DNA from: Isoetes taiwanensis
Taxonomy: Eukaryota; Streptophyta; Lycopodiopsida; Isoetales; Isoetaceae
Length of the DNA stretch: 64,000 nucleotides
Direction of reading: 5' to 3'
NCBI GenBank assembly: GCA_021234155.1
Contig: JAJEKV010000059.1
Location: forward strand, 2,434,182 to 2,498,181
The position numbers and the translations under genes were made by a program. Shown here one piece after another: positions 1 to 64,000 of this stretch. The notes under the pieces were generated by a model that saw only the letters and a list, made by a program, of their open reading frames with translations, was not told where the DNA came from and ran no database searches. Each line of letters opens with the position of its first letter. Positions within the stretch are counted from its first letter, which is position 1.

Positions 1-105
1 TCTTTGTGGTAACCAACGGAACCAACAAAATGTAGATGAAGATGAACATAGCAGCTATTTTCTTCCTCGAACTTGAGCTAACTACTTTTCCTGGAGTTGG
101 GGTAA
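1..105. repeat. Edge copy of a duplicated segment (second copy 7893-8000)
   Basis: About 105 bases at the window edge are nearly repeated at 7893-8000; both include an AACCAACAAAATGTAGATGA-type stretch and a GAACTTGAGCTAACTACTT stretch. The second copy sits in an intron of the SEC11-like gene. The pair brackets the duplicated hAT and signal-peptidase segments, so the duplication probably continues beyond the left edge. A short open frame at 36-236 crosses a good splice donor and has no recognisable product. Confidence 0.6.
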
Positions 106-1833
106 GTTCGTGGATCTTGTGCATTTCTCCTATACATTTTTTACACAAGAATGGGAAAAAATTATTTATGCTTGCTGATAGATACTACTCATTTTGTATT
201 CTTGTATTTATATATTGTACTTTTGCAGGCAAATAATTGTAGAATGAGCAGCATTAATTGTTCAATGGCATATTCATGGCATGTATTTTCTTGTTTGAGA
301 ATATTCTACAATGGTACAGCAACATGAAACTGCCAGAAAAAAGACTCAACATTTCTTCTGGAAATGATAGAATTTAAGTGAGATGTTCAGGCCATGGAAT
401 TAGTTCATACACCTCTTGTTGATGATGCTAGTACTATATGGTAGCTCACAGTCAAGAGCTTAATGCTGAACATCAAAGGAAAAAACAATCCAGAAAGTTG
501 TGGAAGGAGTATTGATTAAATGATAATGATTGGCTGCAGTTTGATCATGACAATGGGAGAGCTTACTGCATATATTGTGAGGAATATCAAAAATGCCGAA
601 GTGCATTTGATAAGAAGGGTTCTCCTAACTTAAGGACGTCTGCTTTTAGAGAACATGCTGAGCATAGACATGCTTCTTTGGTGGCAACATCAGAAAAAGT
701 GCATTGCATAAAGAATAAGGAATCTATTGATAAAGAGATGGTTAATCTAATTAAATGTGCTTATTACGTAGAAATGAGAGCTTGGCTTATAGAATTTTGT
801 ATCCATTGTACATTTACTTTGAGGTTGTAAATTGGTTCTCCATTACTCTACAATGATGATAAAGCTGGCAGCAATTCCTTGAACTACATTAGTAAATCAT
901 TAGGAGAGAAATTGTTGGGGAGGATAAACTTAAGCCCATGGTTTGGCATAATGGTGGATGAGTTTATTGATGTTAGTGTGTATCAAATTTTTTAGCCCAC
1001 TTATCTAGTAGAATTCCAGTCAAGAAAGGCTTTCTTAAGCCTGTTATCCCTGCCACAAGTTGATGCAAAGACTATTGTACCAGCCATTCATGATAAACTT
1101 AAAAAAAAAAAAGCAACTTAGATTCGCTAAAAAAGGTTGCTTTTGGGCCTGATGGAGTTGTTGCTATCATTGGTTGTAAAAGTAGAGTGGCGACTAAATT
1201 GAGAAAGCAGCATCCTTACATGACATTCATTCATTGTGTCGCGCATAGAACCAATTTATGTGTTTGCTTCAATTGCCAGGCATCTATGCTACAAGCTGAT
1301 TTGTGACAAGATCAAGCTTATCAAAGGAGCAGCTACTTATTTCTCAAATAACAGTTGAAGGGGACATTATATAAGAGAATTTGAGGAAGGAAGGAAGGAA
1401 GGAAGGAAGTACATTTTAGTGTCACGCCACTAGGCAGCATCCAACTTGGACATGTGACCAGCACTGGGCGTAAACCCCAACAAGAACGAAGAACAAAAGT
1501 AATGGGCCTAAGCCCGTACAGAACCACAGGCATATGCCCGCACAAAAACAAATAGAACAAAAAAGAGAGTAAGTACACAGGAATCCGAAACTGAACGTAG
1601 ATGAGCGGTCCCAACTGCAACCTACAACACCCAATCGCCAAAGCGGTTGACCGAAGCTGCCTGAACCTACAGCACCTGTGTGGAGAATCGGAGCGCCTTT
1701 GCCATTAACCAATGTTTGTACATGCTCGCAATGCTTCTCTGTGGCCGCCACCCATTATGTGCTGTCTATATCCGCTACATGTGTTTGTTACACCGCATCT
1801 CTACTACACTGAAATAGACCATGGATCAGAAGG

Positions 1834-2115
1834 TCACTGATCCCGAATAATAGCCTGTGCCCCTCTATAAACTGCCCACTTTCGCTGTAGGCGAGCCTCT
1901 CTGACCTTACATAACTCTTCCCTCCGCCTGCATAACTGTAACGGCGTCAAATCCTCCTGAACTGAAAAACTGGTTCCACGAAGGTGATTTCCATGCCTCA
2001 AAATCTGCATCCTGGTAAGAGCATCCTGGAAACAGACTAATAGATGACGGGGTCGGTCTGGTCGTGCCGCTCCAACCCTATGGGCAGAGATGATGCCCTC
2101 TGCTGAAAGGTGCAT
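1834..2115 (-). pseudogene. LINE L1-type ORF1 C-terminal domain
   Basis: The 93-residue frame contains the succession HRVG, RPRHLLVCFQDA, EDLTPLQLCRRREEL and KVREARLQRKW. This order matches the C-terminal RNA-binding and chaperone part of L1 ORF1 proteins (the transposase_22 family): an HRxG block, RPRxxhVxF, a DLT motif followed by RR, and a basic helix. It lies in a different frame from the 188-residue part upstream, so ORF1 is broken. ORF1p binds LINE RNA; this copy cannot supply the full protein. The family call is from motif order, and the exact LINE clade is uncertain. Confidence 0.6.
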
Positions 2116-2197
2116 CTGTTCAGTAAAGAAACTCGCAGGCCGAGTGATCTGTGGTCTCCTGCAGGCCTATAATACGAAGACTCAAAGACGAGATCTG

Positions 2198-2764
2198 CTA
2201 GTCATGTGTAGGTGGCATACTTGGAGCAATGCAACTAGCACGGATGTCCTCCAGTGATGTCTGTGTAGACATGTCAACCCTAGCCACAGACTGTGGTTTT
2301 GAAGACTCTCTGGCTAGGTCGGCCTCTATAGGACTATCCTCTGACCGCATCACTTCCTCTGGCTGCTGAACTGGACCCTGGCTGATTGTATCTACCATCA
2401 ACTGCATGAGCTGCGTCCAACCTCTCAAAGACAACTTAACTGTGTTGCCTGTGATGCTGACATTGTTCCAAATTATCTGCAGCTTTGTACTGACATCTGG
2501 TGGCAGATTGAGCTTCCATTGTGCCCACAAAGCTGACTCATCTGGAGGAGGGGTGTTGTGCACAAGAAGTGGTCGCTGGGGTCCAATGGAAGGAGCTTTC
2601 TGGAGATAGGCCTGTATATTAGAATCATACACCTTGCTAGATGGTTGATCAGGTAATTCAACCAGATTCTTGGCTTTGCGAGTTTCTCTAGCCATGCGCT
2701 TTATTTCAGGTGGTTTAGACTTGAAAGGCATGGCAGACAAAGAGGGCTTTGGTTTGGGAGGCAT
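2198..2764 (-). pseudogene. LINE ORF1 N-terminal part (basic, proline-rich)
   Basis: The frame encodes 188 residues starting MPPKPKPSLSAMPF. It is rich in Lys and Pro at the N-terminus, then has a WAQWKLNLPPDVSTKLQIIW segment and an acidic, Ser-rich tail before a stop. I recognise no domain in it by itself. Its position just upstream of the L1 ORF1-like frame and in the same element suggests it is the variable N-terminal half of ORF1, separated from the C-terminal half by a frameshift. The leader upstream (to 3088) has no competing start. Confidence 0.5.
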
Positions 2765-4170
2765 GACGAATCAATAGATACGATTATGAAAAAGAAAGCT
2801 TCTCAGAAAGGCGAGAAATCTGAAAGGGAGAGTTGCATAAAGAAAGAAAAAAACAAGTCCGATGGTGTACCGCAGTGGCCAAAATCTAAAACCAGAAATC
2901 GGGCAGGGAAGCAGGCCAAGAAATACCTGATGCAGCACACCGTTAGAAAGCCCTTGAAACCAGCTTTCCAATACACCAAAAATCACTAAATTCTGACAAC
3001 CGAGAAGGGAGTTATGATCGAAACTGTGTAGAGCGGCAGCGCCTGTGTTAGGGCAGCGTCCTCTGTTAGGGCGGCGTAAAAAATGTAGAGGATCTTGCAT
3101 ATTCCACACTCAGACTTGAGAATATTAGCACAACTAGATGGCTCAACAGGCCGCTGTACAAAAGCTATGTGAAGTATTTGAGCATGTTATGTTGGTATTC
3201 AAATACAATTTGTTATTATCTAGCAAGAGCTCATAGTTTTCAAAGTTGTTTATATATTACATTTTTTGGCTGCCATAATGAAGCATTTGTCCATGTTCAC
3301 TTTAGATTTTTAGAAAGATTGGGTGCATGTGACGGCAATTGGCAGCCTCGTGAAAAAACACAAAGAAGCATATTGAATTGGAATTCCTAGACAAGGTAGA
3401 CATTTTAGGTTTAAATGGGTATTTGAAAGACAGCAAACGCTATCCAGTCATTCCTGACTTTGCCACCTCGAAAGGCTATCTTGGAGCACTAGAGGTGCCA
3501 TCAAAAGAAACATGTAACAAACGGTTGAATTAACTAAAGATGTTGGAGGAAATGGTTTTTGATGGCTTTTGATTTCACAGCCTTGGTGGCTTGTTAGATG
3601 CCATTGAATTTCAAAAGGTATTTCTAGATGTGTCTTAGATCCTTTAGATGAAAGGTTTGCTGAGCAAGAAAATCTAGCATGCTTTAAGATCCTTTCATCA
3701 GCATATGTTCCGAGGGTTGCGAGGGAGTTAAAAGAATTTGGATAGAAGAGCTCAACCACTTAGTGAACTTTTATAGGGAACCTTGTGGCATTGCTACATC
3801 TGATAGTCTTATTTCGGAAGATAAAGACCTTTCTGTTTACATTTTATGGTCAAAGGAAAAAAAAAAGCTTCCTGGTTTTAAGTTACAGGAAATAATGGTC
3901 GGCAAGATTAAGTAATTAACAAGTTCTCTGTAAGGTTACGAGAAATCTTCCTTTTGAAGTTTCCCAAAAAGTGACAATGTTTATCATATTTGACTAAATG
4001 CTATTTTAAGAACTTGCTTTTGATACTAAAAAGTTTCCCGGAACCCTGACAATGTTTATCATATTTGGCTAAATGCTATTTGATAAGTTGCTATTTCTTG
4101 CAATTGACTAGTGCAGTAAACGTATAGTTAAAAATGACAATTTTAGTATCGCCTTATTGGTCAGTGTACA

Positions 4171-4699
4171 TTAATCTTTTTGATGTAATACCAATAGTCC
4201 AAGAGCTCCAAAGACAATGAAATGCATATAAACGTGAAAACGGTTATTAGTGTGTTAAACTCCATAAAAAACACAATCCTTCATTCAAAGTACCTTGACA
4301 AATGGTAGCTCAGTCATAATAATAGTAGGCCACCCAACATATGGAAAGAAGCTGCATAGCACAAGGACTTGGTCATCTTGGACAACTAATATTGGAAAGA
4401 AACTAAATAGAGAATTCGTTGCTGAAAAGAATGCATCTAGTCTATGAGCACTAGCACTTTCCTCTTAGATTGTCAAGTAAAATCAAACTAAATAGGAAAA
4501 GCCAGTAATGTTAATGGAAGAATTGTTTTGACATGTTCGTGTAAACTGAGCTTGTTATGAAAAAAATGACCCTGTTAAAGCAAACATGGACAACATAATT
4601 ACCCGATAACACGTCCTATGATATGGCGACGTTGAAGCCACTGTTGACCTGGAGCATATAGAGCATATAGAACTCGGTCGTCACCAGTGTTATTGTCCC
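4171..4699 (-). pseudogene. SEC11-like signal peptidase, duplicated exons 6-8 (copy A)
   Basis: Three minus-strand blocks match the end of the signal peptidase catalytic subunit: 4603-4699 (DNNTGDDRVLYA followed by an APGQQWLQRRHIIGRVIG block), 4294-4351 (FFPYVGWPTIIMTELPF) and 4171-4221 (GALGLLVLHQ then KD and stop). They are paralogous to exons 6-8 at 6880-7408. Two acceptors are ruined: the base pair before exon 6 is AA and before exon 8 is AT, where the other copy has AG. Exons 1-5 are not repeated upstream because a hAT fragment (4802-5050) abuts instead. Exon 7 is more complete here than in the other copy. Confidence 0.7.
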
Positions 4700-4801
4700 T
4701 TGAAGATCCAAGTGCAGTTAGGCTTTGATACGCTTCAAATATGATGAAATGACAAGAAGCAATGTCCATGTAATCCCTAAATATTATTATGCAAAATAAT
4801 T

Positions 4802-5050
4802 TTTTAGATGTGTCTTAGATCGTTTAGATGAAAGGTTTGCTAAGCAAAAAAATCTAGCATGCTTTAAGATCCTTTCACCGGCATTTGTTCCGAGGGTTGC
4901 GAGGGAATTAAAAGAATTTGGGTAGAAGAGCTCAACCACTTAGTGGAAACTTTATAGGGAACCTTGTGGCATTGTCATATCTGATAATCTTATTTTGAAA
5001 GATAAGGACATTTCCATTTACATTTTATGGTCAAAGGAAAAAAAAAGAAT
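4802..5050 (+). repeat. Extra hAT 3' fragment at the duplication junction
   Basis: This stretch repeats the C-terminal hAT text found at 3627-3860 and 6330-6560, including the GATGTGTCTTAGATC-type start and the GTTCCGAGGGTTGCGAGGGA block. It sits exactly where the copy A segment ends and the copy B segment begins, so it is probably debris from the unequal event that created the tandem duplication. The following 5050-5155 is unrelated sequence containing a GGGTTAAAAAACCC palindrome. Confidence 0.6.
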
Positions 5051-5156
5051 AGAATAGAACTTTTATCATCCATGGAGGCCAATCGGCCTATGGAACCCAA
5101 TACAAGGAAGCAGCAGGCACATTGCTACTCGGGTTAAAAAACCCCCGCCCAGAAGG

Positions 5157-6620
5157 GTTATCGAGAGATAAAGAGATGGTTAGTGTAATTAAATGTGCTT
5201 ATTTCGTAGAAAATAAGAGCTTGACTTATAGAATTTTTGTATCTATTGTACATTTACTTTGGGGTTGTGAATTGGTTCTCCATTACTCTACAATGATGAT
5301 AAAGCTTGCAGCAATTTCTTGAACTGCATTAGTAAATCATTAGAAGAGAAAAATTATTGGAGAGGATAAAATTAAGCCCATGGTTTGGCATAATGGTGGA
5401 TTAGTTTATTGATGTTGATGTGACTTGAATTTTTTATGCCACTTATTTAGTTGGATTCCAGCCAAGGAAGGCTTTCTTAAGCATGTTGTCCCTGCCACAA
5501 ATTGATGCAAAGACTATTGTACTAGCCATTCATGATACTTAAAAAAAAAACAACTTAGATTTGCTAAAGATTGTTGCTTTTGGGCCTGATGGAGTTGTTG
5601 CCATGATTGGTTGCAAAAGTAGAGTGGCGACTAGATTGAGGGAGCAGCATCCTTACATGACATTCATTCATTGTGTCGCGCATAGAACCAATTTATGTGT
5701 TGCTTCAATTGCCAGGCATCTAAGCTACAAGCTGATTTGTGAGAAGATCAAGCTTATCAATGGAGCAGCAACTTATTTCTCAAATAACACTTGAAGGGGA
5801 CATTATCTAAGAGAATTTGAAGAGGATCTTGCATATTCCACACTCAGACTTGAGAATATTAGCACAACTAGGTGGCTCAACAGACCGCTGTCCAAAAGCT
5901 ATGTGAAGTATTTGAGCATGTTATGGTGGTATTCAAATACAATTTTGTTAATATCTAGCAAGAGCTCAGAATTTTCAAAGTTGTTCATATATTACATTTT
6001 CTGGTTGCCATTATGAAGCAATTTGTCCATGTTGATTTTAAATTTTCAAAAAGATTGGGTGCATGTGACGACAACTGGCAGCCTCGTGAAAACAACAAAG
6101 AAGTACATTGAATGAAAATTCCTAGACAAGGTAGACATTTTAGCTTTAAAATGGGTATTTGAAAGACAACAAACGCTATCCAGTCATTCATGATATTGCC
6201 ACCTTGAAAGGCTATCTTGGACCACTTAGAGGTGCCATCAAAGGAAACATGTATCAAATGGTTGAATTAACTAGAGATGTTGAAGGACATGATTTACTAG
6301 ATGCCATTGAATTTCAGAAGGTATTTTTTGGATGTGTCTTAGATCCTTTAGATGAAAGGTTTGCTAAGCAAGAAAATCTAGCATGTTTTAAGATCCTTTC
6401 ACCAGCATTTGTTCCGAGGGTTGCAAGGGAATTAAAACAATTTGGGTGGAAGGGCTCAACCACTTAATGAATCTTTATAGGGAACCTTGTGGCATTGTTA
6501 TATCTGATAGTCTTATTTTGAAAGATAAAGACGTTTCCATTTGCATTCTATGGTCAAAGGGAAAAAAACTTTTTGGTTTTAATGTTACAGGAAATAATGG
6601 TAGGCAAGATTAAGTACTTA
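5157..6620 (+). pseudogene. hAT-like transposase pseudogene, copy B
   Basis: Copy B of the hAT-like gene lacks the LINE insertion. The longest conserved frame (about 5561-5794) reads IVAFGPDGVVAMIGCKSR, then HPYMTFIHCVAHRTNLC and SYKLICEKIKLINGAATYFS, typical of the catalytic-domain surroundings of hAT transposases. A second open stretch (6159-6467) encodes the region after the TRWL-like block. Stops and frameshifts separate them, and the N-terminal zinc finger seen in copy A is missing here. It lies just downstream (minus sense) of the SEC11-like gene, with which it was duplicated. Confidence 0.7.
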
Positions 6621-6879
6621 ACAAATTCTCTTTAAGGTTACAAGAAATCTTCCTTTTGAAGTTTCACAAAACCTGACAATGTTTATCATATTTGGCTAAA
6701 TGCTATTTCAAGAACTCGCTTTGGATACTAAAAAGTTTCCCAGAACCCTGATAATGTTTATCATATTTGGCTAAATGCTATTTTAAGAAGTTGTTATTTT
6801 CTTACAATTGACTAGTGCAGTAAACGTATGCACTAGTTAAAAATGATAAATTTAAAATCTCCTTATTGGTAAGTGTACA

Positions 6880-8884
6880 TTAATCTTCTTGATGTAATAC
6901 CAGTAGTCCAAGAGCTCCAAAGATGATGAACTGCACATAAACGTGAGAGCGGTTATTAGTGTGTTAACTCCCTAAAGAACACACTCCTTCATTCAAAGTA
7001 CCTTGACAAATGGTAGCTCCCAACATATGGTAAGAAGCTGCATAGCACAAGGACTTGGTCATCTTGGACAAGTAATATTGGAAAGAAAATAAATAGAGCA
7101 TTCGTTGCTGAAAAGACTGCATCTAGTCTATGAACACTAGCACTTTCCTCTTAACTTGTCAAGTAAAATCAAACTAAATAGGAAAGTAAAATCAAACTAA
7201 ATAGGAAAGGCCAGTAATGTTAATGGAAAAATTGCTTTGACATGTTCGTGTAAACTAAGCTTGTTATGAAAAAACTAACCCTGTTAAAGCAAACATGAAC
7301 AACATAATTACCCGACAACGCGTCCTATGATATGGCGACATTGAAGCCACTGTTGACCTGGAGCATATCGAGCATATAGAACTCGGTCGTCATCAGTGTT
7401 ATTGTCCCCTGAAGATCCAAGTGCAGTTAGGCTTTGATACGCTTCAAATATGATGAAATGACAAGAAGCAATATCCATGTAATCCCTAAATGTTATTATG
7501 CAAAATATTCTTCGGCCATAAAGATAAAGTCAAACTTGTACTGCCACAAGAAGTACTTGACAATTAAACTAGATTATACCTTTCGTCAGCAAATCCACCT
7601 CACCCGTTCCTTTATGCTCATGAACCTGCAATGCAATATGAAATTCAATTATTAAGTTTTCCATTAAGAGGTTTCAAGATTCTCTACTATACATCCCAGC
7701 CTCGAGCACTACACTGCATGCACAAAGCAGCGCCCATCAACATTGAAATTTTAATCTTACCTTATGACCTGCCCTATGTTGGCAGGTCAGGGTAAGATTA
7801 CAACTTGTCATATAAAATTTAAGAATTAGTTAGAGCATTGGCAAAATGGTGACGTCAAAATTATCACATGCCAACTAAGATATATGTGTAACAATCTTTG
7901 TGGTAGCCAACATAACCAACAAAATGTAGATGAAGATGAACGTAGCACCTACTTCTTCCTAGAACTTGAGCTAACTACTTCTGGAGTTGGGGTTGAGTGA
8001 CAGCGAGACAATTTCATCCATATTAGAAAAACTAATTGGTCCAAAAGACTAATTGGTCCAAAAGACGTATTCACTTTCTCTTTTCTGGTCTAGAATAAGG
8101 CAAAACCATTGATCCTGCCTTTGGGAGATCAAGATTGGCACAAGCAACAAAATTCAGGTCAAGCCGGCCACCTAACTGGAGCACCTTCAGCTTCCTTATA
8201 GAGATGATTTTCATCAGCTTTTAGGAGAACTATTCTAATACATGCATGTATAGTAACATGCATAACTAATTGGCATAAGAAGAATACCATGTTAAAAATT
8301 TTAACTAGCTTGTTAAGCATAAGGGATACACCTACCTCAATTACACGATGGACAATATTAGGTGATTCACCTTCACGACCCTGCGAAGAGACCAACAAAA
8401 TCAGCATAAAATACACTACAGCCTAAAACAAATAAAATGACAGAGGCATACATCAACGCGGTAAATAACGATCTCTCCAACTCGAATTGGGAAATTACTC
8501 ATATGTGAAAAAATTATATCACCCTGCAGAAAAGAGTTTAACAAAATCAGAAGTCCATGCAGCCATAGTGAGAAGAAAAATGGCATTTAGGTTTACACAC
8601 CCTTTTGAAAGCAGGTTTCATGCTTCCAGACACCGGAGCTTCACTTCCAGTGACACCGGAGCTTCACTTCCAGTGACACAAATTAGAACCTTCCATATGA
8701 TCAACGCTGTTGCAAGCGTTGTTCCTGACAATGGAATTTAGTTGAAGAGATCATAAGGAACCAGCTGAAAAAAGTATAAAAGAAAACTGATATGAGCATA
8801 CATACCAATGCTAATCGCCTGAGTAAAGAGCTTGCGAACATTTGTCTGTTTGACGGAAGAACAAGTTGCAGAGATCGTATTCAT
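6880..8884 (-). pseudogene. SEC11: Signal peptidase complex catalytic subunit (SEC11-like), 8-exon pseudogene
   Basis: SEC11 is the serine protease of the ER signal peptidase complex, cutting signal peptides as proteins enter the ER. Eight exons can be read: 8884-8806 (start MNTISATCSS, then RKLFTQAISIG), 8724-8601 (ALIIWKVLICVTGSEAPV and SGSMKPAFKR), 8523-8452 (GDIIFSHMSNFPIRVGEIV), 8380-8336 (GREGESPNIVHRVIE), 7625-7580 (VHEHKGTGEVDLLTK), 7408-7312 (DDDRVLYA to GRVVG), 7037-7002 and 6930-6880 (GALGLLVLHQED, stop). All have GT and AG ends. The catalytic Ser (SGSM), His (IVHR) and Asp (DDR) are still visible. It is broken: exon 2 has a 23-bp tandem duplication (8631-8653 and 8654-8676) and lacks the VVVL stretch, and exon 7 has lost 22 bases relative to copy A. 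Confidence 0.85.
8631..8676. repeat. 23-bp tandem duplication inside SEC11 exon 2
   Basis: The 23-base unit CACCGGAGCTTCACTTCCAG plus TGA occurs twice head to tail. Since 23 is not a multiple of three, it shifts the frame just before the catalytic serine motif and leads to an early stop. This is the clearest single lesion inactivating the gene. Confidence 0.85.
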
Positions 8885-8929
8885 CTTTAGCTGAGTTTGT
8901 GGAATTTCTCACAAAACGCAACTTGTTTT

Positions 8930-9260
8930 ATAGGGAAGGGAAGGGTGCCTTTTTTGCGCTTTTTGCTCTTTTTGCCTTTTTTGCCCTTTTTTTTTTTTTT
9001 GGCCTTTTTGCCTTTTTTGCACCTTTTTGGCGAGGGTTTGGGTTTCTCTTGGCGGCATCAAGATCCATGGTGGTTAAGGTCGTGGAATCCGTTGGTGGTC
9101 TTGGGGCCATTAATGGCCCTCGCATCTCTGCCTTAGGGATCGCATATCGTGGATTTTTTTGGAGTTTTTGGCATCAACGACCATTGGATATGATGTGCTT
9201 CTGTAATTTGCGCCTTCTTGCAGGTTTCCCTCCAAACTTTGGAGGCTTTTCATCGATTTA
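8930..9260. other. T-rich low-complexity stretch upstream of the SEC11 pseudogene
   Basis: Repeated TTTTTGC and TTTTTGCC units at 8948-9030 give long but meaningless open frames (KKAKRAK on the minus strand, FFALFAL on the plus strand). No domain is present. It lies directly upstream of the SEC11 start codon and may be part of its old promoter or leader. Confidence 0.5.
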
Positions 9261-9437
9261 GCGCCTCTTTCCCATGATTTGAGATGCAAATGAACCTTGG
9301 ATCACTGACATGGCATGATCTCTGCTGCAAATCAAATGGATCATTGACATGGCAGTTCCAGGGCCTATGATGCATTGTTTCCTTGCTTTTATCCTTCAAT
9401 GCATGCATTGTAATGCCATTTTTTTTGTTCCTGCAGG

Positions 9438-9446
9438 TATAAATAG
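9438..9446 (+). promoter_or_regulatory. TATA box (TATAAATAG)
   Basis: A consensus TATAAATAG lies in a GC-poor context with a plausible start site about 30 bases downstream. Exon-like sequence follows, with possible donors near 9520 and 10150, but no recognisable protein. It may belong to a non-coding or decayed transcript. Confidence 0.4.
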
Positions 9447-9979
9447 GGCTCAAGCTCTTAGAGCGTGTGTGGTTTTTTCTTGACAAGCTTCTGCATCTCG
9501 AAGAGCACTGAAAAGCGAAGGTATTAGTTTTTTTTTTTTTAAATTTGATGTTAATTCAGGGCTTCAATGCAAGCATTCTGATGTTGTTTGATGTGCATAG
9601 GGCCTAAAGAATCAAAGCAATCACGCTTTTTCCTGGAGTATTGATTTGTGAACCCAGACATGTCCATCTCATATTGCATTTGCTTTCCAGCCCATTGATT
9701 GCATTTGTTTAAATCAATCTTAGATTAATAGGATTATTGCCTTTGCACCAATCCTGGATTTCCAGCTGCCATAGCACTAATTCTGCTATAAAGCATACAA
9801 ATGCTGAAAAGAAAATTGTCAAGGCCCCTGAATCATGGGCCCCTGAATCATTATAGATTTCATTGAAGATCTTCTCTATCAGAAAGGCTGATCTGCACTT
9901 TGATATTCTGCAAACCATGCTCTTGAAGCTCTTGAAGCACTTGCCATAGGAACCAGAAAAGGTTCAAGCAACAGCTATG

Positions 9980-10258
9980 GCAGTTAGAATAGAGTAGGAA
10001 AGATTGGCTGCAAGGGCATTAGCAGGTGCAACAGGTGTTGTAGCTAATACAGATGGGGGCTACGACATACGACATCAAATGATGTGGATGATTACAAATG
10101 GAGATCAAGAGGATGGAGCTGAAGCTTACATAGAGACACCTCAAACTCGTGGTACATTAATATTCTTTTCTTACTTTCTGCTCATGACTTTATTTTCATT
10201 GATATTACTTAATTTTACTAGTATTAACTTCTTATTGGAAGTACATTGCACGTGCTAG
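9980..10258 (+). other. Exon-like stretch of unknown product
   Basis: An open stretch reads LAARALAGATGVVANTDGGY then HQMMWMITNGDQEDGAEAYI before a possible splice donor at about 10151. It is preceded by a stop in the same frame. The following bases to 10620 have further short open pieces and a 57-bp tandem duplication, but no recognisable domain. I cannot name a product. Confidence 0.25.
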
Positions 10259-10390
10259 CGGGTTATGCTTGTTGAGATTAAATTTCTACCATTAAATTGC
10301 GGACTGGCAGGCAATGACTGCACTTGTTACATCTTGTACTCATGGTAAAGTATAATCTAATCTTCTTTTACTGAATTTTCACTACACCAT

Positions 10391-10504
10391 TAGTTTTTAT
10401 TGTCGAAAGTATATTGCAGGTGCTTGACAATGTTAATCAGCTTGCTTAGTTTTTATTGTAGAAAGTGTATTGCAGGTGCTTGACAATGTTAATCAGCTTG
10501 CTTA
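10391..10504. repeat. Tandem duplication of about 57 bp
   Basis: TTTTTATTGTCGAAAGTATA followed by TTGCAGGTGCTTGACAATGT is repeated head to tail with few changes, each copy ending in AATCAGCTTGCTTAG. It lies in an intron-like region. Confidence 0.75.
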
Positions 10505-10794
10505 GATTGCCTTCAACCTGCAGCAACAAGCAACAGGTCCAAGTTCAAAAGACTTTGATGGCTGAGCATTTAAGGGGCATATCACAGATGAGATCATGCA
10601 GGCCCGACTAGAACACTGAGCATTAGAATCAAATGCATTAGATGACCTTTACCTTGCTGAAGTGGTTAATCCATATAAGAAATTTGTGCCTTCAAAGAAT
10701 TTTGAAGTTTACAATATTGTGGCTCTTAATTCTTTTTTAAGAATAGTCCTATGAAACAAACAGCGTAGAGAACAACAATGTTTTGTATGTGTTG

Positions 10795-11973
10795 AAAAAT
10801 AGTCTACCGACGATGCATGCGGCGCTCTGGGCGACGGTTAGGGTGAGGCCATTGCCTCCCCACCCTACCTCCGGTACAACACCGGATTCTTGAAGGAGAC
10901 CAGTGATCGGTGAGAGGCCAGGCCAGGGTTTTGGGAATCGATCTGTGAGCAGTTTTTAAAATCTTTCCCAGGTTTTTTCGAGTTCTAGCTGTTTTGGCGG
11001 TCTTGGATTCTGTTTAGCTTTGTTCTGCTTTTCTTGAATCTTCCTTGCAGTCTTAAGAATTCATTTGCTGGCCTTTGGTAAATGCAATCTTGAGTCTGGG
11101 TCGACCTGGGAATGAGGTACATTGTAGCTCAAGCCTTACAAATCGTGGCAGTTTGAATCTTGGATTATTCTGTGGAGGTTTCATCTGCAGTAGAAGCATC
11201 GTGGATCTTTCTTGGAATTTGCTGGTTTATTCTTACCCTTTCCTACTGGCGGGAAGACTAAATATGTGGTTCAGGAAAAAACAGGTACCCAAGCAGTTCT
11301 GGTTTCTTTATCTTGTAATACAAGCAGGTTGAGTAGATTATTTTGGATTGGATTGCCGAGCTAGGGACAAGCTGATACCTATCTTGCACCGGGCTTTAAG
11401 GGAGAAGTCTGGCGGATGGAAATATTCTTTTTCTAGCCAGCTTCAGCGCCAGGTTGAATGCTTAACCCGACAATGCAGCATTTGATTCAATTTATTTTAC
11501 AGATATGCTTGGTTATAAGAGGGGAAATTGGAACTCATGAAACAGTGGCAGTTTCTATGAGCAAAGTGGCAGGTTGCTCTTCTAACACTGTTTTTTTCCT
11601 CGATCATACATTTAGTAGCATGGTAAGAATAAGCAGAGGTAGCTTGGTGTAGGAAGGTTGCCTACCCCACATCAAAGATTTATATGATAGTAATGCTAGT
11701 GATTTTGGTTTCACGGTGCTCCTGTGGAAATCAAGGATGTATGGGCTCCTTGATGGATCGTTTCAGAAGACATTGCGCAGGTCAGGCATCCTCGGATTTC
11801 TATCTCTTTCTTTTGATGTTATGCTTCTCTTTTAAATAAGTTTCAGTTTCAAAGAGGATGAAGATGTTGAGGTTACTCCTGTAGTAATCCTCAATAAAAC
11901 TTGAAGCATTGTACTCTGTACTTTTTATTCCATAAATATAAAATACAACCTTGCCCTCAAAAAAAAAAAAAAA

Positions 11974-12012
<39 letters not shown>
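10795..12012 (+). mobile_element. Non-LTR retroposon with poly(A)/(AAT)n tail and 18-bp target duplication
   Basis: The element is bounded by a perfect 18-base direct repeat, AATGTTTTGTATGTGTTG, at 10777-10794 and 12013-12030. Its 5' end is GC-rich and leader-like, an AATAAA signal lies near 11895, and the 3' end has about 17 A residues followed by (AAT)n. These are the hallmarks of target-primed reverse transcription. Open frames inside (85 residues or fewer) show no reverse transcriptase or ORF1. It is either an internally deleted LINE or a retroposed transcript. It interrupts the minus-strand proline-rich gene. Confidence 0.75.
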
Positions 12013-12016
<4 letters not shown>

Positions 12017-12042
12017 TTTTGTATGTGTTGCCCGTAAGTGGC

Positions 12043-12743
12043 CTTCATCCATCAGTTTCTTTCTTCTTTGTGTTGTACATGCCTTTTTCTGAAGGTTCCG
12101 TTCAAGTTTGTGACTAGCAGGAACCTTAAATTCGAACAAGTACTCTTTTCATTGAGGTAAGTCATCATCTGAGAGTGTGACACGAGGAGTTTCTTCGTCA
12201 GAAGGTTCAATAGCTGTTGGTGTGGCATTTGGTGTGGGCTCGTCAATGGAAAATGGAGAAGGACGGTCCCAAGGAAACAACAGTCTCGGCTAGTGTCTTA
12301 GTTCAACGGCTCCAGAAGTTTCATACAAAGGAGTAGCTAGACGTTGAGTGCTACTGCTGGGAGCTGCTATTGGGGCAAGGGAGTCAGGTGGGGAAGGTGT
12401 TAATGGTATTGGCGGTGGTAGTCTGCGCTGAAGTAGTCGTGCTGAAGGTAGTGTAGCTGAAGAATCCATTCTCTGTTCTGGTTGTGTTGAAGGTGTGAAT
12501 TGCACAGGCGAAGGAGCCTACGTTCAGCTTGAGGTGGGGGTGTTAACTCGAAGGAGGAAGTACGCGTCCGGGAGGTTCCGGTGGTGTAAACTGGACAGGT
12601 CGTGGGAGTCTATGTGGCACAGGAGGTGGGCTTTCTCTCTCGGAATCAGAATCAGGAGAAGTGAATAACACAGGTGGAGGAAGTCTACGAGTCGGTTGGG
12701 GATGTTCTGAAGCACTATTAACACCAGACATTTCAAGGATCAA
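12043..12743 (-). pseudogene. Proline-rich protein gene, frameshifted and truncated by the retroposon
   Basis: Minus-strand sequence from 12743 encodes MILEMSGVNSASEHPQPTRR and then a Pro-rich region with repeated PVQFTP-like and RRLPPP motifs. After a frameshift near 12520 the same style continues (PVQFTPSTQPEQRM, LPPPIPLTPSPPDS), then DEPTPNATPTAIEPSDEETP. A C-terminal basic block, FEFKVPASHKLERNLQKK, follows after another shift. The retroposon sits at the 3' end, and the frame can be followed past it. The start lies beside the palindrome-rich region shared with the divergent ParB/methyltransferase gene, so the two may have been co-regulated. No enzyme domain is seen; the product was probably disordered. 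Confidence 0.5.
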
Positions 12744-12752
12744 AGGAGTGGT

Positions 12753-13483
12753 CGGTATAAATTTATACCGCGGGCAGTCTGCTCTGGAAAAATAGACTTA
12801 AGTAACAAAACACCGTATAAATTTATAAGAAGACTAAACAAGAAGGAAAGACAGAGGATGACGTATATGAAATGCTATGGACAGACGCTTTACCAAAGGG
12901 CAGAGAACCGAAGTACTTAAAGCCGGCGAAGGCGCACTCATTTCCCACATAAGAGTAATGGAATCGAGGCGCTAGCCGCTCTGCCTTAAATACCTGCCCC
13001 TGTTTGCTCTCCAGCTTGCGTATAAAGATCTGCATCCGGACATGTCCACGTAAGTTGCGTTTCCGTACGGCTTTTATTTTTTATTATTTAGGTTTTCGTT
13101 TTGTTGTGTCCTCGAGCGGTATTTTTATACCGCTCAGTGGTAAGTTCGTGAGTGCTTTGACATGGGTGTTAACGTCATGGTAGAATTTTGTACCATTTTG
13201 TCTTTCTACATTGTAGAAAGTTAGAACACGACACCTAATCGGTATAAATTTATACCAATTAAGTGGCTGGGTTACAGAACACGGTATAAAATCTTAGATG
13301 TCTAAGCCTTACGCCACGGTATAAATTTATACAGTTTGAGCGTTTGGACGCGTTAAAAATTTATGCCATCTGTTCGTTTTTAAAAACTAAAGAACCTTTA
13401 ACCTTGATCTTGGTATAAATTTATACCGTAGTCAGCCACAGAAGAATATCGTTATGGACTCGACACGGTATAAATTCATACCA
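12753..13483. repeat. Cluster of TATAAATTTATA palindromes in the divergent promoter region
   Basis: The intergenic region between the proline-rich gene (minus) and the ParB/methyltransferase gene (plus) carries at least eight related sites. CGGTATAAATTTATACCG at 12753-12770 is a perfect 18-base palindrome. Others are at 12814-12827 (partial), 13114-13135 (TTTTT core), 13241-13256, about 13282 (half site), 13317-13334, 13412-13428 and 13466-13483. Each contains TATAAAT on both strands, so a bidirectional TATA function is one alternative to a protein-binding operator. Confidence 0.85.
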
Positions 13484-13619
13484 TTTTGACAAATCTTGCT
13501 AGAATATTGTGTAATTTACCGTAGTTTAGGCACAGGAAGTGTTCGAAACTGCTTTCTAAAGTGTAGGTTTTGGTATTTATTGTGTTGTAGAAAACGCTAT
13601 TTTGAAGGCCAAATTAACG

Positions 13620-13626
13620 TATAAAA
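13620..13626 (+). promoter_or_regulatory. Possible TATA box of the ParB/methyltransferase gene
   Basis: TATAAAA in the context ACGTATAAAACACG, 78 bases before the start codon at 13704. It is the only TATA-like element in the proximal region that is not part of a palindrome. Confidence 0.4.
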
Positions 13627-13703
13627 CACGATATTTTGCTGAATTCTGTACTTAAACATCAAATACGTCATGTTTACTTGAATGCAGCTCAAAGCAACTC
13701 ACC

Positions 13704-14536
13704 ATGAAGTTCAAAATGCCTAGAATGTCTGAGACTCTTACTCCGGAGGTGGAGACCTTTGATTGTAAAGATCTCCAATGGTTTGTGCATAGAGGTGCAA
13801 GGAAGAGAGCTCCTATAGATGTCTACCTCTTCTTGGCTAAAACTTCAGCGAAAGGGAAGTTCAAGGCGTCCGAATTCTATCCGGCCGGGGAACTCGCTTG
13901 TATCATGCCCACAGGAGAGGATGACGAGATCAAAACAAAGTGCACAAACAACGGCCGGGACATTTTGTACATTGTCAACTCCACCATGTTGCAAATGGGC
14001 TTGTGCAAGCAAAAAGATGTCTACGACTACCTCGACGAAAGTTTATCGGAAGGCCATGTAAGCTTCCTCTTTTTCTTTTCTTCTCCGTATAAATTTATAC
14101 GAATGTCTACTGAACCTTGGTGCCATTGCAGGACATTGTGGACGTTATTCAGTCAATTGTTAACTGTGAAGACCCTACTGTTATTCCAGGCTTGTGGTAT
14201 CCTGTGGAACCTGAACAAGATGAAGAAAAAAATGACGATAAAGTAATTGTCGAGGAAGTAGAAGAAGAGGAGTCTGAGCCAGAAGAAAATAAAATGACAG
14301 CTGCAAAAAAAAGATCTCAAGTGGTAGACACACAACCGCCAGTGAAGAAACCTCGGAGAACAAAGCAACTGAATAAGAAAGAATCTGAAGATGCTCTCAA
14401 AAAGGCACCTGGGGTTGATATGAACGTGAAACCATCAGACAAGGCAAGTGAAATTTTGAAGAAGGTGGCCGAAACGAAACTTGTGAAGGAATCAATTTCT
14501 CTCATGCATCAACACCATAAGGCCACCAAAAAATGA
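13704..14536 (+). pseudogene. ParB/methyltransferase gene, exons 1-2: novel N-terminal domain and charged linker
   Basis: Exon 1 (13704-14057) joins exon 2 (from 14132) across a 74-base GT-AG intron that itself contains the palindrome CGTATAAATTTATACG. The joined frame gives 252 residues. Residues 1 to about 160 form a compact domain I do not recognise (DLQWFVHRGARKRAPIDVYL, LYIVNSTMLQMGL, VIQSIVNCEDPTVIPGLWYP). They are followed by an acidic stretch (VEEVEEEESEPEE) and a basic, NLS-like one (KKPRRTKQLNKK). A stop at 14534-14536 falls after a run of six A. One base more or less there would carry the frame straight into the ParB-like domain, so I treat exons 1-2 as the N-terminus of the same protein. 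Confidence 0.6.
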
Positions 14537-14537
14537 A

Positions 14538-15411
14538 AGTGGGGTACAAGTCCGAAAGCTGTACGCTGCACATGTGGGTTTATTGAAGCAAAGAATGCGA
14601 CGGAATCCACATGCACATGTTTCGCCCCTTATTGTCATGGTAAACAGGGAACAATGTCCGGAGCTTAGTCAGTACAAAAAAGCTGACTTTGAAGATTATA
14701 TTTACTATGTTCTGGGTGGCACACACAGCTACAAGGCAAGATCAGAGGAAGTAAGCAGGAATGAGGTGTGGAAGACTGTCGAGGCCCACATTTACGTGGG
14801 CCTTACTGATGAAGAAGCTAAAATTGGCGCTGTTGTTAGCCACAACATTAATAATGATTTTAGAATGAGGATGAGCCTCATTGATAAGATAAGGTTTATG
14901 CATAGAGAATTTATAGAGTTCAAATCCCTTCATGGAGAAGATTTTAAAAAGCAAAAAAAATAAGCCACAGGAACTCAGGGAGGCGTGCATTAGGGCATAA
15001 GCATGCTACACCCTATCAAAAAAAGTACCATTTAGGAACCATAAAACTACCTAAATAAGTACCCAAGACTGGGTACTGGGTACTTTTTTAATGTCTCAAT
15101 AACTGCAAGAGTTAAATTGCATGCATTGATTTTGACCTTCAATAGTGTTGTCTCTATCTTAACCTTGAACATTAATATGCTTTTGACATTTTATGTTGAG
15201 TTTTTGACTTAGTTTTGACCAAAAGAAGAAGGAAACAGTACCCAATCCAAAAGTACCCAGTCCAGGTACTTTGGCAGGTTCCAAAAATGGTAGGGTGTAG
15301 CATGCATATGCCCATTACAGAGTGCTGCCTGTCTTACGACACAGAGAAAACTCCTATCATGGCTGTAAGGCAGTACGATAACTATTTCCAGCTTGCTTTT
15401 AGAGATGGTCA
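14538..15411 (+). pseudogene. ParB-like domain exon, frameshifted and interrupted by a MITE
   Basis: The frame reads VQVRKLYAAHVGLLKQRM, PLIVMVNREQC, YIYYVLGGTHSYKARSEEV, VEAHIYVGLTDEEAKIG, SHNINND and SLIDKIRFMHREF. This follows the ParB/Srx fold order: an arginine-led N-terminal strand and helix, the 'GxH' box where ParB has GERR, a target strand ending in a GL-DEEA motif, then HN-N and a helix. Such domains bind DNA or NTPs and are often fused to methylases in phages. The frame stops at 14961 after eight A. With seven A it would run on through ELREACITECCLSYDTEK and IMAVRQYDNYFQLAFRDGQ to a donor at 15412, once the MITE at 14993-15313 is ignored. ParB assignment is by motif pattern only. 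Confidence 0.55.
14989..15317. mobile_element. MITE inserted in the ParB-like exon (ATTA duplication)
   Basis: Terminal inverted repeats of about 25 bases, GGGCATAAGCATGCTACACC at the left and its near complement ending TAGCATGCATATGCCC at the right, bound a 321-base element (14993-15313). ATTA flanks both ends. An inner inverted pair, AAAGTACC and GGTACTTT, supports a foldback structure. Removing the element and one ATTA restores a continuous coding exon. A Harbinger-like (TWA) or another DNA-transposon family is possible. Confidence 0.75.
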
Positions 15412-15489
15412 GGTAAGACTAAACCATTGGTTTGAATAACATTGAGACAGTGGTGGCTTGTGTGTGCTTCGTTTTAGAATGGTAGGACC

Positions 15490-15647
15490 GCGTGCCTCAA
15501 GCGGTATATTTTTATACCGCCTCGTGCAAGCGGTATAAATTTATACTGCAAGATGATTTCGGTATAAATTTATACCGCACGCCCAAAGCTATATAAATTT
15601 ACACCGCTTCGGGTAAGCGGTATAAATTTATACCGCGTGAGGCACGC
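15490..15647. repeat. Foldback cluster of five palindromes inside an intron
   Basis: Palindromes at 15501-15520, 15530-15549, 15560-15577, 15588-15607 and 15617-15636 follow one another with short spacers. The whole cluster is framed by an inverted repeat: GCGTGCCTCAAGCGGTA at 15490-15506 against 15631-15647 (16 of 17 bases pair). It lies in the intron starting at 15412, and a further site lies at 15704-15719. Confidence 0.85.
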
Positions 15648-15748
15648 TGTAGATAATTAAACTGCAGCTGCAATGGTATTTCAGCTGGTTGTACTCCCGT
15701 TCTTGTATAAATTTATACCTTCTTTTCGTTGCTAATCTTTGTGTGCAG

Positions 15749-16216
15749 AGAATTGACTAGCATTTGGCATTTTAGGTGTAAGTTTTACAAGAGAGAATCT
15801 TTTGCATGTTCGAGGATGGTCAACTAAAGGAACAACAAGGAAGTACAAGTAAGAAGCCAAAGAAAGGAGGAGAATCGAAGCAAAAAAATATGAGCATCGT
15901 GCCCTGGACGCAGCTTCAGGGCCTCAAAAGTAAAGAAATACTAGTTAGGCTTCTTGAGAAAGTAGTGTCAGGGCAGTTCACCTTAGACGAAATGGCAAAG
16001 AAGGCAAAGACGTAAGTAGCATTAACCTTAAGCAATGTTTTAACTAGGTTTTTATGATTAAACTCTTCTTTGTGCAGTCAAAAGGATATAATGGATTATC
16101 AGACAGAGCTCATGCAGCAACTTAACCTTGAAGAATGGGAAGAATGCAGAGCTCTTTATCCAGGCAGCATTGCTGACAATGTTATTAGAGAGCACGCTGT
16201 TAACTTTAACGGCTAG
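15749..16216 (+). pseudogene. ParB/methyltransferase gene, two linker exons
   Basis: One exon (acceptor near 15748 or 15775, donor after 16011) reads MFEDGQLKEQQGSTSKKPKK, then WTQLQGLKSKEILVRLLEKV and GQFTLDEMAKKAKT. The next (16078-16216) reads QKDIMDYQTELMQQLNLEEW, then ECRALYPGSIADNVIREHA and VNFNG before TAG and a GTAGGT donor. The TAG may be a mutated CAG at the splice junction. The content is a basic, helical linker with no enzyme motif. Order and spacing place it between the ParB-like and methyltransferase-like parts. Confidence 0.5.
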
Positions 16217-16282
16217 GTAGGTGATTTTAATTTCTTATTTCCTTAGTGCCTTCTTACTGAGCATTTTTTATGACAGAACCAG

Positions 16283-16945
16283 AAAAAGGGCTACCTGCAG
16301 GACTTTTAGGTCTTGTTCGACGGACAAAAGAAGAAGCTAGACTTAAAGCTATAGAACAAGGCAAAGAGGTCGCTGCAAGCAGTTAGACGGACGAGTTCGA
16401 CAAGTTTACCCTTTTCGATCAGGATTGTTTGTACAGAGTTGTACTAGGGGACTGCAAAAATTTGCCGAATTTTGTGCCAAAGCAAAACTACACCCTTTGC
16501 ATTGCAGATATTCGTTATGGCTTCAAAATAAAGGACAGCATGTTTGATGATGAAGCTTTCAGTAGTAAGCAGGTCAAAGCATTTCTTGAGGGTCTGAAGG
16601 AGGCCGATAATTGGCGTGTCGTTATTTTCCACTCTGACCTGCAGACCATGTCTGTCTTAATGCCAATGGGTTTAGTGTGTAACGTTGGTTTTGAAAATTG
16701 TATTTGGTAAGGTTCTAAACCTCATGGTATAAATTTATACGGTTACTTAAGCTAATAGTGGCCTTTACAGGTTAAAGACAAATGTCAAAGGAAATGGTGG
16801 GGGACCAAGACTAGATACGCCTAATAACAAAGTTTTATACACGTATAAAACAAAAGATAAGCCATGGTGTGTTCACCATTATAAGGTGTGCACCAATGAC
16901 GGCACACCTACCAAGCAAACCATTGCATCCTACACGGGACTACGC
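16283..16945 (+). pseudogene. Beta-class DNA methyltransferase-like domain, 3'-truncated
   Basis: The frame from about 16283 reads LPAGLLGLVRRTKEEARLK, has a TAG stop at 16384, then continues to LYRVVLGDCKNL, YTLCIADIRYGFKI, WRVVIFHSDLQTM and, across an intron at 16707-16770, WLKTNVKGNGGGPRLD. LGDC followed by a DPPY-like motif and then a W-K-N block is the layout of N4-cytosine/N6-adenine methylases with motif IV before motif I. Here DPPY is DIRY, which weakens catalysis. The C-terminal FxGxG (SAM-binding motif I) is missing because homology ends near 16945, where the kinase gene begins. The intron carries one more palindrome (16726-16742). As it stands the enzyme would be inactive. Confidence 0.6.
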
Positions 16946-16947
16946 CT

Positions 16948-18400
16948 CCTTTCAAATTGCATAGTTTTTCTAGCATTGAGGAGATAATTTTTCATGTTCG
17001 AGGCATATATAAGGATCTCAAAAGCAGAATGGAGACTATCTCTGTGTGCACTAATCAATGCAAATTTCTTATGGAGACAATCAAATTCGTTGTAGAATGC
17101 ATGGATGTGTGGCATTCTACAGGCCTGGATATCCAGATCTCTAACGACATTTTAGAAGGGCTGATAGTTTTGTTGTATAAGGTGATCATTATGTTTGCCA
17201 AATGCCAAAAAAAAGGTGCGTGGTTGCTGCAGGCTGCAGTTGATGAAGAGAACAGACTCACAAATTATAGCAATGCATGAAGATATATGTAAATATGTTG
17301 GCCTTATTGGTCCCTTGGTTGCAGATGGAACGGAAGTTCCTCAGACATTACTGCTCCAAGAGGAGAGGAAAAAACGAGATCTAAATTCAGCTGCAGATTC
17401 GGATAGGCAACATCTGCTTCAGCTTCTGGAGGCAATGGCAATGTCCCAAGAGAGTATACTGGCAGCGTTTGCTTACAAGGTAATGCAAAGCAAAAATTTT
17501 GCAGAACCTATCATAGAGTATGATGAGTTCAAGAATCAAAGAAATATTGGAAGAGGTTCATCTGCAGTAGTATATAAAGTAGAATGGCTGCAGCAGCAAT
17601 TTGCAGTAAAGGAGTTTGATGATGTGAATGATGATGTTTTCAACGAGGAACTCTCTGCACTTGTTTCTGTAAGACATCCAAACATAGTGCGTTTATTTGG
17701 TCATTCTCAAAATCCGCGAATTGGATCTCATTGTCTCATCATGGAATTGATGGACATGAATTTGGGACATCTGATCAATGCACGGAAAAGATTGGGAGAG
17801 AAAATGGCCCTAGACATATTTCTTCAAGTTGCAAAGGCTATGGAATACCTCCATGAGAACGATGTCGTTCACCGTGATCTTAAGCCCCAGAACATTATGG
17901 TGTCTTTTCATTGCTCAGATAAACAGTGTGGAGGACCTGTGGACGAGATCGTCCTTGCTAAAGTAGCAGATTTTGGATTGGCTAAGACCAAATTTGAATC
18001 CTCAAAAGGTACCTTAGGAAAAGGAACGTATTATTACATGGCACCCGAGTTATTCCATGGCAATGACGGGTACATTACAAGGAAGATAGATGTTTATAGC
18101 TATGGCATGACATGTTACCATCTCTTGAGTGGAGAAAAACCATTTTCTAGTATTCTTGATAGCCAACAGGAGCCGTTGATGGAGAGATTAAACAAACTTT
18201 CTACATTGTTAACCAGCGGACAGCGGCCAGCATTGAACTCCAATGTTCCAGAAATTTTTCATGAATTACTAGCAAAATGTTGGCATTCAGATCCGTCATG
18301 ACGACCGCCTTTTAAGGATATTTGCATGATCCTCGAGGATTTGCGCAAGAAGATGCTTCTTAGGAGGACCCGTGAGGTACCTTGCTGATTTAGAACTTCC
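16948..18400 (+). pseudogene. MLKL-like protein kinase (helical N-terminus plus Ser/Thr kinase), broken
   Basis: The N-terminal frame to 17277 (SFSSIEEIIFHVRGIYKDLK, KFVVECMDVW) is an all-helical region like the four-helix N-termini of plant MLKL-type kinases. A one-base shift near 17270 moves to the frame that runs to 18301. The kinase domain begins about 17515: glycine loop GRGSSAVVYKVEW, lysine in FAVKEF, HRDLKPQN (catalytic loop), ADFGLAKTK, GTYYYMAPELF, and DVYSYGMTCYHLL. All catalytic residues are present. A TGA at 18299-18301 replaces what was probably CGA between DPS and RPPFKDICMIL, cutting subdomain XI. The left end abuts the truncated methyltransferase, so the promoter is lost or shared. 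Family members relay stress or defence signals. Confidence 0.75.
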
Positions 18401-18735
18401 AACCGTAGATAACAATCTAATTTGTGCTCCCTTTCCCAGGACAGCCCTTCGAACCCCTGTCTCGGACATGAAAAGAGTTTCATGACATGAAAAGATGGAT
18501 GTCCTAATAAACTATCATGATATTCTATATATCATCATACTATCATAGAGTTTGGTTTGCTTTAGTACCATGCTTTGATTGATTTTGGTTTGGTACTATG
18601 TTGTTATTGATTACTGACTTCTAGTATATCAAGGCAAAGGTTTTTCCTTCAAAACTTTAAAAGACACGAGTTTTTTAATTCTTGTGATGATGGTGATGGT
18701 TGTACTACCATATTGCCGATTAGGGTTGCCCTCCA

Positions 18736-18925
18736 GTGGAAACCCTTCCGGGATTCCATGGGAACCCTTCCGGTAATGAAACCCAGAAGGGTTTCCATGG
18801 AAAGCCGGAAGGGTTGGCTTTCCATGGAAACCCTTCCGTATTTCCAGCGTTTGAAATTCGGAAGGGTAGGGTTTCCACTTTGGAAAACTGGTAGGGTTTC
18901 CATGGAAAACCGGAAGGGTTTCCAC
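18736..18925. repeat. Complex inverted-repeat element, GTGGAAACCCTTCCGG family
   Basis: The block starts with GTGGAAACCCTTCCGG and ends with its exact complement CCGGAAGGGTTTCCAC. In between are at least five more direct or inverted partial copies of GGAAACCCTTCC and several TCCATGGA palindromes. It could fold into a long multi-stem structure. Smaller relatives are at 19035-19083 and 24631-24675. Open frames through it are by-products of the repeats. Confidence 0.8.
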
Positions 18926-19034
18926 AAAATTTATTTATAAAATGTTCACACGCGTGAGCCTTTATGGGTCACGCTTCTCGACACGGACGCCTTCCATTAA
19001 GATGGCACGTCATCCTAAAATTCAAATTTTTAAA

Positions 19035-19083
19035 TGGAAACCCTTCCGAGTTTCCTTGTCAAGGAAAACAAGAAGGGCTTCCA
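19035..19083. repeat. Small hairpin of the GTGGAAACCCTTCC family
   Basis: TGGAAACCCTTCCGAG and the imperfect complement AAGAAGGGCTTCCA enclose a TTTCCTTGTCAAGGAAA inner stem. Confidence 0.7.
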
Positions 19084-19089
19084 CGGGAG

Positions 19090-21260
19090 CAATTCCAATA
19101 TCTATTCTGGTTCATGATCATATAATTGCTATAGAAATGCTTATGGTGGCGCCTTCTATTCTATGTCCACCTCCACGATGGAATTCAGCTTGCATTTGCA
19201 TTTGAATTTAAGCCTTGATTCTACATTAATTTAATTTATGTTCCAATCCCTCTAATCCCTAGTCTTTATTTCAGTTTCTACTATTTAAAATGTTTCTGTA
19301 ATAGTGCTTCCTTCAGTTTTAGATCATGTTCCAGTCTCCGCGCTATTTCTTGATTCTACTCCTACTTCCACCCATGCTCCTGGTCTATGTACTGTAGTGC
19401 TAGACCCTCCAATGCTCTCGAGCATTAACTCTAAGTTTACATTGCTTTTTCAGATCTTGCTTCTACACTAGAACTTGTTCTATGTCTAGATCTCATTTGA
19501 GATCAAGATCTTGATATTGATTTGAGTCCAAGTTTGATTCCAATTATTCAGCTTCTAGTCATATTGTTAGCCCTTAGTGTGTACATATTTCGAGTCAGAA
19601 CTAGTATCTCCATATTAATTTTGTATTGGTGTTAATGAGCTTAAAGCGTTAAGGAATTTAGCGTTCAATGCTTCAAGTCAAGGAATTCAGTGTTCAATGC
19701 TTCAAGTTTATGAGCCTTCTGCCTAGGAATCTAAAAATTGTCTTATAACCGTTTGCATAGTTTACCTATAAGATATGTGGTTATTGTGCATGAGATCAAG
19801 GTATACAATATCTTTTAATTTCCTTTATTCAATGACATAGCATTAAGCTCAGCACTCCTCAACAGCACGCCAACAAGCACGCCAAATAGGTGTATGTTAT
19901 TCATAATTTGAGTCTTCTAATGCCAGTATAAATACATACACTAGCTATTGCTTGCAAATTTCCTAACTCAAGATGATTGACTAAAAAAACATCATGTGCA
20001 TAAGTATAGCTCATTTGAACGGAATAACAATGAGATGCCATAATATGGTAAATTTACATGCATGCAGCCTGTTTTATACAATAAACACACATTAACCACT
20101 TTCATTGACAAAATCCAGATCATATTATTAGTCATATTCAACATGCTAAAAAATAATCAACAACATGGCCAAAATAGTAAATGGTATCCAAATATTATGG
20201 ACCAAATCTGTAAGTAGCTATTTTTAATCATGTTAATCAAGAACTATTTCCAAGTAAAATTATGTTTGCTTGTACATTCTTCAAAGACAGAAGCAAGGAA
20301 AGATCTCACCACATGTTAACTACTATCGAACTCAATCAACAATTTTAAATCCAAAAACCTTGCATAAAAGTATTCGAGACTGCATGTGCCTGTTCCTAGT
20401 CCTTAAAACAATTTTGTTCGCCTTTGTTGTTGAAGTCCATTCTCTTACAGAATTTTGAACTCCTCCTTACAGAATGTTCTTTCTTAGCATCATGGAGCAT
20501 TTGCCCTAGACATTCCAAAGAATCAAAAACCTTTTTTCTTACCATTATGTAACATCGGCTTCCAGTTGTTGAGATATTCGTCCCTTCACCAAGAAATTCC
20601 TTCATACTATAATGGAGCTACCAGCTCACAATAGTTCCAATAATTCCAAAGCAATCGTTCTCAGAACATTAAATCCAACTCTTTGACACCTGAACATCAA
20701 ATAAACCCAGTTAAAACAGAAACACGGTTCTTACATCCACAAATTGAGTAAAGACAGCATAAGAGATATGACAAAGATATAAATCTTCATTCGGCTGCAT
20801 ACTTAGACTTCATTCTAAAACATCCAAACTATAAGGCTTGAACATCATTTTTATCAAATGCCGATCGATCCGACGGATCGAGACTCTCAGGCAAGATGAG
20901 CATGCATGCGTTGCATGCCTTGCATGCATGCATTGCATACATTTTTGGGTCGTTCATCCAGTTAGGGGATCGCTATTTCTTCCAGAGTTCGCCTCCAGCT
21001 TCTCATCGGCGCTTTTTCTTCTCCCAGCAGTGTCTCAGGTTATGTTCTATGCTCTCCCTCTTTCCCTCCCTTAAGTATTTTGTTTATATATGTTGTTCGC
21101 GTGGCACGCGCTTTAATCAGCCCCTCGCTTTTTCGAAGTTTTTTTGTTCTTCTCTATTGCATTTTGTGGTGATGTGCAGGTACAGGAGTGATGCATGACG
21201 TTGGTTTCTCTATGGAGCGTGGGTTTTTTTGGGAAATTTAGCAGCCGGTATTGTCTAAGC
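19090..21260. other. No recognisable gene
   Basis: AT-rich sequence with only short open frames. A direct repeat, CAATGCTTCAAGT, occurs near 19667 and 19696, and a run of CATGCATGC-type palindromes lies at 20898-20935. A 69-residue minus-strand frame at 20396-20605 (GTNISTTGSRCYIMVRKK) looks protein-like but matches nothing I know. From 20840 to 21480 the base composition is more transcript-like (leader or 3' UTR), without a product. Confidence 0.5.
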
Positions 21261-21266
21261 CCACTG

Positions 21267-21343
21267 CTTAGGGCTTATCGCTAGGGTTTTTCCTCGAAAA
21301 CCCGAAAGGGCAGGGTTTTTTAATCCCGACGATAAGCCCTAGG
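21267..21343. repeat. Short inverted repeat (hairpin)
   Basis: CTTAGGGCTTATCG at 21267-21280 pairs with CGATAAGCCCTAGG at 21330-21343 (13 of 14), with an inner stem pairing AGGGTTTT-type and AAAACCC-type sequence. It resembles the other hairpin families of the window but shares no sequence with them. Confidence 0.65.
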
Positions 21344-21734
21344 CAGGTACACTAGCCAACATCTATAGTATACTGTTGTATTTTGGGGTCCAAGTGTTAT
21401 AACTGGATATTCCCTTTATTTTTTGTTTTTTGTGGGTAGCTTGCGATGTGCAGCTACCCACTCTCTACCATTGTATTTATACTGCTGGGATGAATAGAAA
21501 AGCCCCATCCATTGTGTCATGCGAGTCGCAGCACGAGAATATGATTTTTTAGATGATGATACAAACAGGAAATATAACTATCAATGAAAAAGATTCCAAA
21601 ATCTGACAAGGCACACACTTAAAAATCCAACAATTAAATGGGTCTATATCAATGCAGATATCCTTTTTCTGTAACCAAAAGAAATAAATTTCTACCTGCA
21701 TTTTTTGGAAAATTTGGAAATTCTCCTTTCAAAA

Positions 21735-22140
21735 TCCCTGCCGAGAATATGCTGCAATCATGGCACTCCATAAATCAAGGCAAGGGCTCTATATCAAGCC
21801 TTCCATACTGCAGATATGTAGTGATCATGGCATTCCATGAGGCACTGTTATGTTGAGACATCTGGTAAAAGAGTTGAACTGCTTGCTGCAAATTTCCATT
21901 GAGAATAAGCTGTGATCATGGTGTTCCATGAAACTACACTTCTCTCAGGCATTCCAGAAAACATGCCTCTTGTATATTGCCATTCTGGGCATAAGCTGTG
22001 ATCATGGCATTCCAAGACATAATATTTGGCTCTGGTATCAGTCCAAACAGATCAGCAGCTGCTTCAAGGCGGCCTGCTTAGATATAAACAGCATCACCTG
22101 CTTCAGTTTGGGGGGGCAGAATGTATACATTTCAGGTCTT
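21735..22140 (-). pseudogene. Pentatricopeptide-repeat (PPR) protein fragment
   Basis: Minus-strand translation gives successive PPR units: GRLEAAADLFGLIPEPNIMS then WNAMITAYAQNGNIQEA, a degraded unit, LNGNLQQAVQLFYQMSQHNS, and ASWNAMITTYLQYGRL. The WNAMI-YAQNG signature is that of PLS-class PPR proteins, which bind organellar RNA for editing or processing. Stops and frameshifts between units and the lack of a start or a C-terminal E/DYW domain mark it as a pseudogene fragment of about four repeats. Confidence 0.75.
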
Positions 22141-22266
22141 GGCATTCTGCATAATTCAACTAAGGTTTAGCCCATGAATCTGCACCTGAACAATCCATAG
22201 AAACAAGATTAGCAAAATAAATAACGAGAATATGAACATTCAAAACAAGCAACATAGCTTTATGAC

Positions 22267-22291
22267 AAAAAAAAAAAAAAAAAAAAAAAAA
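22267..22291. repeat. Poly(A) run
   Basis: About 25 A residues, followed by GAGCACCTCAAAAG, which recurs at 22337. It could be the tail of a degraded retroposon, but no target duplication is evident. Confidence 0.5.
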
Positions 22292-22299
22292 GAGCACCT

Positions 22300-23229
22300 C
22301 AAAAGTTGGACAAAAATAGATTGGACAAAAAAAATTGAGCACCTCAAAAGCTAAATTGTTTCTACCCTGTGTAGGCTAACATGCATAAAGCCACTTTTCG
22401 GATGAATAAGCAGATAAACTGAATTAACTCCCCTTCCTACAATACCTGCAAAAGAAATGTGAGTTTGGAGTCACGGTATGGAACATGTCTCTGCTTTCCA
22501 TTTGCAATATCCACTAATGCCATGATAACTTGCCTACATGGATAGATTTTTTATGTATATAGTTTGCTATCTGAACCATAGCGAATTTATGAACCAAATG
22601 AAATATGCCACAGATGAATGTGAAACTAACAAATTGCAAACTGCCATGCTCATGATCTCATCATTTTCATAAACATAATACACCTGAATATACGTTGAAG
22701 ACACCTTTTATAAAAGCTTCAATTTTGCCACGTATCTGCAGACATTTGAAGACTGATACTTCAAGAAGAGTAGAGGGAAAATTACACATGTTGAAACATA
22801 CAAAAGCAAATGGCAGACCTCCACAACCAAACTGTAAAGTGCTTTATGATATATATCACCAGTTTCAGAAGTTAGAAAAGGTGCAACAAACTAATACTCA
22901 GAAAATTTCCAACTCAGAAAATTTAATTCCAGATCCTTCAAGTTTACCTACTCTCTGCTGTATCAACACAGACAAGGTTTAGAGATGAAAAACGATTCAA
23001 GTTGCAATTCCTGTTTCGCAATGTCAACTCAGAAAAACCCAGAAGCACATTAGGGTTTGTAAAATTAAAGCTCGGATCCTTCAAATTTTACTCTCTGCTT
23101 CTTCCTTTTCGCATCTTCTACCTTTAACCAAAAAAGACAGGAACAGGGCTTTCACATAAAAAACCAAAGCAGGGCTTTTCCACCAGAGCAGGCTTTCCTA
23201 GAAGCAAAACCGAAGCTAGGATTTCAGTA
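22300..23229. other. No recognisable gene
   Basis: AT-rich sequence with one 95-residue plus-strand frame (22695-22982) that shows no domain. The stretch near 22980-23230 has repeated 'CAGAAAA' and 'CCAAAGCAGGG' text but no gene. Confidence 0.5.
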
Positions 23230-24492
23230 TTTGAAGATACAACTGGGAAAATTTTGACCCAGGGTGTTTTTTAGTGGCCCCGACGAGCCAGTTGGCCACA
23301 CATTCATATTTTTTTGAAAAATAGTCAGCCACGCTATAGTAGGATGCATTCTCACCATAAGCAAATGGGGGTGGCCAGTTCAAAACACCAATTTATCAAA
23401 TTTACTTCATATGTGGCCAATTTGATATTTGCCAAATCTTCAGACCCCTAGGGCGTGGCCATTTCAAAATACTATGCGCAATAAGAATTTGCTAGGGTGG
23501 CCATTTAAACCATGGAATAATTATATCTTTTAGGATTGTGGCTAAGCTCTATATAGGCCAATTGTAGGGATAGGATTTTGCCACTTGTAGGGTAGCAAAA
23601 TTATCTTAATGTTTAGCCCTAACTTGATGAAGGTATTCCAGACATATAGTATCTCGACTAGATTCTTGTGGCTATCTTTTCCACCTTCTTCGACCTTCAT
23701 TTCCTCATTTCAATATATCGGCCAGTTTGCCAATGTAGTATTTTGGAATATCGACTATCTTCTAGATGGCATTTCTTCATTTCAATTCTTTCATTTCGAC
23801 CTTATTGATCATATCATATTTTACTTGTAACTTGTGTGTTATATAGGTGAATATGGGTAACTTGAAAGCCTTAGCACATATTGATTTGATAGCCTTTGCA
23901 AAATGAAACTACTGATACTATAATATAAATTGAAAAAATATATATAAACTAAATAGATATAATATGATTTGTGCATCTATTAGTAACAATTTCCACCCAT
24001 CCATATTTACATGATGCCAAAATGCGCAATATAATTGTGCACAAATAGAGCCCTTTGGATTTGTTAAGTCTTGCATATGATTTTCTTTCCTAATCACAGA
24101 AAAAACTTATGGTGCAAAACAAGTTTGAGAAGGCTCTAAAATGATAGGTGAGCTATTATGATCTTAATGATCAAGAGGCTCCTCAACAAATATTGACCTA
24201 GTTACCACCTTTACACGTAGGATATACAGATGTGGCCAAATTGAATATTTGTGAAAAAAATTAGTCCCATGGTTTCGCCATTTAAGTTACAACCCTTTCA
24301 TGTAACAATTATAAAAAGGGCAGGCCAAGCTACGATTAGCAATTTATCCAAAGCAAGTAGTGGCCAATATTTTACGCCCCATCAAATATGTAGGTAGGTT
24401 AGAAAATACCCTGTTATGACCTGCACCAAAAGACGACCTGTTTGAAGAATATCGACCTGTTTGAAGAAACAACTGGAAAAACTCTGACCTGC
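23230..24492. repeat. Direct repeats flanking a segment rich in GTGGCCA motifs
   Basis: TTTGAAGATACAACTGGGAA (23230) and TTTGAAGAAACAACTGGAAA (24460) are near-identical starts of a 33-base direct repeat about 1.2 kb apart. Between them GTGGCCA or its complement occurs at least six times, often as GTGGCCANTT followed by AATA (for example near 23371, 23413, 23456, 23498, 24232 and 24351). No gene is seen. This may be a degenerate mobile element. Confidence 0.4.
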
Positions 24493-24630
24493 ACTGGTAT
24501 TCCGGTCTGTGGCGTTCCTGTTGTTCCATTCCATTCCAGCGAGGCGAGATAATCCAAGACTCCAGCTTAGCAGCCGTAGGAATTAAACTGGCACACCCAC
24601 CAAAAAATTTGCTGTGATTTTTTTCTGTCA

Positions 24631-24675
24631 GTGGAAACCCTTCCGGGTTTTATTGAAAACAGGAAGGGTTTCCAC
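24631..24675. repeat. Small hairpin, GTGGAAACCCTTCC family, remote copy
   Basis: GTGGAAACCCTTCCGGGTTT followed by a short loop and GGAAGGGTTTCCAC forms a 45-base hairpin whose 14-base ends are identical to those of the large element at 18736-18925, nearly 6 kb away and in unrelated flanks. Confidence 0.8.
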
Positions 24676-24689
24676 TTGCATCGGTTTTC

Positions 24690-25250
24690 CAACCCTAATT
24701 GGGGGTAGATAATTTGAGCGATATTGTATGGTCCTATATGGCCTATATGGCCTATTGGTCTTCATTGGACGTAGTGCTCAAGTAGCCAAAATGGGAGAGA
24801 GAATTAAAACTGGGGCATACATGTGTCCGTTGATGGAGCATAACACAGTGAAGACCTTACATCTGGGCATGGGCAATAGTTACAATCAAACATAACAAAC
24901 TAATTGTGCCATCAATGCCTTATAAAAGTAATCTTGGATATTTTGGGCGCCATAACAGTGCTACAAACAAATATAACCATTCACTTGCAGAAATATATCA
25001 GCATAGGAAACAGATTTAGCTCTCAGCACCTCCACTGAAGTTTCTTTTCTGTTCTGTCATGATCACGCAAGGCATAGAAGCAAGGAATGCGTTGGCCATT
25101 CATGACCATGGGCTATGGCAGTCGGAGAAGCTATGGCGGCAACAGAAACAAGGTGTTGTGCACGGAGGGTTGCCTCTCAAGGGTTCATTTTGTTTGATGG
25201 ATTTGTTATTTTGCACTTGCACTGACTTGCTATTTGCAACACAATATCAA
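24690..25250. other. No recognisable gene
   Basis: A 91-residue plus-strand frame at 25059-25334 (QGIEARNALAIHDHGLWQSE) has no recognisable domain. Nothing else stands out. Confidence 0.4.
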
Positions 25251-25477
25251 TATATGAACTTTAAGTGTTTCAAAAAGAATGTGAATTGCTTTTTGTTACT
25301 AAATAATTGCCCTACTATAAACCTAAAGAATTAGAAATTTGAAAGTCAAATTTGCATTGCAAGCCAATGGTCACCCTAGTGGGTAAGGTCAAATCGAAAC
25401 GTCAAGCCAAATTTGAACCCAAGTGAAGGAGTCAAACCAAAGCCAAAGTCATTCTAAGTAAGTAGGATCGAACTTAA

Positions 25478-28151
25478 CACTAGAGTGGTCCCGGGGACCA
25501 TTCCTGATCCATGGACCAGAATTGGTCCAGTTGACCCACTGCCACTTAAACCATTATATCTGAGAATAGATATTCCAATTTTACAATATATCACCGCCAT
25601 ATTAATCTTTACTTGATTCTTAATGACCTTTAAGAATCTCACAACCAATGAGCTCACCTATACGTTGTGGTGATTGTCCAAAAGTTAGAGAATTTGGCAG
25701 TTTCTGCAACAGTCCAGAACTGCATTCTTGGGTTTTCCTAGCATAAGATGACCTAAACATTGTTAAATTTGGAAGTAATTGCCTATTTATGATAGAACAC
25801 TTTAATTTGTATATTTTCAGCTTTGGTTGCTATCATCTAACATCTGTGGAAGCCAATAAACCCCATTTTGTTAAAAAATGCTGCTTGCGGTTTCGGAATT
25901 ATTTCTCTCTTATTATTACAAGTTTTGACTTAATTCTTGTGGCCATGAGTTGTTAACTATATGAACTACAATCTCATGTTTTTTTGGAGTGTTCATAAGT
26001 TATATCAACTTCCAAATTTTATAAAGAATTATATATATAGAATTTTGGACAAAATTATATGTTAAAATGATTCAAAATCACAATTTTTAAGTATCAGTAG
26101 GGCAATAAATGATGCATTCTATTTATATCTATATAGAAGATCACTTTATCAACTTGCAAGTAGTGTAGTTAGTGTTTAATTGTGCAATTAACTGGATTTA
26201 AAGATTATGTTCAGCAAACAGGATTAACACATAAGAGGTTAAATATGTGAGTTAATTCTAAAATTATAGGCTAAAGACTGAGCATTTACATAGCTAGTGA
26301 TGTTTATTGATGATTGGAAGTGAAGATCTTGAAGTTCAACTATGAGAATCAACAATAAGACCATATGACCTTTGATGTGTTCTTATTAGCTTTGTAAAGA
26401 ATACGCTACATTCCTCCAAATATGCCTTCCAAATGGTTCAAAATATGACAAGGGACATATATATAGGTCCATTATGTAGGTTGGGTGTCCTTCTTGCAAA
26501 AAAATATGGAGAAACATAGTTATTTCTTACTTGTATAGAACTAGTATATCCATTGCTGCTACAAAGCATTGGAGTTTTTGTAGGATAACATTACATATAG
26601 GTCATCTTTCATGTACATTATATTTTTCATGAATGCGGGCCTTCCTTTGCAATACAACTCTCTAATTTCATAATGAAATAACATGTTATTTGGAAGCTAC
26701 GAATATAATTCGGCATGGACCATTTATGGTCCACAGCTAGACCAATTGTATAGAGCTTATATCTCTCTCTAGCCCTATCCATTTTGTCCCTATAATAATA
26801 CCATGGTTTCTTACCTTTAATAACATAATTCTTGAAAGGTGTGAGTGGAACTCCACGTAGATTCAATTGGTGAATAAGTGCCTCATAAATCCACAGTTGT
26901 TTGTGTTTAAACGTTGCCCTCAAATTATGCAAGCTCGCTTAACCAACCAATTTTATCCTATAGAGAATTATATGCATAACATATATTCCAAAGTTGAGAT
27001 CAAAATTGATTAAGATGTTGCGTCTATTAATTTTTAAACTTTCAGTCCTGTGGACCAATAATGGTCTGCAAGTAGAACTGCACATAGCATTCTAACTTGA
27101 CTTTTTATGGTCATAAACTTTCATATTTTTCTTTGAATCTTTTTGCATTGATCTCATGACATGGGAAATTGTATGAATATGATTTTTCAAAGTCATATCT
27201 CGAGACATAAATCTAGAATAAACATAGAAGACATATTTGAAGCTGATGCTATTTAGATTAATCCAAATCTCAAGGTTATGATCAACAAATATTTTCATTT
27301 ACTCAAGTAGATCGACTATGTTTTTAATTTGGACTTCTTTTGCTTCAACATATGCATGTTGTTATTTTTCAAGTGAGTCTGGGTTCTGTGGACCAGTTCT
27401 GGTCTACATATAGGACTGCAGACAGAAACCTTCTATGAATTATTCAGAGCATATGCTTGGGTCTTTTTCTGTGATTTTCTTTCCATTTGTCTAATATCCT
27501 TCAACACTTTCATGCTATGATTTTCTCCTACACCACGTAAGGTATTTTTCTTCCAAAGAGAGGGTTTTATACACTTTCACAACTTCCCTAAAATTCAAAT
27601 CGTAAAGGGAAAGGCAAAACTACAATTTCAAGACCAAACATTATTTTTTGTTTGTAGAGGTACTTGTGTACTACTAGTATGCCAAATTTGAGCTCGAAAC
27701 TCAAAACCTTGCAAAAGTTCTTGTTTATACAATGGAACTGCCTTCTGGGAACCAATACTGGTTCCCTGCAGACAGAGACCCTGTCATGTTTGAACGGCAA
27801 TATCTCCCTTACTAGAGTTCGGATTGGCATGAGGATTTTTGGAACTTTCTCTCCATCTCCCATAGAAAAATCACATGACAATCAAAAAAATCAAAAAAAT
27901 CTTTTTGCCAAGACAGTTTCACTTTGTTTGAACTTGAAGGATTTTATACTTGACCCCCTTGAGTTTGCCTAAGCATAAGTCACAACAATGGGGTCAGCTA
28001 CATTTTTAGGTATTTTTCCCATGAAGCACAACTGCCATATATGATGTCCTAGGAAGGGCTTGACAAGATTTTACACAATCGATTTTATATGATTTTTTTA
28101 GTGAACAGTCCAAATGGACCATTTCTGGTCCATCACGGGACCAATCTAGTG
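25478..28151. mobile_element. 2.67-kb DNA transposon with TTAA target duplication (piggyBac-type), non-autonomous
   Basis: The ends are CACTAGAGTGGTCCCG and, at the right, the complement of CACTAGATTGGTCCCG (15 of 16 match). TTAA flanks both sides. The inverted duplicate at 43464-43467 provides the empty site: the same flanks are joined by a single TTAA. Exact TTAA duplication is the signature of the piggyBac superfamily; CACTA elements, which share the CACTA ends, make 3-base duplications. No transposase is seen; the longest frames (101 and 68 residues, minus) have no domain. Inside are five or six TGGACCAN4TGGTCCA-like palindromes, the last five spaced about 336-367 bases apart, so the interior may have grown by tandem duplication. 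Confidence 0.8.
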
Positions 28152-29700
28152 TTAAATTTAAATAAGGGAATCTTAGAGAATCTAATGGATATGCAATTGA
28201 ACGAATGTACTTTTTTATCCTTTTTTATCACGGCCACATTACGCAGAGCTATGTTGTCATCACAACCTATTTCTGAACTAGGTTTTGTGATCCGGTTTTC
28301 TTGTGGAGGCTTGAGCTTCCCTTGTTTTGGAAAGATTATGTGGTTATGTGGGATTGTGGCTCTGTGGGAAGATTTTATGGCTCTGTGGTGAGCAAGGTTG
28401 GCCTCTGAGTGTATGTCAAACCCTGTGCTTGTTGTTTTGTTCTTCATGGTCATAAATTATATGATATATGGGGTTTTGGCTGTATGTGTGTGCCGAATCC
28501 TCTTTGTTCTGTAAGGCTTTGGCAGCAGTGGGTTTTCCAGGTTGTTGCAGGCCTAGCATGGAAGGCGTTGATCAGTCGACAGAGGAGACGGCCATCCCAT
28601 CTTCAGGCTGGATCCTTCTGTTATAAGTGCTAGTATTGATGCATCTTGTCCTGATCCTTTAGTGTTTCCTCCAGAGGGTGAAGAGTTATTTACTGCAGAA
28701 GAATTCATAAGATGTATTATTCAAGTTGGCGACGAAGCTCACAGGATTGCAGCTTCGCTTAGAATTCTTAGGAGGCATCTGAGTAGTTTCTATGCATCTA
28801 TTGATTCCGCCATTTCTAGTGTTGCTTTGGAACAGCTGGGAGCACTGATGTCTGAATTGCATGCTTTGAGGTCTCATATGAGTCTTGCCCTGGGGTTGCT
28901 AACGCAGGAGATTTGGTAGCTTGATGCTGTGATCAGGCGTGGAGCATCTGGGGAATCTAGGAATTAGAACTTGCTTCTGTTTTGCTCTTTTTTGAGATAA
29001 CTTACTTCTGTTTTCCTTTTTATGTAAACTTTTTGAGTGAGGACTTGGCTTCACATGCTGGTGGCAGTTCTGCCACGTGTACATTTTTATCTTGTGAATA
29101 CTAATATTTGTGTTTATGGTTTTTAGATTTATTTCATATCTTTCATATTGTTATACTAACACATGTATTGTTTTAGAGGGCTTCGGCCCCCATGCATAAG
29201 AGAGATTCCAAGTTTTGGGATCTCCCTTATGTTCGGATGAGCATTGGCATTAATACTGAGTTCGATTCCCCAGGCTCATGTATTTATACTTGTATTCATT
29301 ATAAAATGAATGGTTTGGGCGCAAAATTTCTTGTGAAGTCAACTATAGAAGTTTGACTTAGCAGAGACCATATATAGGCGGCCGAGATCGATGCAGATAG
29401 AATATCCAGTTAAAGATGCTTCAATCCAATTGCCCATAAAAAATAATAGGAGCTCGAGCAAAGTGGTTCTTGTATGAAGAACCACTCCAGGAATAGCACA
29501 AAAGCCTTCTCTATCTCTGGATACAATGCACCAAAGCTTATTTGTGATGCATGTTCCAGGTCTAAGAAGGATGAAAGCATGGACATGACCTGATATGAAG
29601 CATTGTAGACCCTTCATATTGCACCTACAGGGCTTTGAAATGGACTTAACCCTGCACACATACCATTCTCATATTGATTGGAATCCAATCTCCTCAAACT
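28152..29700 (+). repeat. Inverted duplication, copy 1 (partner 41922-43463)
   Basis: About 1.5 kb matches the complement of 41922-43463, with many small differences. Homology also continues on the other side of the TTAA element (25260-25477 with 43468-43719). The two copies lie 12 kb apart in opposite orientation. Both carry remnants of the same small gene, and on the opposite strand a GFCAIPGVVLHTRTTLL to GNWIEASLTGYSICIDLG frame that weakly resembles an RNase H domain of LINEs. It may therefore be an old retroelement rather than a host duplication. Confidence 0.75.
28558..28919 (+). pseudogene. Small unknown protein, copy 1 (frameshifted)
   Basis: ATG at 28558 begins MEGVDQST, but the frame closes after about 23 codons. 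The rest, PDPLVFPPEGEELFTAEEFI followed by CIIQVGDEAHRIAASLRIL and ALEQLGALMSELHALRSHMS, is open in another frame from 28662. Comparison with copy 2 (43065 down to about 42690) suggests an ancestral protein of roughly 135 residues that is largely alpha-helical. Each copy is broken at a different place. I do not recognise the family. The pattern resembles a structural gag-like or coiled-coil protein. Confidence 0.45.
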
Positions 29701-30150
29701 TATGCAGAGATAGTATTTAACGACTTGGGGTTTTCTGGATATGGATGGCAGAATAGGGATGATGAGCATCTAATTGGCATTCGGCATGAGAAACATCTAG
29801 AACACAAAAAATAGTAGTATTCTGCAATTTATGTTGAATTTTATGCAGTATTTCTTGCAGCGGTCGAAGTTATAGTTTTGGCATTATCATTCGCCAGGCT
29901 GCCGGAGCTCTGGGTTTGTGTTGGAGCTTTGCAAAGTCGGAGGTAAAATACTTTGTTTCTTACTTAAATGGGTGAGCTCAATTTTTGTTACAAGCATCTT
30001 CAACAAAAATGCATGGAAAAAGTTGACATATTTCTAGGTTGTCCATCATGTTAATGCATTGAATAGCTATTTAAATCTGATGGATTTGTCTATTTTTACA
30101 CTGAAAGGCTGATTCATTTTTTATATATCTTTTTTTTTTTTTTTTTTTCC
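29701..30150. other. No recognisable gene
   Basis: AT-rich sequence ending in a poly(T) run (about 30130-30148). Nothing recognisable. Confidence 0.5.
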
Positions 30151-30154
30151 AAAT

Positions 30155-30339
30155 CTTTGTTTGGGTGTGTTATGGCAGATCTTGTGTTTTTTTGCTTGGA
30201 AGCAAAAAAAAATCAAAAAACACGATGTGTAGCATACAAACCATTAATAAGACTGTTCATATAATGGTGTACACATCGTGTTTTTTGATTTTTTTCCTAA
30301 CAGAAAACACAAGATCTTCCATAACACACCCAAACAAAG
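30155..30339. mobile_element. Foldback element, long near-perfect palindrome
   Basis: CTTTGTTTGGGTGTGTTATG at the left pairs with CATAACACACCCAAACAAAG at the right. Pairing continues inward through AGATCTTGTGTTTT and AAAAAATCAAAAAACACGAT with ATCGTGTTTTTTGATTTTTT, giving arms of about 75 bases in a 185-base element. No internal gene is present. It lies one base from a Helitron-like terminus. It is a MITE-like or foldback transposon. Confidence 0.8.
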
Positions 30340-30340
30340 A

Positions 30341-30368
30341 CTAGTTATGGTGCCCGGCGTTGCCGGGC
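30341..30368 (-). mobile_element. Helitron-like 3' terminus
   Basis: Read on the minus strand, the hairpin GCCCGGCAACGCCGGGC (30368-30352) is followed by 7 bases and then CTAG (30344-30341) next to a T. A stem-loop about 7-12 bases before CTRR at an A/T insertion site is the Helitron 3' end. The same hairpin occurs at 39518-39536 and 45178-45194. The body would extend to the right, but I could not place its 5' TC end. Confidence 0.6.
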
Positions 30369-30369
30369 T

Positions 30370-32975
30370 TTAGTAGAATTTGAAAGGTTGGTTGTTCGTT
30401 TGCTTTCAGATTACTTTGCACAAAGTCTGTGGTTAGACTATGGGTATATTTTTATGTGGACAAATATTAAAACAATAGATTATATGTAATGCAATGACAA
30501 TAGACTCTTCAATTCCTTCTGGTTTTACATGATCAGCAGTTGAAATGCCCATGCTCTTATTGGAAAGTATTTTTGGTGCCATCTTTATTAGATGTGCCTC
30601 TAATCCTTGAAGGATGAGCAACTCCAAGTTCTATAAAAAGAATAGCATGTTGTAATCATTAAAGGATTAGAGTCTATGATTCAACTCAGCTTCAGCCCAG
30701 CATTATGTCCAGAAGCTAAGCCCACCGAGCATTATGTCTTTTCACTTTGTGAAGATGCAAAATCCACTAGATTATTTTTTCAACAAAGCTAATGTATTTG
30801 ACTGATCAGTCAACATAAATATGTACGTGGCACGTTCTTTTCATAGCATTTTTATATCTTTATCCTTTTTTAATCTTAGAGAGGCATGCTTGGCGACATC
30901 TCCTCATGGGTCCTAATGCATATTTTGCAAATACCTTTCTTCAATTTTATAGAGCCAAGCAACACATAAGTCTCCGGAGCTTACGTTTGTTAAGGTTTCA
31001 AATTCTAAACCAGATTAGGCTAAATTGTGAATTTGAAGAACTACTCTTTGAGCATGAAGACTACATCATCATGTAAAAAGCATGGATTGCATTGCCTTCT
31101 GCTATGGTGTATGGGTTCGTTTGCATCCACTTCAACAATTGTGGCTATTGCTTTGCCTTTGTGTTCATTAGTGGCTATTGCTTTGCATTTTCAACTAAAA
31201 GCAGAGAACAAAATTGAAATTTCATTGTGGATTGTGTATTGAAATTTCGTTGTGGATTTTGTAGCCACTTCTGTTGCAAGTTTGGTAGAGGTTCCCCATA
31301 GTTTAGGGAATAAATTATACCAATTTAATGAAATATCAATAGAGGCGAGCAAGGCATTTATTGGTTTTATCTACTTAATTGTTCCTCTATAAGGCTATGC
31401 AAGTGAAGGATTCGTTCATCGAAATAGAGGTACCAAGACATGACATCGAAAGCAAGCAAAGGCTAGACATATCAATTCACGAACAAAACATCCAAGCAAA
31501 GGCTGGACCTATCAATTGTCACAAACAAAACATCCTGGAAAAGACTATTTTCGATTGTCTGTTTAACCTAGACCCTAACAGTTCCAGACCTGTTTTGGAA
31601 AAAACTATTTGTTCACAAATTTGAAGGGATCACATTCCTAGATTTATGTCCCACAATTCAGAAAAAATATTTTACATAACATCTATGTCTCAGCAGAACA
31701 TTTTTCCAGTAGAACATTTTCATAAAAAAGCTTCCTGTTTTGGTGAGCTGAATATTTGATTCATCGATAAACCTGGAATACATGCTTGCTTCTATGAGCA
31801 TGCCAAGAGTAGAAACATTTACTAATTCTGACACCCATCTACAAAATCCCATGATTGCATGAATGCCACCATTCCTGCAAGGTAAAAGAAGAAGGAATGT
31901 TTATACTAATGCATTATTGTTCCATTTTCGGCTGCACAATCACTGTCTATCACTACATGATATGGGTGAGCCCTGAGCATACAAATATAGATCATCATCT
32001 TGGGGAAAAAGAACACGTCCTTGCTGCTTGTGTCCTTAGATACCCTGGAGTTTAACATTAATGTCTCGAAAAATCTATTTAACAACATTGCTAGCAATCT
32101 AAACAGCAAGGCCGTATCTTAGCATGAAATTTTTCTAATACAACATACAGTAGACTGCCTATAAGAAAAATCTTTCATCAGAACACTCACAAAGAACATG
32201 TTATATCCTAATCTTTATGCATGCATGAGACAGCCTTTAGATAATGAGAAACATAATTCTTCCATGAGAACAAAAATGCTTGTATGCAAACAAACAATTG
32301 GTGGTGTCTTATGCTCTTTAACACCTCCCTGCTGCCAACCTGAGCGTTAGACATGGATGCCTGCAGAAACGCAATATGTATAAATAAACCATCTGTAGAA
32401 GTCCAAGAGTAATTAAATGTAGCCTTTATTCAATCTCTGCCTTTTTTTTTAGCCCCACAGTGTGAAGTACTAAAAGAACATGTATTTTAATACATCGACA
32501 ACGATGTAGATGAAAAGCGTCATTTCTAAAACTAATTTTACTCTGAATTGGGTGCTGAAATCTATGCCATCTACATTCCTGAAGGCCCTTAAACTATGAC
32601 ATGAAATAATGAATAAGGGACAAAACTGCAAGGCTTAAAAAAGAAAGAGATTTTACAGCTAGAGATTTGTAAAAAGCATAAGCATTTTGGTTCTGCCCAC
32701 AGAATACCTTCAATTGGAGCACTGTCCTCAATCTTCTCAGTTTGTTTTAGCGCCTTCTGAGGCTTGACGCATTTACAACTGTAGCAATAAACCTAGAAAA
32801 CATTCAGTGATCGTAAAATGATAGCTTTGCTATAGCTACAGATGATTTAATCATGTTCATTTACTTCTCAAGTCAACCTAATGTCCTTTACGAACATTAG
32901 CTAGAAGTAGTAGTTATACGAAGAAACATGTTTATACGATGAAATATCTTTTAAACATTTCTAATACCAAGAACC
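30370..32975. other. No recognisable gene (possible Helitron body at the left)
   Basis: AT-rich sequence with only short frames (85 residues or fewer). Short duplications such as GTGGCTATTGCTTTGC (31141 and 31171) and CAAGCAAAGGCT are present. No domain, RNA gene or clear element end is seen. Confidence 0.5.
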
Positions 32976-32979
32976 AACC

Positions 32980-33205
32980 TTCATTTAGCTCTTTGTAGCA
33001 TTGATTTGTAAAGGGTTTCATCCACATCACAGTTTGGCCCGCTTTTGCTGCAATGGTCCAGCGCATTCACTTAGTAAGATTTTTAATGGCTTCTCAAATT
33101 CTCTTATCATCCTCATCATCTTGATAGGCTGGGTTGAAAACCATGCATAATAGCCTCCTGGTCTGAGCAGTCTATCCACTTCCAAGCAAAAATTCCATCC
33201 TGCTG
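32980..33205 (-). pseudogene. Putative methyltransferase (PMT/DUF248) exon remnant
   Basis: The minus strand, after a CAG acceptor at about 33206, gives DGI, then (after a shift) LEVDRLLRPGGYYAWF, then QDDEDDKR, EAIKNLTK, WTIAAKAGQTVMWMKP and FTNQCYKEL in alternating frames. LRPGGY and WTIAAK followed by W-KP-N-C are hallmarks of the plant PMT family, Golgi membrane proteins with a SAM-dependent methyltransferase fold, thought to modify pectin. At least three frameshifts disrupt this single exon, and the adjoining exons were not found. Confidence 0.75.
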
Positions 33206-33239
33206 AGTGAAACACAAAGTATTGATTGCAAGGCACAGA

Positions 33240-35395
33240 ACATTATAATTAAATATCAGGACAATATTTGGATTACCTTATTGTTACCACCATCAGAGAT
33301 GGATATCCGAAAACAAAAGGACACAGTAGGTGCAGGTACCTGCACCTGAAGATGCCAAGTGGAATCATCTTCAAAAATGGAGATGGAGATTCTAATAATA
33401 AATAGATTACTTTTCGTCTTCGTCTTCCTCTGACTTTCTAAATATTCCTATAGAAATATAATGTCATGATTTTGCAAGGGAACTGAACATTATAATCAAG
33501 AGCCAGCTAGGCTAAAAGCAAAACACCTTACCTCCATTTCTTTTAAACCTCTACTTCGCCGGCTTTTCAATCTAAACCCCTCAAAGGTTTTTTAGGAATA
33601 TAGATATAATTCCTGTAAACATGGTTCTGCAAGGACATAACATGGCAATCAAGAACCATAGGAAAAATAACTCGCAAATTTCTTAGACTCTTTAACCTCT
33701 TCAATGGCAATGAAGAACCATCTAGGCTAAAAGTAACAGGCAAAATAACTCACAAATTACCTCTGTGCAGACATGAATTAATTCTTTTCAACAAAAATAC
33801 CTGAAGAAGAACTATTTCAGTCTTCATTCAAAAGCATCATTTTAGCCAGAAACACATGATATTTCTAAGCTCCAAACCTGGCATGATGAATTGGCAAGGG
33901 AAAATCCAAATCAATCTGCAAGCAAAATATGTTTTGGAGCTGCCGAAATGGGCTCAATAGGGTTTGTCCGCCGAAACGATCCTTCATCAGGAAGGCTACC
34001 CACGACGCCTAAACGACAGCCGATTAGTCTGACTGTGAGATGAAAAGTGAGATGAAAAGTATCAAACTTTGGATGCCTATGCTCTAACCTAAGTATCAAA
34101 CTGATGCCTATGCTCTAACCTTATTGATCTGATCATAGCAGCCAAAGATGTTGCGGCGTTGGAAGGAACCAGGGTGCAAGTGCTACCGCTGTCCTCCCGA
34201 GGTCTATGCTCGAACCCAGAAAATGATTTTCCACGGATGAATGTGGAGTTAAACATCCCTTCAAAACATATTCCAAAATCATAACAATTGATTTTTTCGA
34301 TTTTTGGATACTCGGAACTTTTTCCGGCCGTTCAAGGTTCTTGAAATCTTAGAAAATCAAGTAAAAAAAAATTCCAAAAACATTTTTAGCCAGACCGGAT
34401 AATCCCAAATTAACAAGATTGATTTGGAAAAAAAAAAAAGAGATATATAAAATTTTTTTTTTGTGTGTTTAAATTTTATTTGTGTGTTTAAATTTTTTTT
34501 GGTGTGTTTAAAATTTTACTCACAATTACTCTTGTATTGGCGAGTACAAAATAGATACACAGACGAAGCTTTTGAAAATTGGACCTGATAATATGTTCTC
34601 ATGGTTCCACGAAGAAGCTCCTTATAAATTGGAGCGATTAGGCAATAATAACTCGCACTATCTGCTGGATTAAGCCATTTAGAACCATTGCTGCAAACTT
34701 TCTCGATTCATACAAGTTTGTAGGACACACTGGCCAAACTGGGCTTAGTGTTACCAGTTACTTAGCTTAATAAGGTACAAACTAACTGCTCCTATAAATG
34801 CTCTGGTTCAAGATCCCAACCACCCAAACATTGTCAGCAGTGGTGCCATTCTAAAGGAACTAATAAACTGACTGCTCGAAACTTTAAAAAATAACCACAA
34901 CAAAGTCTTGACAGCCAAATCTGACATGGTTCTATAATATCCTTCCATTTCTTTCATTTTGGAGATTCTCTCTGCTATATCCATTGAGTTCACTATGTTC
35001 ATTCTTAGTATCCTGTGCTATAGAATCATTGAACACTTTCTGCAATTGTATTGATAATACTCTATTAGAAGCATTGAGAATACCTCTCAGACTCAGAAGC
35101 CCAGGTCAGGTCTGCTTAAAATAGCTGACTGATCAGATCTGCTGCCAAGAATGAATCATGAGAGCATTAAAATCATCACAAATGCCAAGCCATCATCATA
35201 TCCGTTACTACTAGACTTCGTTTTAACGGTCCCCCCCCCAGCCCCCAATCGGCCCCCATCGCAAATCGCCATGTCTTGCGACAAAACGCAGCTAACTTTG
35301 CATCATTTTCGGTAGGGGCAGAAACAAAGCACTGTGAAGCAGAAGGGGAGAGAAGACCCACTTAAATCGCAGAAACAAAGCATTGTGCTCTACCT
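33240..35395. other. No recognisable gene
   Basis: Contains a degenerate TTTAAATTTT/GTGTGTTTAAATTT repeat at 34440-34520 and AT-rich filler. Frames up to 64 residues have no domain. Confidence 0.5.
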
Positions 35396-35398
35396 AGC

Positions 35399-35536
35399 TC
35401 AAATCAAAGCAGGAACTCCGCCACTAGTATCAGCGACCCCAGCTGCTTCAAGCTTGACGATGGCAGTGATGCGAAGACTCCTATCCTTCTGGCAATGACC
35501 CAGGAACTCTGCTCTGACAGAAATGGGAGCGGCCAT
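35399..35536 (-). CDS. Possible small protein or first exon, 45 residues
   Basis: ATG at 35536 in a good context (GGCTATGGCC) opens MAAPISVRAEFLGHCQKDRS, then LRITAIVKLEAAGVADTSGG, before TGA at 35399-35401. GC content is higher than that of the surroundings, and a second short frame (35361-35176, MGLLSPSASQCF) follows on the same strand. It may be the first exon or upstream frame of a plant gene whose remainder is lost. I do not recognise it. Confidence 0.25.
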   Translation of the reverse strand: MAAPISVRAEFLGHCQKDRSLRITAIVKLEAAGVADTSGGVPALI

Positions 35537-35539
35537 AGC

Positions 35540-38500
35540 CGCTGCCCTAGCCGTTTCGAAAACCTAACATCCAAAAAAAAACCTATCTTCTATCTTTTAT
35601 AGCTTTCATAGCTGTCTATTTTTTTCCTTTTACAATGGTCCACAACGCTAACAAAACAACCATTTTTCAATTTCCCTTTTTCCCAAAATAAAAAACCCCG
35701 AAAAAACCATTTGGGAACCTTATAGAATGACCTAATTGCCTTTTTGTATGTGCTGCATTTTGAATTTCCTCTAGAAGATATGGGTTGCTAACAAAAGTAA
35801 ACACTATTTTACAGAAGTTGCATTTGAAGTGCCGAAGGTTTGCAATATCAGTCATAAAATGCTTTGTTCCTTCTTAAGATGGTAGAGCTCAATCTTTGTT
35901 ACAAGTATCTACAAAATGCATCCAAGTTGTCCCTGTAACTGCAGTGAATAGCTATTCAAATCGGTTACATTCCTCTATTACTGTTGTAAAAGGCCACTTC
36001 CCTTTTCCTAAGGCTGCATTCTAGATTACTTGGCCCATTTGTATGTGCTGCATCTTGAATTCCTTCTAGAAGATACTGATTGTTAATATTTTCATGTTGT
36101 TTGGTGCCTTCTATTAGAAATACGTAGCTTTTATATAATTTGCAACTTTAAATCCAAAAGGGTCATTATATGATTGCAGGAAGGCAGAGTGTGAATCGTT
36201 GTGGGAATAAACCATATTCTTTTCTAAAATGGGTTGGTGTTGTCCTCTATGCACCCTCCCAAAAATTCCCTTTTTCTAGAATGTGACAGTTCCCTTTCAG
36301 CCTAGAGCGCTCTATTTGCTTAATTAGCCAGTCCAAATGGGAAAAAATGCCCAGGGCATAAACCAATCCTATAACGAGCCTGTTCTTTGCGCTTCAACAT
36401 GGTGGTACAAGCACAAAATACGTTTGATATGTCTAGAACTTTGCTTGCTATGTTTAGAACTTTGTTCCTTGCTTTTTGATTCTTCTATATTCTAATTCTT
36501 TTTCGTGCTAGGCTTCATAGAGAAGCCAACTTTGCTCAAAACATGTCTTTGAGTTGAAACTAGCCTGTGCTAGAATACTTTTGTGATCTTGCTGCTTGGG
36601 TGCAGGCAAGGGGACAACATGTTTAGACTTCTTAAAGGTCAGAGGTTGACACCTTCGTTTCGAAGACATTGTTAACCTGCCTATGACATTTTGTTAATGT
36701 TCATTTATTACAAATGTGCTTCACGATCGAAAAGCTCCAACAGCTTAGCCTATTTTGATGTGAGTTAGAGAACATACTAATACTAAGACTTGACAAAGAA
36801 GTGTCTTTTCTATTTCCAGCTTCAAGTACATGCCTTTAATTATAATGCTATTGAAGTTTCTATGTCTACACATGTGAATGTAAATTGTCCAGAAGAAGTT
36901 GCCTTTCAAGTTATAGAATGTTCTAATCTTGTAGTCTTATATTATGTTCCTAACCTATGTTTGTGCCACCTTATGGAGAGAGCGCATGACTTGAATCTCA
37001 TTTGTGCTATTCTAATTTGTGGTTGTCTTCCATTATAGAAAGCAGTAGATGGATGGCATATATAAATGATGTGCCCATAACGAATGGGCACTTCAATTTG
37101 GTATGGAAGTATTCTCTACCACCTTACGTGATTATGAGAATATATCAAATTGCTTTGAAGTCAGAATTGCAGAAGACCTTGTGTGCAAAAGATGCAGCAT
37201 TAGATGTTGAATCCCAAAAGTTCCAACAACAAGGGAATCAAACTTAAAGTGTTTTATTTATTGCCAAAAATTAATAATGATCAGGCTGATTTTTTTGTTT
37301 ACATAGGGATGAATAGGAGCTGTTATTGCAACATGTACTATTATTGTATGCAAATGTAATGAGTAGGATCAAATTAATGTTTAAAAATGGTAAGCAGGCA
37401 ATTGTGATGAGCACAACGAGACCATTAATATTAAGCCAAATAGCTGAGGGTTGTTGGCTGTTAAGCAGGAAAAAGAACCAGAATTTGAACTAAAGTTGCA
37501 CAAATTCATCCCAGTAGTTAATTGAACAAGTCGAAACAGCATCATTTGAAGTCAGGATAGTGTATTAACAAAAAGTTCATTTTATCTTTGCGTTGTCAAT
37601 AAAATAAGTACATTGCTTAATAGATGCATGCTTTGTAACATCACTAAAAGAGAGTTTGCACTGGAAGAGAGTTCGCTTAATAGACGTACGTTTGACGTTA
37701 GTAGAAGAAAAAATGTTTCTTTTAAAAGACCAATCAAACCACAACTTGACAAACATTGTTATGAATTTTAGTTCTATGTACATGTGATATTGAAATATGA
37801 CATTCTTTTACACAAGCAACATTCAACCTTACCTTTTTACCTTTCTTCCTCTATGTTTTGGTGAGTGCCTTTGACATATGAAGCTGGATGTAATTGGACT
37901 AAAGTCGAGGTGATGAGTTTAAAGTAGACAACTACCAACAAAGTAGATTGCTACCTACGAGGTGTGCTCCCAGAGAATATCATAAGTAATTTGCATTATC
38001 CACATCTAATAATGCTTCGCATGCACAACACCTCATGCTTGCCATGTGTTCACTTTGGATCTATCTGTAGGTCGAAGTAAATTATAGACTTTCAAGAACT
38101 TCCACCTCTCCTTCAACTATTGTGATAGCAATAGAATTGACATTCCTTGGATGGGGACACCTCTCCTCAACATTTATTATTTATTCCATCTCTTCTCTCG
38201 TTTTCATTCATCGGCGTTCTCTTGAGCTACTTTTTCTCCTACTTCTCTATCCTACCAGTTTCCCTCACCCTCCCTCCCTTGATGAATTGCCTGCAATACG
38301 TCATGTCTTTTTCCCGTTTCCCATTATTCCCTTCCATTGTTGCAGTTTCTCATTTCTCCTGCTTGCCATGTGTTCACTTTGGATCTATCTGTAGGTCGAA
38401 GTAATTTATAGACTTTCAAGAACTTCTACCTCTCCATCAATAAGGGCGCATCATAATGGGTAATTCCAGTTCTATTGTTTTTTCTGAAGAAATATATTGT

Positions 38501-39500
38501 GTCAATTGCAATGTGTGTTTGCAACAACTGCAGCCATCTGCAATGGATATCTGTGTGTAAGTAGATGTCCAAAGCCAATGAGAGGCATAAATTTGATTTT
38601 TTCTTCTGCCTATTTGCATTGGTATGTACTCAAAATAGCATTTGGTCTGAAGGCCAATAAGATATTGCAAGTTATAGCAACATCAAGGAGTGGCATAAAC
38701 AGTTGGACTTGGAATTGCCTGGTTTATGTAAGTGTAGTAATAGGAAGAAATATTGGGTGCAAATAGAGAAATATTTTGAAATATATATATTGTGTGCCAG
38801 GCAGAACGAAATATTGGATGCAAATGGTACTTGATGGTTTTGTCCTGCAGGAAGAGATTAAGAGTCAACAACTTGCTTATTTTCCCTATGATAGCATTAG
38901 GCTCTAAAAATTGCAAGGTTTTTTGGCTTTATAGTCTAAATTTGCTCATATTTACATTCAAACTACAATTTTCGTGAGGAGATTGCAAATTACAAGTGCT
39001 ACTTTCTATTTCATTGCAACGGTTCTGATTAATATATCTTTTTCTAGTAAAAAATTCCTCAAAATCTTCACTGCAGGTCATTTTGACTATGATTTTGGCA
39101 AATTTCTGTGATTCTTGGATGGTGGTGCAAACCAAATTGGAATTCAGTTCATTAGAACTTAGAATAACTTATAGGACTACTTTAAACACAACATGATAAC
39201 CTACAGAAGACCTATTGAATAAATAACACGTAGGATACAAAGTTCTATTTGACCATTGAATGGCCATAAATATTCTCCAAATGCCAATATGGGGCTTTAA
39301 GTTTTGGTACAAAATCTAATTGCTACTTTTGTGGTACGTTGTAGATGCACGTTTTGTTTAAAATCTATACAGGCAATGCCCCTCCACACCTAACTACCAC
39401 TACAAGTAATTGGCATGTGTAAAATACACCTAGCATCAAGATTCTTAGTTACGTATTGTACACAAATACATGCGCGCCACTACAACTTCAACATTGCCTA
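35540..39500. other. No recognisable gene; Helitron body may lie at the right
   Basis: AT-rich sequence with short frames. One pair (36790-37038 and 37002-37247, the latter with RWMAYINDVPITNGHFNLVW) looks protein-like but has no recognisable domain. The right end leads into a Helitron-like terminus. Confidence 0.4.
38038..38435. repeat. Direct repeat of about 75 bp, 323 bp apart
   Basis: GCTTGCCATGTGTTCACTTT and the next 55 bases (CTGTAGGTCGAAGTAA, GACTTTCAAGAACTTC) occur at 38038-38112 and 38361-38435, with a few differences. Confidence 0.75.
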
Positions 39501-39517
39501 CAATAGACCCGTAGTTA

Positions 39518-39547
39518 TGCCCGGCAACGCCAGGCATCCATTACTAG
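39518..39547 (+). mobile_element. Helitron-like 3' terminus, near the UGT promoter
   Basis: TGCCCGGCAACGCCAGGCA (39518-39536) forms a stem-loop, followed by TCCATTA and CTAG (39544-39547) before a T. It is the plus-strand counterpart of the termini at 30341 and 45166. One stem base has changed. The element would extend leftwards. It ends 250 bases before the TATA box of the glycosyltransferase. Confidence 0.6.
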
Positions 39548-39797
39548 TACAATTTAATTTTGCATCAAAAATGGCTTTCACACTCCAAAACATATGTAAA
39601 GAACTTTACGAAAAAGGGACGTCCTTGGCATTGTTTGAAACAAGGGGATCTATTCAACAACTTGGAAGCATGAAACTCTATATATCCACGGTGTATAAAG
39701 ATAGATACACAGTTTGTCGCATAGTGGTGGTGCTTTGCTTGTCTTAAAAGTCAAGTCAATTTCCAGGAAAATGCTATCACATTCCATGGAAAGCATG

Positions 39798-39806
39798 TAT
39801 AAGTAG
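39798..39806 (+). promoter_or_regulatory. TATA box of the UGT gene
   Basis: TATAAGTAG lies 57 bases upstream of the start codon at 39855, giving a short leader. The position is typical of plant promoters. Confidence 0.55.
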
Positions 39807-39854
39807 GTTAGTGAAGGAGCAAAGTACAGACAGGGGCTAATTGCAGACAAACAT

Positions 39855-41285
39855 ATGGCAATAGATTGCAGGAGCCAGAGAAAATCTGATCATGTAGTAT
39901 GTTGTATAGCAAGTGGGCGAGGCCATGTAACTGCAATGGTGAATCTGGCAAGGGCCATGGCAAGGTTAGGGATCTCAGTGACGGTAGTATTTTCAAGCGA
40001 GTCAGCATATAAATCAGTTGTTTTTGGCAATGAAGGAGACCCAGATCTAGATCCAGCCCAAGGGCTAGACATTGCCTTTGTTCTGTTAGAGGGAGCCCAA
40101 GAAATTGAAGGTTGGAATGATGGGGCCAGACTGGTAGTGAAGGGGGTGCGAAAATTTAGTTTTGGGAGCGCTGCTAAACTCAAGACGGATTTTCCAGCAG
40201 AGGAGCAGGCTTTGGAGGATCTGATTCATGCTATGCAAACTCCACCAATTGCCTTAATTTCTGACATGATCGTTGGCTGGTCTACATCCCCAGCCCAGAA
40301 ATTGAATCTCAAACGCTTCGTTTTCTACCCTGCTGCTCCGTTCTACCTCGCTGCATTGCTTAAATCTGCAAGCTTGATCTTGGAAGGCGTTGATCCAGCT
40401 TCTCACACAAGTCTAGAAATTGAGAAGGATTTGCCTCTTATTCCTTGGCCCCAGGTGCCTGATTATATGAAGGAGAAGGACCACCCGTTTTTCAACCGCT
40501 TGCAAGTGCTAAACTCAGATGGGATTTTGCTCAATACTTTCAACGAGCTAGATGGAAAGGTTTTGCAAGCTCTACAACATATGCCAGAAGCAAAAGGGAT
40601 ACAGATTTTTCCTGTAGGGCCTTTAGTTGATCCCCTGTTTTTGGATCCTGAGAAATCACTTGAAACGCTCTCTGTTACTGCTGTGTTTAAGGGCAGCCAG
40701 AAAGGGGATATGCAGTGCTTAGATTGGTTAGAAAAAAAAGCAGAGCGCACAGTTTTGTTCCTCTGTTTTGGAAGCTGGGAAACACTAGAGGATGCACAGA
40801 TTTTTGCAATTGCAAAGGGATTAGAGGCAAGCAAACAACCATTTATATGGGTTACCGCAGAATCATCCATAGCTGCGCTTCCAGAAGGATTCCAAGCTAG
40901 GACAGAAAATCAAGGCCTGATTGTTACAGACTGGGCTCCCCAACAGATTATTTTAAGGCACACTGCAATTGGGGGTTTTTTGACACACTGCGGCTGGAAT
41001 TCGATAGTGGAATGCATAAGCATAGCTGGGATTCCGATGGTGTGCTGGCCGTTTATGGGGGATCAGCCATTTGTTTGCAGATATGTGGTGGATGAGCTTA
41101 AGATTGGAATTGAAGTAGAAGCCACAGCTGAAGGATTTGTGGATGCAGATGAGGTTGAAAGATGCGCCAGAATTGTGATGGAAAAGCAAAGTGGCATCAG
41201 AGAGAGGGCCGCCGCTCTGAAAAGAAAGGCCCTTTTCTCCCGCTCTGGCCTACCTTTCTTTCTAAAATCCATCTTATCTGGATGA
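39855..41285 (+). CDS. Family-1 UDP-glycosyltransferase (UGT)
   Basis: This intact, intronless gene encodes 476 residues, normal for plant UGTs, which transfer a sugar from a UDP donor to small molecules such as flavonoids, hormones or phenolics in the cytosol. The N-terminal catalytic His is His24 in ASGRGHVTAMVNLARAMARL. The SDMIVGWS segment near residue 137 probably supplies the partner Asp. The PSPG donor-binding box starts at Trp360 (WAPQQIILRHT, then FLTHCGWNSIVE and CWPFMGDQ). The final Gln of the box favours UDP-glucose. The start is the first ATG after the TATA box, and the frame ends at TGA. Neighbours are repeats, so it stands alone; the acceptor substrate cannot be told. Confidence 0.93.
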   Translation: MAIDCRSQRKSDHVVCCIASGRGHVTAMVNLARAMARLGISVTVVFSSESAYKSVVFGNEGDPDLDPAQGLDIAFVLLEGAQEIEGWNDGARLVVKGVRKFSFGSAAKLKTDFPAEEQALEDLIHAMQTPPIALISDMIVGWSTSPAQKLNLKRFVFYPAAPFYLAALLKSASLILEGVDPASHTSLEIEKDLPLIPWPQVPDYMKEKDHPFFNRLQVLNSDGILLNTFNELDGKVLQALQHMPEAKGIQIFPVGPLVDPLFLDPEKSLETLSVTAVFKGSQKGDMQCLDWLEKKAERTVLFLCFGSWETLEDAQIFAIAKGLEASKQPFIWVTAESSIAALPEGFQARTENQGLIVTDWAPQQIILRHTAIGGFLTHCGWNSIVECISIAGIPMVCWPFMGDQPFVCRYVVDELKIGIEVEATAEGFVDADEVERCARIVMEKQSGIRERAAALKRKALFSRSGLPFFLKSILSG

Positions 41286-41289
41286 AACA

Positions 41290-41920
41290 CCATCACAGAG
41301 AATGTGGCCTCTTCAAATTGTTATATAATTGATATTTCATTCTATTTGCATTGTCTGTTAGGATTAACCCCTGATTTGAGCTCTTTTTCACGTGGACAAA
41401 ATCTAAAATCGGTTTCCCGGCAACCAAAAGTCTCGGCACACGAGCTCCACGAGTTTGATTGCTGGCGCGTATCTTTATCCCTATCCCTTGATTATCTGGG
41501 TTTTTGGCATATTCTTAGTAGATGCTAGTATATGTCTAGAAAATGCCAAACAATGCTCCAAACGTGTTGTAGGTTGTAAACTATCGGTTGCCCTTCTTGA
41601 TGGACGGCTGCTCTGAAACTGTGGTCTAGCCGGTAACGCTAGCTCTTTTGTTCCTCTTCTTCCACCCCTGCCAAAAGCTCTTCTGGCATACATAGGCGTG
41701 TATCTGAGAGGAATATGCAGAGGTTACATTCTAATGTTTTTCAGCCCAGATCTAGCTCTATATTCGACTCCGCATATCAATCCGGCTTTGCGTATCAAGG
41801 CTTTCCTTATTAAGTTAGGAGTAGATTCTGGCTGTGGCGATTAAGAAAGCTTACGATGCTGCACCCATATCGTTTCAGGCCATACAGGGTATGGTTCTTG
41901 CATTTTAATCATAATTTTTT
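41290..41920. other. No recognisable gene downstream of the UGT
   Basis: AT-rich 3' flank of the UGT gene. A 70-residue minus-strand frame (41693-41481) is basic and featureless. Confidence 0.5.
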
Positions 41921-41921
41921 A

Positions 41922-43719
41922 GGGTTCGAGGAGATTGGTTTCCAATCAATATAAGAATGGTATGTGTGCAAGGTTAAGTCCATTTCAAAGCCCTGTAGGT
42001 GCAACATGAAGGGTCTACAATGCTTCATATCAGGCCATGTCCATGCTTTCATCCTTCTTAGACCTGGAACATGCATCACATAAGCTTTGGTGCATTGTAT
42101 CCAGAGATAGAGAAGGCTTTTGTGCTATTCCTGGAGTGGTTCTCCATACAAGAACCACTTTGCTCGGGCTCCTATTATCTTTTATGGGCAATTGGATTGA
42201 AGCATCTTTAACTGGATATTCTATCTGCATCGATCTCGGCCGCCTATATATGGTCTCTGGTAAGTCAAACTTCTATAGTTGACTTCACAAGAAGTTTTGC
42301 ACCCAAACCATGCATTTTATAATGAATACAAGTATAAATACATGAGCCTAGGGAGTCGAACCCCAGTATTAATGCCAATGCTCATCCAAACATAAGGGAG
42401 ATCCCAAAACTTGGAATCTCCCTTAAGCATGGGGGCTGAAGCCCTCTAAAACAATACATGTGTTAGTATAACAATGAAAGATATGAAATAAATCTAAAAA
42501 CCATAAACACAAATATTAGTATTCACAAGATAAAAATGTACATGTGGCAGAACTGCCACCAGCATATGAAGCCAAGTCCTCACTCAAAAAGTTTACATAA
42601 AAAGGACAACAGAAGTAAGTTATCTCAAAAAAGAGCAAAACAGAAGCAAGTTCTAATTCCTAGATTCCCCAGATGCTCCACGCCTGATCACAGCATCAAG
42701 CTGCCGAATCACCTGTGTTAGCAACCCCCGGGCAAGGCTCATATGAGACCTGAAAGCATGCAATTCAGACATCAGTGCTCCCAGCTGTTCCAAAGCAACA
42801 CTAGATTAATGGCAGAATCAATAAATGCATAAAAACTACTCAGCTGCCTCCCAAGGATTCTAAGCGAAGCTGCAATCCTGTGAGCTTCGTCGCCAACTTG
42901 AATAATACATGTTATGAATTCTTCTGCAGTAAATAACTCTTCACCCTCTGGAGGAAACACTAAAGGATCAGGACGAGATGCATCAATACTAGCACTTATA
43001 ACAGAAGGTTCCAGCCTGAAGACGGGATGGCCTGTCTCCTTTGTCGACTGGTCAACGCCTTCCATGCTAGACCTGCAACGACCAGGAAAAACCCACTGTT
43101 GCCAAAGCCTTACAGAACAAAGAGGATTCAGCACGCACATATAGCCAAAAACCCATATACCATATAATTTATGACCACGAAGAACAAAACAACAAGCACA
43201 GGGTTTGACATACACTCAGAGGCCAACCTTGCTCGCCACAGAGCCACAAAATCTTCCCATAGAGCCACAATCCCACATAACCGCATAATCTTCCCAAAAC
43301 AAGCTCAAGCCTCCACAAGAAAACCGGAACACAAAACGTAGTTCAGAAATAGGCTGCGATAACAACATAGCTCTGCGTAGTGTGGCCGTGATAAAAAAGG
43401 ATAATAAAGTACATTCGTTCAATTGCATATCCATTAGATTCTCTAAGATTCCCTTATTTAAATTTAAGTTCGATCCTACTTACTTAGAATGACTTTGGCT
43501 TGGATGTCTTTGGCTTTGGTTTGACTCCTTCACTTGGGTTCAAATTTGGCTTGACGTTTGATTTGACCTTACCCACTAGGGTGACCATTGGCTTGCAATG
43601 CAAATTTGACTTTCAAATTTCTATTTCTTTAAGTTTATAGTAGGGCAATTATTTAGTAACAAAAAGCAATTCACATTCTTTTTGAAAAACTTCTACACTT
43701 AAGTTCATATATTGATATT
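41922..43719 (-). repeat. Inverted duplication, copy 2, with the empty TTAA site
   Basis: Partner of the segment at 25260-25477 plus 28152-29700, in reverse orientation. Here the flanks of the 2.67-kb TTAA element are joined at 43464-43467, giving the pre-insertion structure. Homology stops at 43719, where an LTR-like TGTGACG sequence begins. Confidence 0.75.
42690..43065 (-). pseudogene. Small unknown protein, copy 2 (frameshifted)
   Basis: From ATG at 43065 the frame reads MEGVDQSTKETGHPVFRLEP, PDPLVFPPEGEELFTAEEFI and GDEAHRIAASLRILGRQLSS, then shifts near 42810 by a 2-base insertion relative to copy 1. Beyond it, the other frame continues to VIRQLDAVIRRGASGESRN and a stop. The open frame extends upstream of this ATG to 43215 (MYVKPCACCF), but copy 1 is interrupted there. 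The family is unknown. Conservation of the protein over the DNA in two copies would need a substitution count to judge. Confidence 0.45.
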
Positions 43720-45160
43720 TGTGACGCTCCCTGAATCTATACGATACTCCCATCGTATAAATACAGGAAATCCCCTTTCCATGGCACTCCATCACCACGA
43801 AAAGGCCCTCCGACTACCTCGGACTACTCAGGATGGTCGAGTATCCGGGTGAAGGACACGGAGGTGTCATTCGCCCCATGCCTTCTATGGGAACCTATGT
43901 AGCGGAAGCGTACATACATGTTAGCACCAAGCACATATCATAACAATAATATACCACCACGAAGGGTGGCCTATCCATCATCCAAGGCAATAACTAAACA
44001 ATAGCATACAAATAAACACTTTATACCCCCATAGCTCTAGCCTGGGCTCAGACTCAAGGGAATCAACTGACGGTCAGGCCTCAAAATATCAGCAGACAGA
44101 ATCATGACAATGGCGTTGGTTGGCATAAGACAATGGCTAGGGTGAACCACTCCATCCGCCCCTCCTGTGCACACTTTGCAGATAGGCTGAATCAAGCTCT
44201 GGAATGACTATAGCCTTCCGAGTTCCGAGTTGCGCAATCTCATGGAATCACCCTATGAGACTACTCCGGCTTGCATCTCACCGGTTTCGCCGAGGCAGAT
44301 CAGGGAAGTGTCCCCTCCCCGGATCATCATGGTTCCATGGGTGTGCTAGAGAGTAGTGCCACCACAGCGACCCCTACTCGTATCCGACTTGAACCCCCCA
44401 AAATCCACAGGTCACCACAGTGCCCCTGTCGAGTTCCAAACAGCCCTTTCGGGGCCCCGAATGAACACCCAGGAGGTGTCAGTCCCATACCCGGCCCTCA
44501 CACAGTGACCGACTATAAAACTAGCACACTGTAGGAGCCCCAGTACCCGCGGTCAGCAAGGCTCCACCCCCGTTTCACCATGATGTCCGTTATTGAATTA
44601 TAAGTCACTCCATAGCCCCCACAGCCAGGTGGGCTCTTGTGCACAGGCCGCATTTAATAGGATCTAAAGGATTCTAGCTAGGAGCATCTCTAAACTAATG
44701 GCTTTTAGGTCTCTACCCCCCTTAAACCCCAAGCACAGGAGAAGCATGAAAAGAAACATCCCATCCACAGAGTATCATCATCTAGCATCCATATAACTTC
44801 AAGAGAACAAAAGAATTGAATTTAACCATTCATCTAAGCAAAGAAGGGTTAGAATTCAACAAAGACTCCTAAAACTAACCTGTATCTCCAAGTCAATTGG
44901 GTCAAACATGGGTCTACGCAGTCAAGGTGCTGGTCAATGGCAGTCAACGCAGGTCAACGGAGGGTCAACGGCGCTGCTTGAAGGCGCTGGCCCTTTTCCT
45001 TGTAAACCCTAACTGGATTTGGGCTTAAATCCCCACTTGCCATACCAAATTGGCAGGTCCTAACTAACTAATCACACTAAGCTAGGTGGCATCTAACCTT
45101 AACCTTAGCTAATTATTTAACATATAATTAGTTAACATAGCTAGAATAAACCATTAGAAT
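43720..45160 (+). mobile_element. LTR-like sequence starting TGTGACGCTCCC
   Basis: The break in homology between the inverted duplicates falls exactly at TGTGACGCTCCCTGAATC, which resembles the TGTGACGTTCC start of the LTR at 57205 (minus). A TATAAATA lies 38 bases in. The sequence to about 45000 is GC-richer than its surroundings, without coding potential, and includes a block of GGTCAA-type repeats at 44900-44970. It may be a solo LTR or a non-autonomous LTR element. The right end is not defined. Confidence 0.45.
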
Positions 45161-45165
45161 CCATA

Positions 45166-45194
45166 CTAGTAACGGGTGCCCGGCGTTGCCGGGC
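45166..45194 (-). mobile_element. Helitron-like 3' terminus
   Basis: On the minus strand the hairpin GCCCGGCAACGCCGGGC (45194-45178) is followed by 8 bases and CTAG (45169-45166) next to T. It is identical in stem and loop to the terminus at 30341-30368. The body would extend to the right. No 5' end was found. Confidence 0.6.
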
Positions 45195-46700
45195 ATAAAT
45201 ATAGTTTTATTGTAGAGACAAAATTTTGTTAAACATGTGTGGTACGTATGCATCCTTAGCAAGGAGCAGCCTAGTGCCTTGCATGTTATTGTGAGTTTGA
45301 TGTATGTATATAACTATGTGGTTGCGTGGTAGATTTTCGTAGAGGTGTATAATTGCAATTTTTTGTATTTATATTTCTATGTATTTGGGTTGATTCCTTG
45401 CATTTAGGTAATTAATTGAGCTTGCATTTTTTATATTAACTTGCTTTGGCATTGGACATTAGTTTTAAAGGAAAAGAGGTGTGAGTGTGAGGGGCATTAA
45501 CACATGTTTTGTGTTGGCTAGCTCAAGAATTGGAAATACATTAAGAAATTACTCCTTTAACTCTATGCAAGGTTCATATGTAAACGCAACCACGTAGAAA
45601 AATGTTTTAGCGTGGAGCTTGTGACAACTACAATGAAAGGCCTTTTCTTTGGTTGCAAGTGTCAATCCTCAACATAGTGGTCGTGAAGAGATGGAACACA
45701 AATGCCAAAAAGACACATGCAATATACGTGTCTCTTTTTATTGAAGGCCTAGACTACGGGTTTAGTCACAATTCTAGACAACTTTTGAGAATTTCTTAAA
45801 ACCTGTAAGCTTAGGCATGGGACCTATACAATGGTATCTTACAACCTAGTTGGGTGATGCGGTACCATGTCATAAAACTTAAAATATATATTAAAAAGGA
45901 AGCAAACTTTGTTGGTTCCATATTTAGTTTGAGCCCAATTTGTGCACACTAATATTGGTTCCATATTTGGTGAATATCCTTTGTTGTTTGAGTTATAGCA
46001 TGCAAAGGCATATGATCTAAGCAAGTGATGGACATTCTTCACATCCTAAGACAAATCTAAATCACCTAATGCTGGTGGAAAACATGTTTAGCTTACAATG
46101 CCCAGCTAAAATAGATTGAAGTCCTTGTCCAAGTGGTGAGAACAAAGGGACTTGTCATGTCCACGTCTTTTGAACCAAGATTAAACGCAATTAAGAATTT
46201 TCAACCGGCCTTTGATGCTTGTCACAATTTTGGACGAACAATTAATAGCTCTAGTCCTATGACAAACTATATATGTTTGATGGGAAATTGAGGTTGTTTC
46301 AAGATGAGCATGTTTGCTTATAACATCAAGAACACTAATGAGCTGGCATCATATGCGGACATAATTTGGAAGCACTTCTTTTATATCTCTTCATGAAATA
46401 CGACCTTTTGGTCGTTCGTATCTATAGGACATCTGTATTATTCATATGCGTGTTAAGACAACTGCCATAGTGATATGCATGGAAAGATGCAATATGGAAA
46501 ACAGAACCTCATCTACTATGCTCAAGGTATGGTATATACTGCGATTAGTAGCAAGCCAGTTCCCTATTCAAAAGAAGCTTCAAGCAGATCCATCTCATGA
46601 GTACAACTCGCTACTCACTGAAATACAAAAACTAACTGACTTGGTAAAAAATAGAAGTTTAGAAACTATCATTATCATAACTATGGAGGGGCTGTATTAC
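45195..46700. other. No recognisable gene (possible Helitron body)
   Basis: AT-rich sequence with short frames only. TTGGTTCCATATTTGGT-type text occurs twice near 45910 and 45955. Confidence 0.45.
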
Positions 46701-46727
46701 AATTATATCATATATATTTACAATAAT

Positions 46728-47260
46728 TGCAGAATCAGACACAACTCCAAATATTGTATGAATTTATGAGATGGTCAACATATTGCACAAATTTATAAGG
46801 TGACAGACGTCTAAATACTGCATGAAATTATGAGATGATCAATGTACCGCATGAATATAAAGAAATCAAGGAGCAAAACGTGTAAGGGTCAGTACTTACT
46901 GCAGATGCAAAACATGTAATCGCAGAATCAGACACAACTCCAAATACTGTATGAATTTATGAGATGGGTCAATATATTGCACAAATTTATGTGGTGACAG
47001 ACGTCTAAATACTGCATTGAGGGACTGTATTACAATTATATCATATACATTTACAATAGTCACAAACAACTCCAAATACTGTATGAATTTATGAGATGGG
47101 TCAACATATTGCACAAATTTATGAGGTGACAGACGTCTAAAGACGTCTAAATACTGCATGAAATTATGAGATGATCAATGTACGGCATGAATATAAAGAA
47201 ATCAAGGAGACACACATGTAAGGGTCAGTACTTACTGCAGATGCAAAACATGTAAGGGTC
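46728..47260. repeat. Degenerate tandem repeat (about 190-bp unit)
   Basis: GCAGAATCAGACACAACTCC and the following text recur at about 46731, 46923 and (partly) 47066, with inner motifs GGTGACAGACGTCTAAA and GCATGAATATAAAGAAATCA repeated. Confidence 0.7.
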
Positions 47261-47750
47261 AATCTTTCTATGCATGTGTTGAAAGTAGGAAAATGAAGAA
47301 CCAAATGGACAACATCCAAGACACATGCTCCAAAATGTCAAAAATCACCAGCTAATTAAGAAAACCTTAAACATATTTAATGTCAAAATCACCAATGAAC
47401 CAGCACATGCGAACAACCCACATTCAAATAAATTGGGAATATGTCAACTCCAAAAGCACGCCAACCTGTGGGAATCTGCTAGGGGGTTTTTGATTTTTTG
47501 TATTTCTTTTATAGACTTAATAAATCACAAGAAATTGCATTTACCATGAGCCTTTTTAGATACGTATTCATATATGCGAAATTAGTAGCCAATTTGCCAA
47601 GCTAGGTGACACCAAAAGTGAAGACCATGGAGACGAAAATACTTTGTGAGATGATAGAAAATTGCATAATTTTTTAGGCAATCGGAACCCCGAAATTATG
47701 GACACATGACACGAATCCCACAGAAAATTACGATTTATTCCACTAAAAAC

Positions 47751-48120
47751 TTAAGGGACCAATCCATGTTTTTCCACATATTTAATAAGTTGTGGTTCCA
47801 TGTCAGCTGTTATATCTAGTTCTGGATGTGAATCTAACACTTCACGCACTGTCATCCTCGCCGCCAAATTACTCATAATGGGCATGAACTTCACCAGAAA
47901 ATCATCTGTTGTAAAAGCCTTTGGATGATGAGATGGTGGATTCAGGGCCTGCATAGTAAAAACATTTGAGAGCACCATGTTACTCAAGAGTTTAATGAAG
48001 GTAGGGTAGGTGAACTTCAAGACCTTTTGGTTGATCCATTTCTATCCAGAGTATCTCTTGATATTTCTCAATTCCTCAGCTAGCATCTCCTTCAAGTGTG
48101 GCCGCGGATATATCCACTTT
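47751..48120 (-). pseudogene. Unknown protein remnant
   Basis: A minus-strand frame of 89 residues (48020-47751; ending LDITADMEPQLIKYVEKHGL and VP) is preceded in the same frame by HLKEMLAEELRNIKRYSG and a stop at about 48043, so the original protein was longer. The content (PTFIKLLSNMVLSN, DFLVKFMPIMSNLAARMTVR) looks like a genuine helical protein, but I recognise no family. It lies just left of the second palindrome locus and shares its transcription direction with the coiled-coil gene there. Confidence 0.35.
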
Positions 48121-48300
48121 CATTTTGCACAGCGTGTTGATACATCACAGCCTGCTGATACATCAAACATGATATCCAGTCAGTGAGAAATGATAAAGTT
48201 GCACAGCATTGTATTAAACATCGACGGAACAAAATAACGCCAGGCGTGATTTGCTCATCGCGTTAAATCAGGAAAAGTACGGCTAGCGTGGTTTTAACCA

Positions 48301-48950
48301 TTAAAGCACGCCAGACGAGATTTCATTTAAGCCAAAAGAGCAGACTAAATCACGCGGAGCGTGATTTAATCTGGCAATCAAACACCATTAAAGCACGCCA
48401 GACGAGATTTCATTTAAGCCAAAAGAGCAAACTAAATCACGCCGGCGTGATTTAATCCGCAATCAAACACCATTAAAAACGCCCGGGCGAGATTTCATTT
48501 AAGCCAAAGAGCAAACTAAATCACGGCGGGCGTGATTTAATCGGGCAATCAAACACCATTAAAGCACGCATGGGGCGAGATTTCATTTAAGCCAAAAAAA
48601 GCGGAGACTAAATCACGCGGAGCGTGATTTAATCTGGCAATCAAACACCATTAAAGCACCCCAGACGAGATTTCATTTAAGCCAAAAGAGCAAACTAAAT
48701 CACGCGGAGCGTGATTTAATCTGGCAATCAAACACCATTAAAGCACGCCAGACGAGATTTCATTTAAGCCAAAAGAGCAGACTAAATCACGCGGAGCGTG
48801 ATTTAATCTGGCAATCAAACACCATTAAAGCACGCCAGACGAGATTTCATTTAAGCCAAAAGAGCAAACTAAATCACGCGGAGCGTGATTTAATCTGGCA
48901 ATCAAACACCATTAAAGCACGCCAGACGAGATTTCATTTAAGACTAAAGA
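48301..48950. repeat. Eight 87-bp tandem repeats, each with a CACGCGGAGCGTG palindrome
   Basis: Units start with TTAAAGCACGCCAGACGAGA at 48301, 48388, 48473, 48559, 48651, 48738, 48825 and 48912. Each carries AAATCACGCGGAGCGTGATT. Units 2-4 differ mainly in the GC-rich cores (CACGCCGGCGTGA, CACGGCGGGCGTGA), while the AT-rich remainder is almost constant. Confidence 0.9.
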
Positions 48951-49543
48951 CAAAATTGTATCACGCCTGGCGCGATTTCATACCTTTCATCTTGGTTTTC
49001 GCCGTTGTTTGGTCATCTTGTCCGATTCATTCTTCCTGGAGAAGAGAAGAGCGTTAAGTCCAGCTTGCCATTGTCTTGACCCTCTTCCTCTTTGGCACTG
49101 CAAAAACAAGCAGAATTATGATTTAGCAAATACGAGATCACGCTTGGCGTGAATGAAAGCTCGCATTATCTAATTCACGCTTAGCGTGAATTAAACGCTC
49201 ATACTAGTCCAACTCCACCGTGGCTTAGGGCATCAAAAACGATTCCACATAAAACAAAAGAGTTCAAAAAACAAACAGGATTGAAAGCTTACACGCTTGG
49301 CGTGTATTCTATGACAATCAGCAGTTTAACAACTGTCTACTTACGGTCACTATTAAATTATGAATTTCATTTTGGTTTCATTTCACGCCCTATCTTACTA
49401 ATAATTTTGCCTACGATTCCTATGATATGTCATATCTTACTAATAATTTTGCCTGCGATTCCTGTGATACGAAAATCCTATGGTACGAAAATTTTGGCCT
49501 ACGACATTTAATTCGCGCCACTAAATCGTCTCTTTAAGGTATT

Positions 49544-49551
49544 TATATAAG
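49544..49551 (+). promoter_or_regulatory. TATA box (TATATAAG)
   Basis: TATATAAG lies 39 bases before the start codon at 49590, followed by a short leader with three AATTCC repeats. Confidence 0.55.
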
Positions 49552-49589
49552 CCTAATTCCAATTCCAATTCATCATCTCATCCAATTCC

Positions 49590-50075
49590 TTGCCCGTCAT
49601 GCCGAAGCGCGCTCGCTCCCCTTCATGCCAAGCTTCCAACTCCGTCATGCCGGAGGGCTCCGCTTCCCCTGCCAATTCCAGTTCCTCTCCTGAATCCAAA
49701 CGCCGTCTAATCACCCTACCCCTCGCCGAGGCTCAGCAGGGTTCGGCGAGGTTCCCACTCCTCGCAGAGGTTCTGCGAGCTTCCTTTGATCCTGATAGTT
49801 CTGAAACAAACAGCTCAGATAGTTCTGATAGTTCTAAAGATTCAGAGGACTACTCTGATTATGAAGATTCATCGACTGCAACGGATTTGCTGGAGTCAGA
49901 AGAAGCCCGAGAACGGGAAAGGTCGAGGGCTGAATCGACAGAAGAGGAAGAGGACGATGATGAGGAAGCTGAATCGCCAGCAGCTGAATTTGAGGCCTCA
50001 GACTCGGAAGAGTTTGAAAACTGGCTTGAAGAACGCGAAGATTATGAAGAATTTTGTAACTGGATGCGTTCTTGA
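49590..50075 (+). CDS. Short, highly acidic Ser/Glu-rich protein
   Basis: A 161-residue frame: a basic start MPVMPKRARSPSCQASNS, a Ser/Pro stretch, a KRRLITLPLAEAQ block, then a long acidic region (SSDSSDSSKDSEDYSDYEDS and STEEEEDDDEEAESPAAEFE) and a C-terminus FENWLEEREDYEEFCNWMRS. The composition suggests a disordered nuclear protein with an acidic, histone- or activator-like tail. No domain is known to me. A TATA box is well placed, the start is the first ATG, and palindromes of the second family lie upstream. Codon-shuffled low complexity cannot explain the conserved-looking FENWLEER ending, but function is unknown. Confidence 0.55.
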   Translation: MPVMPKRARSPSCQASNSVMPEGSASPANSSSSPESKRRLITLPLAEAQQGSARFPLLAEVLRASFDPDSSETNSSDSSDSSKDSEDYSDYEDSSTATDLLESEEARERERSRAESTEEEEDDDEEAESPAAEFEASDSEEFENWLEEREDYEEFCNWMRS

Positions 50076-51060
50076 ATGTAATAGCCCGAAAGGGCACAAA
50101 AAATGAATGAAATCAATGGCCTTGTGCCTTTTTTTGTTACTTCCCATTTCAATTTTGTTTTGAGTATCTAAAAATTTTTCTACATCTGATTAATATTAAA
50201 GCACAGAAACATCGCAAGAAAGGAATTCAGGGCTAGAATCTAGTATCCGGCTACATTGGCTTTGCAATACCCGGCTACATGCAAAGACATGCATGCAAAG
50301 ACATGAAATACCCGGCTACATGCAAAGACATGCATGCAAGAACTTTTTGTAGCCAATGTTTTTTTCACCAATGTAGCCGGATTCTTGGGCTTTTCATTCA
50401 GATTCATGCAAATAATTTGTAAATTCCAAAACTTCGCAAGGTTAAATACCTGGAGTAGGAGCTTAATCGGCTACTGCTTCCTCGGCCGCGTCCGCCTCGA
50501 CCAGCCTCGACCTTGAATTTTATATGAATCGAAATAGGGGGTTCCGAAATCTTCTTGACCTAAAAGTAGTCACGACCAAGATTACTTTAAAAATAACCCG
50601 TACGCCTTGATTTTTACTTTCAAAAATAACTTTTATCCCGCCTAAATGTCTAATCTCCAGTCTAATTCGAATTTTTGCGCCCGCCTGCTTTCATTATTAC
50701 GTTTATCCCACCTATTTTTTTGTGTGATTCGAATTTCTTTTGCCCACTCTAATATCCTATTTCGCGATGTCGGGAGGCTTCGAGCGCCTGCGAATGCGAG
50801 CTCGGGAATCCGGCTGCAAATTGTCATACCTCGCAGGCCAAGAAGGTATGTACAGTAGGTTAAAGTAAAAAGAGACAGTAGAGACAAGAAATCGATTGTT
50901 AAAATTATGTGCAGTAGGTTACAGTAGGTTAAAGTATGAGACAAAGCCGTTGGTTGATCACCAACAATGTATATTGATCACAAAATTTTACAAAATTGGA
51001 TTAGACTCCAGGATATACAAAACTGGGATACAGATCCATTCCCTACAATACAGATCCAAT
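50076..51060. other. Intergenic region between two convergent putative genes
   Basis: AT-rich, with a GCCCGAAAGGGC hairpin just after the acidic gene (50087-50098), which could be part of its 3' end. A short direct repeat, CCCGGCTACATGCAAAGACATGCA (in part), occurs near 50269 and 50310. No gene. Confidence 0.5.
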
Positions 51061-51549
51061 TTAGTCCACCTCAGATAAATTACCCACGCCTTCCTGCCCT
51101 TCCTGACCTTCCCGGCCAGATTCTGCCTCTGGCTCCTCATCCGAAGGCCCAAGCAACTCTGCCGGAAACCCTAGCAAAGGAGGTTCATCTACAGGAAACC
51201 CTGGCACAGGCTCAGAAGGAAATCGGGCATACAGGCTACCCACAAGGAATCGCAACTCAGAGTTCTCAATTTCTAGCCGCCGGTTGCGAGTATCTAGTTC
51301 GATCAGCTCATCAATTGCCTTCTCGAAATGATCATGCAAGACTTTCATCCTCCGTGACAATCCCAGGACTTCACTTGCTAATCCCATAGCTGCCCGGCGC
51401 TGCAGGCAGAATTCTCTGAGATGCTCCAAGTAGTGAAGTGGATACATAGGTGGTTCATATCTGGGAATAGGCACTGCAGGAACAATAGGCCCTGCAGGAA
51501 TTGGAATGCTTGAAGCCTCCTGACTGCTAGGGTCTTCTTGTGGCGCCAT
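51061..51549 (-). CDS. Proline-rich protein with central coiled coil
   Basis: A 162-residue frame, MAPQEDPSSQEASSIPIPAG, a Pro-rich linker, then HYLEHLREFCLQRRAAMGLA, VLHDHFEKAIDELIELDTRN and RRLEIENSELRFLVGSLYAR, which have heptad spacing typical of a coiled coil or leucine zipper. An acidic, Gly/Glu-rich tail ends at the stop. Similar proteins occur as ORFs of plant retroelements, so an LTR-element origin is possible. A minus-strand TATA box lies 1 kb upstream (52551-52560), leaving room for a leader intron. Palindromes of the second family crowd the upstream region. Confidence 0.5.
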   Translation of the reverse strand: MAPQEDPSSQEASSIPIPAGPIVPAVPIPRYEPPMYPLHYLEHLREFCLQRRAAMGLASEVLGLSRRMKVLHDHFEKAIDELIELDTRNRRLEIENSELRFLVGSLYARFPSEPVPGFPVDEPPLLGFPAELLGPSDEEPEAESGREGQEGQEGVGNLSEVD

Positions 51550-52550
51550 CTATTAGAAGAAAGTCAAAATGTTAGTATTAACATGGAAAAGTGTAGCACG
51601 CCTAGCGTGTTACACTCAGATACATACTCGCCAGGCAAGACAAGAAACAGGCAGACAAGAAACAATATGGAGAAGAAAACAAATTACACGCCAGGCGTGT
51701 AACAGCCCGCAACCCTTGGGCACGGAAAAGGACTACACGCCCAGCGTGTGATGGCTAAGGGATTTGGATGAAAAATATGCACGCCCAGCGTGTGATGGCT
51801 AAGGGGTTAGGATGAAAGAACTGGAGGCTAAGCTAAACTAAAAGATTATAGTAGCCTTGTTTTTTCGTGAGATTTAAGACACGTCTAAAAACTCTCTAAC
51901 CATTCCTAATAGATAATAGAAACTAGAGTTGACATATATACAATGCATCAAGCTTGCTACAGCATGTTTGCTTCAAGGCAAATACTGCAAAGATTCACTT
52001 GAAACAAAAAGAAGCAGATGAGGTCATAGAAAGCTATTCCTGCTTTCATGAACATCATCTGGTTCCATTGTCTCGACTGAATCCTGCAGTATTTGTTCTA
52101 AAAATAAACCTGCTGTAGACATGCATTTCCAAATCAGAAATAAGTCTGTTTATAGAAATAAAGTCTTTAAAAAGTTTGAAGACATGAAATCTATTCATGC
52201 ATGCTACAGCATTCATTCAAGAACAAAAAGCAAGGACTTATTCGAGCCAGAAGGAAAGCAGATGAAATTTATGAGAAGCTAATCTTGCTTCCATAAACAT
52301 CATCTGCTTTCCTTCTGGCTCGATTAAGATCCCTGGCTTTTTCTTCTTGAAATAAACTTGTAGAAACATCTAACCTGTAGAAACCTTTGTAGACAGTCGG
52401 GTTTGATTACTTATGTAGCCTGAAAGTCGAGTTTGATGACTTATTACGAACGAACAAAGCCTGCTTCGGAACGACTCAAAGTTGTTAGGCGACGACGGAT
52501 TGCCGAGGGTCGGAAAGAAGCGGGAGCAGAATTTTTGGAGCGTGAATACG

Positions 52551-52560
52551 GTTTATATAG
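52551..52560 (-). promoter_or_regulatory. Possible minus-strand TATA box (CTATATAAAC)
   Basis: On the minus strand CTATATAAAC is followed by a GC-richer, leader-like stretch. It could drive the coiled-coil gene at 51549-51061. The plus-strand reading (TTTATATAG) is less typical. Confidence 0.4.
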
Positions 52561-52639
52561 GCACAATTAGAAATCTAGGGCAAAATTAATTCGTGCAAAT
52601 TCTTAATTACCTGAACACACGCCAGGCGTACGATATACC

Positions 52640-53100
52640 CGATAGGTATAGCATCTAGGGAATATATGGTGAATATTGCATTTAAGGCATTTAGTATTTA
52701 CGGTTGCTTTTTATAAACTGCCAAAAAGATACTTTTTATGTCTTTTCTCACTTTTGATCATTTAATATTTAAATATGTTTTGGATTTCATTTCCTCGATT
52801 TCTATGTCCACATAGAGTGTGTAACAGGCTTTATAAAATTATCACAATTGCTTGGATATTTCTGGTTTTAACTAATTTCGTCCTTTCCCATTTTTATTAA
52901 TGTAAGTAAATTAGGCATTTTACCAAGGATTTTCCTGTTTTATACATGTTTCGTTTTAACTCTTTTTATGCCATAAATGTACGTATTTTGCATATGATAT
53001 TCACATACTCTTTGGTAACTTACTAAAAATGGTGTAATTTCTCTAGGAGTCATTGTACTAGCAGATCCTGGGCAAGCTGTTAATGATGAAAGGCTAGGGG
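52640..53100. other. No recognisable gene
   Basis: AT-rich flank. A short exon-like piece (53047-53129: VIVLADPGQAVNDERLGAIS) with an AG before it and GTAAGG after it could be a genuine exon of an unknown gene, or chance. Confidence 0.35.
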
Positions 53101-53106
53101 CAATTT

Positions 53107-54479
53107 CAATGTTGGAAGACAACTGGAAAGGTAAGGGAATGTTTTGGTTGTGTCAAGCAATTGGAGGTTCCTTGCATCATGCCATGGCCTATGAATAGTG
53201 TTCAGTTTGTGGAGGATTACCTTTTTCCAGAGCCAGAGGTTGTTGGGGATAATGATTGTCTTGATCCTGATCCATTGGCAGTGGGTACCCTGAACCTAGG
53301 CAAACGGGGAGAAGTATCAGTTGTCAGACATTATCTTAGCAAGAGAGCCAAGTTGATTAGTGATACAACACCTGAGACTATGTTGAAGGTTAGGGGCTTA
53401 CATTGTTGTTGGGCTAGTTGTATGCAATTCTTTACAAGAGAACAATTGGTGGAAGCAAGAGCCACTATTCAAGAGTATACTGTTGATGAAAGAAGGACCT
53501 ACATGTACTCAATTTTCGAGCATGCACTTCAGGATGAAAGAGATCCAAAAAATAAAAGATACCCTTTGCTAGGCAAATGGATATGTAAAAAAGCATGGCG
53601 GAGTATCCATGCAATTCCAGATTCATCATGGTACAATTACAAAAAAAAGCAGGCAGAAGGGACAAGGATTGCTTTGCATGGAAATAATGGCTTGTTGAGA
53701 CCAACCGCTAGGACATTGGCTGCGAGGGAGATATTTGAAAAATATATTGAGTTCAATGCAGAGTGTATGCCACACAAAAGCAGAAGGGATGAGAAGAGAA
53801 CAGCAGTTGTTGAGAAAAGGTTACCATCACATTGTACTCAAAAAAGTATTTTGGAGGAAGTGAATTCCCTACTTCGAGAATTGGAAATTCCTCCAATATC
53901 CCAACCTAGCTTTAGTAGGCTATGGAAGAAGCATTTCAATCATGTGACCATAGCAACTTCAAACAACTTTGCAACCAGAGTCAAAGGGCTAGGATCTAGT
54001 GCACAGGTTGGACCTTCACGTGCTAGAGCTCAAGATCTGCCTAGAAGGCTCCTCGTGCAACCCAATAATTGTGCTTGGGGTTTTTGATGCCTGGGCATAC
54101 CCATGAGGATGTGGATGCATTTTTTGGCAAGTATAGTTGTGTACTGAAGCAGCACTACTCCAAACCCTATAGGCTCTCTCGTAAAAGAGTGCCTGATTGG
54201 AAGAGTTTTGTGGATGGTTATACCTTGGATCTTGAAGCTCATTCTAGGCCTCTTCAATTCACCACTTTCTGGGTGGGAGATGGGATTCCAATATTTCAAT
54301 GGAAGACGAGACCTTCAGAGGAAGAGTGGAGAGGAGGGGAGGAAATATGGCATAGGGATGAGAATAGCAAGCCTATGATGCCTCCAGGTAGAAATGTGAG
54401 GATTACAATACCTCAAGAGACAAGGAAGAAGGCTATGATATCTTTGGGGTTGCTTGAAGAAACTGAAAGAATTATGTAA
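53107..54479 (+). pseudogene. Transposase-like protein with GHTHED motif, internally deleted and frameshifted
   Basis: One frame (starting by 53161, open upstream to about 53107) encodes 308 residues: SVVRHYLSKRAKL, LKVRGLHCCWASCMQFFTRE, YPLLGKWICKKAWRSIHAIP and LEIPPISQPSFSRLWKKHFN. A one-base shift near 54070-54085 leads to the second frame with FLMPGHTHEDVDAFFGKYSC and DWKSFVDGYTLDLEAH, to a stop at 54477-54479. GHTHEDVD is the signature of the DUF7869-type transposase-like family found in many eukaryotes. The catalytic middle, normally several hundred residues between these parts, is missing, so the copy is dead. No terminal repeats were identified. Confidence 0.55.
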
Positions 54480-57099
54480 ATTTTCTTCTTCACGTCTTTT
54501 GCAATATGTGTTATTTTGTCAAGTATTGGCTTTTTTGTGAATTATATGAAATTACATTTGCATACTTTTTGGGTGAAACGGGTAAATTTTTATATGCTAC
54601 TAAAAAGGCACACTTTGAAAACACTCCAAAAATTACGACATATTCTAAATTTATTTGAATGATGGTTGAACACTGTCGTTAAGAAAATGTGATAGGATAA
54701 TGTTCAGATTTTAAAACTCTCAGAACAGATGCCCCTCGAGAAATGAATACATTTCACCTTATGTGACTTGCAGCAGCAAAGATTCTCGTTTTTTCAAGGA
54801 TCACGGCCAAGCTTATATGCCTAATTAAAAAACCATGTATATTCTTTCCTGCAGGATCAAATATCACAAATTTGACCCATCTGCATGCAAAATAAAGCAA
54901 ATGACTTAAAAGACATGAAAGTTTGAAGTGGTTTGCTCTCTACCTTTACGTCGGATAAATATACAAAACCATGATGTGTTTGCTCTTTTGGACGAAGAGA
55001 GATAAAACATCTCTCATATCCTGGAAGGCTTCAGCGTGATACCTCTAATGGAAACCTCAAACTCAAAAGACTCAGTTTTTGCATCTGATATATTTTGTCT
55101 TTATAGAAAGGAAAGCATCAAAGTGAGTATAGAAAGGAAAGCATCAACGTGGGCATCTCAAATAAGAACCATAAAACCTCAGTTATGGACTCGAATATAC
55201 AGATCTACCTCATTGTGCTCTGTGACCAAGAAAATACATTGACTTCCACATCTTCTTAGCTTCTTCATTAAAACACTTGGATGCTAAGAGGAACTACTAA
55301 GAAAATTAATGATTTCTTTATTGCAAATGTTACATAAGAAAAGACATACCTGTTCATTACAAATGCACTGGTACTTGTACTTGATAGCCACCTAGGCTCT
55401 ATAGAATAGCATCAAGATGTTTATCTGAGCAGCCAAAGGGTACATGCTTCTAGAGGTGCTGCAAAAAGATAGAATGAAGTTAGAGTTTAACATGGAAGCA
55501 GGGTTCCTATTATAGAGACGGTTGTACAATTGGAATCCAAGAAATTACTATCTAAACAGCAAAAAGATCATCATAGATCAAGGTCCAAATACAATTAAAT
55601 AACTCCAAGACATACCTGGGCCATCTAATAGTACCTCTGGAGCCAAGGCCATGAGACCAAAAGTGCAAAGCAAAGGATGCTGGAAATTAAGGTCAAAGTT
55701 ATCACATGAAAGTCATCATATGCATGTGTCGAAAGTAGAAAAATAAAGCATAGTCTTTCTGTGCATGTGTTGAAAGTAGCAAAATAAATCATCATATCGA
55801 CAACATCCAAGAGACATGCTCCAAAAAAACCTTCTACAGACTCAATGTAAGAAATCACTGCCATAACCATTGAGCAATGCTGAAGGTCTTTTCATATACT
55901 TATCTTCACAGAGAATTACAAATGACATGCAGCAACAATATTGACAATGATTGTCCATAATAAACTTGCACAAAAAGTAAAGATATTGACCTTCTCAGCT
56001 ACGGTCCAACCTGATAAGAAGTAATGGTTCAGAACTTGAAAATCAGAACCTGAAAATCAAAGCCATCTATTGATATGAAGGTACATTAGGTTATGCAGGC
56101 ATTTGAAACTTACAAACATGTGAAAAGCCTCCTCTAAATATAATATTGTCTGACTCAAAAAAAGTGGGGACGCAACTGCATAGATACTAATAATGAAACT
56201 CTATAACTATTTGTATTCTCACCTATGAAACTCTTTTTCAGGCTGCAAAGGTCATATACCTTCTCTATTCGAAGTTCCTGCTATAATCTAAACCCCATGT
56301 CCAAAAACATGTCCCTTGCAGTGAGTAAGATTGTCTGTTTGATATGAACTCTAGGCACAACATTGTCAGCATTTTTCTTAACTGCACATCCCGACAACTA
56401 CAAAACTCGGTTTTGATTCTCATTATTGTATTGAATATGATTACTCTAGTATTATGCAACATAAAGCCTTCAAGTATTCCATCTTATCAAACATACGGAA
56501 GAAAAGAAGGAAGAAAAGGAATACCATTAAGCTGGGTAAGAAGCAGAGGTAGAGGCAAGAAAGAGTTGCAAATCTTCAGAGGTCTATACAACAGAGCAAA
56601 AGCCCGTCCTTGAATATGGTATACCTGCAATAATAATAGATATATAAATCAGACATAGCAGGGAAGCCGAAACCTCATTTGTTGGATGAATACGAAACAC
56701 AACCTTCAGTCCTGATAGTTTGCCGTAGGAGATAAGCCCTACTGTCAAATCCAAGCAATCACCTCAAAGACATCTGACATTTGATGACGCTCAGAAGGAT
56801 GCCGACACCAATTCGGATCTACCCATTTCATGAAGAAAACCAAATTGCCAACAAATTCATCAAACTTAAAGGAGTAGAAATCTAAACGCATGCCAATCCA
56901 ATTGGCCAGCATGCATGCCTCCAGAGCTGCAAGGACGGATAAAGGCATCCGCTAAAGGCTCGGAATGGATCGAGCAATCCCAAAACCTAAATTTAATAAT
57001 CATATGAAAATCCACAAACCCGATTTTTGGAATACCTGTAAATTTTTCCGGCCGGTAGAAGCTCCTAGACCTTAGAAAACTTACCTGAAAATAAAATCC
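54480..57099. other. No recognisable gene
   Basis: AT-rich sequence with short frames only. Duplicated text such as GCATGTGT-GAAAGTAG-AAAATAAA occurs near 55722 and 55762, and GTATAGAAAGGAAAGCATCA is repeated near 55100. A dinucleotide-free but purine-rich (GAAAAGAAGGAAGAAAAGGA) stretch lies at 56500-56520. Confidence 0.5.
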
Positions 57100-57205
57100 A
57101 AAAAGTTTGCGGCATGTCCACTTATACCCACGGTGCACCCCCACTTATACCGTGACGTATCACGACTATTTGTACGTATAGCGTATAAATACGTGGAACG
57201 TCACA
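57100..57205 (-). mobile_element. 3' LTR start of a Ty3-type element, with polypurine tract
   Basis: On the minus strand AAGGAGGAGAGAA is directly followed by TGTGACGTTCCACGTATTTA. A polypurine tract touching a TG-initiated LTR is the classical 3' LTR boundary, and the preceding text (GATGCTGAGGACATCATCAT) resembles the end of Ty3 polyproteins of plants. The LTR itself appears short or cut near 57100. Confidence 0.6.
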
Positions 57206-60200
57206 TTCTCTCCTCCTTGAAAATGATGATGTCCTCAGCATCAAGGGTAAGCCAGGGTCACGAAACGCTCCCATGTACAGGTGACGAGGTAGACGGTAAG
57301 GTCTCCCCTCCTTGAAGAGGTGATGTGAGGTTATAAGTCACACAGAAGTCGCCATGTTCAAAGTGATCAATTTTGAAATGACTTGTCATGTGCAATTTAT
57401 AGGTAATACGGCAGACAACTTAATGGAAATGTGCGATAGAAATGCACATGTAAGGTTCAAGCTAGTTTGAGATCGAACAGTGCAAAAGGAAAAGTAAAGG
57501 AGTAAATAAGATGGTAGGTAATATAACTCCATGTAGTTCATGGTGGCAATCATACGTGTAGACACGGAAAGGTCCGTTGACGAGAACAGGTGGTTTAGAT
57601 ATAGATAGAGTGGGGCAGGAGTTGGTATGCGACAACTATAGTACGCCATACTGCACTGCAAGCGGAAGGGTAGGAAGTTTTACTAAGGGCTGAGGACTAA
57701 ATGGAATAGTAAATATCCCATTAATAGATCGGTAATCTGGTTAAAATACTAGAGGTTTGGAATAACGAGTGGAAATATATCCGTCGTGGATCTTTATTGC
57801 AGGGAAAGAAATGGATATCATAAGATGTGTGATCCCATGGAATCACTGGAATTGAAGGGATCTGAGAAGGGATACTTAATAGTTACGGCAATCTGGTGGT
57901 TATTTGGCATATATATACGATGTTGGTGGTGCGTTAAGTTGGCCATTGATGAAGAGGATACGAGTCGCTTTATGATGATACTAAATATACCACCACCATA
58001 CAGGTGAGAGTGAATTGGCCAAGGGTTAGGGCCATACGACAGGTTACAGGGGTAACGTACCAAGGTACGAGCTAATTCATTAGAAGTGGCAGCTCCGATA
58101 ATGGTGGCAAAAATATAGAAGTCCAATGCTACATTGTAAACTATTGCGATTGATTTGAGGTATGATTCATTGGAAAATGAAGATGAATGTCGTGTAACGA
58201 CGGCGGTTCATGAATTATGGATTATTAAATAATCCAAATTTTGCGTCTAAGTTCCTTAGATTTACAACGTAGATGCAAGGGTACGGGTCTGGACATATAA
58301 GGACGTAATTTTTAGACGATGAATTTATATTCACGTCCATTCCGGCGAGGTGGCCAAGTGTGGAACATAGTGTATCCACAGAATGGAAAGAATTGCAGGC
58401 GAAAATAAGCAAAGGCAAGAAGTGGCTGCTTATACGTCCAAGAGGACGGAAAAGACCAATTGCGAGTAGATGATGCAATTGTCCAGAAGCCGTAAGTGGT
58501 GCGGTGATGCCATATTATCATTGGAGGGTGATCTCCAAGAAATGATAGGTAAACATGGTAGTTGTTATAAACAACATTTCAAATAGAGGAGATTAAAAGG
58601 GACACTTTGAATAACTCAAGGTGTGGAATACGACAAGGTAGGTACCTGATGGACAACTTTCCAAGGAGAATGTCCTCTAGACGGGGTACTGTGACTTGGC
58701 TCTCCAGGAGTAGCGTCCAGGTGGTAGATGCGTACTTGGAACATGAGTTCACAACCCATATGATTGTGGATGATGTGACTAGAGCTCGGTGATCAAGCCA
58801 AAGTAGGCTTTGCATATGAGGATTTATGATAGACACTGTGAAGCGGTGGTAAAAACCACGACACCCATGTAGGACAAGATAACAAGCCAAGAAATAGGTT
58901 CGAGAGGAGAAGATGTTGAACTGATGGTGGATTACATAATCCACTAATTTGTCGTATGAAAGTAGATTAAGATGACTTTCTGGAAACAGAGTATACATGG
59001 CAAAATACATGTATAAACATATGGTTGGTGAGGATCGTACTATATAGTTAATGACTATAAACGGAGCTATGTGGCTATATCTAGCAACCTTATACGACAC
59101 TAGACTTTAGTAGTATGAGATACTACATGATTGATACGGGAAGGCTGTCGAGTTTGGCATTCGAATTCATACTAGATACTAATAGGGGCATAGATGAAAA
59201 AAAAAATTAGCCCCGATATGATATACACGAGATAAGAAATTTAAGTGAAGGATATAGCTAGAGTAAATCTAGCATATATGGTGATGCTATATGAACAAAC
59301 ATCCCGAGGATGGCTAGAACAAAGGTGAAAGAACCGGTTAATGTTTCTAATGTCTAAATACCGATGAGCTGATCAGTAGTTAGACGCTGAGGATAGCTAT
59401 TGGGTGAGAGAATAACAAAAGATATATGTTATGTCCTGTCCAATAATGAAAGACACAAAGGATCCGGACGGGAAGGTCTACACCGTGTATGGCTATGACT
59501 TTTAGACCCATAAGAGGTCAAGGAATTGGATATCACTATGGCAGTTGCGAACGAAGGTGCGGACATAAGGGTGTATGGTATGAGATTGGGACAGCAATGC
59601 CCTCGTCTCATTATGAGGGGTCCAAAGACAACAGTTGAATTTAATCAAAAGTTGAAGTGAGTAAGGTAAAGGTGACAAAGCGGAAGGAGCCTTCGGAAAA
59701 GCTCTTCGACTGGGGTAATACTATTTGGAGATTTTCCTGTAACCGCATTCAAGATCACAGGGTATTGACGTACTAAAGTAGCCAGAGGCTCAAAAGGCAT
59801 GGTGGAACTACTCGGGAAGCCCATCAAAATGTGGATAGCATCTACACCAACATAGAGTTGGCCACTCTTTATGGAAAGAAACCGGCGGCTCATCCAAAAT
59901 AGAAAAGCAGACCGAAAATGGGTTTGGTTTGAATGAACTATCAAGGTTACACGTAAGCCAAGTTAGAGCAGAACTCTAGCATTGGGGAGGAAAGCTTATA
60001 TGTTGACCACATACGTATTATGTACACATACGGTAAACATGTTGGTGAAACAAGCTTGACAGTGACATGGAGAGGGAAAGACATGTCGAAGGCCAAACTG
60101 ACAGTGAGGGTTTGGAGGATGTCTGGATTGTGCAAGTCAATCCACTACAAGTTAACAGTAGGATATTGTAGTTGGCATTGAAAATAAATGTCAACGACCA

Positions 60201-60880
60201 GAGAATAAAGCCTAAGATGATGAAGTTGAAGCATACAGTAGTATAAGTTGAGGGTAGGTGGCGGATAGCAGTTACCTACTAAAGCTCAAAATGTGTCTTA
60301 CATAGACACCAAAGATTAAATTACACAATTGATTGAGTCAGGGAAAGATAACCCTTTGGGTTACACGGATGCATAAGTTAGAGATATGTCCGAATTAGAT
60401 CAGACATGGGTGGTTTATAACGAGTTACAAAGTGCAACTCAGGCGCCCTGATGACTCTAGGTGCATTGGCTACTTAAGGTATAAGTATGGCTGGAGGTAA
60501 CTTATGAACCCTGAGATTGCGCAATGTCTAAAGTAGATAATGACAATGGCATATTATGAGGACAAGTCACGTGTAATGCTACAGTAGCAGCATAACATTA
60601 TGACAAAAGATGCCAAGGACTAACATTTGTAGAGGGTGACAATGTGGGTTGATAATCCCCACTGAGACGCGACCTAAAGAACATAATGGTAATGGAGTGT
60701 GCATAACTATAGCCTTGAAACAAGACATTTACAGCTGATGGCAAACACAAGTGGCGTGGATGCCCACATGAAGCTAAGAATATCGGAAGGCTAACTAGGT
60801 TGGTGACCTTGAAGAATAAGGCCCACAACCAAAGGAGAAAAATTGGGGCAATTTTGAAATAGAAGACGAAGTTACTTTAG
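57206..60880 (-). mobile_element. Decayed interior of the Ty3-type element
   Basis: Upstream of the LTR (minus sense) lies 3.7 kb with a moderately GC-poor, stop-ridden text. Frames up to 173 residues (59100-58579) are open, but none shows clear protease, reverse transcriptase, RNase H or integrase motifs, and methylation-type C-to-T decay may have erased them. I therefore call it LTR-element interior mainly from the LTR boundary and orientation. No 5' LTR was found before the SINE-like sequence and the minisatellite. Confidence 0.35.
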
Positions 60881-60898
60881 AAAAGTAGAACAAAAGCT

Positions 60899-61020
60899 AT
60901 AACGTGGTAAATGAGTTTGGCTTGGTGGTAGAAGATCAAGGGTTCAAGTCCTAGCAATAGACTTTTGTAGAAGGGTGTGCTACTCTAGGCAAACAGAATA
61001 TTAGGTATTATTATTATAAG
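60899..61020 (+). mobile_element. tRNA-derived SINE-like sequence
   Basis: TGGCTTGGTGG (60918-60928) resembles an A box and GGTTCAAGTCC (60941-60951) is a perfect B box of a polymerase III promoter. They are 23 bases apart, a little closer than usual. The unit ends in a TATTATTATTAT run, as SINE tails often do. No tRNA fold with an acceptor stem is possible, so it is not a tRNA gene. Confidence 0.55.
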
Positions 61021-61059
61021 AAGGACGTAAAACAAATACACACTGACCCCAATTTTTGG

Positions 61060-61400
61060 TCCACTGTTGAAACTGTTAGTTTTTTTTGGTCCACACATAC
61101 TTTATTCAGAGATCACAGAAAAACCTACGTGTAGATCTGTGGATGTGTGGTTTTGCTGATTGAAGGTGTTGTTTTTAAAGTGGACACGAAATGTCCACAG
61201 TTATTTTTTCAAGGAGTTGTGGTTTTTATTTTTTTGGAGATGTGGTTTTTTAAGGAGGTATGTTTTTTGTTAAAAGAATTATGGTTTTTGGTTTTTGAGG
61301 TTACATTGTTTTTAAGGAGGTGTATTTTTTTGAAACGTGGTTTCTAAGTAAGTGTAGTTTTTAAGAAGGCATTTTTTAAAGGATGTATAGTTCTCTAAAT
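61060..61400. repeat. Degenerate G/T-rich repeat
   Basis: TGTGGTTTTT and TTTAAGGAGGT-type units repeat irregularly, without coding meaning, leading into the minisatellite. Confidence 0.55.
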
Positions 61401-61409
61401 CGGTGTGGT

Positions 61410-64000
61410 TTTTAAGGCTCAAACATGCCACATAGGCTCCAACATACCACCTAGGCTCCAACTATGCCACGTGGGCTCCAACATGCCACCTAGGCTACAC
61501 CATGCCAAGGTGGCTTCAACTTGCCACCTAGGATCCAACATGCCACCTAGGCTCCAACATGCCACCTAGGCACCAACATGCCACCTAGCATGTCGAGGTG
61601 GCTCCAACATGCCACCTAGTCCAACATGCCACCTAGGATCCAACGTGCCACCTAGGCTCAAACATGCCAAGGTGGCTCCAACTTGCCACCTATATAGGGT
61701 CCAACATGCCACCTAGACTCCAACATGCCACCTAACATGCTGAGGTGGCACAAACATGCAACCTAGGCTCCAACATGTCACCTAGACTCCAACTATGCCA
61801 CGTGGGCTCTAACATGCCACCTAGGTTACAACTATGCCATGTGGGCTGCAACATGCCACCTAGGCTCTACCATGCCAAGGTGGCTCAAACATGCCAACTA
61901 GGATCCGACATGCCACCGAGGCTCCAACATGCCACCTAGGCTCAAACGTGCTAGGGTAGGTTCAACTTGCCACCTAGGATCCAACATGCCACCTAGGCTC
62001 CAACTATGCCACGTGGGCTCCAACATGCCACCTAGGCTCCACCATGTCAAGGTGGCTCAAACATGCCACCTAGGCTCCAACATGCCACCTAACATGCTGA
62101 GGTGGCTCAAACATGCCACCTAGGCTCCAACTATGCCACATGGGATCCAACATGCCACCTAGGCTCCAACATGCCACCTAGGCTCAAACATGCCAAGGTG
62201 GGCCCAACTTGCCACCTAGGATCCAACATGCCACCTAGGCTCCAACTATGCCACATGGGCTCCAACATGCCACCTAGACTCCAACTATGCCACATGGGCT
62301 CCAACATGCCACCTAGGCTCCAACTATGCCACCTAGCATGCCGAGGTGGCTCAAACATGCCACCTAGGCTCCAACATGCCACCTAGGCTCCAACTATGCC
62401 ACATGGGCTCCAACATGCCACCTAGGCTCCACCATGCCAAGATGGCTCCAACTTGCCACCTAAGATCCAACATGCCACCTAGGCTCAAACATGCCAAGGT
62501 GGCTCCAACTTGCCACCTGGGATCTGACATGCCACCTAGGCTCCAACTATTCCACGTGGGCTCCAACATGCCACCTAGGCTTCACCATGCCAAGGTGGCT
62601 CCAACTTGCCCCCTGGGATCCGACATGCCACCTAGGCTCAAACATGCCAAGGTGGGTCCAACTTGCGACCCAGGATCCAACATGCCAAGGTGGCTCCAAC
62701 TATGCCACGTGGGCTCCAACATGCCACCTAGACTCCACCATGCCAAGGTGGCTCAAATATGCCACCTAGGATTCAACATGCCACCTAACATGCCGAGGTG
62801 GCTCCAACATGCCACCTAGGCTCCAACATGCCACCTAGGCTCCGATTATGTGACATGGGCTCCAACATGCCACCTACGCTACACCATGCCAACTAGGATC
62901 CAACATGGGCTCCAACTATGCCACATGGGCTCCAACATGCCACATAGGCTCCACCATGCCAAGGTGGCTCCAACTTGCCACCTAGGATCCAACATGCCAC
63001 CTAGGCTCAAACATGCCAAGGTGGCTCCAACTTGCCACCTAGGATCCGACATGCCACCTAGGCTCCAACTATGCCACGTGGGCTCCAACATGCCACCTAG
63101 GCTTCACCATGCCAATGTGGCTCCAACTTGCCACCTAGAATCCAACATGCCACCTAGGCTCAAACATGCCAAGGCGGATCCAACTTGCCACCTAGGATCC
63201 AACATGCCACCTAGACTCCAACTATGCCACGTGGGATCCAACATGCCACATAGCCTCCAACTATACCACATGGGCTCCAATATGCCACCTAGGCTCCACC
63301 ATGCCACCTAGGCTCCAACTATGCCACCTAGCATGCCGAGGTGACTCAAACATGCCACCTAGGCTCCAACGTGCCACCTAGGCTCCAACTATGCCACATG
63401 GGCTTCAACATCCCACCTAGGCTCCACCATGCCAAGGTGGCTCCAACTTGCCACCTAGGATCCAACATGCCACCTAGGCTCAAACATGCCATAGTGGCTC
63501 CAACTTGCCACCTAGGATTCGACATGCCACCTAGTCTACAACTATGCCACGTGGGCTCCAACATGCCACCTAGGCCTCACCATACCAAGGTGGCTCCAAC
63601 TTGCCACCTAGGATCCAACATGCCACCTAGGCTTAAACATGCCAAGGTGGGTCCAGCTTGCCACCTAGGATCCAACATGGCACCTAGGCTCCAACTATGC
63701 CACGTGAGCTCCAACATGCCACCTAGACTCCAACATGCCACATGGGCTCCACCATGGCAAGGTGGCTCAAATATCCCACCTAGGATCAAACATGCCACCT
63801 AACATGCCGAGGTGGCTCAAACATGCCACCTAGGCTCCGATATACGACATGGGCTCCAACATGCCACCTAGGCTACACGATGCCACCTAGGATCCAACAT
63901 GGGCTCCAACTATGCCTCATGGGCTCCAACATGCCACCTAGGCTCCACCATGCCAAGGTGGCTCCAACTTGCCACCTAGGATCCAACATGCCACCTAGGC
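61410..64000. repeat. 19-bp minisatellite with 153-bp higher-order repeat
   Basis: The unit is GCTCCAACATGCCACCTAG (19 bases), with variants ending CCAAGGTGG or CCACGTGG. In the regular part, one 20-base unit (GCTCCAACTATGCCACGTGG) and seven 19-base units form a 153-base higher-order repeat, for example 62909-63061 and the next period from 63062. The array is still running at the window end. Because 153 is divisible by three, it produces open frames of up to 157 residues on the plus strand and shorter ones on the minus strand. These are not genes. Confidence 0.95.

Follow-up and report, generated by a model that had tools for sequence, protein, structure and literature searches.

The 64,000-nucleotide stretch of Isoetes taiwanensis DNA analysed here (contig JAJEKV010000059.1; hereafter, the window) contains one decayed, truncated member of a DNA transposon family that carries a DUF7869 gene and a gene for a ParB-like/methylase protein. 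The family is large, in a genome of 1.66 Gb, and its copies carry arrays of palindromes that differ between subfamilies. Such subfamily-specific palindromes are likely to be recognised by a protein that the element itself encodes.

Results

Architecture of the transposon family

Full copies, about 8.6 kb long, have inverted ends and are flanked by a 4-bp target duplication; they carry a DUF7869 gene and, divergent from it, a gene for a ParB-like/beta-class methyltransferase. The latter gene has six exons in full elements, encoding an N-terminal part of unknown type, the ParB-like domain and a beta-class (N6A/N4C) methyltransferase. Ends and 4-bp duplications were present wherever both termini of a full-size copy could be inspected (5/5 of subfamily A and 2/2 of subfamily C), as well as in three of four short copies (L018, L024 and L021, not L026). 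Sola1 DNA transposons are defined by a 4-bp target duplication and inverted ends, and the full-size copies have both. The DUF7869 gene, which matched that profile with an E-value of 4.7e-54, we take to be the transposase gene; judged by its architecture, the family is Sola1-like. Additionally, short elements that lack the ParB, methylase and transposase domains alike retain the ends together with 7-10 palindrome sites, and for one such element 22 near full-length relatives were listed. One C-type locus, L030, gave matches to the transposase and exon 1 only; the ParB and methylase exons were not found in it. The original prediction, made from the window's letters, had been of a ParB-methylase gene with its own palindromes, possibly forming a selfish or silencing module. 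Gene and palindromes do travel together, as a transposon, but the real unit is the whole DNA transposon including the divergent DUF7869 gene.

What remains in the window is a dead fragment, from which the enzyme itself could not be produced. On the minus strand, at 12014..12737, lies a remnant of the divergent transposase gene comprising the N-terminal proline-rich part only (tblastn with the N-terminal transposase frame of the relative L007, E 1e-34 and 4e-10), in which the DUF7869 domain was not found. The ParB-methylase gene occupies the plus strand. Exon 1, the N-terminal part (13704..14057; tblastn, 37% to L007 residues 4-126), gave no Pfam match and contains no known domain. Exon 2 (14132..14992) encodes an acidic linker followed by the ParB-like domain (14508-14957; tblastn, 80% to L007 over the ParB part), and is broken by a stop and a frame change near 14534. 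Nested inside this exon is an unrelated inverted-repeat element of 321 bp (14993..15313; 26-nt arms, 92% complementary), with homology resuming at 15314 and continuing to the exon end (15314..15415, plus strand; tblastn, 85%). Exons 3 (15785..16012, left border approximate) and 4 (16078..16213, right border approximate), both on the plus strand, were placed by tblastn. Exon 5 (16277..16706, plus strand; tblastn, 68% to L007 residues 567-712) encodes the first half of the methyltransferase, with LGDC and, as motif IV, DIRY, which reads DIPY in most relatives, and has a further in-frame stop at 16384. The last-exon remnant (16771..16984, plus strand) is an open frame; relatives align to no more of it than 16772-16813 (LKTNVKGNGGGPRL), and no SAM-binding motif was found in the remnant. 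The DAFSGSGTT motif was not found between 9001 and 20000, nor were recognisable transposon ends found for this copy (best match, 21/33).

The ParB-like and methyltransferase domains

That the window holds a ParB-like plus methylase gene was confirmed through its relatives. The spliced L007 protein, an uninterrupted reading of 937 amino acids, matched N6_N4_Mtase (PF01555) with an E-value of 3.3e-15 and 57.1 bits, against a curated cut-off of 26.7, and the exon of one relative matched the same family at 2.3e-11. The ParB-like PHROG phrog_1033 matched 10 of the 11 members scanned, the window exon included (E 7.8e-4; best, 6.8e-7). In Pfam the window's own exons matched neither ParB nor methylase families, and Pfam's ParB family was not hit. 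Other weak Pfam matches on window exons, IgA0_D2 and VbhA among them, fell below cut-off and were dismissed.

In beta-class methyltransferases motif IV, (D/N/S)xPY, precedes a motif I of the FxGxG type, a permuted order. L007 has this order, with DIPY at 643 and DAFSGSG at 807; both motifs occur in several further copies, and DAFSGSG in copies of subfamilies A, B and C. The closest named solved structures were CcrM, MboIIA and RsrI, with the N4-cytosine enzyme PvuII a weaker match (E 0.0024). Adenine may be the target of the predicted methylase.

The assignment of the putative ParB domain rests on PHROGs together with a weak DUF6551 match in L007 (E 0.016, below cut-off); searches of PDB sequences returned no ParB match, and a single-sequence fold model of the window exon was of low quality (pLDDT 47, pTM 0.41). 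In all 11 members aligned, the box-II position reads GGTH[S/N]YKA and lacks the arginine that, according to the available text of PMC12704722, ParB-CTPases need for nucleotide binding. Clamp-type nucleotide binding may therefore have been lost.

Codon comparison was confined to unshifted copies (of 16 sequences, 13 for the ParB exon, four for methylase exon 5, three for the last exon and three for the transposase piece). At this level the ParB exon is shown to be under strong constraint, with a median dN/dS of 0.021 (44 of 78 pairs), a value biased downward because loci were ranked by similarity to this exon. The last methylase exon gave 0.26 and the transposase 0.27, from one usable pair each. 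An earlier comparison of the transposase and methylase exons was discarded, its dN having been inflated by frameshifted copies, and faster decay of transposases than of ParB exons is not claimed here, since the loci had been chosen by the ParB exon.

Palindrome arrays in subfamily A

The A-type palindrome has the consensus CGGTATAAATTTATACCG, and its exact 16-mer occurs 7218 times genome-wide compared with zero for the reversed control. Allowing at most 3 mismatches, the 64 kb of the window contained 17 matches, against 0.61 expected, and none of 100 shuffles reached 17. The original prediction was of some 15 palindromes in introns and divergent promoter; the set starts about 950 bp to the left of the 13704-16945 interval to which it had been assigned; 16 of the 17 matches lie within 12754-16741. 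Between the divergent genes, exact copies are found at 12754..12769 and 13241..13256. Another is at 13412..13427, with single-mismatch sites at 13318..13333 and 13467..13482, a site with 3 mismatches at 12814..12829 and degenerate sites, also with 3 mismatches, at 13179..13194 and 13352..13367. Intron 1 contains one site whose 14-bp core is exact (14086..14101). Intron 2 has five with a 29-bp spacing (15503..15634; two exact, the others with 1-3 mismatches) and one more with 1 mismatch (15704..15719), and intron 5 has one with 1 mismatch (16726..16741). In the sample taken, palindromes surround paralogues and not unrelated genes, as the original prediction would require: all ten A-type clusters sampled (nine from their fetched sequence, the tenth from a ParB exon match between its palindromes) and all four C-type clusters were inside the family.

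Mapping of 248 sites in 10 of 11 copies (L003 was left out, no anchor having been found) placed 133 between the genes and 106 within the ranges of introns; a further 8 were at the 3' end of the methylase gene, a single one fell in the exon-1 range, and the transposase half had none. The concentration of the densest array between two divergent genes is what would be expected of a protein that acts on the divergent promoters to repress them or to control copy number, with methylation tuning the element's own expression and having no role in host silencing. However, the other 115 of the 248 sites are found outside this region, most of them in introns, and domain-less copies keep their arrays, which a pure autorepressor would not require. 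We regard auto-regulation of this kind as fairly unlikely.

Sites diverged by 0.8-6.8%, compared with 15-36% for neighbouring bases, in seven pairs of copies from which gapped or poorly aligned sites had been excluded (12/21 to 27/29 sites used per pair). Since an aligner may force one repeat into register with another, the lone intron-1 site, which has no surrounding array, provides a cleaner test: its 14-bp core was exact in 11 of 14 copies (L004 not in the set). Array spacing is about 28-33 or 42 bp. Helical phasing is suggestive only, given shared ancestry among the copies, and the full A copies are not centred on a multiple of 10.5 bp.

The exactness of this isolated site also bears on whether the arrays are selfish tandem repeats or hairpin-formers, kept by gene conversion and recognised by no protein. 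Some linkers do recur within arrays, and the window array was picked up by tandem-repeat finding; however, linkers are far more diverged than cores, and a hairpin needs symmetry only, not one fixed 14-mer. Together with the occurrence of three fixed sequences in three subfamilies, described below, these points make such an origin highly improbable.

The palindrome switches with subfamily

In two diverged subfamilies, the introns and the space between the genes hold different palindromes: GTATGAATTCATAC in B and GTATTCCGGAATAC in C. The C core occurs 3720 times compared with zero for its control; the total for the B-type search pattern was barely above its control (89 vs 73). Each of the three palindromes is symmetric, they span 14-26 bp, and all have GTAT/ATAC outer halves. 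The types rarely mix. All 21 A loci, and the window, had exact sites of type A alone, and all seven C loci had exact sites of type C alone. Exact B sites were found at four of six B loci; these four are related, and two of them also have one exact A site each. L015 and L016, with a B-type methylase and no ParB exon found, had no exact site of any type. The array-bearing intron is intron 2 in A and B and intron 3 in C. Separately, three sequences at L013 come within 1 mismatch of the C site.

This switch of palindrome with subfamily is the pattern predicted by protein-site coevolution, as far as sequence comparison can reveal it. Both the transposase and the ParB-methylase differ among A, B and C, so covariation alone does not identify the site-reading protein. 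Subterminal repeats bind transposase in other plant DNA transposons, and the palindromes could be transposase binding sites, with the ParB-methylase having some other role such as DNA end protection. Non-autonomous copies must retain whatever the transposase needs, and they do retain the arrays. Against this reading, the arrays occupy the middle of the element, in the space between the genes, the introns and the methylase 3' end; the transposase half of the mapped copies is free of them; and in mosaic copies they go with the diverged ParB-methylase segment on its side of the breakpoint, not with the transposase. We therefore consider transposase binding improbable.

Discussion

Our preferred explanation, which we hold with moderate confidence, is that the predicted protein binds its own palindromes and methylates adenine, providing a self-mark against silencing or regulating its promoters. 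The steps are given in order of falling confidence. First, the ParB-like/methylase protein, probably as a dimer, would bind the palindromes of its own subfamily, perhaps cooperatively over arrays. Second, it would methylate adenine in or near them. Third, the resulting self-mark might shield the promoters and introns of all copies, domain-less ones in trans, from host silencing; alternatively, it might regulate both promoters. By analogy, the most likely role would be sequence-specific self-marking against silencing, VANC-like by other means. A more specific version, which we find somewhat doubtful, is a self-recognition code built on an adopted prokaryote-type ParB-methyltransferase, in which every subfamily would have a protein specific for its own palindrome of 14-26 bp, the outer GTAT/ATAC half-sites serving for methylation and the centre for specificity. 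N6-methyladenine or N4-methylcytosine would then be placed on all copies, including domain-less ones, allowing escape from 5mC silencing, and switching would create non-cross-reacting lineages.

The closest known system is Sola1-1_Ec32 of the brown alga Ectocarpus, in which, according to PMC12477816, a ParB-like plus N4C/N6A methyltransferase protein is encoded on the other strand from the transposase, with self-binding and self-modification proposed. The Isoetes family has the same arrangement, in an element of about 8.6 kb in a vascular plant as opposed to 21.5 kb in an alga. The main text of that paper does not contain the string 'palindrom', and its text as consulted reports no cognate site arrays, subfamily switch or array-bearing derivatives. 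The original prediction knew of no described plant system of this kind; ParB-methylase transposon genes are already on record in brown, green and red algae (PMC12477816 and the green and red reports cited there, as its main text presents them), but the vascular-plant host appears new.

In function the nearest parallel may be the anti-silencing VANC proteins of Arabidopsis VANDAL elements, where, in the text of PMC5735166 at hand, VANC21 recognises YAGTATTAY, a non-palindromic motif of 9 bases. Both systems, on that account, combine a transposon-encoded accessory protein with arrays of noncoding motifs of its own family that differ between related families, and the Isoetes arrays are likewise element-specific and noncoding. 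Unlike VANC, for which anti-silencing has been shown, the Isoetes family has 14-26 bp palindromes, a methyltransferase domain and a putative anti-silencing role.

The available text of PMC12704722 describes fusions of ParB-CTPase to N6_N4 methyltransferase in phages and prophages, with no report of a cognate palindrome array. The domain pairing and the association with mobile elements are the same; these fusions are prokaryotic, and the Isoetes ParB part is without the box-II arginine. A search of viral_contigs with the ParB alignment found no relative. Among the phage matches listed (15 of 479 records), alignments covered the methylase half and the sequence immediately in front of it but never the ParB part, and nothing was annotated as ParB in three phage stretches examined by annotation; for these reasons we do not claim a phage donor. 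In bacterial ParB-parS systems, palindromic sites lie near the gene for a ParB-like protein. The Isoetes sites are far more numerous, and lie between genes and in transposon introns.

Three features appear to be new: the arrays of cognate sites, the change of palindrome from one subfamily to another, and a host that is a vascular plant. For the algal genes a function has been proposed, with no target site reported in the text of PMC12477816 consulted. Isoetes supplies a candidate cognate site in thousands of copies and three natural specificities within one sequenced plant, so that binding and methylation are directly testable. If methylation proves true, the family would have written a non-5mC mark of transposon origin into a vascular plant genome, and would represent an enzymatic answer to the problem that VANC solves.

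A DNA transposon family carries the palindromes

The exact 16-mer palindrome first seen at the window ParB-methylase gene (13704-16945) occurs 7218 times in the 1,658,258,908 bases of genome searched, and its reversed control does not occur. A protein search with the window ParB-like exon gave at least 150 dispersed matches (2506 rough candidates), and the exon is free of stops in 120 of the 150 matches listed (count from table); the same kind of search with the methylase exon gave at least 150 matches among 1788 candidates. Twelve aligned 10-kb stretches share a common unit, defined from that alignment, which by its sequence is a DNA transposon. Elements of this A type begin with AACAAAGTTTAAAATGAAACG... 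and finish with the inverse of AACAAGGTTTAAAATGAAACG..., and 4-bp duplications (gtat, ttgt, tata, agtt and attg) flank the five copies for which both ends are visible. Copy L005 is ~8.56 kb long. The left half, read leftwards, codes for a DUF7869 protein (E 4.7e-54 in copy L007), taken as the transposase, and the ParB-methylase gene occupies the right half in the rightward direction. Six exons of this gene join in L007 into 937 uninterrupted residues, with no start codon assigned, and the splice sites include GT at all five donors and AG at four of five acceptors.

The methylase pattern of the original prediction was borne out in this relative, since the spliced L007 protein matches N6_N4_Mtase (E 3.3e-15) and has DIPY ahead of DAFSGSG, the arrangement of beta-class enzymes. 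Among named proteins of solved structure, CcrM, MboIIA and RsrI match best, which suggests adenine as the predicted target. Searches on the ParB-like assignment gave mixed results. Ten of the 11 members match a ParB-like partition PHROG (best E 6.8e-7), with weaker matches to two other ParB PHROGs, and there is a weak match to DUF6551, a domain counted among ParB-CTPase fusions (PMC12704722). However, the spliced L007 protein does not match Pfam ParB, a PDB sequence search with the ParB-like part returned no ParB match, and the box-II arginine is absent from the aligned members. Fold prediction of this part gave no usable model.

The window copy is degenerate

Enrichment of the palindrome at the window gene was confirmed: allowing up to 3 mismatches, the 64-kb window holds 17 matches where 0.61 would be expected, and 16 of these fall in 12754-16741. 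This copy itself is, on its sequence, dead, because exon 2 of the ParB-methylase gene has a stop, a frame change and a 321-bp insert, exon 5 has one stop, motif IV reads DIRY in place of DIPY, no SAM-binding motif was found, the transposase gene is reduced to its N-terminal part, and a search for the transposon ends found none. The insert (14993-15313, with 26-nt inverted ends and ATTA flanking both sides) is an unrelated small transposon. A protein kinase ORF (17195-18301; PF00069, E 1e-49) starts near the right-hand cut-off of the copy. Elsewhere in the window, a 308-aa ORF followed by an HTHEDVD stretch (53161-54215) is possibly a second, different DUF7869-like remnant (tblastn E 7e-4 against the family transposase). 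An 87-bp tandem repeat (7.6 copies, 91% matches) lies at 48297-48954, and a GC-rich minisatellite with the 19-bp unit AGGCTCCAACATGCCACCT (~138 copies) runs from 61415 to the window end at 64000.

Sites are confined to the methylase half and conserved

Starting from the palindromes, nine clusters were fetched from the first-listed contigs, and all nine carry family ends or internal sequence; a tenth listed cluster (C4) has a ParB exon match between its palindromes. In this sample the palindromes track the transposon family. Sites were mapped with at most one mismatch in 10 full copies, the eleventh (L003) being left out as it offered no anchor. Of the 248 sites, 133 lie in the stretch that separates the divergent genes, and by position range 8 belong to intron 1, 58 to intron 2 and 40 to intron 5; eight more are at the 3' end of the methylase gene, one is in the exon-1 range (L010) and none is in the transposase half. 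Intervals of 28-33 bp make up 166 of the 249 that are 80 bp or shorter. In four copies the coding sequence ends in the last palindrome and takes its TAA stop codon from it (L005 8202, L007 8211, L010 8187 and L012 7708, oriented coordinates).

Shorter derivatives of ~2.2 kb (L018, L024 and L026) have both ends (29/30) and 7-10 palindromes, and show no match to the transposase, ParB or methylase domain. Traces of exon 1 are present in L018, L020 and L026; 4-bp duplications are found in L018, L024 and L021, and none in L026. A DNA search, in which 40 of 2887 candidates were scored, gave at least 22 further copies related to L018 over nearly its full length. Since these copies keep ends and arrays, the arrays belong to what domain-less copies retain.

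Between paired copies (7 pairs) the sites differ by 0.8-6.8% and the adjoining bases by 15-36%. The lone intron-1 site provides an array-free test, because it is not subject to array-alignment bias. Of 14 copies compared, 11 (the window among them) have an exact 14-bp core at this site, two others match at 13/14 and 12/14 bases, and the B copy L017 lacks it; by eye, the rest of intron 1 differs widely among the window, L007 and others. The median dN/dS of the ParB exon is 0.021 (44 of 78 pairs usable), a value biased low because the loci were ranked by that exon; with median dS near 0.7 and dN near 0.015, these estimates are not what neutral copies give. Corresponding values are 0.069 for methylase exon 5 (median; 4 of 6 pairs), 0.26 for the last methylase exon and 0.27 for a transposase piece (each from a single usable pair among 3).

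The two halves of the element appear to differ in age. Compared with seven other A copies in 500-bp bins, L005 is 85-99% identical over the transposase half and 61-97% over the methylase half, a contrast pronounced in L007 and slight in L006. Inside the transposase gene, close to L005 3100 (3100-3150), identity between L007 and L005 goes from 92% down to 60% over no more than 100 bp. In several copies the transposase halves look young and alike and the ParB-methylase halves older and diverged, as if the element had been assembled from modules of differing history. In these mosaics the arrays are found on the methylase side.

Related subfamilies carry other palindromes

B elements carry the palindrome GTATGAATTCATAC, and the ParB sequences of two of them are 59% and 65% identical to that of the window. 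Exact copies number one in L013, two in L014 and five each in L017 and L033, the latter two also having one exact A site each. L015 and L016, with B-type methylase exons and no detectable ParB exon, contain no exact palindrome of any type. The genome total for the pattern GTATBAATTVATAC is not telling, because 89 sites compare with 73 for the control. Among 50 listed places, by our own count, 35 have the symmetric G..C form, 5 are otherwise symmetric and 10 asymmetric, with the G..C sites concentrated at B elements (e.g. C919, C1034 and C1037).

C elements (transposase ~57%, ParB ~47-50% identical where aligned) carry GTATTCCGGAATAC, found 3720 times in the genome against 0 for the control; 55 sites give the 26-bp palindromic consensus CAAAGTGTATTCCGGAATACACTTTG. 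Their ends (AACAAGATTGCG.../AACAAGGTTGCA...) and 4-bp duplications (catt and aaac, in the two copies that show both ends) mark them, at the sequence level, as the same kind of transposon as A. The arrays again occupy an intron (intron 3 in C, intron 2 in A and B) as well as the space between the genes, and in C, of the 46 intervals no longer than 80 bp, 32 measure 41-43 bp (own count). The four C clusters sampled palindrome-first all carry C-type ParB-methylase sequence, part of which is not open. Exact A and B sites are absent from the 7 C loci, as are exact B and C sites from the 21 A loci and the window stretch. L013, picked for its B-type methylase, has three near-matches (1 mismatch) to the C palindrome.

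A possible function for the arrays

ParB-methylase genes in transposons are already known: one lies in Sola1-1_Ec32 of Ectocarpus (PMC12477816), which also cites green and red algal reports. The titles and abstract openings surveyed, drawn from openly accessible journal literature, included neither an example from land plants nor any cognate palindromes. Given the sites it accompanies, the ParB-methylase protein would probably bind them, and we consider the chances evenly balanced that it would also methylate them. Binding of the palindromes by the transposase is possible, although no site lies in the transposase half of the mapped copies; so is auto-regulation, and 133 sites lie between the divergent genes. 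The pattern of the arrays has a parallel in VANC, for which anti-silencing has been shown and whose noncoding motif arrays differ between families (PMC5735166). By this analogy the protein may, we tentatively suggest, serve the transposon in an anti-silencing or self-marking role.
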